Below, piece after piece: positions 1 to 35,870 of a stretch of DNA of 35,870 nucleotides (within the stretch, counting starts at the first letter, position 1; every line of letters starts with the position of its first letter). A program made the position numbers and the translations under genes. The notes beneath the pieces were generated by a model. That model did no database searches. It saw nothing but the letters and a program-made list of their open reading frames with translations, and was not told where the DNA came from. This stretch comes from Caldifarciminota bacterium. Its GTDB lineage: Bacteria > Hydrothermota > UBA3072. The stretch spans positions 1 through 35,870 of the forward strand of contig JAGLZA010000029.1 in the NCBI GenBank assembly GCA_023131835.1, read 5' to 3'.

Positions 1-1
1 T

Positions 2-1171
2 CAACCATACTACAGTGCTGGTGCATATCGAATTACCGATACCAGTCCTCTCGTCTTTAGCGGAAACGATGAGAACGACTTTCATCTCCATATCGTTAGA
101 TATGCAGGAAGTAGTTTCAATGTATTGGAAGTTGATGCTGCATCCTTTAGTGAACCTGGAAGGAATATCCATGAGATAGATTTAAATGTTGATTCATTCG
201 ATCTTATTGTAGAGGTAATCTCTACCAATGGTTCTCATCCTGCAGATGCATTCTACGGCCTTTCTCTTGACCAGACTAAAGATAATGTGAATTTATTGGG
301 TGTTCTTCAGAGTCCGCTTGCAGACCGTTTCCTGCGAATATACTACTATACAGAAACGAGGAGATTGCTTGATGCCGGTGTAGAAGGTGGTTATGTAATC
401 TTTGATTCTGATACCTCGGAACTCTCTCTTATGACTGCTTCTTCACCTGAAGGTTACAGGGTTTACTATGGAGATATAGTCCTTCCTCCTGGTGATGGTG
501 TTGATACCCTTTTCTTCCTCTCTGAGGATATAAGCGGTAATCAATATAAACCATCATATGCAATAGCCAAAAAAACTATTGGTGTAAATGGTGGCTATAT
601 TGCCAGTGCTGATAATAAATTCAGTGTAGATATACCATCCAATGGACTTGGTAGGACATACAATGTTACTGTTTGCAATACAGGAAATGGCTACTATGTG
701 GGTCCTTCTATATCATTGAATAAGAAGGCAGTGTTGACTATTGATATATCGAATGAGAAATCAGAGAACCTCTCGATCTACAGAAAAGAGGGTGATAACT
801 GGTTCGAGGTTCCCTGCACAAGAAGGGGAGATAAGTTAGAGGCAGAGATCAGTGCTCTTGGCACATATAAGGTAATGGATGGTGACCTTGTTACCAATCT
901 TCCCACAACACTACAACTCTATAGTAATTCACTCAATTCGTTCAGTATAAACTATGCAATCCCTCAAAAAGGCCCTGTCCGTCTCGATGTATTCAACGCT
1001 CTTGGACAGAGAGTAAAGACCCTGGTAGATAGGGTGGTTGAGCCTGGTTATTACTATGTAGAGTGGAATGGTCGTTCAGGAAACAATGAATCACTAAGTA
1101 ATGGTATATACTTCTACCGACTCAATGCTTCTGGCAAGAAACTAACCAAGAAGATGGTTCTGGTGAGATAA
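2..1171 (+). CDS. Secreted/surface protein with C-terminal sorting domain, 5' end outside the window
   Basis: The frame is open from base 2 without a start, so only the last 389 codons are visible and the N-terminus and any catalytic domain are missing. The visible part is beta-rich with no catalytic motif I recognise. The last ~85 residues form a FlgD-Ig-like C-terminal domain: LRLDVFNALGQRVKTLV-type strand, a VEWNGR turn, then NGIYFYRL and a basic KMVLVR end. Such tails direct export through type IX-like systems in FCB bacteria; that this organism has such a system is inference. The lipoprotein gene follows after 11 bp, so the two are probably cotranscribed. A TTG at 125 could be mistaken for a start, but the same frame continues upstream of it. 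Confidence 0.75.
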   Translation, partial: QPYYSAGAYRITDTSPLVFSGNDENDFHLHIVRYAGSSFNVLEVDAASFSEPGRNIHEIDLNVDSFDLIVEVISTNGSHPADAFYGLSLDQTKDNVNLLGVLQSPLADRFLRIYYYTETRRLLDAGVEGGYVIFDSDTSELSLMTASSPEGYRVYYGDIVLPPGDGVDTLFFLSEDISGNQYKPSYAIAKKTIGVNGGYIASADNKFSVDIPSNGLGRTYNVTVCNTGNGYYVGPSISLNKKAVLTIDISNEKSENLSIYRKEGDNWFEVPCTRRGDKLEAEISALGTYKVMDGDLVTNLPTTLQLYSNSLNSFSINYAIPQKGPVRLDVFNALGQRVKTLVDRVVEPGYYYVEWNGRSGNNESLSNGIYFYRLNASGKKLTKKMVLVR

Positions 1172-1182
1172 GGGAGGTTCCA

Positions 1183-2163
1183 GTGAAAAAGATATTGTTA
1201 ATCTCAGTTCTTTTGTTACTAATGCTCGCTAACTGTTCCGAGCAGGTTGATGACCCATTAGGACCATATCCGGGAGATACGGAGGGAATCCTTCAGCAGT
1301 TTATAGAGAAGGGTTGGGAGTCTTACAATAATGGAGACTACGACATTGCCTATGCCCGTTTCGATTCGGCTGTCAAACTGGATGCCGGAAATGCCGACGC
1401 TTATGTAGGTCTTGGGTATTCCAATATGCAGTTAGGTTCAGAAGATGAATCCCGATTCGACTTCGCTCTCTCTTCCTTTGGCTTTGTTCCAACCCTTGAA
1501 GGTGGGTCTCCGATATTTAGGGTCCTGGATGCTAATATTGAATGGGGGTATGTGACCCATGATTCTGCTCTGTTTGGTCTGGGTGTGGTATCTTCTACGA
1601 TTCCAGTTCTCGGAGTGCTTGAATCGGAGGTTCACTTTATACCTGGTCCGAGCGCCCCTTCCAATGTGGAAGAGCAGGATTTGGAAGTGATGAGGATCAC
1701 CGATAATACGATTGTGACAACTCCTACGCTAGATAATAGTAGCAATCTATATATACCTTTTCCTGATGATACATTCCAGCTCGATTATGCCTATTTCGAT
1801 GGTGAACTATCCCACAACTTAGCCCTTGCGTTTGCCGGTTGTGCTCAGACTGCAGAGATTCAGGGAAAGAGTGACCCGGAACAACTGCTGTATGCAATGA
1901 TCTATGCAAAGGCTGTGCTGGTTGAGTATAATGAGGATAATCCATTGAGAGCAGATACGCTTCTGATACCGAATTATGTAGACCCTTCTATTACGACCAG
2001 AAATGTGAGATTGCTATTGGCGCAGAGTTACTTCTATTATGGCTATCTGTATAATTGTATGTGGGAACTCTGGAGTTTGGATTCTACATTAGTTGATTAC
2101 TTTCATCCTGATTCTTCATACTTTGAAAGGGAACTCCAGGAAAAATTAGAAGACTTGCAGTAA
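1183..2163 (+). CDS. Lipoprotein with TPR-like repeats
   Basis: A 326-residue protein starting at GTG 1183, five bases after a GGAGG ribosome site at 1173-1177. It has a lysine pair, a leucine-rich hydrophobic stretch and a lipobox (LANC), so it should be cut at Cys19 and lipid-anchored. Residues ~38-75 (GWESYNNGDYDIAYARFDSA, then DAYVGLGYSNMQLG) match the TPR pattern. The remainder is not recognisable. It lies between two genes for sorted surface proteins with gaps of 11 and 24 bp, which suggests an assembly or anchoring role at the envelope (inference). Confidence 0.75.
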   Translation: MKKILLISVLLLLMLANCSEQVDDPLGPYPGDTEGILQQFIEKGWESYNNGDYDIAYARFDSAVKLDAGNADAYVGLGYSNMQLGSEDESRFDFALSSFGFVPTLEGGSPIFRVLDANIEWGYVTHDSALFGLGVVSSTIPVLGVLESEVHFIPGPSAPSNVEEQDLEVMRITDNTIVTTPTLDNSSNLYIPFPDDTFQLDYAYFDGELSHNLALAFAGCAQTAEIQGKSDPEQLLYAMIYAKAVLVEYNEDNPLRADTLLIPNYVDPSITTRNVRLLLAQSYFYYGYLYNCMWELWSLDSTLVDYFHPDSSYFERELQEKLEDLQ

Positions 2164-2187
2164 ACAAACCAAAAAGGAGGTTGTGTT

Positions 2188-4347
2188 ATGCGTAAGTTTG
2201 TTTTGTTAGTGTTGGTTGTAGCAGTTGGATTGTGGGCTGCCAACGGAGTGTTGCTTGAATTAAGGCCTGCAGTTGGGAACGCTCCCAGTGAGTATCGTGT
2301 GGTTAAGTTCCCGGCACCAGATCAGCAACCCCATAGTTTCGGTTCACGAGACATTGGTGATGCTAATTATATTATCCAATATGATACCGAAAGCTGGGCA
2401 TACTATTGTCCACGTCCCTGTGAAGACTCAATGGTTGTCCGATTCGTCCCCCCGGCAGCATGTTCTCTTGTTGCTTTCACCTGGATTGGGTATAATGATG
2501 CCACAGGTGCAACGGGTCAACCCGTAGGTGTTTTTGCATCTTTGGCTAATCCCGGAGAAAATTTCAGCACCTACCCGGGAGTGGAAGAGTATCATACAGC
2601 TCCTCTTGTCCACCCCCTTGGGACTAATCTGTGGAATGGAACGACTTCTGCTCCTGGTAATATGGTATGGGATACTGTGAATATTCCTGCTGTTGAAGTG
2701 TGGGATAGCACCTTTTTCTGTGGCTACAGTGGTATAAACCCAGAAGATACAATAGCCTGCCTTGCTGAATCATGGATCCCTATGCCTGCTGTGATTGATA
2801 TACACACCTATCAGTATAATGGAGATGCTTTTGCAGTGGATTCCGGGGCCTGGTTCTGCTATTACTATACTGCTGATGATGAGGCTTTAGCATTTGGAAT
2901 AAGGGCTTATATAAAGGCCTATGAGGATGTCGCGCCTGTAGTAAGGGCAGAGGAACTTCCATATTCCTATACTACGGGTGCCCGGACAGTGAACATATAT
3001 GGACAGGATTTCAGTCCTGATTCCTGTGCTGTTATCAGGATGGACCTCCACTATGCAATAAATGCTGGAAGCTGGAATACATTATCATCTACCGTTCCCG
3101 TATCTGGTACTGTTGAAGAAGGAATCTGGGAGATAGATATCCCTGCGGTTGGTGTGGGCGATACAGTGGACTACTATGTTGTTGGCTGGGATGTTGCTAT
3201 TTCCACCCCTGAACTTTCATGTACCACTGCTACATATACTTACACAATTATGGCAGGAACCCCAGGTCACTTCCTATATGTGGATAATGATTATACAAAT
3301 GCTACTGCTCTTCCGGATCTCTATCTGGATATCATTGATGTCTGGGATCATGGCACCTATGGTTCACCGGATTCATCGGTTCTTTGCTTCTACACAACGG
3401 GTAATGATACACAAATGACCGTTGTCTGGAGAGACTGGGGATGTCTGGATTTAGGTCAGGGTGCAAACTATGGACTTGGTGGTGATGGAATCCGTCATTC
3501 TGATTCTACTTGGATTAAGTTGCTCCTTGATAACGGCGGTCACTTCTGGCTCTCTGATGAGGATCAGGGCTACGGTCTCGGTATCTGCCCGGGTTATGGA
3601 CAGCAAAGTGTTCCGGGAGGACACTGGGTAAGAGAATACCTCGGTATCCAGGGGATGTTTGATGACGGTCCACTTAGTGGAAGTGGAACAATACTCTATG
3701 GTGATCCGACTGATCCTGTTATCGGTGATCTATTCGGTGGTATTGGATATCAGACAGCGGGTCAGATCTATATTGCGCCTTATGCTCCCATAACCGGGAA
3801 CCTCAACTATGCCTATGTAGGTAATTATGACTCTCTACAGACTGGTGCTGTTATGAATATGTTTGATGCTGCTGGCCTGATACCATCATACAGATATGAA
3901 GGCCCAGGTGGTAGTGACTATAAAGTCTATAACGACTTCTGGCCATTTGATTATATCTGTAATCCAGCCGATTCAATGGAGATAGATGAAGTTGCCGTTG
4001 ACTCACTTGTCCAGGATGTTCTTGGCTGGTTCAATGTTGCCTCAGGTGTAACCGATAATACACTGGAGCCAGGGAAGGTTGTAGAACTCCTGCCAGTGAA
4101 CCCGGTAATAAGGGATGCGATGATTCGATTTTCCTTACCAACGAGGATGATGGCTACCCTTTCCATCTATGATAATACCGGTAGACTTATCAAGAATCTG
4201 GTTAATGGAATGAGGAATGCAGGTCTTAACACGGTTCGCTGGAATGGGAAAGACTCCGAAGGTAACTCTGTTGCCAATGGTGTCTATTTCTATCACCTGA
4301 GTGCCGATGGTAAGAACCTGTCCAATAAGATGGTGGTGGTCAGATAA
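2188..4347 (+). CDS. Secreted protein with C-terminal sorting domain
   Basis: A 719-residue protein with ATG 2188 after a strong AAAGGAGG ribosome site. The N-terminus is a typical Sec signal peptide (basic MRK, hydrophobic run, AANG cleavage region). The middle contains a segment beginning FLYVDND at ~residue 365, a form often seen at the start of secreted domains with glycine/aspartate-rich beta folds; no enzyme motif is recognised. The last ~85 residues are a FlgD-Ig-like sorting domain (TLSIYDNTGRLIKNLV, VRWNGKD, NGVYFYHLS, KMVVVR). The 3' end and the DNA after it closely resemble those of the peptidase gene ending at 11761, suggesting a shared or converted terminal module. Confidence 0.8.
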   Translation: MRKFVLLVLVVAVGLWAANGVLLELRPAVGNAPSEYRVVKFPAPDQQPHSFGSRDIGDANYIIQYDTESWAYYCPRPCEDSMVVRFVPPAACSLVAFTWIGYNDATGATGQPVGVFASLANPGENFSTYPGVEEYHTAPLVHPLGTNLWNGTTSAPGNMVWDTVNIPAVEVWDSTFFCGYSGINPEDTIACLAESWIPMPAVIDIHTYQYNGDAFAVDSGAWFCYYYTADDEALAFGIRAYIKAYEDVAPVVRAEELPYSYTTGARTVNIYGQDFSPDSCAVIRMDLHYAINAGSWNTLSSTVPVSGTVEEGIWEIDIPAVGVGDTVDYYVVGWDVAISTPELSCTTATYTYTIMAGTPGHFLYVDNDYTNATALPDLYLDIIDVWDHGTYGSPDSSVLCFYTTGNDTQMTVVWRDWGCLDLGQGANYGLGGDGIRHSDSTWIKLLLDNGGHFWLSDEDQGYGLGICPGYGQQSVPGGHWVREYLGIQGMFDDGPLSGSGTILYGDPTDPVIGDLFGGIGYQTAGQIYIAPYAPITGNLNYAYVGNYDSLQTGAVMNMFDAAGLIPSYRYEGPGGSDYKVYNDFWPFDYICNPADSMEIDEVAVDSLVQDVLGWFNVASGVTDNTLEPGKVVELLPVNPVIRDAMIRFSLPTRMMATLSIYDNTGRLIKNLVNGMRNAGLNTVRWNGKDSEGNSVANGVYFYHLSADGKNLSNKMVVVR

Positions 4348-4384
4348 TCCTATAGAAACGACAAATTGACATCTTTTTTTGAAG

Positions 4385-4417
4385 GGGGCGTTCTCATCGA
4401 ACGCCCCTTTCTTTTTT
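4385..4417 (+). terminator. Rho-independent terminator built from a palindrome
   Basis: The stem GGGGCGTTC / GAACGCCCC (4385-4393, 4399-4407) has a 5-base loop and is followed by TTTCTTTTTT. It lies 38 bp after the stop of the gene ending at 4347. It is the same kind of hairpin as the dispersed palindromes of this window, here with a degenerate left arm. Confidence 0.8.
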
Positions 4418-4934
4418 ACCCCTCCCCTCCCAGTTTATAGCCACGGTTCTTGCACGGTTTAATATTGAGTCGTGAGTCGAGAGTCATCAGTCGAAAGTCC
4501 CACCCAGAGCCCAAACCCGTTTTTGACACTGATTTTTTTACACCCCCCATCCCAATTTATGCCACGGTTTCTTCACGGTTTCCCTCCACCCCCTTTTTTT
4601 GTAGGGGCGAACTGCGTTCGCCCTTTTGTGGGAACGATTTTCCAATCGCGACTTTCCTGAAGTAGTTGCAATTCATGAATTGCCTCTACAAGTTTCGCGC
4701 CCTGGATGTAGGGGCAAGATACATCTTGCCCTCTTAGTAGGGGCGTTCAATTGAACGCCCCTACTAAATCCTTTTTCTCTCTTTCCTTCTATAAAAACAC
4801 AAAGAATATAACTTAAGGGTTCAAGGGGGGGTTCTCTCTTGAATTGCAAAATTTAAAGGGGTGGTGTTGGGCTTTGCGCTCTTTGCTCCCTTTGCGTGCT
4901 TTGCGAGAAAAAAGGAGGGGAATCAAAGTCACAC
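4418..4934. repeat. Gene-free repeat mosaic with several palindromes
   Basis: No convincing gene. Palindromes with the GTAGGGGC/GCCCCTAC arm pattern occur at 4601-4623 (core GAACTGCGTTC), 4662-4689 (core AATTCATGAATT), 4708-4733 (core AAGATACATCTT) and 4737-4764 (core GTTCAATTGAAC). A motif containing GCCACGGTT and CACGGTTT is repeated at about 4439-4461 and 4561-4581. Low-complexity phrases such as CTTTGCG repeats lie at 4870-4913. Parts of the block recur after the peptidase gene at 11820-11925. Open frames here are short and repeat-derived. Confidence 0.75.
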
Positions 4935-4962
4935 TTGACAACCAATCTATACACTCTATAAT
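4935..4962 (+). promoter_or_regulatory. Consensus sigma-70 promoter of the phosphotransacylase gene
   Basis: TTGACA at 4935-4940 and TATAAT at 4957-4962 are separated by 16 bp, a perfect match to both consensus boxes. Transcription would start near 4969, leaving a leader of about 88 bases that contains a palindrome (4976-5000) and a second hairpin (5014-5032) before the ribosome site. Confidence 0.8.
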
Positions 4963-4978
4963 TAGTTTATAGAGTGTA
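4950..4978. promoter_or_regulatory. Operator-like inverted repeat over the -10 box and start site
   Basis: TACACTCTATA at 4950-4960 is perfectly repeated in inverse at 4968-4978 with a 7-base spacer. It covers the -10 box and the predicted transcription start, the usual place for a repressor site. Its right arm shares three bases with the left arm of the palindrome at 4976-5000. A regulator is not identifiable. Confidence 0.5.
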
Positions 4979-5000
4979 GGGGCACGATGCCTCGTGCCCT
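4976..5000. repeat. Palindrome of the GTAGGGGC family in a 5' leader
   Basis: Arm GTAGGGGC is followed by core ACGATGCCTCGT and a shortened right arm GCCCTC. It lies in the untranslated leader of the phosphotransacylase gene, just downstream of the promoter. Confidence 0.75.
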
Positions 5001-5056
5001 CATTAAATTGTAAGAGCGGTTTCCGAAGCCGCTATATGATAAAGGAGGTTTTTAAA

Positions 5057-5941
5057 ATGATAAAAACAATGAAAGAATTAATCGAAAAAGCGAAAGAGAT
5101 AGGGCCAAAGACCTGTCTGGTAGCCGGGGCCTATAAAGAGAGCGAGATATTAGCAGCAAATAAAGCAAAAGAACTTGGAATCATTAAGCCTGTATTCGTT
5201 GGCGATCCGGAACTACCCGGGAGTTTTCCTGGGGTGCAACCAGATGATGTGATCCCTGAAACCGATCCGGGAAAAGCGGCTATCAAAGCGGTTCAATTGT
5301 GCTCTGAAGGAAAAGGGGATATCCTGCTGAAAGGGTCAGTCTCTACCTCTCAGTTCCTGAAACCAGTCCTTGATTCGGAATTCGGCTTAAAAGTAGCACA
5401 ATTATTGAGTCATATTGTTATTCTTGATATCCCTGAATTGGATAGGCTACTTGCCATAACAGACGGTGGTATGTGTATTGCGCCAAATCTTGATGAGAAG
5501 GTATCTATACTCAAAAATGGCATAAAATTTATGCATTCCCTGGGCAATGCAAAGCCAAAGGTTGGGATATTATCGGCGATAGAGGTTGTGAATCCAAAGA
5601 TAGAGAATACAATAGATGCCAGTATTATACAGAAGGCAGCAGAAAGGGGACAACTTGGAGATTGCATTGTTGATGGCCCACTTGCATTCGACCTTATGGT
5701 TTCTGATGAAGCCTGTAAAATAAAGGGGATTAAGAGTCCTACTTGCGGAAATGTTGATTTAATTCTCGCTCCTGATATTACCTGTGGAAATAGTATAGCA
5801 AAGGCACTCATCCATCTTGGAGGGGCTCAGGCGGCCGGGGCAATACTCGGGACAAAAAAACCTGTTGTAATGCTATCAAGGGCGGATAGAATGGAGACGA
5901 AACTAAACTCCATTGCCCTTGGTGTTGTCATTTCATCCTGA
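5057..5941 (+). CDS. ptb: Phosphate acyltransferase, phosphotransbutyrylase-like
   Basis: Transfers acyl groups between CoA and phosphate (acyl-CoA + Pi to acyl phosphate + CoA). Coupled to the kinase encoded at 12843 it would yield ATP. The 294-residue length and the C-terminal motif LSRADRMETKLNSIALG are typical of the Ptb branch of the PTA/PTB family; GDILLKGSVST and ADRMETKLNSIAL mark the active-site lobes. I chose ATG 5057 because AAAGGAGG lies eight bases upstream; an in-frame start at 4994 would add 21 residues encoded by a palindrome and hairpin. No butyrate kinase is adjacent, so the substrate (acetyl, butyryl or branched acyl) is unresolved. Confidence 0.85.
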   Translation: MIKTMKELIEKAKEIGPKTCLVAGAYKESEILAANKAKELGIIKPVFVGDPELPGSFPGVQPDDVIPETDPGKAAIKAVQLCSEGKGDILLKGSVSTSQFLKPVLDSEFGLKVAQLLSHIVILDIPELDRLLAITDGGMCIAPNLDEKVSILKNGIKFMHSLGNAKPKVGILSAIEVVNPKIENTIDASIIQKAAERGQLGDCIVDGPLAFDLMVSDEACKIKGIKSPTCGNVDLILAPDITCGNSIAKALIHLGGAQAAGAILGTKKPVVMLSRADRMETKLNSIALGVVISS

Positions 5942-5993
5942 GAATAAATTCTGGAATGATGCCGGATTATCTTTATGAATAATAGTGTTAACA

Positions 5994-6021
5994 GTAGGGG
6001 CGTATTGCAATACGCCCCTAC
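5994..6021. repeat. Palindrome just upstream of the RAYT gene
   Basis: A perfect 28-bp palindrome: arms GTAGGGGC/GCCCCTAC and core GTATTGCAATAC. It ends 15 bp before the transposase start and takes the place of a normal ribosome site. The same core, preceded by a related GTTARCA flank, occurs inside the transposase gene at 6320-6347. Confidence 0.9.
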
Positions 6022-6036
6022 AAGAGCGAAACATCC

Positions 6037-6639
6037 ATGAATAAAAAATACCATCGCCGTTCAATCAGATTAAAAAATTATGATTACTCCCAATCAGGCG
6101 CATATTTTGTAACAGTGTGTACCCACCAAAAGAAGCCATTTTTGGGTAATATCCTGAATGGAGTTATGAAAGTGAATAAATTTGGTAAAGCTGTAGAAAA
6201 AGAATGGCTAAAAACCCAGAAAATGAGAGAGAATGTTGAATTGGATGAATGTATAATTATGCCAAACCATTTTCACGGAATAATTGTGATTAAGGAGAAT
6301 AATGTTCAGGCTGTTAGCAGTAGGGGCGTATTGCAATACGCCCCTACCAATGGGCTTCAATCACCTTCTGAAACCATTGGTGCGATCGTTCGTGGTTTTA
6401 AATCTGCTGTAACAAAACGAATCAATGAATTACGAGGCAAATATGGGACGTCCGTTTGGCAGCGGAATTATTATGAACACATTATTAGAAATGATAAAGA
6501 GTTCAAATTGGTCCGGGAATATATTATCAACAATCCCTTACGGTGGCAATACGATCAAGAGAACCCTGATGGAAAACCCGATGAAAAAGAGAAAGAATTC
6601 TGGAGATTTTTACCTGATAATGTAGGGGCGTTCAATTGA
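6037..6639 (+). CDS. REP-associated tyrosine transposase (RAYT, Y1/HUH)
   Basis: A 200-residue single-strand DNA transposase of the IS200/REP-associated type, which in characterised relatives cuts and joins REP hairpins. Visible marks: N-terminal RRSIRLKNYDYSQSGAYFVTVCT, the HUH metal motif MPNHFHG at ~residue 75-81, the region WQRNYYEHIIRN holding the likely catalytic tyrosine, and a REYIINNPLRW tail. Three palindromes are tied to it: one 16 bp upstream, one inside the frame (6320-6347, encoding RGVLQYAPT) and one that supplies the stop codon (6622-6649). There is no clear Shine-Dalgarno site, so expression may be low. Length and motifs look intact. Confidence 0.88.
   Translation: MNKKYHRRSIRLKNYDYSQSGAYFVTVCTHQKKPFLGNILNGVMKVNKFGKAVEKEWLKTQKMRENVELDECIIMPNHFHGIIVIKENNVQAVSSRGVLQYAPTNGLQSPSETIGAIVRGFKSAVTKRINELRGKYGTSVWQRNYYEHIIRNDKEFKLVREYIINNPLRWQYDQENPDGKPDEKEKEFWRFLPDNVGAFN
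6320..6347. repeat. Palindrome inside the RAYT reading frame
   Basis: A perfect 28-bp copy with core GTATTGCAATAC, identical to the upstream copy at 5994-6021. It lies in the linker between the HUH motif and the tyrosine region and keeps the frame open. Confidence 0.9.
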
Positions 6640-6649
6640 ACGCCCCTAC
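6622..6649. repeat. Palindrome overlapping the RAYT stop codon
   Basis: A perfect 28-bp copy with core GTTCAATTGAAC. The TGA at 6637-6639 in the core ends the RAYT gene. It has the same core as 4737-4764 and ends 36 bp before the next gene, where it may act as a weak terminator. Confidence 0.88.
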
Positions 6650-6685
6650 AGGAACGATATTTGGTAGAAATAGGAGATAATTAGA

Positions 6686-8440
6686 ATGGTAAAAAGAGCG
6701 TTCCCTTTTCTATTTATACTCCTTCTTTGCTTACCATCTTGTTTTAGAGAGGTAAGGAAGAGCAAAGAAACAAGAATCGGAAAGATTACCTTTGAAGGTA
6801 ATAACTCAATACAGGGTAAAAAATTAAAGGATATCCTTCCTATCAAAGAGGGTGATCCATACATAGAGAGGTTTCAGAAGGAAGGTGTGCAAAGAATCAT
6901 TAATTTGTATAGAAGAAAGGGTTTTTTTGATATGAGGATAAAGAGGACAGAGGGAGAATTCTTAAAAGAACAAAATGAGATTAGATTGACCTACTATATA
7001 TTTGAGGGACTACGGAGCAGGATAGATAGCATTTCCATTGAAGGCAATTCTCTTTTTACCATTCAACAGATCAAGGAAATATTAGGTATTGATAGAGGAG
7101 ATTACTATGATGAAGCTGTTATTGAATTGGGGGAATATACAATCTCAAAACTGTATGCAGAGAAGGGATATGCCAATGCTATTATCAGGGTTCATAGAAC
7201 TACTCCGGATAGTCATCCTGGTTCCGGAGTAATATTGAGAATTGAGATAAACGAAGGGGATAAGGTCTGGGTGAGGGATATATCGATTAAAGGATTAGAG
7301 GGAGTTAGAACTGCAGTAGTCATGCGGGAGATGCGTATAAAAGAAGGTGACCTCTTTCGCCCCTCACATGTCTATGAATCGCAGAGTAGATTATACAGAA
7401 CCGGATTATTCTCTGATATAGATATTCAGGAGAAAAAGGTATCTGATGATTCGGTTGACCTTAGATTTCAGTTGAAAGAAGAAAAACCACGATTCATAGA
7501 GTTTGGTTTTGGATATGAGTCACCTGAGAAGGCTATATTTCTGTTGCGCTGGGGAGACCTTAACCTCTTCGGGAATCTACAAAGATTATTTATAGACTTC
7601 TCATTTGCGGCAAACCCTGAGTTTGAACACTGGGAAGATATCAGATTAACATACAGGGAATCGTATCTGTTCAATTCGGGATTCTCGCTCATTGCTTCTC
7701 CTGCTCTGAAAAGGGTATCTGAAAAAGAATACTGGCAATCCGATATCTCTTTTGATCTTGCCCTCCAGAGGTATATTGGCTTCAGAAAACAATTGTTTTT
7801 CCTTTATGATTTCAGGAGATCTGCTATTCAGGAGGTTCCCAATATCACCAATAGTTTTAGTATCCGTTACTATTATGAAGGGAGAGACAATATCATAATC
7901 CCTGAAAAGGGACTATATGTCCTCTCACAGATTGAATATGCAGGTGGAATCCTTGGGGGTGATAACCATTTTGATCGTTTGAAATTGGATATTGCCCTAT
8001 ATCATTCCCTCCCCTTTAGAACTGTAGCAGCAGTAAGGTCGCTCATAGTTTTTACAAGACCAAGAGAAGAACCTGAAGATATAAGCACAGATGCCAGGTT
8101 GGAGATGGGGGGGTATAAGACAATACGTGGTTTTGAGGAAGCCTCAATCGGGGTTTCTGATGTCAGAGGCAAGAAGAGCGGACTTGATCTATTATTGTTG
8201 AATCTCGAATTCAGGATTCCTGTGTATAAGAAGCTATTTGCCATTCTTTTTGCAGATATCGGCAACCTCTGGATGGATTACTCGGATATATCATTAATGA
8301 ATCCTCATATTGGGGGTGGTTTTGGACTTGGCTATCTGACACCTATAGGTGTCATCCGTCTGGATTATGCACGGGCATTTGAGAAGATGCCTGACGATTA
8401 TAGGGGTAAGATATATCTCAACTTCGCCCATCCGTTCTAA
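6686..8440 (+). CDS. Omp85-family outer membrane protein, TamA-like
   Basis: A 584-residue protein with three POTRA domains (about residues 30-110, 111-190 and 191-268; each has an [IV]xxIxxEG(N) strand and a helix pair such as IINLYRRKGFF). A C-terminal 16-strand-type barrel follows, with TIRGFEE (the VRGF/Y loop motif) near residue 470 and a terminal phenylalanine. Such proteins insert beta-barrels or translocate proteins at the outer membrane. Three POTRAs and this length fit TamA rather than five-POTRA BamA. The signal region ends LPSC, so the protein may be lipidated at Cys20, which is unusual; proline at -2 makes this uncertain. ATG 6686 follows a GGAG site. Confidence 0.83.
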   Translation: MVKRAFPFLFILLLCLPSCFREVRKSKETRIGKITFEGNNSIQGKKLKDILPIKEGDPYIERFQKEGVQRIINLYRRKGFFDMRIKRTEGEFLKEQNEIRLTYYIFEGLRSRIDSISIEGNSLFTIQQIKEILGIDRGDYYDEAVIELGEYTISKLYAEKGYANAIIRVHRTTPDSHPGSGVILRIEINEGDKVWVRDISIKGLEGVRTAVVMREMRIKEGDLFRPSHVYESQSRLYRTGLFSDIDIQEKKVSDDSVDLRFQLKEEKPRFIEFGFGYESPEKAIFLLRWGDLNLFGNLQRLFIDFSFAANPEFEHWEDIRLTYRESYLFNSGFSLIASPALKRVSEKEYWQSDISFDLALQRYIGFRKQLFFLYDFRRSAIQEVPNITNSFSIRYYYEGRDNIIIPEKGLYVLSQIEYAGGILGGDNHFDRLKLDIALYHSLPFRTVAAVRSLIVFTRPREEPEDISTDARLEMGGYKTIRGFEEASIGVSDVRGKKSGLDLLLLNLEFRIPVYKKLFAILFADIGNLWMDYSDISLMNPHIGGGFGLGYLTPIGVIRLDYARAFEKMPDDYRGKIYLNFAHPF

Positions 8441-8991
8441 CCACCGTATAACTGGTAGAAATTCCAAACCAATCCTTATCACCTTCTATTTGCCACAGAG
8501 AACACAAAGGAAGAATAGTTAAGTGGTTGAATGGGAGAATAGTTAAATAGTAAGGGCGAACTGCGTTCGCCCTTTTGTAGGAGGGTTTCCAAACAGTGAT
8601 AATCGCGACTTACGAAGTCGCTCCTACAAGAAATTAATGTAGGAGTCAGGTTACCTGACCCATTAGGGCAAGGCATGCCTTGCCACTACCTTTTGGACTT
8701 GCCCCGTGAAATGTTTACTATTTAATGGGGCGACTCAACGAGTCGTCCTACAAAACAGAATTCTCTTTGCAGACTTTATATTCCTTTGCTCGCTTTGCGA
8801 GAAAAATGGGAGGTGGTGGGGTAAAAACAAAACATTTATCTTCTTTGTACCCTTTGTGACTTTGTGGTGAAATAAAGGGGGAAGGGTAGTGTGCTCTCTT
8901 TTCTCACGAATTGCAAAAATCAGGGATGGTGAGGGGCTTCGTGACCTTTGTGACTTTGTGGTGAAATAAAGGGGGTGGGGAATCCCTCCTA
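8441..8991. repeat. Gene-free repeat-rich region
   Basis: No gene seen. Contents: a composite repeat at 8513-8661 (listed separately), palindromes TAGGGCAAGG...CCTTGCCACTA at 8664-8688 and GGGGCGACTC...GAGTCGTCCTAC at 8727-8751, and a perfect 31-bp direct repeat (8851-8881 and 8945-8975, CCTTTGTGACTTTGTGGTGA...). The stretch 8910-8966 recurs in inverted orientation at 24499-24557. Confidence 0.75.
8513..8661. repeat. Composite repeat, copy 1 (three palindromic modules)
   Basis: About 149 bp with a near copy at 33391-33539. Module order: a palindrome with core GAACTGCGTTC (8550-8572), a larger structure with outer arms GTAGGAG/GCTCCTAC enclosing two hairpins (8577-8627), then a GTCAGG/CCTGAC hairpin (8639-8661). 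The spacers GAATAGTTAA and AAGAAATTAATGTAG are shared with copy 2. This copy has decayed stems in the first inner hairpin. Confidence 0.8.
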
Positions 8992-9019
8992 TTGACAATC
9001 CACCAGAATTTGCTATTAT
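8992..9019 (+). promoter_or_regulatory. Sigma-70 promoter of the papain-like peptidase gene
   Basis: TTGACA at 8992-8997, 16-bp spacer, TATTAT at 9014-9019. The predicted start near 9026 gives a ~36-base leader ending in AAAGGAGG before ATG 9062. Confidence 0.7.
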
Positions 9020-9061
9020 CTTATTGTAATTTTTAGGTTAATCTTTAATAAAGGAGGCTTT

Positions 9062-11761
9062 ATGTTCAAGAGAGTATTGGTGTTCGGACTTTTTATCTTA
9101 TCTGTCTCTCCCCTCTATGCACAGAAATACAGGATGGGCTATCAGCATATAGACCCCAGGACCGTTCCCTGGATGAAAGAGGTATCCCTTGAAGTAACCC
9201 GTCAGGTTCGTGACTCGGTGGATCACTCACACGGTATGCCACCTGTTGGTTGGCAATATCTGGGTAGTTGCTCAGCCTTTTCTACTGGTTATTACTACAA
9301 AGCCTATCAGGAATATGTTGATCACGGTGGATGGGATATGACAGATTCAGATCATCAATTTCATCAAAAATTCATCTATAACCAGATAAATGGTGGAGTA
9401 GATGGTGGATCAAATGTTGCTGATGCGATGAAATGTCTCTGCGATTTAGGGATTGCACCGATGTCATCCGTTTCTTATGCGGATTACGACTCAGTAACGT
9501 GGCCATCAGAACAAGGATACAACGATGCAATAGCCTTTCGATCCGATGAATCGTTTTCTCTTAATGTTAGCAATGATGCAGGGATTCTGGCTCTAAAGGA
9601 CCATATGTCAAACGATAATGATTGTGCGGTGATAGCAATCTATGTATGGTCTCCATTCTATTATAATACCCTTGGTCCCAATCATATCTATGATACAGGA
9701 GATGCAACAGGCACTATGTGGGGCGGACATGCCATTTGCCTCGTTGGTTATAACGACTCTCTTGATACCCCGGATGGAAAAGGTGCTTTCAGACTTGTTA
9801 ATTCCTGGGGAACTGGATGGGGAGATGCTGGATACGCCTGGATTACATATGCAGCTGTAAAGAGTTCCAGCATATGTTATGGAACTGCCTACTGGACTAC
9901 CGATAGAAGAAACTATCAACCTAACGCAAAGATTGCCTATCAGGTATCTCACAATGAACGGTTAGATGTCTATGTTAATGTTGGAATAGGTCCTTATGGT
10001 TCTCCACATTGGCAGCGCACATTCTTGAATTGGGCGCATGCTAAAGTGCGTCAATATCCCTGCCCAGCTCATCCTATAATCCTTGACATTACCGAAGGAG
10101 AGGAGTTCCTTTCTCCTTATACAGAGAATACTGTTTTCATAAAAGTGAGGGATACTGAAAGTGATGGAGTTATCGGCGTAGTGCAGGATTTCTCTGCTCT
10201 GAGTAATGAATGGGGTTTTCACTGCCCGTATCCGGATACACCTGTGGTTATGGCAGATTGGGGATATACCAACTTGGCTCAATCCTTCCCAAATAATAAA
10301 TGTAACTGGCAGTCCTTCCATCGCCTGCCTGATAATTCCGGGGCTATTGATTTAGTTGGCGATATGGATTCATCTGTTGTTCTCTGGACATTCCCTACCA
10401 GCGATTCCATAGTATCTTCTCCGATTATAGCGGATATAGATGGGGATAATACACTCGATATTGTTGTTGGTTCCTATAATGATACGGTATATGCAATTGA
10501 TGCAAATGGGACAGATATATGGAAATATTGTATGACTGGAAATGTAATCGGCTCACCAGCCACTGCTGATCTGGATGAGGATGGAAAATTAGAGGTTGTT
10601 GTTTCGTCTGACAATAAAGAGATAGTGTGTTTGAATGGGGAGAATGGCTCTTTTAATTGGTCCTATACCAGTTTCATAAATGGCGTTTCTGGTTCTCCTG
10701 CTATAAATTCTGTTGACAGCGATAGAAGATTAGAGGTCGTAGGGGTTGGGTTGTTTATGCGGTTGATAAATGGTGAAGATGGCTCAGCAGGAGCCTGGCT
10801 TTATATGAATGGAGCACCTTCGACATCTTCACCAGCGGTTGGAGATGTCTTTGATGCTGACGGTATCCCGGATATTGTTGTTGGGAACCAGGCTGGTTCG
10901 GTAAAATTCTTCAATGGTAAGAATGGCGATGTAGTAGGTAATTTTCTGACTAATGGTCCAGTCCTTTCTTCTCCTGCCATTGGAGACCTTGATGGGGATT
11001 CATTAAACGAGGTGGTGGTAGGTTCCAATGATGATACATTATATGCCTTACAACTGGGACTGGATTCTATTCTGTGGAAATATGGAACCGGCGGTGATGT
11101 TCAATCATCTCCGGCCCTCGGTGATATAGATGGGGATTCAAAACTTGAGGTAGTCTTTGGTTCCAATGATGGGTATATATATGCTCTTAATGCAGAAGAC
11201 GGGAGTTTTTGCTGGTCATATTCTACCGGGGGAGAGGTTATTTCCTCTCCTGCACTCGGTGATATAGATAGTAATGGAGTGATTGATGTTGTTGTTGGTT
11301 CAAAAGATGGATACCTCTATTGTCTCTCTGGTGCAGGCGTTCTCTTATGGAGACTCAATCTCGGAACCCCAATTACCTCCTCACCTGCTTTAGGTGATGT
11401 TGATAAGGATGGATACCTTGAGATAGTAGTTGGTGGATTGGATGGTAATATTTATCTCATTGATGGTGTTTCTACTGGTATTGGGGAAGAAGAGATAAAG
11501 GGAAGATTATCGCTTTCAAGACTCTCTGGGCCAGTATCAGGCGAGTTTGTTATCCAGTATGGTATCTCAGGAAGGACTATGGTTGACCTCTCAATATTCG
11601 ATATCTCAGGGAGAGAAGTAAAGACCATTGTGAATAGGATTCAGGATGTTGGATTATATCAGGTGAAGGTAAATCTTGATAATGTTGCCAATGGTGTCTA
11701 TTTCTACCGCCTGAGTGCTGGTGATAAAAATCTATCCAGAAAGATGGTGGTGGTGAGGTAA
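9062..11761 (+). CDS. Secreted C1A (papain-family) peptidase with FG-GAP/PQQ-like propeller and sorting domain
   Basis: An 899-residue protein. A Sec signal peptide (residues 1-20, ending LYAQ) precedes a papain-type domain: Cys70 in GSCSAFS, His223 in GGHAICLVGY and Asn247 in NSWGTGWGDAGYAW. Gln65 is a candidate oxyanion residue. From ~residue 435 come about eight repeats with calcium-loop-like D-D-G-D signatures (DIDGDNTLDIVVGS, DLDGDSLNEVVVGS, DIDGDSKLEVVFGS), which should close a beta-propeller. The last ~80 residues are the FlgD-Ig-like sorting domain ending KMVVVR. The likely role is extracellular or surface proteolysis, with the propeller for binding. It has its own promoter and a palindrome terminator. 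Confidence 0.87.
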   Translation: MFKRVLVFGLFILSVSPLYAQKYRMGYQHIDPRTVPWMKEVSLEVTRQVRDSVDHSHGMPPVGWQYLGSCSAFSTGYYYKAYQEYVDHGGWDMTDSDHQFHQKFIYNQINGGVDGGSNVADAMKCLCDLGIAPMSSVSYADYDSVTWPSEQGYNDAIAFRSDESFSLNVSNDAGILALKDHMSNDNDCAVIAIYVWSPFYYNTLGPNHIYDTGDATGTMWGGHAICLVGYNDSLDTPDGKGAFRLVNSWGTGWGDAGYAWITYAAVKSSSICYGTAYWTTDRRNYQPNAKIAYQVSHNERLDVYVNVGIGPYGSPHWQRTFLNWAHAKVRQYPCPAHPIILDITEGEEFLSPYTENTVFIKVRDTESDGVIGVVQDFSALSNEWGFHCPYPDTPVVMADWGYTNLAQSFPNNKCNWQSFHRLPDNSGAIDLVGDMDSSVVLWTFPTSDSIVSSPIIADIDGDNTLDIVVGSYNDTVYAIDANGTDIWKYCMTGNVIGSPATADLDEDGKLEVVVSSDNKEIVCLNGENGSFNWSYTSFINGVSGSPAINSVDSDRRLEVVGVGLFMRLINGEDGSAGAWLYMNGAPSTSSPAVGDVFDADGIPDIVVGNQAGSVKFFNGKNGDVVGNFLTNGPVLSSPAIGDLDGDSLNEVVVGSNDDTLYALQLGLDSILWKYGTGGDVQSSPALGDIDGDSKLEVVFGSNDGYIYALNAEDGSFCWSYSTGGEVISSPALGDIDSNGVIDVVVGSKDGYLYCLSGAGVLLWRLNLGTPITSSPALGDVDKDGYLEIVVGGLDGNIYLIDGVSTGIGEEEIKGRLSLSRLSGPVSGEFVIQYGISGRTMVDLSIFDISGREVKTIVNRIQDVGLYQVKVNLDNVANGVYFYRLSAGDKNLSRKMVVVR

Positions 11762-11793
11762 TCCTTTAGAAGTGATAAATTGGCATTTTCTTT

Positions 11794-11830
11794 GTAGGGG
11801 CGTATAGCAATACGCCCCTTTCTTTTTTAC
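11794..11830 (+). terminator. Palindrome used as rho-independent terminator
   Basis: Arms GTAGGGGC/GCCCC with core GTATAGCAATAC (11794-11819), followed by TTTCTTTTTT. It lies 32 bp after the peptidase stop. Flanks match those of the terminator at 4385-4417, but the core differs. Confidence 0.8.
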
Positions 11831-12400
11831 CCCTCCCATCCCAGTTCATAGCCACGGTTTCTTCACGGTTTTTGTAGGGGCGAACTGCGTTCGCCCTTTT
11901 GTGGAAACGATTTTCCAATCGCGATAACGGAGTAGCGAAACTTGTTTCGCGCCCTGTAGTGGCAACCCTTGCTGTTACCATCTGTAGGAGTGGGCTTCTG
12001 CCCACGATTGTCAATTGTAGGAGCACGGAGCTCCGTGCCCCTGCAATCGAGCCCAGAAGGGCTTTCCCACTAACCGAACTAACCCACCAACTGACCAACA
12101 CATTAATTTCTCTGCGTTTATCCGCGGTTGATAAATGGTGGTGGGAATGGTGGATTTTGACAATCAGTTCAATCTGTGTCTATTTTCTGGGTGGTGTGTT
12201 TTTTTTATCAAAAATTAACCGTGAGTTTGCCGTGGCTAATCTTTGGTGGTGTGTGTTTTTTACAAAAAAAAACAATTCTTCTCTGTGCCCTCTGTGTCTC
12301 TGTGACTAATCCCTTCCTACAAAGTAAAAATTTCTTTCTCTGTGTTCTCTGTGTCTCTGTGGCTAATAAAAGGTCGGGTGTGGGAAGCTTCATAAAGGGC
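11831..12400. repeat. Gene-free repeat mosaic upstream of ndk
   Basis: No gene seen. Palindromes: 11874-11896 (core GAACTGCGTTC), an AGCGAAAC/GTTTCGC hairpin at 11934-11950, 11984-12005 (GTAGGAG, TGGGC/GCCCA stem) and 12017-12044 (core ACGGAGCTCCGT). The stretch 11831-11925 copies the region after 4408. From 12100 on the DNA is T-rich, with repeated CTCTGTG phrases at 12283-12310 and 12335-12368. Confidence 0.75.
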
Positions 12401-12428
12401 TTGACAATAAACATTTAATGGATACCAT
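12401..12428 (+). promoter_or_regulatory. Possible promoter of ndk-ackA
   Basis: TTGACA at 12401-12406 and a weak TACCAT at 12423-12428 with the 16-bp spacer used by other promoters here. Transcription would start near 12435, right at the preferred ndk start, implying a leaderless or nearly leaderless message. No ribosome site precedes either candidate start. Confidence 0.4.
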
Positions 12429-12435
12429 ATCCCTG

Positions 12436-12843
12436 ATGGAAAGGACATTACTTTTGATTAAACCAGATGGGGTACAGAGGGGATTGATTGGGAAAATCAT
12501 TACTGAGGTGGAAAATGCCGATCTGGTTATCGTTAATATGCGATTGATTCATCTCTCAAGGGAGGATGCAGAAAAGTTCTATTCGGTCCATAAGGCTAAA
12601 CCATTCTTTAGAAAACTTGTTAATTTTGTAACAAAGGATAGAATTGTTGCAATTGAATTAGAAGGCGAGAATGTAATAAAAAGGGTGCGTTCTCTTATTG
12701 GTACAACCGACCCAAAAAAGGCGGAGAAGGGAACAATACGGGAGAAATATGGATTGGATATGACTGTGAATACTGTCCATGCATCGGATTCTAAGGAAAC
12801 GGCCAGAAGCGAGATAAGATTTTTTTTTGATGAGGAGGATTGA
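12436..12843 (+). CDS. ndk: Nucleoside diphosphate kinase
   Basis: Transfers the gamma phosphate of ATP to other NDPs through a phosphohistidine. From ATG 12436 the protein is 135 residues, close to the usual ~140, and starts MERTLLLIKPDGVQRG as in the family. The catalytic His115 sits in NTVHASDS. An ATG at 12418 would add six residues (MDTISL) that the family lacks. The stop TGA overlaps the ackA ATG by one base, so the two are translationally coupled; the ackA ribosome site (GAGGAGGA) lies inside the last ndk codons. Confidence 0.92.
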   Translation: MERTLLLIKPDGVQRGLIGKIITEVENADLVIVNMRLIHLSREDAEKFYSVHKAKPFFRKLVNFVTKDRIVAIELEGENVIKRVRSLIGTTDPKKAEKGTIREKYGLDMTVNTVHASDSKETARSEIRFFFDEED

Positions 12844-14105
12844 TGTTGATACTTACCATAAACTGTGGTAGTTCCTCACTTAAATATCTCTTATACGATT
12901 GGGATAAGAAGACTTCTATGGCAAGTGGAATTGTGGAGAGAGTTACCATCAGTGATTCCTTTATTAAACATACAAGGATAGGAACAGAGGAAGTTAAGAT
13001 AGAAAGGGAATGTCCGACTCATAAGGAAGCGATGGGATTGGTGATGGGGGTCCTGACCGATAAAGAGGTTGGAGTGATTGAGGATCTTTCTGAGATAGAC
13101 GCAGTTGGACATCGGGTTGTTCATGGGGGAGAAAGATTCACCTCTTCGGTTCGCATTGATAAAATGGTCCTTGAAACCTTTAAGGAACTCTATGACCTTG
13201 CCCCGCTCCATAACCCCCCTAATGTGATGGGGATTGAAGCAGCTATGGAGCTGCTACCCGATGTTCCACATATCGCTGTAATGGATACAGCCTTTCATCA
13301 GACGATGCCGAAAGAATCCTATATCTATGCTATTCCCTATCAGTGGTATGAGGATTATATGGTTCGCAAATATGGATTTCATGGAACGTCCCATCTCTAT
13401 GTTTCCTACAGGGCGGCTGTCTTACTCAAGAAAAAGATTGAAGATACAAATCTTATCACCTGCCACATTGGTAATGGTGTGAGTCTCACTGCAATCAAGA
13501 ACGGAAAATCCTATGACCATTCAATGGGATTTACCCCTCTTGAAGGATTGGTAATGGGGACGAGATCAGGTGATATAGACCCTGCAGTGGTTGAATATAT
13601 ATGCAATAAAGAAAACAAGAATGTATCCGAGGTAATAAATAGTCTAAATAGGAAGAGCGGTTTGCTGGGTATATCAGAGAAATGGACAGATCGTCGTGAT
13701 ATTGAACGGGAGATGGAAGGGGGTGATAAGCGCGCAGAACTTGCTTTTAATAAGGAGGTTCATCGGTTAAAGAAATATATAGGTGCATATATTGCAATAC
13801 TTGGATTCGTTGATGCAGTAGTATTTACAGCCGGAGCAGGTGAGAAGGGGCCAGAGTTAAGGGAGGCTGTTTGCTCTAATATGGAACGGCTTGGACTGAA
13901 ACTGGATCGGGAGAGAAACTCAAAGTCAAGAGGTAAAAAAGAATCCATAATCTCTACTGATGATTCTCCGATAAAGCTCTTTGTTATTCCTACCAATGAA
14001 GAGATAGTTTTTGTTGAGGATGTGGTAGGTATTCTTAAAGGAGAATATGAATCTCCTGAGACATTCAAATATTCCTTTGCTTCACCTGATTATAAAGCCA
14101 TGTAG
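12843..14105 (+). CDS. ackA: Acetate kinase
   Basis: Makes ATP and acetate from acetyl phosphate and ADP (reversible), the last step of acetate fermentation. The 420 residues carry the ASKHA-fold marks: NCGSSSLKY at the N-terminus, HRVVHGGE, HNPPN, MDTAFHQTMP, YGFHGTSH, CHIGNGVSLTAI, GFTPLEGLVMGTRSGDIDP and FTAGAGEKGPELRE. ATG 12843 (one-base overlap with ndk) is preferred over a TTG one codon earlier. Acyl phosphate may come from the phosphotransacylase at 5057, which is not adjacent. The TAG stop lies inside the left arm of a palindrome (14102-14127), so that insertion may have changed the original C-terminus. Confidence 0.93.
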   Translation: MLILTINCGSSSLKYLLYDWDKKTSMASGIVERVTISDSFIKHTRIGTEEVKIERECPTHKEAMGLVMGVLTDKEVGVIEDLSEIDAVGHRVVHGGERFTSSVRIDKMVLETFKELYDLAPLHNPPNVMGIEAAMELLPDVPHIAVMDTAFHQTMPKESYIYAIPYQWYEDYMVRKYGFHGTSHLYVSYRAAVLLKKKIEDTNLITCHIGNGVSLTAIKNGKSYDHSMGFTPLEGLVMGTRSGDIDPAVVEYICNKENKNVSEVINSLNRKSGLLGISEKWTDRRDIEREMEGGDKRAELAFNKEVHRLKKYIGAYIAILGFVDAVVFTAGAGEKGPELREAVCSNMERLGLKLDRERNSKSRGKKESIISTDDSPIKLFVIPTNEEIVFVEDVVGILKGEYESPETFKYSFASPDYKAM

Positions 14106-14127
14106 GGGCAATTCACGAATTGCCTGG
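14102..14127. repeat. Palindrome at the ackA 3' end
   Basis: Arm GTAGGGGC with core AATTCACGAATT and a decayed right arm GCCTGG. It provides the ackA stop codon and sits 7 bp from the 3' end of the RAYT pseudogene on the other strand. Confidence 0.8.
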
Positions 14128-14133
14128 TGGGGT

Positions 14134-14708
14134 TTATCTGAATTTTTCCCAGAATTCTTTCTCAAATTCATCAGGTTCCCCTACAGGATTTTCCTTATCA
14201 AATTCCCATTTTAATGGATTCATAATAATATATTCTCTAACACGGTTTAGTTCATCATCGTTTCTAATAATGCGATCGTAATAATTGCGTTGGTAGACAG
14301 ATACGCCCTCTGTATTGCGTAACCGATTAATCTTCTTTGCAGTGTTCATTTTGTAGAAGCCTATTATTTTGGATATTAACATTTTACGGCGTTCTTTCCG
14401 CAGTAATAAGATACTATGTGGTAGGGGCAATTCGTGAATTGCCCCTACCATTAATATCACATGTATATGATTTGGCATTACTGCCAATTTGTCCAATTGT
14501 ACTCTATTAAAACGTTCTGGTATTTCAAACCAGAATTCTTGCGCAATTTTGCCAAATGGTGACAGTTCAACAATACCATCTTTTACTTCACCAAAGATAC
14601 ATTCCCTGTTTTTGTGCAGATTGTGATAAAATATGCACCACTCTCCGAATAATCATAATTTTCTAATCTTAAATGACGCCTGAATTGTTTATCGCATTTA
14701 TATTCCAT
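14134..14708 (-). pseudogene. RAYT transposase interrupted by one frameshift
   Basis: Read on the minus strand from ATG 14708, the protein begins MEYKCDKQFRRHLRLENYDY and SESGAYFITICTK, a normal RAYT start, then hits a stop 41 codons in. Inserting one base in the A5 run (T5 on the + strand, 14609-14613) restores a continuous frame through CIFGEVKDGIV to MPNHIHVILMV (HUH motif), VYQRNYYDRIIRN (tyrosine region) and REYIIMNPLKWEFD, ending at 14134, about 191 residues. The remaining ORF downstream of the break lacks the N-terminal strand. A homopolymer sequencing or assembly error is an alternative to true decay. It contains a palindrome in frame (14421-14448) and is flanked by two more. Confidence 0.85.
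14421..14448. repeat. Palindrome inside the second RAYT gene
   Basis: A perfect-arm copy with core AATTCGTGAATT. It is read in frame as VGAIHELPLP directly after the HUH segment, the same relative position as in the first RAYT gene. Confidence 0.9.
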
Positions 14709-14723
14709 TTAAGCGTTATTTTG

Positions 14724-17657
14724 CTATTCTTTCATTCTATTTAAGAAGTCCTGTAGGGGCAATCCATGAATTGCCCCTACTTTAACAACGGAATGAAATT
14801 CCTTTTCTTCTCCATTAAGTGTAGTTGTGGTACCGGAACGTGCATAATAAGGTGCAGGAATTACTGCATAATCATAATCTCCACTTTTAGGATTCCCTAT
14901 GAATATGGAAATTCCATCCTGTCCCTTCCATTCTGACAGGGCCAGTTTTGAAATCCCAAGACTATTCATCTTTCGAGGAATAACAAGGGTTTTGCCTTCA
15001 TAAGAGTCATTTTTATGGACTATTGATAGGGTTTGGGAATCGCCTTTTTCAACCAAACAGGATCCATTATTAACTGCTTTTCTAATCAATGCTTTTATGG
15101 GTGGATGTACATCCAGAGCGATATCAGCCCATATCCTTTCTGCTTTCAATATATCCTTAATGTCGGCATTCCCCTTACCTATTTTTTCTTCTATATATAT
15201 ACCAATATTTGGGTTTTCTGCATATTCTTTCAATTTCTCTGCTTCTTCTGTAAAGAGGTCACCTGAGAGTATAATGGATATATTTCTTTCCTCTTCGATA
15301 AGAGAAACGATTCTATCAAGTGAAACCGGGGTGCCCTTTCCATCCTTATAATGAAAATATCCGGGATTATAATCGTGCAGTAGTTTATATCTTCCTCGTT
15401 CACAGAGGATACCCATATTCCATTCACCATCCGGTGTTTCAACCCTTAATAGTTCTCCATTGTGTACTCTAAGATGAACGGGACAGCCAAGACCACACTC
15501 TCCGCAGGTTACTTGTATGGTTTTCATTGGATAAGGTCCTGATTTTTCCGTTGGTTTCTTATCCTCCAGTGCTCCGGTAGGGCATACATTCACACAACCT
15601 CCACAACTGATACAATCCAGTTTCGCTTCGAAGGGTGGTTCTATTAAGGTTGCGAATCCCCTGTTCACGAAGTCAATAGCATATTCCCCGAGTATTTCAT
15701 TACATTCGTTAACACATCTGCCGCATAGGATGCATTTACTCTGGTCGCGTATGATATATTTATGACGGTCATCCGCCCTATAACGGATGAGTTCTCCCTT
15801 AAATCGGTATTGGTCGGTTTTGTATATACTGGAAAACTCCCTCAGTTTACATTCAAACAATGCATCGCATCCACAGGAGATACATCTCTTTGCTTCCTCT
15901 ACTGCTTCTTCCTGTGAGAATGTTGACTCTATAAGATTAAAGTCTTTGCTTCTTTCTTCAGGGTTCCTGATATTTACCTTGATTCGCTCACTCTTTTCGT
16001 ATATCTCAAAATCCCATTCGTCAACTTCCTTTTCATGATTATATGGTTCAATACTCAGGAGTGTATCCAGAAGTTCTGGATCAGATTCAATCTCCTGAAT
16101 CCAGTTCCACGGTTCCTGAATCACTTTCCTGATTGTTTCTAATTTATTATTCAAATAGAGGTCTATGGCATGCGTTGCTCTGTCTGCCTGCGCACAACTT
16201 TCAACCACAGTGGCGGGTCCCAGAACAATATCACCACCTGCAAAGATATTTGGCTTGTTGGTATTCTGAAAATATTCACCAGCGTTAATCCATGTTTTTC
16301 CACAATCTATTCCATATTCTTTTATCTCTTCAATATCCCCGTATTGACCAATAGCCATTACCAAAGAATCGGTTTCCATCTCATATTCAGAACCCTGGAT
16401 GGGTACAGGGCGCCTTCGGCCGGATTCATCCGGTTCGCCAAGTTCCATTTTGATACACCTAATACCTTCTGCTCTTCCATTGCCCAATATCGCTGTTATA
16501 TTGGTAAGTGTGCGGAATTCTATTCCTTCTTCTTCTGTTTCCTTTAATTCTATTTCATCGGCAGGCATTTCATTCCTGCTTCTCCTATATAGAATAGTAA
16601 CATCAGAGCCTAATCGCTTTGCAGTTCTTGCTACATCCATTGCAGTATTACCCCCACCAATAACTGTTACCTTTTTACCCAGATTTACTTCTTTATTTGT
16701 TGCAATTGAATGGAGGAAAACTATCCCTGTATAGACCCCTTCAAGATTCTCTCCCTCTATACCCATAACCCTGTCCTTCCAGGCGCCTGTGGCTATGAAT
16801 ACTGCATCGTAATTTTTACTCAATTCCTCAAGGGATATATCTTTCCCAAGTTTGGTCGAATATTTAACATCAATTCCACCTATAGAGAGAGCAAGTTCTA
16901 TTTCTCTATCCAGGATTGCCTTTGGCAGGCGAAACTCAGGTATTCCATACCGGAGCATTCCTCCCAATTTATCCTGGGCTTCATAGATGGTTATTCTGTA
17001 CCCTTTTTTTCGTAATTGATAGGCTGCCGTTAGACCTGCTGGTCCTCCACCCACAATGGCGATCCTTTCACTTCTTTCTTCTGCAACCTCCGGGACATAA
17101 GGGTTGTCGGATTTCATATCGAATTCAGCGACTGCCTTTTTTAGCAATCTAATAGCTATGGATTCTTCAACCTTTTGTCTCCTGCATTCATCCTCACAGA
17201 AGGCAGGACAGACTGCTCCGAGTGAATAAGCAACTGGAGTGCTACCCTTTATTACCTGTAGTGCCTCTCTTGGTTTTCCATCTGCAATAAGAGCCACATA
17301 GGTGGGGACATCATAGTGAAGGGGGCAGGCTTTTTTACATGGCCCAATGCAGTCTCCGTAGTGTTCGGAAAGCAGGAGTTCAAGATTGATTTTTCTGGAT
17401 TCAATAACTTCTTCTGTGTCGGTCTTAATCTCCATTCCATCCTGAACATAAGTGGTGCAGGAAGTTTCTACTCTCTTCTTTCCATCTCTTTCAATCTCGA
17501 CCAGACACATTCGGCAGGAGCCATAGGGTTCGAGTATTTCTTCTTCGCAGAGAGCCGGAATGTATATATCGTTTTCTCTGCAAATTTCAAGTACGGTTTT
17601 CCCCTTTTCTGCTTGCATATTTTTACCATTTATCGTAATATTAACTTTTTCACTCAT
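14724..17657 (-). CDS. NuoG/NfnB-like fusion: Fe-S and FAD/NAD(P)H oxidoreductase subunit
   Basis: A 977-residue multi-cofactor subunit. Order: [2Fe-2S] ferredoxin (Cys37, 48, 51, 67); a His-Cys cluster region (His99, Cys103, 107, 111) merging into a GltD/NfnB N-terminal Fe-S pair (CPAFCEDEC); FAD fold (VGGGPAGLTAAYQL); NAD(P)H fold (VIGGGNTAMDVA with the YRRSRNEMP motif typical of NADPH-using GltD); CISCGC and two [4Fe-4S] motifs (CILCGRCVNEC, CISCGGCVNVC); then a molybdopterin-oxidoreductase-type Fe4S4 motif (CGECGLGC). About 235 residues follow, too few for a complete Mo-pterin domain. There is no H-cluster. It overlaps the NuoF-like gene by 8 bp and likely forms a soluble complex with it; transhydrogenation or electron bifurcation is inference. 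A palindrome encodes residues 960-969. Confidence 0.8.
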   Translation of the reverse strand: MSEKVNITINGKNMQAEKGKTVLEICRENDIYIPALCEEEILEPYGSCRMCLVEIERDGKKRVETSCTTYVQDGMEIKTDTEEVIESRKINLELLLSEHYGDCIGPCKKACPLHYDVPTYVALIADGKPREALQVIKGSTPVAYSLGAVCPAFCEDECRRQKVEESIAIRLLKKAVAEFDMKSDNPYVPEVAEERSERIAIVGGGPAGLTAAYQLRKKGYRITIYEAQDKLGGMLRYGIPEFRLPKAILDREIELALSIGGIDVKYSTKLGKDISLEELSKNYDAVFIATGAWKDRVMGIEGENLEGVYTGIVFLHSIATNKEVNLGKKVTVIGGGNTAMDVARTAKRLGSDVTILYRRSRNEMPADEIELKETEEEGIEFRTLTNITAILGNGRAEGIRCIKMELGEPDESGRRRPVPIQGSEYEMETDSLVMAIGQYGDIEEIKEYGIDCGKTWINAGEYFQNTNKPNIFAGGDIVLGPATVVESCAQADRATHAIDLYLNNKLETIRKVIQEPWNWIQEIESDPELLDTLLSIEPYNHEKEVDEWDFEIYEKSERIKVNIRNPEERSKDFNLIESTFSQEEAVEEAKRCISCGCDALFECKLREFSSIYKTDQYRFKGELIRYRADDRHKYIIRDQSKCILCGRCVNECNEILGEYAIDFVNRGFATLIEPPFEAKLDCISCGGCVNVCPTGALEDKKPTEKSGPYPMKTIQVTCGECGLGCPVHLRVHNGELLRVETPDGEWNMGILCERGRYKLLHDYNPGYFHYKDGKGTPVSLDRIVSLIEEERNISIILSGDLFTEEAEKLKEYAENPNIGIYIEEKIGKGNADIKDILKAERIWADIALDVHPPIKALIRKAVNNGSCLVEKGDSQTLSIVHKNDSYEGKTLVIPRKMNSLGISKLALSEWKGQDGISIFIGNPKSGDYDYAVIPAPYYARSGTTTTLNGEEKEFHSVVKVGAIHGLPLQDFLNRMKE
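14753..14780. repeat. Palindrome inside the 3' coding end of the NuoG/NfnB-like gene
   Basis: Arms GTAGGGGC/GCCCCTAC with core AATCCATGAATT (one mismatch). It is read in frame on the minus strand as VGAIHGLPLQ, eight residues before the stop. Confidence 0.9.
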
Positions 17658-19449
17658 TGTCTACTGCCTCCACTGCATCTACTGGACACACTTCCAGACA
17701 GGTGCCGCATTTAGTGCAATCTTCCTGAATGATTTTGTGTTTATTTCCCACTTCTCCTTCTATCGCATCTGTTGGACAATTCCGTACGCAGAATGTACAT
17801 CCCGTACATCTATCGGTTATCACATATTTAAACAGATTTTTACAGACCTTAGCAGGACATCTTTTTTCCTCAATATGGGCTTTGTATTCATCCTCGAAGT
17901 ATCTCAGTGTGGTTAGAACCGGATTGGGAGCAGTCTGTCCGAGTCCACATAGTGAATATTTCTTGACTTTTTCAGCCAGGATTTTCAGTTTCTTAAGGTC
18001 ATCCTCTTCAGCCCTTCCCTCAACTATTCTATCAAGTATCTCAAGCATTCTTTTTGAACCGACTCTGCACGGTGTACATTTACCGCATGATTCTTCCTGA
18101 ATAAAATTAAGGAAATATCTGGCTGTATCTACCATGCAGTCATTTTCGGATAACACAACCATCCCTCCGGAACCCATAATTGCTCCTGCTTCTGTTAAAG
18201 ATTCATAATCCACAGATGTGTCGAGATGCTCCTCAGTCAGGATTCCGCCGGATGGTCCGCCAAGTTGGACACCCTTGAATTCTTCATCATCTGCAATACC
18301 ACCTCCAATATCAAAGACTATCTCTCTTAATGTGATACCCATTGGGACTTCAACAAGACCAGTATTATTGATTTTACCAACCAGAGAGAATATCTTTGTT
18401 CCTTTGCTTTTTTCCGTACCAATTGAAGAAAACCATTCGGCAGATCTTAAAATGATTGCAGGAACATTAGCCCAGGTTTCCACATTGTTTATATTGGTTG
18501 GTTTACCCCACAAACCCTTTTCCGTTGGGTATGGTGGTCTGGGTCTTGGTCTACCAACCTTTCCTTCTACTGATTTAAGTAATGCAGTTTCTTCACCGCA
18601 TACGAATGCACCTGCACCCTGAATCACTTCAATCGGAAAATCGAAGCCTGTTCCAAGAATATCCTTACCCAATAAACCGTATTCCTCTGCCTGGCTCAAT
18701 GCAATCTTTAATCTTTTAACTGCAAGGGGGTATTCATTCCGGACATAGATAAAACCTTTATGTGCGCCAATTGCTTTTCCACCAATAATCATACCTTCGA
18801 TAACCGCATGAGGGTCAGCCTCTAAGATGCTTCTATCCATGAATGCACCGGGATCTCCCTCATCCCCATTACAAACGATATATTTTATTTCATCTGGAGA
18901 CTTACGACATAGTTCCCATTTTAGTCCAGTTGGAAATCCCGCACCTCCTCGACCTCTTAAACCGGAGTCTTTGATCTCTTTGATAATCTCCTCCGGTGTC
19001 ATTTCGGCAAGTGCTTTTTCTAACCCGCGATAACCATCAAAGCCTATATACTCTTCTATGTTTTCCGGGTCTAACCTACCACGATTTTTCAAAACAAGCA
19101 ACCTCTGATGCTTGAAAAACCCAATATCCATCATTGTTGGAATTGGTGGTTTTTCGGGTCCCGGTACGTACATTAAACTCTTAACCGGTCTACCCTTTAA
19201 TAGATGCTCTTCGACAAGGTGGGGAATATCTTCTTTGCTAACTCTCTGGTAGAATATATCACCAGGTTGAACAATTACAATCGGTCCTCGTTCACAAAAA
19301 CCCTGACAACCAGTGGTAACAACCTTGACTTCATCCTCCAACCCCTGTTTTACGATTTCCTTTTCCAGTTCTTCTTTGACATCTAATGCGCCACAAGCAA
19401 CACAACCTGTTCCTGCACAGATAAGTGTATGTAATCGATATTCTTTCAT
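17650..19449 (-). CDS. NuoF/HydB-like NADH-binding flavoprotein subunit
   Basis: A 599-residue subunit that would oxidise or reduce NAD(H) at FMN and pass electrons through Fe-S clusters. Domains: thioredoxin-like [2Fe-2S] (CAGTGCVACG, CQGFC; residues ~10-85), NuoF FMN/NADH core (GRGGAGFPTGLKWE, CNGDEGDPGAFMDR, GAFVCGEETALLKS), SLBB, the [4Fe-4S] motif SCGKCTPCRVG, and a C-terminal two-cluster ferredoxin (CTGCTFCVRNC, CTKCGTCLEVC). This full set matches HydB of trimeric bifurcating hydrogenases and NAD-linked formate dehydrogenases. ATG 19449 follows an AGGAG site. Confidence 0.9.
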   Translation of the reverse strand: MKEYRLHTLICAGTGCVACGALDVKEELEKEIVKQGLEDEVKVVTTGCQGFCERGPIVIVQPGDIFYQRVSKEDIPHLVEEHLLKGRPVKSLMYVPGPEKPPIPTMMDIGFFKHQRLLVLKNRGRLDPENIEEYIGFDGYRGLEKALAEMTPEEIIKEIKDSGLRGRGGAGFPTGLKWELCRKSPDEIKYIVCNGDEGDPGAFMDRSILEADPHAVIEGMIIGGKAIGAHKGFIYVRNEYPLAVKRLKIALSQAEEYGLLGKDILGTGFDFPIEVIQGAGAFVCGEETALLKSVEGKVGRPRPRPPYPTEKGLWGKPTNINNVETWANVPAIILRSAEWFSSIGTEKSKGTKIFSLVGKINNTGLVEVPMGITLREIVFDIGGGIADDEEFKGVQLGGPSGGILTEEHLDTSVDYESLTEAGAIMGSGGMVVLSENDCMVDTARYFLNFIQEESCGKCTPCRVGSKRMLEILDRIVEGRAEEDDLKKLKILAEKVKKYSLCGLGQTAPNPVLTTLRYFEDEYKAHIEEKRCPAKVCKNLFKYVITDRCTGCTFCVRNCPTDAIEGEVGNKHKIIQEDCTKCGTCLEVCPVDAVEAVDNE

Positions 19450-19491
19450 TTTAGTCTCCTATTCACAACCACTTCTTTATTTATCCTTATT

Positions 19492-19875
19492 TTAATGTGT
19501 CCTCTCACTTCCAATTGCAAGTGCGTATTCTTTTACGATGTTACCTTTAATAATATGTTCATTCAGGATTTCCTTGATTTTCTCGTTAGTCAAGTCCACA
19601 TACTTTACTGGCGGCTCGTCCTCTATTTCTACTGTTGCCATGGGTTCCCTGCTGCAAAGTCCGGCACATCCGGATGTTGTAACTATCACATCATCCAAAT
19701 TGTTCTGCCCTACCTCGTCCAGCAATGCAGTCAAAATTTTTCGTGCTCCGGCTGCAATGCCACATGTTCCCATATGAACAGTAATTCTTGCCCTTGCCTT
19801 ATTCTGTCTTAAGCTTGATGTTCTTCTTGCTTTTTCTCTGATTTTCTCTAAATCACCTATCTTAATCTTTTTCAA
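19492..19875 (-). CDS. Thioredoxin-like [2Fe-2S] ferredoxin
   Basis: A 127-residue protein of the NuoE C-terminal-like ferredoxin family (HydD-type in hydrogenase operons). Four cysteines are arranged as CGIAAG ... SGCAGLC, suitable for a [2Fe-2S] cluster. It starts at TTG 19875 after a strong GGAGG; the first ~25 residues are basic. It is a likely electron carrier or extra subunit of the NuoEF-like complex. It follows the HATPase gene by 2 bp. Confidence 0.8.
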   Translation of the reverse strand: MKKIKIGDLEKIREKARRTSSLRQNKARARITVHMGTCGIAAGARKILTALLDEVGQNNLDDVIVTTSGCAGLCSREPMATVEIEDEPPVKYVDLTNEKIKEILNEHIIKGNIVKEYALAIGSERTH

Positions 19876-19877
19876 TT

Positions 19878-20432
19878 TTATCCTCCTTCCTTTCTTATCT
19901 CTTTCAATCCTTTTTCAATCTCTTTTTTCAAAAAACTCAAAACTTCAGGATTGTTTATTGCAATATCCTGCAATTCTTTTTTTATCTCTATACTGTCAAA
20001 TATAAAGCAATTCTCATTTTTGCAATGTTTATATATTATGTCGATATCCAATCCCTTGGTAGCTATTAAATTAATAATTGTTTCTGCCATATTACCAAAT
20101 GGTTTTCGATCTATATGGTTGTGGACAAATTTAGCGATGATTGTAGTTCCTTTCCCTTTTTTTGATTTAATATCCATGTTCCCTTCAGCTTCTTTTGCAG
20201 CCTGTGCTAACATCGAAAGCCCCAGGCCAATTCTTCTTACAGTTTTTGTTGTATAAAATGGGTCGAGAGCTTTTTTTACGGTTTCTTTATCCATCCCTTT
20301 GCCATTATCTTTTATTTTGAGTGTGAGTATATTTTGATTAATATCTTCGGCAAGCATAATTTCAATTTTTGTTGCTCCGGCGTTAATTGAATTCTCTACA
20401 ATGTCTAAGATATGAAGAGAGAGGTCTTCCAC
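19878..20432 (-). CDS. HATPase-domain protein (histidine kinase-like ATP-binding)
   Basis: A 184-residue GHKL ATPase. The N box is LHILDIVENSINAGA, the G1 box DNGKGMD and the G2 region GLGLSMLAQAA, followed by GKGTTI. There is no dimerisation/phospho-acceptor domain and no membrane segment, so it is a stand-alone ATP-binding module. The C-terminal ~75 residues are not recognised. The start is GTG 20432 after AAGGA. Proteins of this type recur beside hydC/hydB genes in fermentative Firmicutes (from memory of such operons); their function is undefined. A serine/threonine or histidine kinase role is possible. Confidence 0.75.
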   Translation of the reverse strand: MEDLSLHILDIVENSINAGATKIEIMLAEDINQNILTLKIKDNGKGMDKETVKKALDPFYTTKTVRRIGLGLSMLAQAAKEAEGNMDIKSKKGKGTTIIAKFVHNHIDRKPFGNMAETIINLIATKGLDIDIIYKHCKNENCFIFDSIEIKKELQDIAINNPEVLSFLKKEIEKGLKEIRKEGG

Positions 20433-20434
20433 AA

Positions 20435-21181
20435 TTATTCCTTTATCCGAAAACTTCTGCCGGCTTTTTTTTTGAATGCCATCAGAATTTCATTGATTTT
20501 AGGTTCGTTAATTAAAAAAGATGTAGTGGCTTTACCAATGTCCTGTAAAAAGTGCGCATCGGATGAGGAAATCATTGGGAATTTTTCGATTCCAGGAAAT
20601 CTATTTATTGCCACAGATTGGCTAATATTTGGTGATAATTCCAGGGCATCGAATTCAAGGTCTTCAGGGATAAAACCCAATTGTCCAATAACACTATAAC
20701 TTTCGCGATCGATGTGAGCAGCAATTGCCAATCCCCCAAACCTTTGAATTTCGGAAACTATTTCTTTTAAGGTCAACGTGGTTGCGCCAATCAATAATTT
20801 TTTATTATACCCCTCTACTTCATCAAATTCATTGACGATTATCTGTTGACCGAAAAATTCTTCTTTGTTTTCCTCAGGGGGTAGTTTTTCGTAGATAATA
20901 TCCTGAAGTTTTAGTATATCTTGGGTTTTATCAAAAAGTGCAATGATATGAACTTCTTCAACACTTGTTATTTCCATCCCGGCTAATACTGTTATTTTTT
21001 TTTTCGCCCCCGCATTTTTTGCTGCCTGTACATTCTCGGCTGAATTATGGTCACAGATTCCAATAATATCGATATTTAACTCCAGAGCCTTCTCTACCAC
21101 TCGTTTGGGAGAATTTGTTAAATCTCCACACGGTGATAGGCAGGTATGTATATGTAAATCTGCATTGAAGTTTTTTAACAT
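20435..21181 (-). CDS. PHP-domain metal-dependent phosphoesterase
   Basis: A 248-residue protein with the four PHP metal motifs: DLHIHTCLSPCG (I), CDHNSAENV (II), AAHIDRES (III) and SSDAHFLQDIG (IV). PHP proteins hydrolyse phosphoesters, and the substrate here is unknown. Placement between DRTGG and HATPase genes suggests it removes a phosphate or resets a signal in the operon's regulatory set (inference). Gaps are 3 bp on both sides. Confidence 0.85.
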   Translation of the reverse strand: MLKNFNADLHIHTCLSPCGDLTNSPKRVVEKALELNIDIIGICDHNSAENVQAAKNAGAKKKITVLAGMEITSVEEVHIIALFDKTQDILKLQDIIYEKLPPEENKEEFFGQQIIVNEFDEVEGYNKKLLIGATTLTLKEIVSEIQRFGGLAIAAHIDRESYSVIGQLGFIPEDLEFDALELSPNISQSVAINRFPGIEKFPMISSSDAHFLQDIGKATTSFLINEPKINEILMAFKKKAGRSFRIKE

Positions 21182-21184
21182 TAA

Positions 21185-21538
21185 CTATCCGGAAATACCA
21201 AGTTCATATAACTTTCCGACTAATTCAAATGCTGTCAAAGAACTGGTCATAATTGGCAATTTTTCGGCCTCTGCCTTTTTTATTGTCTCTTCTTCTGGTT
21301 TTCGATTATTGATAATTACAATTCCTGCAACCTCTTTTAAAACTGCAACTGCAACAATATTGGGATGACCCTGTAGAGTAATCCAGATGTAGCCTTCTTT
21401 ACAATTTGCCATTACATCACTTAAGAGATCACTCACATACCCACCTTGTATCTCTTTGTCTAAAAATTGCTCTCTGCATTCTATTTTAAGGTTAAGTTGT
21501 TTTATAACCTCAGAAAGTTTAATTTTTTCTTCCGGCAT
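21185..21538 (-). CDS. DRTGG-domain protein
   Basis: A 117-residue single-domain protein resembling the DRTGG fold: a VSDLLSDVMANCKEG segment (about residues 34-48), WITLQGHPNIVAVAVLKEVAGIVIINNRKP, then SLTAFELVGKLYELGI. DRTGG domains accompany phosphotransacetylase and CBS regulators and are thought to bind ligands. It is a paralogue of the gene at 23260. It probably acts as a ligand-sensing regulator of this operon's complex (inference). Confidence 0.7.
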   Translation of the reverse strand: MPEEKIKLSEVIKQLNLKIECREQFLDKEIQGGYVSDLLSDVMANCKEGYIWITLQGHPNIVAVAVLKEVAGIVIINNRKPEEETIKKAEAEKLPIMTSSLTAFELVGKLYELGISG

Positions 21539-21556
21539 TATTACTCTCCCTTTTTT

Positions 21557-22816
21557 TTATTTTTTCATAAAGATGCAATCTTCTAATTTTGCTTTACCTT
21601 GGACTACATCTTCAGCAAATGTAATACAATCCGGTGCTCCGCATATCCCACAGTCTCTTTTCGGAAGTTTTTCGAAGATTTCACGCTTCAGATTCATTTT
21701 CTTTATTGCCAGGATTCTATCTTTATCTAAAGGCTTGAAAGGTTTTGGTTTTACTCCACTTTCGAAAGAGAAGAAATCTTCTTTATATAATCTCTTTACA
21801 CGATTACTGTCAACCCTCTTTTTGTTCCCATAGATTCTCGTGAGTTTGAGGATGTTACTTTTGGCAATAAATCTATTTTCCACTGTCAAAGGGCCACCGA
21901 TACAACCGTCAGGACAGATAAGGCATTCAAGATATTCAATATCATGTAACTTACCGGACTCAACCCCTTCAAGGATTTTAATTGTATCATACACACCGGA
22001 TACAGAAACAGATTGATGATATTTTAAGCCCCTGATTTCGCCTCCGGCGATTGCCCGTCCTATGCCAATTCCACTGATTGGGCTTTGTCCTTGAAGCATT
22101 AATGATTGTTCTTCTTTTTTAAGTATTATCATAACTTTGTTATAAACATCTTTGATTGAAATTGCTCCATCAAGGTGTGATTTTTCCAAAGTTTCAGGAT
22201 GGCTAATAGAGACCATTTTTGCTGCGCATGGTGTTATCTCTATAATACCTATTTCTTCCTTCGGTATATTTTGTTTTTCAGAGATTTCTTTTTTTAAGAT
22301 TTTTGCAGCGATTTCAAATGGAGGTTCAATTGGTAAAATAAGATTACAGAGACTCGGAAATAACCTCTGGATAAGACGAGCCACAACAGGACAGGTAGAA
22401 GAGATTATCGGCCTTGGAGATTTATTTTTGTCGAGATATTCTTCAATAACCATATTTTGCATTTCACAGATTAATGCTTCATCATAAACATAATCAAACC
22501 CGATTTCTTTTAAGGCTGAGAGAATTCCGTTGGGCATTATCTGTGGCCCGAACTGAGAGTGAATGACTGGAGACGGAATTGCAACTTTATATTTGAATTT
22601 GTTTATGTCAGCTGATGATGTTGTGATTGGTTCTATTGCATCATTAGGACAAACCCTTAGACATTCTCCGCAATCGATGCACCTCTCGTAGTTAATGCTT
22701 GCCTTTTGTGGTCGAACTCTCATTGCTTTTGTGGGGCAAGCTCTCATACATTTTCCACAACCGATGCATTTGTCTTTATTAACCCTGACTGAATGGAGAA
22801 GTTTAGTCTCGGACAT
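21557..22816 (-). CDS. Sensory-type [FeFe]-hydrogenase homologue (group D/HydS-like)
   Basis: A 419-residue protein. Two [4Fe-4S] ferredoxin motifs (Cys17/20/23/27 and 46/49/52/56) precede an H-cluster domain: L1 SSTCPVVARL (Cys142), L2 TPCAAK (Cys197) and L3 ECLICPDGCIGGP (Cys301, Cys305), so all four H-cluster cysteines are kept. The proton-relay cysteine of catalytic enzymes (TSCCP) is replaced by Thr141. A C-terminal Fe-S motif C389GICGAPDC and Cys414 follows. This layout matches putative H2-sensing hydrogenases rather than fast catalysts. Start ATG 22816 overlaps the HATPase gene by 14 bp; no clear ribosome site is seen, so translation may be coupled. Confidence 0.82.
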   Translation of the reverse strand: MSETKLLHSVRVNKDKCIGCGKCMRACPTKAMRVRPQKASINYERCIDCGECLRVCPNDAIEPITTSSADINKFKYKVAIPSPVIHSQFGPQIMPNGILSALKEIGFDYVYDEALICEMQNMVIEEYLDKNKSPRPIISSTCPVVARLIQRLFPSLCNLILPIEPPFEIAAKILKKEISEKQNIPKEEIGIIEITPCAAKMVSISHPETLEKSHLDGAISIKDVYNKVMIILKKEEQSLMLQGQSPISGIGIGRAIAGGEIRGLKYHQSVSVSGVYDTIKILEGVESGKLHDIEYLECLICPDGCIGGPLTVENRFIAKSNILKLTRIYGNKKRVDSNRVKRLYKEDFFSFESGVKPKPFKPLDKDRILAIKKMNLKREIFEKLPKRDCGICGAPDCITFAEDVVQGKAKLEDCIFMKK

Positions 22817-23276
22817 TTTTGTCGTTCAGATTCATTGTGATTTCAAGTTTAGTTCCTTTATCAACAGTAGAAGATATATTGAAAATGTCTGCATTCTTTT
22901 TCATATTGGGTAAACCCAGCCCTGCACCAAAACCCATTTCTCTTATCTCGTCTGTTGCCGTTGAATATCCTGGTTGCATTGCCAGATCAATATCTTTTAT
23001 ACCCTGCCCCTCATCTTCAACCGTCAATAGAATTTTTTCAGGGTAGATAAGAATGCGCATTATACCATGTCTTGCATACGTTACGACATTTACTTCTGCT
23101 TCATATGCTGCAATTGCGAGACGGCGGATAATATCGGTATCTATTCCGATCTCTTTTAATATATTTTTCAATTTACTGGCTGATTCACCTGCATTAACAA
23201 AATCACCACCATTAATTTCAAATTCCTGTTTGAAAACAACTTCGGAATCCATAATCTTGTCAATCTGCCCTTTCAA
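22803..23276 (-). CDS. Anti-sigma-factor-type HATPase (RsbW-like)
   Basis: About 157 residues with the GHKL boxes AAYEAEVNVVTYA (N), VEDEGQGIKD (G1) and GFGAGLGLPNMKKNAD (G2), as in RsbW/SpoIIAB anti-sigma kinases. The TTG start at 23276 has AAAGGA upstream and overlaps the DRTGG gene by 17 bp; ATG 23252, eight codons later, is the alternative. With the DRTGG and sensory hydrogenase genes on either side it may act as a switch kinase. No sigma factor or anti-anti-sigma gene is in the window. Confidence 0.78.
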   Translation of the reverse strand: MKGQIDKIMDSEVVFKQEFEINGGDFVNAGESASKLKNILKEIGIDTDIIRRLAIAAYEAEVNVVTYARHGIMRILIYPEKILLTVEDEGQGIKDIDLAMQPGYSTATDEIREMGFGAGLGLPNMKKNADIFNISSTVDKGTKLEITMNLNDKNVRD

Positions 23277-23625
23277 TATGTATTCCTTTTAGCCCCTTTG
23301 AGAATAATATCCCACAGGTTTCAAACATTGTTAAATCAGTCAATAAAACCGGTATTTTGCAGTTTTTGGCAAGTTTGATGGTTTCATCCGGAGGTTTTTT
23401 ATTGCGGACAAAAATAACTGCATTAATCCCGGTAATCTCGCATGTTCTGATTACGCTATTGTGGACAAGTCCGGTCAGGAGCAATTCACCCGGCTTTGCA
23501 GTTGCTAAAATATCGCTCATCAAATCTGAAGCAATTGCAAATTCTATATCAATGTCCAGGTTGGGGTCCTCACAAAGGACCTTGCAATTGAGATTGAGAC
23601 ATTTTATTATTTCTTTGAGTTTCAT
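23260..23625 (-). CDS. DRTGG-domain protein
   Basis: A 121-residue paralogue of the gene at 21185: ASDLMSDILATAKPGELLLTG, INAVIFVRNKKPPDETI and LTDLTMFETCGILFSKGL align with the corresponding segments there. Its start overlaps the nuoE-like stop in an ATGA arrangement, so the two should be translated in step. It is a probable ligand-binding regulator; the ligand is not known. Confidence 0.72.
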   Translation of the reverse strand: MKLKEIIKCLNLNCKVLCEDPNLDIDIEFAIASDLMSDILATAKPGELLLTGLVHNSVIRTCEITGINAVIFVRNKKPPDETIKLAKNCKIPVLLTDLTMFETCGILFSKGLKGIHIERAD

Positions 23626-24110
23626 TTCACTTGCTCTTTTTGTTTTGTATTAGTCGTTTCCTTCTGTTGATATTTATCCAGGATTTTACCAATCTTCTGT
23701 GGTGTTGCCTTACCATAATATTCTCCATCAATCACTACTATAGGTGCAAGGGCGCAAGCGCCGAGACAATTTACAGTTTTCAGAGTGAACATTTGATCTT
23801 CAGTTGTCATACCTGCTTTAATTCCTAACCTTTCTTCGATGCGTTCCAGAACCATAGGTGCACCACGTACATGGCAGGCAGTTCCCATACAGACTGTAAT
23901 AAAATGTTCACCTTGAGGATTAAGACTGAAAGCATTATAAAAAGTTGCAATACTATAAATCTTACTGAGGGGTGTATTCAAATTTTGACTGATATATTCC
24001 AATACTTCTTTAGGTAGATAGTTGTATTCGTTCTGTGCTTCCTCTAATATCTGTATTATCTTAGATTCATCATATACATAATCGCAAAGAATTTTCTCAA
24101 CTTTTTCCAT
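23622..24110 (-). CDS. NuoE/HydC-like [2Fe-2S] subunit
   Basis: A 162-residue subunit and first gene of the operon. An N-terminal helical bundle (ILEEAQNEYNYLPKEVLEYISQNL, IYSIATFYNAFS) and a thioredoxin-like [2Fe-2S] domain with cysteines in VCMGTACHVRGAP and NCLGACALAP are the family signature. It would hand electrons to the NuoF-like subunit encoded ~4 kb downstream. The C-terminus is lysine/glutamine-rich. ATG 24110 follows GGAGTGGAG, and a promoter lies ~50 bp upstream. Confidence 0.9.
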   Translation of the reverse strand: MEKVEKILCDYVYDESKIIQILEEAQNEYNYLPKEVLEYISQNLNTPLSKIYSIATFYNAFSLNPQGEHFITVCMGTACHVRGAPMVLERIEERLGIKAGMTTEDQMFTLKTVNCLGACALAPIVVIDGEYYGKATPQKIGKILDKYQQKETTNTKQKEQVK

Positions 24111-24160
24111 TCTCCACTCCTTATTTTATGTATGCTTTACCATTATATCAAATCATCCTT

Positions 24161-24188
24161 AATATATAGATTGACCCTGGTTTGTCAA
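24161..24188 (-). promoter_or_regulatory. Promoter of the hydrogenase-type operon
   Basis: On the minus strand TTGACA (24188-24183) and TATATT (24166-24161) are 16 bp apart. The -35 box overlaps a small inverted repeat TTGAC-N8-GTCAA (24171-24188), a possible operator. The predicted leader is ~45 bases. Confidence 0.65.
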
Positions 24189-24263
24189 TGCGTATATTAG
24201 ATTTATAAATCGATACTTTGTTCATTTTTTGCGCTTGTAGAAAAAGAATTGTTTTAAAACTAA

Positions 24264-24352
24264 CGGAGAGGGAGGGATTCGAACCCTCGTTCCACGATGA
24301 AATGGAAACACGATTTCCAATCGTGCACCTTCGGCCTCTCGGTCACCTCTCC
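24264..24352 (-). tRNA. tRNA-Ser (GGA)
   Basis: On the minus strand GGAGAGG pairs with CCTCTCC, the anticodon arm is CACGA-TTGGAAA-TCGTG (anticodon GGA, codons UCC/UCU), a long class II variable arm is present and the T loop is TTCGAAT. The discriminator base is G. CCA is not encoded. Confidence 0.93.
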
Positions 24353-24358
24353 TCTGAA

Positions 24359-24431
24359 AGCTGGTGAGCGGATTCGAACCGCTGACCGGCACATTACGAA
24401 TGTGCTGCTCTACCGGTTGAGCTACACCAGC
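24359..24431 (-). tRNA. tRNA-Thr (CGT)
   Basis: Minus strand: acceptor GCTGGTG/CACCAGC, D stem GCTC/GAGC, anticodon arm GCACA-TTCGTAA-TGTGC (anticodon CGT, codon ACG), T arm AGCGG-TTCGAAT-CCGCT. It lies 6 bp upstream of tRNA-Ser(GGA), so the two are one transcript. Confidence 0.93.
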
Positions 24432-24441
24432 TCCTGTTGGA

Positions 24442-24469
24442 TATATATATTAATTATATAAATAATCAA
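24442..24469 (-). promoter_or_regulatory. Putative promoter of the tRNA-Thr/tRNA-Ser pair
   Basis: Minus strand TTGATT (24469-24464), 16-bp spacer, TATATA (24447-24442), with a start about 4 bases before tRNA-Thr. The AT-rich surroundings make chance matches easy. Confidence 0.45.
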
Positions 24470-24498
24470 CCCCTTTTCATAAATTTTGCGGATGAGAG

Positions 24499-24557
24499 AT
24501 ATTCACCACAAAGACACAAAGGACACGAAGCCCCTCACCACCCCTGATTTTTGTAAT
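24499..24557. repeat. Dispersed repeat, inverted copy of 8910-8966
   Basis: The complement of this stretch matches 8910-8966 at roughly nine bases in ten, including CAGGGRTGGTGAGGGGCTTCG and the CTTTGTGGTGAA phrase. The rest of 24470-24613 shows no gene. Confidence 0.75.
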
Positions 24558-24613
24558 AAAAGAGAGAAAGCTTTTGAAGGCAGGGTTTTAACCGTCATTT
24601 TGCACTAAAAAGG

Positions 24614-25321
24614 TTATTTTCCTCCTACAATGAGCTTGACTGTATCTCCAAATGTTACTTCAATCCCGGCTAAAGGAGATTGAAGAAGCACTCCTTCTTT
24701 AGGAGATTCTGTCCGTTTTATTGGAGCAAGTTTTAGTTCATAGTCAACAAGGATCTCCTTTGCTTCATCAAGGGGTAATCCGATGAGATTTGGCATTAGA
24801 AAGACCTTCCTTTTCTCTTTTCCGATAAACAATGTTATCTTTCCCCCTTTTTCAAGGCTATCCACAATAATTGGTTTTGTTTTTATCACCAATCCATCCT
24901 CGTTTTTTTTCTCTACCGGTATATTTATGATAACCCTGTTTGTGATACCATATTTATCCAGGGAATCTTCTGCAATTTTTTGCAAAAGGCCTATAATATC
25001 AGGTACCCATAACTTCTCGGGTCCCTTGCTCACAACGAGTTCTATCTTTGTTCCGATCTTAACCTCTTTCTTCTTGGGAGGTATCGTTTCTATCACCCTT
25101 CTCCGCTCCACTTCCAGGGAATGAACGCTATCATAAACCTCACCTTTAAGCCCAAGTGAGCCAAGGAAATCTTTAGCCTCCTGAACGGACATATGTTTAA
25201 GATAGGGAACGTCTATTGTCTTGCCACGATGAACAATGATTGGCATCAGGAAGTAAAAGATTATAAAACCCATTATGAAAGACCCTGCAAATGCTCCGAG
25301 ATAGATAAAAGACCTTTTCAT
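24614..25321 (-). CDS. Membrane-anchored PASTA-domain protein (second of a pair)
   Basis: 235 residues: an N-terminal membrane segment (about residues 5-30) and three PASTA-like repeats (VPYLKHMSVQEAKDFLGSLGL; VPDIIGLLQKIAEDSL; MPNLIGLPLDEAKEIL), each followed by a GxxVxLxVSKG-like strand. There is no kinase or transpeptidase domain. PASTA repeats bind peptidoglycan fragments or beta-lactams in kinases and PBPs. The ATG shares one base with the stop of the preceding PASTA gene (TAATG), so translation is coupled. Confidence 0.83.
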   Translation of the reverse strand: MKRSFIYLGAFAGSFIMGFIIFYFLMPIIVHRGKTIDVPYLKHMSVQEAKDFLGSLGLKGEVYDSVHSLEVERRRVIETIPPKKKEVKIGTKIELVVSKGPEKLWVPDIIGLLQKIAEDSLDKYGITNRVIINIPVEKKNEDGLVIKTKPIIVDSLEKGGKITLFIGKEKRKVFLMPNLIGLPLDEAKEILVDYELKLAPIKRTESPKEGVLLQSPLAGIEVTFGDTVKLIVGGK

Positions 25322-26076
25322 TAAGGTGCTTCCCTGTTTATGGTTATATTTACACTGGAACCTCTTTCTACCATCCCCCCTGCTTTTGGATGCTGAGAAA
25401 TGATTATATCAAATGCATATTCTGCACTCGTAGTATAACTGACATTGCCCAACTTCAAGCCATTCTGGCGCAATATCTCTTTTGCCTGATATAAGCTCTT
25501 TCTCTTTAAATTAGGCACAGATACCTTCTCAGGACCCATTGAAATGATGAGTTTTATCGTTACATCCTTTGTTATTTTTCTACCTGGCTCTGGCACAGTG
25601 CCTATTACTTTCCCCTTTGGTTCCGATGATATCTGCTCCTCTACCTTGCCCACTGTCAATCCTTTTTCTGCAAGAAATACCCTTGCCTGATTGAGGTCAA
25701 AACCAGTTACATCAGGGATTATAATCTCATTTTGCTCTGAGGGAGAAGCCCCTTCACTGATCACAACCCTTACAATTTCTCCTTTTGCTACTTCAGTGCC
25801 TGGCGTTGGATTCTGATATATTATTCTGTCTTTCTTTATTGTCGGGTCATTCCTTCTCTCTTTAATGACAAGGCAAAGGTTCTTTCTATCAATAATCATC
25901 TGTGCAGTTTGTAAATCAAGGTGTTCAATATCGGGAACTTCTATTTTGGTTTCTGTCTTCTTTCCCAGAACACTCGGGGCAAAGTAGACTACTGAAAAAG
26001 CTACCGCTCCGGAAACAACAAGGGATGTTAAGAAGGAAATCCAGAATGTCTTTGTCGCACTTTGATTATAATACAT
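25321..26076 (-). CDS. Membrane-anchored PASTA-domain protein (first of a pair)
   Basis: 251 residues: membrane segment at about 10-34, then three PASTA repeats (VPDIEHLDLQTAQMIID; IPDVTGFDLNQARVFLAEKGL; VPNLKRKSLYQAKEILRQNGL), each ending in a strand plus [IV][IV]SxG-like turn. It lacks any enzymatic domain. ATG 26076 is 2 bp after rsmB, with the AAGGAGGT ribosome site overlapping the rsmB stop. A periplasmic cell-wall-binding role is likely. Confidence 0.85.
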   Translation of the reverse strand: MYYNQSATKTFWISFLTSLVVSGAVAFSVVYFAPSVLGKKTETKIEVPDIEHLDLQTAQMIIDRKNLCLVIKERRNDPTIKKDRIIYQNPTPGTEVAKGEIVRVVISEGASPSEQNEIIIPDVTGFDLNQARVFLAEKGLTVGKVEEQISSEPKGKVIGTVPEPGRKITKDVTIKLIISMGPEKVSVPNLKRKSLYQAKEILRQNGLKLGNVSYTTSAEYAFDIIISQHPKAGGMVERGSSVNITINREAP

Positions 26077-26078
26077 TT

Positions 26079-27347
26079 TTACCTCCTTTTTATTATTGCT
26101 GCGAACCCTCCGCTGGGGGTCGCATAATTAGGAAGATTAATAAAGAACATTTCTTCCTCTGAATAGGGAACCAATTCAAAATCAGGATTGCCCTTAATGA
26201 AATTGTAGACCTGTTCTTCATTCTCTTCAGGAAGGATAGAACAAGTTGCATATACCATCACACTACCACTGAATAGATTCCTCGATGCTGCTTTCAACAA
26301 CTCCTGCTGAAGTTTTTTAAGGTTTTTCAAGGGTTCTGATTTTATTCTCCATCTGATATCACCTTTTTCAGACATAACCCCTGTTCCAGAACAGGGCACA
26401 TCCAGCATAATTCGATCCGCTCTTGATACACAGAATTGTCTCGCATCAGATAGTATAGGATAGACACTCATTATCCCCAATCTTTTGCAATTAGAGACTA
26501 CCTTATCCAGATTCTTGAGATCAACTGAGAGGACCATTCCACGATCCCCTATCATTTCTGCAATATGAGTGCTCTTTCCTCCAGGAGATGAACATAGATC
26601 CAGAATGATTTCTTCTGGACTGGGAGAAAGTATCTCGGTTATCAATGTCTGGGTGCCGGACTGGACCTGGAACAGACCTTCTTTAAAGGATGGGGTATCG
26701 AGTACCTTGCCATCAGTCAAGAAATTATAATCGCTAATTCTACTCTTTTCTACCTTTACCCCTTCCTTTATGAGTTTATTAAATAACCCTTCGGGTTCTA
26801 TTTTTAAGCGGTTAACTCGAATAGATATCCGGGGAGTCATATTACTCGCTTCCAATATCTTTTCAACATCTTCCCCGTATATCTTGAGTAGTTTAGCCAC
26901 GAGCCATTCTGATTGAGAATAGTAGGTTGCAAGATATTCTATACGCTCTTCAGGATATTCGACAGGGTGAAGATTACGAAGGACTCCATTTACAAGTGAA
27001 GCCGTCCCATTATGTCCATATTTCCTGGATAGTGCAACAAAGGAATCAACTACAGCATAATCGGGATCACTGGAGAACAACAACCCATAGGTTCCGAGGC
27101 GGAGTATATTTCTTATAGTTATAGGTAAATCCATAATAGTATATTTCATAAGATGCTTGTTCAATATATAATCCAGTCTCTTCTTCATCCGCAAGCATCC
27201 ATAGAAGTAATCATAGGCTTTGCGTATGTCTCTTCTCGGGACTTTCCATTTATTCATTTCCAGAAATTCCTTAAGGGTATCTCCTTTTTTCTCAAACTCC
27301 ATTAAGGATTGTAAGGCTAATTCTCTCCCCTTTATTTTATCCGCCAT
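26079..27347 (-). CDS. rsmB: 16S rRNA m5C967 methyltransferase RsmB
   Basis: A 422-residue SAM-dependent rRNA cytosine-5 methyltransferase. An N-terminal NusB-like helical domain (residues 1-125, e.g. DYAVVDSFVALSRKYG, LVNGVLRNL) precedes the Rossmann catalytic domain with the SAM loop DLCSSPGGKS (250-259) and the two family cysteines: Cys319 in DVPCSGTGV and the nucleophile Cys369 in YATCSI. The start overlaps cysS by 16 bp. Confidence 0.93.
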   Translation of the reverse strand: MADKIKGRELALQSLMEFEKKGDTLKEFLEMNKWKVPRRDIRKAYDYFYGCLRMKKRLDYILNKHLMKYTIMDLPITIRNILRLGTYGLLFSSDPDYAVVDSFVALSRKYGHNGTASLVNGVLRNLHPVEYPEERIEYLATYYSQSEWLVAKLLKIYGEDVEKILEASNMTPRISIRVNRLKIEPEGLFNKLIKEGVKVEKSRISDYNFLTDGKVLDTPSFKEGLFQVQSGTQTLITEILSPSPEEIILDLCSSPGGKSTHIAEMIGDRGMVLSVDLKNLDKVVSNCKRLGIMSVYPILSDARQFCVSRADRIMLDVPCSGTGVMSEKGDIRWRIKSEPLKNLKKLQQELLKAASRNLFSGSVMVYATCSILPEENEEQVYNFIKGNPDFELVPYSEEEMFFINLPNYATPSGGFAAIIKRR

Positions 27348-28672
27348 AAGGTTTCTTTCTCTGTATCCTCCACTGAAATTCCGGATACCTTGAGGACATC
27401 CCTGATTCTGTCTGCCATTTTAAAATTCCCTTCTGTTCTGAGTTCATTGCGGAGGGATAAAATATTATCAACTACCGGACTGAGTTCCTTACTCTCTTCA
27501 CCTGTAATATCAAAGCCAAGTGTTTTTAGAATAATCGAAATGGTTTCCCTATAAGGACCTTTTTCTTTTTCTGGAACTACATTGGCCTGGTGGAGAAGAT
27601 TGAAAACAATAGCAATAGCTCCGGGGGTATCAAGGTCATCATCCATTCTATTCTCGAATTCTTCTATATAAGAGACTATTGGTTTTTCTTCAAGTCCACT
27701 GGTTCTATCAAGAAAAACCTTGATATGTTCCCAACCTGACACAGCCTGATTGAGCATATCTCTGTTATAATTTAGTGGTTTTTTATAATGAGCTTGCAAT
27801 AGATATAGCCTTATAATATTAGGAGCAAACTCCTCTACGAGATCATTAATGGGGATGAAATTTCTGAGTGATTTTGACATCTTTTCATCCTTTATATTAA
27901 GCATCTCATTATGAACCCAGAATTTGGCAAAGGGTTTTCCTGTTGCTGCCTCTGATTGAGCAATTTCGTTTTCGTGATGGGGGAATATGAGGTCGCTCCC
28001 CCCACCATGTATGTCAATGGTCTCTCCAAGGTAATGAATGGCCATAGCAGAACACTCAATATGCCATCCCGGTCTACCCTTTCCCCAGGGAGAAAACCAA
28101 TAGGGTTCCCCATGTTTCATAGCTTTCCAGATGACAAAATCTATTGGGTTCTCTTTTTTCTCATCTATAGCAACCCTTGCACCTGAAACTAATTCCTCTG
28201 TCTTTCTACCGGAGAGTTTTCCGTATGAGTTGAATTTTCTTACCCTGAAGAATACATAACCATCAACCTCATAGGCAAAACCCTTCTTGAATAATTGCTC
28301 TATGATTTCTATTATTTCTTTTATATGCTGCGTGGCTCTTGGATAGAAATATGGTTCTAAGATATTGAGCCTCCTGGAGGCTTTTTTGTATTCCTCTTCG
28401 TAATACGCTGTAATCTTTCTGAAATCTCTGCTTTCTTCTTTTGCTTTTTCAATGACCTTATCATCAATATCTGTGAAGTTTACTATCAATCTCACTTTGA
28501 AACCTTTGAACAGGAGATATCTATGTAACACATCTGATGTAAGGGCTGCCCTCATATGTCCTAAATGGGGGGACTCCTGCAGGGTCATACCGCAGTAGTA
28601 GATAGAAACCTCATCTTTTTTTATGGCTTTGAATTTCTCTTTCTTCCCACTTAATGTATTGTATAACTGCAT
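27332..28672 (-). CDS. cysS: Cysteinyl-tRNA synthetase
   Basis: A 446-residue class I synthetase charging tRNA-Cys. Features: Cys27 in CGMT (zinc ligand), HLGH (36-39, HIGH signature), the zinc segment WHIECSAMA with GGGSDLIFPHHENE, and KMSKSLRN (KMSKS loop). The C-terminal helical domain is slightly short for the family. I chose ATG 28672, whose A is also the last base of the upstream stop (TGATG); a TTG one codon earlier is less likely. Confidence 0.95.
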   Translation of the reverse strand: MQLYNTLSGKKEKFKAIKKDEVSIYYCGMTLQESPHLGHMRAALTSDVLHRYLLFKGFKVRLIVNFTDIDDKVIEKAKEESRDFRKITAYYEEEYKKASRRLNILEPYFYPRATQHIKEIIEIIEQLFKKGFAYEVDGYVFFRVRKFNSYGKLSGRKTEELVSGARVAIDEKKENPIDFVIWKAMKHGEPYWFSPWGKGRPGWHIECSAMAIHYLGETIDIHGGGSDLIFPHHENEIAQSEAATGKPFAKFWVHNEMLNIKDEKMSKSLRNFIPINDLVEEFAPNIIRLYLLQAHYKKPLNYNRDMLNQAVSGWEHIKVFLDRTSGLEEKPIVSYIEEFENRMDDDLDTPGAIAIVFNLLHQANVVPEKEKGPYRETISIILKTLGFDITGEESKELSPVVDNILSLRNELRTEGNFKMADRIRDVLKVSGISVEDTEKETLWRIK

Positions 28673-29274
28673 CAAAACCTCCAGCCCACCTCCACTTTGT
28701 CCTGGTCAACTCTAACAGAAACCCTGCTTCCCGCTATATAGGTCACAAAGAAACTTATGAATCTATTGGCGATTGCAAGTGCTACCATATTTGATGCTTT
28801 GTTTGCAAAACCCCTCTTCCTATCTCTGAGTTCATCATACTCATATGCATATTTTAGTTCTCTCCATTCCCAGGCATCTTCACCAGTATAAGAGTTCTCG
28901 TTTATATATTCCCTCCTCTTTTCAAGGATCTCAGGGTCCGTGGTATCCGGATACATCATTCTTGCCTGTTCCTTTACCCATTCATTATAGTTTTCTGATG
29001 AATAGAAGTTCTCCATTGCATCAAAATATCTATCGTCCTTACCGTATAAATTTGCATCAGCATATAAACTTGCATAATTAAGAGAACTATTGTGAACCTT
29101 CCCTTCATACCATCGAAATCCGAAATAAGAGAGCCAGATGGTAGCTTCTGCTGTTAAAAATACTGATGCTCTTTTTTTCTCCCCCAACAAGAGGTCCCCT
29201 GTTCCTGGAATGAGAAAGGAGGAAAAGGAAGCTTTTGCTGGTGAAATGGATATAAGTATTGCGAGTATTAACAT
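28672..29274 (-). CDS. Unknown exported/membrane protein
   Basis: 200 residues, function not recognised. A hydrophobic N-terminus (MLILAILISISPAKASFSS) looks like a signal peptide or first membrane segment. Next come SFLIPGTGDLLLGEKKRASVFLTAEATIWLSY-type glycine-poor hydrophobic helices, an acidic/aromatic middle (residues ~60-150, rich in Tyr, Glu, Asn) and a last hydrophobic stretch near ALAIANRFISFFVTYIAG. The opening resembles the P-G-x-G-x-x-L motif of small bacterial inner-membrane proteins with unknown roles. The ATG directly follows the peptidase stop (TAAATG), and the stop shares a base with cysS. Confidence 0.65.
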   Translation of the reverse strand: MLILAILISISPAKASFSSFLIPGTGDLLLGEKKRASVFLTAEATIWLSYFGFRWYEGKVHNSSLNYASLYADANLYGKDDRYFDAMENFYSSENYNEWVKEQARMMYPDTTDPEILEKRREYINENSYTGEDAWEWRELKYAYEYDELRDRKRGFANKASNMVALAIANRFISFFVTYIAGSRVSVRVDQDKVEVGWRF

Positions 29275-32200
29275 TTAGCCTCCCTTTAGGATTGCGAATT
29301 TCTTCTTATCGAAAATGGATTTATCGATCTTAATCGTTGCAATATAAACCCCGTTAGCCTGATTGGAGAGAACTATCGTTCTGTCATTGATACCGAAATC
29401 CCCTGTAACTTTTTCCTCTGCTACCAATCTTCCGGATAGTGAAAATACACGGAGAATTACTTCATCCGCATTGTCCCCCAGGCGGAACCGGAAATGAACT
29501 ATCCCTTTAGTAACCGGGGAAGGATAAACATAGAATTCATCCAGTGTTAGTTCACCTTCCTCCTCTGCATCTTTAAGCAATGAATCGGGATAGATTGATT
29601 GGTGGTCGTTGTTCCAGTATATTTGATTCCATCCCTCCTTTAAGTAGAAACCATTGGTCTCCCATCCATACAACCATCCATCATAGGAACCAATAAATAA
29701 CTCTGAACGGTTGTCACCATCTATATCAGCAATAAGAGGTGTGGAATAGGCTCTCTTACCTGTCGTAAGTGGAAATTGTGCAATCACTTCTCCCCTTCCA
29801 TTATATGCAAGGACACCCCCATCAGGCGACCCAAGAATTATATCAGGGATAGAATCTCCACTAACATCGGATAGGATAAGGGATGATTGTGTCTGTTTTG
29901 AAAGATTTATTCTGACAGGGAAATTATCCAGCAGATAACCATTCCTGTTCAGCGCGTATAGATAGGTGCTATCAGCCAGGACAATTTCAAGGTAGCCATC
30001 ACCTGTGATATCACCCAGGGCTGGTGTAGAGAAAAAGGTCTTTGCATGAAGGTCTTTACTCCATTCGATTATCCCCGAGGTATCGATTGAGAATACTGTT
30101 CGATTTCCTACAGAACATATTATCTCTTTGATGCCATCACGGTCGATATCACCTGCTACAGGTGAAGATAAACTATATGAAAGATTCTCTTCTCCCTTTC
30201 TCCATATCATTTCTCCATCTTGAGATATCTTCCAGAGCTTCCCATCGGCAGGCAAACAATATATTGCATTGTCAATAACCAGTGGAACAGAGACCAACCA
30301 GTCTCCCACATATAAGGGGAAGCCATCCATCTCAATGAGTGAATCTCCATCCCAGCGAAGTATATGCAACTCGGATTTAGATGTTCCAAATAGGATTTCC
30401 TTCCCCGGATTCCCATCAAGTTCGTAAGCGGAAGCATTACCATAGATACAACCATTAATAGAGAGAGAATCGAGAAGGGAATCGCTCACGAGGTTATAGA
30501 GAAAGAGATGCCCATTTATTGTCATATCAAATAGGTCTACATTCCCGTTACCGGTTATATCTGAAAGCAAAGGAGTTGTATAAGTGGAATCAATATAGAT
30601 AGTATCCGTTATATCCACCATTCTAAACAGGGTGGTATCAGGATTGGTGCGGTATACCCCGCCAAAAAGATCTCCTATATAGATGGATGAATCCAGAATC
30701 TGCGGTGAGATTACATCCATCCTCTCTCCAAATTCCTTGGGGAAGTCAGGAACACTCCCCTGAAAAGAGATATCAAACCACATAATTGAGTCTGGCTCAG
30801 TTATATTGGATATTAAAATTCCGCTATAATTCTTCGAATTATCCTTGGTATTCGGATCGGTTTCATTCCCGAAGGAAGAGAGCCATCCGTTCCTCTGGAA
30901 TATATCCAATTCTGAACCATAGAATGTTGCTTCAATATTATATACCCTTCGGAATAACTTTTCAAAATCCTGAATCCCGTCTGCTTCCTCAAGGTCAACA
31001 CCATGTGGAAAGCCAGCGTTAAGCTCATTGAATGTATCCGATTTGGCTATCTTCTCCTCATCTATATGCCATATAGCAAGCCCGCCCGAATAAAGAGGTG
31101 GGGGTAGTGAGGATTCATAATCATCTACATCTACCAGGACATTGTTCTTCCAGACCCTTGCCCCGTTGGAATCAATATCTGTGGTGCAGGGGTTGACATA
31201 ATGAAAGGTATCCGGATTGATATATACCCATCTATTCTCAATGAGGAAATATTCATCCTTATTTATTGGAACCTTGTATATATGTGGAGTTATTGTATCC
31301 ATACTACCAGTCCATTTGATAGGAATGGAATCTGCATTTTTATTTATTATTACAGGTTCATCAAAACCTGCTTCAATCCTGTTATAGGCACATAATCTTG
31401 GAGGAACAAGACCGAGTTCGTTCCAGTTCCCTGTTCCCATAAGTGCCCATCCACCCATTCCCATCGTTTCTCCTGATACATCATAGAGGTCTAGAAGCCC
31501 CACTGCATTAGAATGTCCGAATTCATGGCATAAGCCACCCTGAAGGTATGCTGGCATTCCATCCTGAAAACCTGTCTCCGGATAGATGATACCACTATCA
31601 ATGGTGTCTCCATCTGCTATCAGATAGGAATCAAAGACATGGTGGAGTCCATGAACAGACACAGCAGGTAAGTCATATGGAGAGTCATAAAGGTAATCAC
31701 TCTGATACATTGAACCTGCATGGAAGATGATTATCTCGTCAATCCATCCGAAATCTGCATCATAATCTGCCACCTCAACAGCATCCCTTAGTAATTTAAA
31801 AAGGCCCATTACATAATTACTGGGATCACCATAATAGGTCATCTTGTGCGGCAGGGTATAGACCGAATCGGTCGAATCGGGAAGGACTCTGTATTCTATC
31901 CATAGGGAATGATAGGAGACCTTCCAGTAGTAGTTGTGCAGGTATTCCATTAAACGGTTGAAGTAGATGAAATCATGGGGGGGATCATAGGATAGACTCC
32001 TGACAATAGATGTGTCCGAACCATCTATTATTGTATCACAAAGATTACCACTTGCTTCTAAATTAATCCTCCCATCTCCAGTGGTAAGAGGTGTTGAGTC
32101 AGGAAGGAACTGAACGCGTATTGCAGCAATATATACCGTATCTACCGGGGCTCTTCCTTTGAGCTTTTGTACTCCCCTCTTCTTTTTTCCTCTGAAAGCC

Positions 32201-32352
32201 CCCAGAGAATTATATGGATTCAGGTATCTTTGATATTCGGGATTGGATTGTAGTAGTTCTACTCTTTTCTTTACCAGAGATGGGTGAACTATCTTTTTGA
32301 GTGAATCCATCTCCTGGGAACTACTTATAAACGAAAACAATATAAAAATCAT
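29275..32352 (-). CDS. Secreted M6-like zinc metallopeptidase with FG-GAP repeats and sorting domain
   Basis: 1025 residues. A short hydrophobic N-terminus (no basic n-region) serves as a probable signal. The peptidase domain has HEFGH at 276-280 followed by LLDLYD, as in immune inhibitor A/M6 peptidases. Residues ~545-935 hold FG-GAP-like repeats (DITGNGNVDLF, DIDRDGIKEIICS, DITGDGYLEIVLAD, DVSGDSIPDIILGS, DIDGDNRSELFIGS). The C-terminus (EVILRVFSLSGRLVAEEKV, NGVYIATIKI) is a diverged sorting domain lacking the KMVVVR end. ATG 32352 follows GAAGGAG. It is the first protein gene after tRNA-Ser(CGA) and the head of a chain into cysS. Confidence 0.87.
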   Translation of the reverse strand: MIFILFSFISSSQEMDSLKKIVHPSLVKKRVELLQSNPEYQRYLNPYNSLGAFRGKKKRGVQKLKGRAPVDTVYIAAIRVQFLPDSTPLTTGDGRINLEASGNLCDTIIDGSDTSIVRSLSYDPPHDFIYFNRLMEYLHNYYWKVSYHSLWIEYRVLPDSTDSVYTLPHKMTYYGDPSNYVMGLFKLLRDAVEVADYDADFGWIDEIIIFHAGSMYQSDYLYDSPYDLPAVSVHGLHHVFDSYLIADGDTIDSGIIYPETGFQDGMPAYLQGGLCHEFGHSNAVGLLDLYDVSGETMGMGGWALMGTGNWNELGLVPPRLCAYNRIEAGFDEPVIINKNADSIPIKWTGSMDTITPHIYKVPINKDEYFLIENRWVYINPDTFHYVNPCTTDIDSNGARVWKNNVLVDVDDYESSLPPPLYSGGLAIWHIDEEKIAKSDTFNELNAGFPHGVDLEEADGIQDFEKLFRRVYNIEATFYGSELDIFQRNGWLSSFGNETDPNTKDNSKNYSGILISNITEPDSIMWFDISFQGSVPDFPKEFGERMDVISPQILDSSIYIGDLFGGVYRTNPDTTLFRMVDITDTIYIDSTYTTPLLSDITGNGNVDLFDMTINGHLFLYNLVSDSLLDSLSINGCIYGNASAYELDGNPGKEILFGTSKSELHILRWDGDSLIEMDGFPLYVGDWLVSVPLVIDNAIYCLPADGKLWKISQDGEMIWRKGEENLSYSLSSPVAGDIDRDGIKEIICSVGNRTVFSIDTSGIIEWSKDLHAKTFFSTPALGDITGDGYLEIVLADSTYLYALNRNGYLLDNFPVRINLSKQTQSSLILSDVSGDSIPDIILGSPDGGVLAYNGRGEVIAQFPLTTGKRAYSTPLIADIDGDNRSELFIGSYDGWLYGWETNGFYLKEGWNQIYWNNDHQSIYPDSLLKDAEEEGELTLDEFYVYPSPVTKGIVHFRFRLGDNADEVILRVFSLSGRLVAEEKVTGDFGINDRTIVLSNQANGVYIATIKIDKSIFDKKKFAILKGG

Positions 32353-32386
32353 AAAAACTCCTTCTAATTAGCAAAATTCAACAACC

Positions 32387-32474
32387 CGGAGGGAGAGGGA
32401 TTCGAACCCCCGTTCCAGCAATACCGGAAACACGATTTCGAATCGTGCGCTTTTAGCCACTCAGCCATCCCTCC
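32387..32474 (-). tRNA. tRNA-Ser (CGA)
   Basis: Minus strand: acceptor GGAGGGA/TCCCTCC, anticodon arm CACGA-TTCGAAA-TCGTG (anticodon CGA, codon UCG), long variable arm, T loop TTCGAAT, discriminator G. Its 5' 14 bases coincide with the 3' end of the tadA coding region on the same strand. Confidence 0.93.
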
Positions 32475-32919
32475 TCTCTTCAAAAAAACGCTTAAGTAGT
32501 TTTACTGCTTCTTCCTTCATAACGCCTGAAACAGTCTTAAAGTTCCAATTCCATCTACTTCCACAAACATCAATTACAGAACCAAGAGCTCCAAATTTCT
32601 CATCCCTTGCTCCATATACAACCATATCCAATCTGGATTGAATAATTGCCCCTGCACACATCAAGCAGGGTTCAACAGTAGAGTAAAGGATTGCTCCATT
32701 CAATCTCCAATCCCGGATGGAATGGGCTGCCGCTGTTATAGCAATGAGTTCAGCATGAGCAGTAGGGTCATTCAGTCTCTCCTTCATATTATGCCCTCTT
32801 CCAATAATTGTATCATTTTTAACTACCACTGCACCTATCGGGACTTCACCCTTTTCAAAAGCGCATTCAGCCTCGCTCAACGCTACCCTCATCCATTTAT
32901 TATGTTCTAATCTTTCCAC
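32461..32919 (-). CDS. tadA: tRNA adenosine(34) deaminase TadA
   Basis: 152 residues. It converts A34 of tRNA-Arg(ACG) to inosine so that one tRNA can read CGU, CGC and CGA. Zinc/catalytic motifs: HAE (55-57, Glu57 being the proton shuttle) and PCLMC (84-88). Its length is typical. The start is GTG 32919; an overlapping ATG two bases earlier is out of frame, and ATG codon 10 would remove part of helix 1. The substrate tRNA gene lies 18 bp upstream, and the last codons plus stop are part of the tRNA-Ser(CGA) gene. Confidence 0.95.
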   Translation of the reverse strand: MERLEHNKWMRVALSEAECAFEKGEVPIGAVVVKNDTIIGRGHNMKERLNDPTAHAELIAITAAAHSIRDWRLNGAILYSTVEPCLMCAGAIIQSRLDMVVYGARDEKFGALGSVIDVCGSRWNWNFKTVSGVMKEEAVKLLKRFFEERRDG

Positions 32920-32937
32920 ATCTATATATTTTCCAAT

Positions 32938-33011
32938 TACGCCTGAGGGGATTCGAACCCCTAACCTGCGGATCCGTAGTCCGCCGCTCTTTCCGTTTGA
33001 GCCACAGGCGT
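32938..33011 (-). tRNA. tRNA-Arg (ACG)
   Basis: Minus strand: acceptor ACGCCTG/CAGGCGT, D stem GCTC/GAGC, anticodon arm GCGGA-CTACGGA-TCCGC (anticodon ACG), T arm AGGGG-TTCGAAT-CCCCT, discriminator A. This is the A34 substrate of TadA, encoded next to it. Confidence 0.94.
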
Positions 33012-33023
33012 ATTTATAGTGTA

Positions 33024-33051
33024 AAAGTATGCAAACTCAATCTATTGTCAA
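33024..33051 (-). promoter_or_regulatory. Possible promoter of the tRNA-Arg-tadA chain
   Basis: Minus strand TTGACA (33051-33046), 16-bp spacer, weak TACTTT (33029-33024). The perfect -35 box and standard distance to the tRNA support it; the -10 box is poor. Confidence 0.45.
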
Positions 33052-33364
33052 GTGGAAGGAGTCACCTTATCCCCCCAATTTTTAACCACAGAGAACCTAG
33101 CGCGGCAAAGCCGCTAAAATGTAAAAATCAAATATCAAAATGTAAAAATACAAATCAAAGTTCAAAAATGAATTAAAAAAAAGAAACAACGAATGCCACT
33201 AATAACACAAATAATTTTTCATTTTTTACGGTTAGGGGAAGAGATAATTTTGCATTTTAATCTGTCATTTTGCTTTTTAATTTTTGATATTTAATTTCCA
33301 GGGAAAGCAAAAGCGAATGAGATATTTTTTGCAAAAAAACAAGAAGTTGACTGGCAGTACTACT

Positions 33365-33754
33365 GAGATAGTCGCTTCGCTCCAATTGAGGAATAGTTAA
33401 ATGGTTGAATAGGAAAATAGTTAAATAGTAGGGGCGAACTGCGTTCGCCCGTTGTAGGAGCGGTTTCCAAACCGCGATAATCGCGACTTAAGAAGTCGCT
33501 CCTACAAGAAATTAATGTAGGGGTCAGGTTCCCTGACCCGATAGTTGGATTTTGCGTTCATCTGTGTTTAAATTCCTGGGTTTGGAGATGGGTTCTTTAA
33601 ATCAGTTTTAATTAGTGCAAATCTGTGTCAAATAAATAAGGGGTCAAGGGTTCGAGGTTAAGAAAAAAACCGTGCAGGAACCGTGGCTAAAAATAGGTGG
33701 AGGTGGGAGTAATTTTGCATTTTGCATTTTTCATTGGAGCGAAGCGACTATCTC
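33365..33754. repeat. 22-bp perfect inverted repeat bracketing 346 bp
   Basis: The segment 33365-33386 (starting GAGATAGTCGCTTCGC) is repeated exactly in inverse at 33733-33754. Between them lie the composite palindrome repeat and other repeat phrases; no coding capacity is evident. Confidence 0.7.
33391..33539. repeat. Composite repeat, copy 2 (well-preserved)
   Basis: Near copy of 8513-8661. Modules: 33428-33450 (arm GTAGGGGC, core GAACTGCGTTC); 33454-33505 with outer arms GTAGGAGC/GCTCCTAC enclosing hairpins GCGGTTT-CC-AAACCGC (33460-33475) and GCGACTT-AAG-AAGTCGC (33483-33499), which could fold as a three-way junction; and 33517-33539 with GGGTCAGG/CCTGACCC arms. Spacers match copy 1. 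Confidence 0.82.
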
Positions 33755-33857
33755 TGTCCCCTCTGCGTTTTATTGTGTGGGGGTGTGGGAGAAACAACAC
33801 ATTAATTTCTCTGTGTTCTCTGTGGCAAAAAATGGGAGGGGTGGGGGGATTAAAAAA

Positions 33858-35870
33858 TCAGTGTTCAGGAATAGAGTTTTTATTTATTTTTTGAATCCAT
33901 CCTTTTGCTCCAAAGTCCTTAAATATTTTCATTGCTTTTGTAAAATATTTTTTTGCCTTGGTTTTATCTCCGAATTCCTTAAACATCAAACCTTGATAAT
34001 AATAAGTCTTAGCAAGTCTGAACCTAAACTTTATCTCCTTAAAAAGAGAAATTGATTTCTTGAAAGAAGATTTCGCCTTATTCCACTTTTTCTGTTTTGT
34101 ATAAAGGCGACCAGAAAAGCAAAGTGAATCAGCCTTTGCTATCCTGGAGGCAAGTTCATCCACCAGGGATAAAGATTTCTTTAACCTTTTTTCTGCATCA
34201 GTCACGTTATCCTTTTCCAACGAGAGTGAGACGAAACCGAGAAGAACATCGGCCAGAAGCAACTTGGATTTTATTTTTCGGGCAATTAAATGGGCCTTGG
34301 TATAATACCTCTCCGCAGTTGAAAAGTCATTTTTCTCCACCAGGATGTTGCCTATACATAGAAGACTTGCTGTTTCGCCTTCACGGTCACCAATCTCTTC
34401 TTGTATCTTTAATGCGCGATGGTAAAATTCCAATGAGGTAGAATATTCACCAAGGTTCTCATAAATAATACCAATATTGATAAGACTTGCCCCCTCAACT
34501 CTGCGATTATCGATCTCTTTGCCTATTTTTAATGACCGTAGGTGAGACTTCAGTGCTTTTGAACTTTCACCAAGAATGAGAGAGAGAATACCAAGATTAT
34601 TGAGGATTATTGCCTCACCCCTGCGGTCGCCAATCTCTCCAACTATTTTTATTGACTGCCGAAAAAATTTCAGGGCTTTGGAATACTCACTAAGAAAATC
34701 ATAAACAATGCCGATGTTATTGAGACTTGCTGCCTCACCCCTGTAATCACCAATCTCTTTTCTTATTTTCAACGACTGCTGAAAGAATTTCAATGCCCTG
34801 GAATATTCGCCCATCTCGCCATAAACAATTCCAATGCTATTGTAATTTTCTGCCTCACCCCTGTAATCGTCAATCTCTTTTTGTATTTTCAATGAATGTT
34901 GGTAAGACTCCAATGCCTCAGGATATTTGCTAAGACACCAGTAGGTTCTGCCAATATGATTGAGACTCGATGCTTTGCCCTTTCTATCGTTCAATCCTTT
35001 ATATATCTGGAGCGTCTTTTTCGCTTTTCGTATCGCTTCGTTATACTGACCTGTATCTTGGTGGATTCCACATAACGCACAGAGACAATCCGCTTCTTCC
35101 TTCTTGTTCCCTGTTTTTTTAGCTTTATCGATTGCCCTTTCCAAATCTACAATTGCCTTCTCATTCTCTCCAATCAGGTTTAATACTGCTGCCCTTTTCT
35201 TTAAACATTCAATTCCTTTTATTTCCTTCTTATCAACTTTACTTTCGGGTAAACTTTCAATGGCTCGAGTATAAAACCTTATTGCATCCTGATTTGCATA
35301 AGCATCTTTTGCCCTATCACCAGCAAGCACACTATATTCTATTGCCCTGTCTCGGTCTTTACTTAAATAAAAATGATGGGCTAATTCCTCAATTATACTT
35401 TCAATATTGTCTTTATAAATGTTCAACAACTCCTCACCAGCTGTTTGATGATAATGTTTTAATTTAACCCCTGGTATTTTCTGATAGACTATCTCTCTGA
35501 TTATGTTCTCGGAGAAACGGTAACGTTCCCCACCACATTCTCTCAATAATCTCATCTCCAATATCTCATCCAATAGATCGAAGAGTTGTCCCTCGTTCAT
35601 TTTTGTTATGCTCCGTAAGAAATCAAAGTCAAATTCTCTGCCGATAACTGCTGCGTACTCTAATAGAGAATGCGCCTCGCTGTCCAATGCACCCAACTTC
35701 CTCTCAACAACACCCTCAAGTGAAGAGGGGATGATAACCTCCTTACTTCTATCAAATATCCACTCTTTTTTATTCCAGAATAAAGCATCATTTGTCTCCA
35801 GGGATTTCATTAACTCTTCAATGAAAAAGGGATTTCCACCTGTCTCTTTATATATATAATCCGTAAGTTC
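33858..35870 (-). CDS. STAND-type ATPase/TPR regulatory protein, N-terminus outside the window
   Basis: The frame is open to the window edge, giving the last 670 residues; the ATG at 35810 is internal. The first visible residues (TGGNPFFIEEL) and RKLGALDSEAHSLLEYAAVIGREFDFDFL belong to the C-terminal part of an AAA/STAND ATPase domain as in MalT-like, cyclase- or kinase-linked regulators. From ~residue 165 follow at least ten TPRs of ~40 residues, several nearly identical (RGEAASLNNIGIVY, GEYSRALKFFQQSLKI). It is probably a cytoplasmic signalling or scaffold protein. The missing N-terminus would show whether it carries a kinase, cyclase or DNA-binding output domain. Confidence 0.8.
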   Translation of the reverse strand, partial: ELTDYIYKETGGNPFFIEELMKSLETNDALFWNKKEWIFDRSKEVIIPSSLEGVVERKLGALDSEAHSLLEYAAVIGREFDFDFLRSITKMNEGQLFDLLDEILEMRLLRECGGERYRFSENIIREIVYQKIPGVKLKHYHQTAGEELLNIYKDNIESIIEELAHHFYLSKDRDRAIEYSVLAGDRAKDAYANQDAIRFYTRAIESLPESKVDKKEIKGIECLKKRAAVLNLIGENEKAIVDLERAIDKAKKTGNKKEEADCLCALCGIHQDTGQYNEAIRKAKKTLQIYKGLNDRKGKASSLNHIGRTYWCLSKYPEALESYQHSLKIQKEIDDYRGEAENYNSIGIVYGEMGEYSRALKFFQQSLKIRKEIGDYRGEAASLNNIGIVYDFLSEYSKALKFFRQSIKIVGEIGDRRGEAIILNNLGILSLILGESSKALKSHLRSLKIGKEIDNRRVEGASLINIGIIYENLGEYSTSLEFYHRALKIQEEIGDREGETASLLCIGNILVEKNDFSTAERYYTKAHLIARKIKSKLLLADVLLGFVSLSLEKDNVTDAEKRLKKSLSLVDELASRIAKADSLCFSGRLYTKQKKWNKAKSSFKKSISLFKEIKFRFRLAKTYYYQGLMFKEFGDKTKAKKYFTKAMKIFKDFGAKGWIQKINKNSIPEH

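Follow-up and report, generated by a model that had tools for sequence, protein, structure and literature searches.

Different REP cores between similar flanks at two terminators of a Caldifarciminota genome, consistent with exchange of the core in place

Two terminators of a Caldifarciminota bacterium have similar flanks and hairpins with different cores, and we consider it probable that the REP core at one of them, B or A, was replaced in place by the core of another REP while flanks and feet stayed. Because we found no intermediates between the two core types, GTTC and GTAT, and because empty slots were rare, in-place exchange through the shared arms was the best reading of the data, and these mobile hairpins seem able to swap centres without moving. 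The window, by which we mean the whole 35,870-nt stretch of DNA analysed, contains both terminators together with genes for RAYT-like enzymes, transposases of the kind believed to spread such hairpins. A reading of the sequence without database searches had proposed the exchange of one palindromic core for another, and this part of it was supported at A and B and at other slots; it had not recognised the hairpins as GTAG REPs associated with RAYTs.

Gene A (2188-4347, forward strand) codes for a 719-aa protein with a FlgD-Ig/CHU_C-type C-terminal domain and gene B (9062-11761, forward strand) for an 899-aa papain-like protein with FG-GAP repeats and a Por-type sorting tail, both genes ending where the sequence-only reading had placed their ends. 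The similarity it had described on either side of the hairpins was recovered as a match of 4269-4460 in A to 11683-11871 in B with 83% identity (E=4.9e-48). The left shared flank (4269..4380 in A, 11683..11793 in B, forward strand) combines the 3′ end of each gene with post-stop DNA, and showed 67 identities over the final 79 coding bases and 28/36 from the stop as far as the hairpin. The right shared flank (4408..4460 and 11819..11871, forward strand), composed of a T-run and a dispersed CCCCTCCC...CCACGGTT repeat, was identical at 48 of 53 positions, a higher identity than on the left (p=0.006). From ACCCCTCCC to CACGGTTT this flank consists of a dispersed repeat of which the genome has more than 20 copies, so that the right-hand similarity alone is weak evidence; among the copies retrieved, the junction CGCCCCTTTCTTTTTTACCCC occurred at A and B only. 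A second shared module beginning with GTAGGGGCGAACTGCGTTCGCCC (4596..4651 in A, 11869..11924 in B, forward strand; 55/56 identical) is reached in A only past an additional segment of ~122 bp. The dispersed repeat with TAGCCACGGTTTCTTCACGGTTT occurs in the window at 11819-11871 and 33665-33707, and most of its genome copies have no adjoining palindrome.

The hairpin at terminator A (4381..4411, forward strand) has a 13-bp stem and a 5-nt loop (-24.1 kcal/mol, z -7.0) with the core GTTCTCATCGAAC at 4390-4402, exactly as first located. Terminator B carries the REP GTAGGGGC-GTATAGCAATAC-GCCCC (11794..11818, forward strand; -17.3 kcal/mol, z -4.5), whose core lies at 11802-11813, one base from the position 11801-11812 originally given. 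The central observation, GTTCTCATCGAAC in A against GTATAGCAATAC in B between alike flanks, thus held. The left foot is GAAG in A, where it pairs with CTTTC of the right flank and lengthens the stem to 13 bp, and GTAG in B and in a paralogous site, C. Both A and B have TTTC at the right end, running on from the arm as GCCCC-TTTC, instead of the CTAC foot that marks double-foot REPs and is found in C and in most REPs of the window. Each is a single hairpin rather than a member of a close inverted pair of REPs as in REPINs. A terminator scan and folding showed a GC-rich hairpin with a T-run after it at both sites, the form shared by intrinsic (rho-independent) terminators, from which these differ in that the hairpin comes from a mobile-repeat family. 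The predicted role of both hairpins is probably intrinsic termination, and since termination rests on the stem and the T-run, a new core would be tolerated.

Both hairpins probably belong to a large family of GTAG-tagged "double-foot" REP palindromes, of which an intact example, GTAGGGGCGTTCAATTGAACGCCCCTAC, lies at 4737..4764. Hairpins with this tag occupied about 320 (323) places in 1.18 Mb of stretches, a biased sample mostly picked for palindromes and repeats, and hairpins accompanied 431 of 6742 GTAG sites compared with 7-90 for eight other tetranucleotides. Most of these REPs have near-constant outer arms, GTAGGGGC and GCCCCTAC, i.e. GCCCC(TAC) on the right, around variable cores of several classes. 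The GTTC and GTAT classes differ at two arm positions per side and in the loop, and in none of the 99 GT-type elements did arms of the GTTC class go with loops of the GTAT type, or GTAT arms with GTTC loops. Intermediates linking the two cores by point changes, which had been named in advance as one observation that would speak against exchange, were therefore lacking among these elements. The conversion of one core into the other by paired point changes draws on a few one-step core derivatives, such as GTTTAATTAAAC in one copy, and on small paired differences between closely related RAYTs; given the number of positions that would have to change together and the absence of mixed elements, we disfavour it as very improbable. 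Local hyper-divergence of cores was modest, with 21% at ≤50% identity compared with 12% of control segments (~1.8-fold).

The direction of change was suggested by paralogue C on contig C119, whose left flank and core, GTTCTCATTGAAC with both feet intact (GTAG and CTAC), are those of A and whose right flank is different. The 5-nt-loop GTTC core, GTTC-N5-GAAC, was found at six loci only in the genome, and because C shares this rare core with A, parsimony places the change in B: judged from these sequences, A and C probably inherited the core and B is the changed copy. The same comparison bears on an explanation without any core replacement, in which A arose at a single recombination junction, with a left part and core like those of C fused to a right part like that of B. 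Crossing over at the palindrome can account for A's likeness to C on its left side and to B on its right, and it agrees with the closer similarity of the right flanks. One-sided homology with a different core was also common in the genome (432 pairs on the left, 307 on the right), and two copies of a dispersed repeat, L212 and L156, have identical left modules and different right ones. However, B and C are alike up to the palindrome (29/36 identities) and still differ in their cores, so that a crossover leaves one core change unexplained; in addition, alignment ends were barely enriched at palindromes (8.8% versus 7.8%; 7.8% versus 5.3% in unique bins), giving little sign that palindromes act as general breakpoints. 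A recombination junction explains part of the A/B pattern and a crossover of this one-sided kind may have contributed, whereas we regard a junction as the whole explanation as rather unlikely. The different right flank of C, the higher identity on the right and the partly repetitive nature of the right flank count against the cleanly two-sided replacement at A and B that had first been pictured. The coding ends showed a pattern of their own: gene B (window 11683-11761) is like genes A, C and D in the last 26 codons only, which looks like a swap of the sorting-tail end among unrelated genes; D, a fourth paralogue, has nothing beyond the gene tail in common with the others.

Exchange at a fixed position was also supported by a dispersed ~240-bp repeat with a central palindrome slot. 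Among its 18 members, 12 had GTTC-type cores, four had GTAT, one was empty (L229) and one decayed. The GTAT members did not form one clade on the tree of the flanks, and a single change was rejected (AU p=6.9e-5) on a tree with low support that recombination may disturb and with a test group named after the alignment; the joint, left and right trees implied three core changes each. An all-against-all comparison revealed more pairs with homologous flanks on either side and different cores, and the outer arm was kept in 11 of 12 both-flank swaps compared with about 47% of one-sided pairs, although pairs within a slot are not independent and the genome contains only about five independent swap slots. 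The 240-bp repeat itself (L211-L240, e.g. L156:15060-15278) ends in CTACCCCCC...GGGGGGTAG with GTAG outward and resembles a miniature inverted-repeat element.

These slots also allow another alternative to be weighed: that two different REPs inserted independently at one and the same target in two empty copies of a terminator region. REPs are thought to be mobile, the base before GTAG was T in 54% of copies, and the empty 240-bp repeat provides one unoccupied site. On the other hand, empty slots were rare (1/18 repeats and 6/81 RAYT genes lacking a palindrome), the genome yielded no empty site of the A/B type, and both hairpins share the right junction GCCCC-TTTC. Independent insertion is hence unlikely, and alike flanks with different hairpins need not imply it.

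Core exchange in place was further suggested by the RAYT genes. The window encodes a RAYT/TnpAREP-like Y1 transposase (6037..6639, forward strand; PF01797, 25.2 bits at a cut-off of 23), whose product shows the motifs MPNHFH (HUH) and NYYEHI (Tyr) and has an in-frame REP between them. This internal REP (6320..6347), translated as RGVLQYAPT, has a GTAT core, as does the REP upstream of the gene (5994..6021); the REP at the 3′ end (6622..6649) has a GTTC core and provides the stop codon after DNVGAFN. A second RAYT-like ORF on the reverse strand (14134..14496; PF01797, 25.0 bits, same cut-off) contains an AATTC-core REP (14421..14448; GAIHELPL) and is flanked by another with the same core (14102..14129) and by a REP at 14753..14780, which forms an in-frame part of the 3′ end of ORF 14724-17657 (redox enzyme-like) and adds GAIHGLPLQ to it. 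Among the genome's Y1 transposases, the five with the best Pfam matches had no GTAG palindromes near them and are probably not the relevant enzymes.

We compared 81 RAYT genes belonging to many phyla (80 GTDB homologues and the window gene); in 75 of them the stretch from HUH to Tyr contained a palindrome, at a median of 48 nt past HUH. Its arms were mostly constant, and 51 distinct cores were counted. The three frames of GTAG in this slot were used 38, 24 and 0 times, the frame reading TAG being the one never used. In 29 of 40 RAYT loci the inside core equalled a flanking core, against 2.45 expected by shuffling. The closest homologue (L268, Candidatus Stahlbacteria, 63% identical), compared at the sequence level, has GTTCAATTGAAC where the window RAYT has GTATTGCAATAC, while both take their stop codon from a 3′-end GTTC REP, indicating that the RAYT slot, too, alternates between GTTC and GTAT, the classes that distinguish A from B. 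The slot sequence was identical in a relative of the same class (L098) and a WOR-3 genome (L272), a match that suggests a host within WOR-3/Stahlbacteria. Variable cores in the slot were also present in isolate genomes, e.g. Thermus and Desulfacinum, which bears on the explanation that wrong repeats were joined in assembling this metagenome-derived genome. The assembly is fragmented (537 contigs) and repeat-rich; A and B nevertheless lie on one contig, and the swap pattern recurred at several loci and in other assemblies, making assembly error highly improbable.

If cores are exchanged in place, the breakpoints would fall within the shared arms or where these end, keeping feet and flanks and changing the centre, as in a conversion between REP copies via these arms. 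TnpAREP enzymes cleave REPs between C and T on either side and carry out strand transfer in vitro (PMC8266576). By analogy, one route would be RAYT/TnpAREP cleavage between C and T beside the stem followed by strand transfer, with RAYT as the putative catalyst; a second would be template switching or gene conversion. The step from C to T directly before GTAG was found in 31 of 256 copies, somewhat more than at adjacent positions, and the GCCCC-TTTC junction of A and B is compatible with such a cut and equally with recombination inside the arm. Work by Higgins in 1988 reportedly proposed, to go by its title, that REPs evolve by gene conversion, with reference to enterobacterial REPs. A more speculative reading, which we consider less likely than not, is that REP cores are exchangeable cassettes: RAYT would cut the shared feet and swap the core, its own in-frame copy would be rewritten together with the flanking copies to give a lineage-matched core, and the A/B terminators would be by-products at host genes.

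REPs inside RAYTs and switches of REP class have already been published. Double-foot REPs of TnpAREP subclass 2.4 flank tnpAREP and sit in frame inside it between HuH and Y (Quentin et al. 2018, PMC6006769). They share with the REPs described here a GTAG foot answered by its complement at the opposite end (in C and in most REPs of the window), a long stem and in-gene copies, a likeness of REP form, position and motifs rather than phylogeny; the accessible part of that paper reports their presence and, unlike the present analysis, says nothing of cores being exchanged, either at a fixed slot or at ordinary terminators. In the "orthoswitch" (Nunvar et al. 2013, PMC3686654), different REP classes occupy homologous positions by a mechanism that its authors call unknown; it concerns REPs flanking orthologous RAYT genes of Pseudomonas and Stenotrophomonas, whereas the present cases lie at terminators, within a dispersed repeat and in the coding slot of RAYT genes. 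GTAG-tagged families with stem-loops downstream of genes and intragenic copies were described by Di Nocera et al. (2013, PMC3733652), including a case in Xanthomonas recB where distinct REPs occupy roughly the same position; the portion of that account available to us defines classes by stem and loop, proposes no exchange mechanism and does not name WOR-3 or Stahlbacteria. Core exchange at ordinary terminators did not appear in the REP literature examined, part of it in partial text, and a literature search by arm sequence returned nothing relevant. Constant flanks and arms with alternative cores, at host terminators as in the RAYT slot, make REP-class change at fixed positions testable.

At strictly orthologous sites no core swap was seen among the genomes compared, which were sister genera and included no congener: in G004 the orthologue of gene B is followed at its end by AGGGGCGTTCAAAAGGGCGCCCC, a GTTC-like hairpin with unalignable flanks, and that of G003 has no hairpin. 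A related genus (G001, contigs C171, C93 and C35) has intergenic dispersed repeats in common with the window at 89-91% identity.
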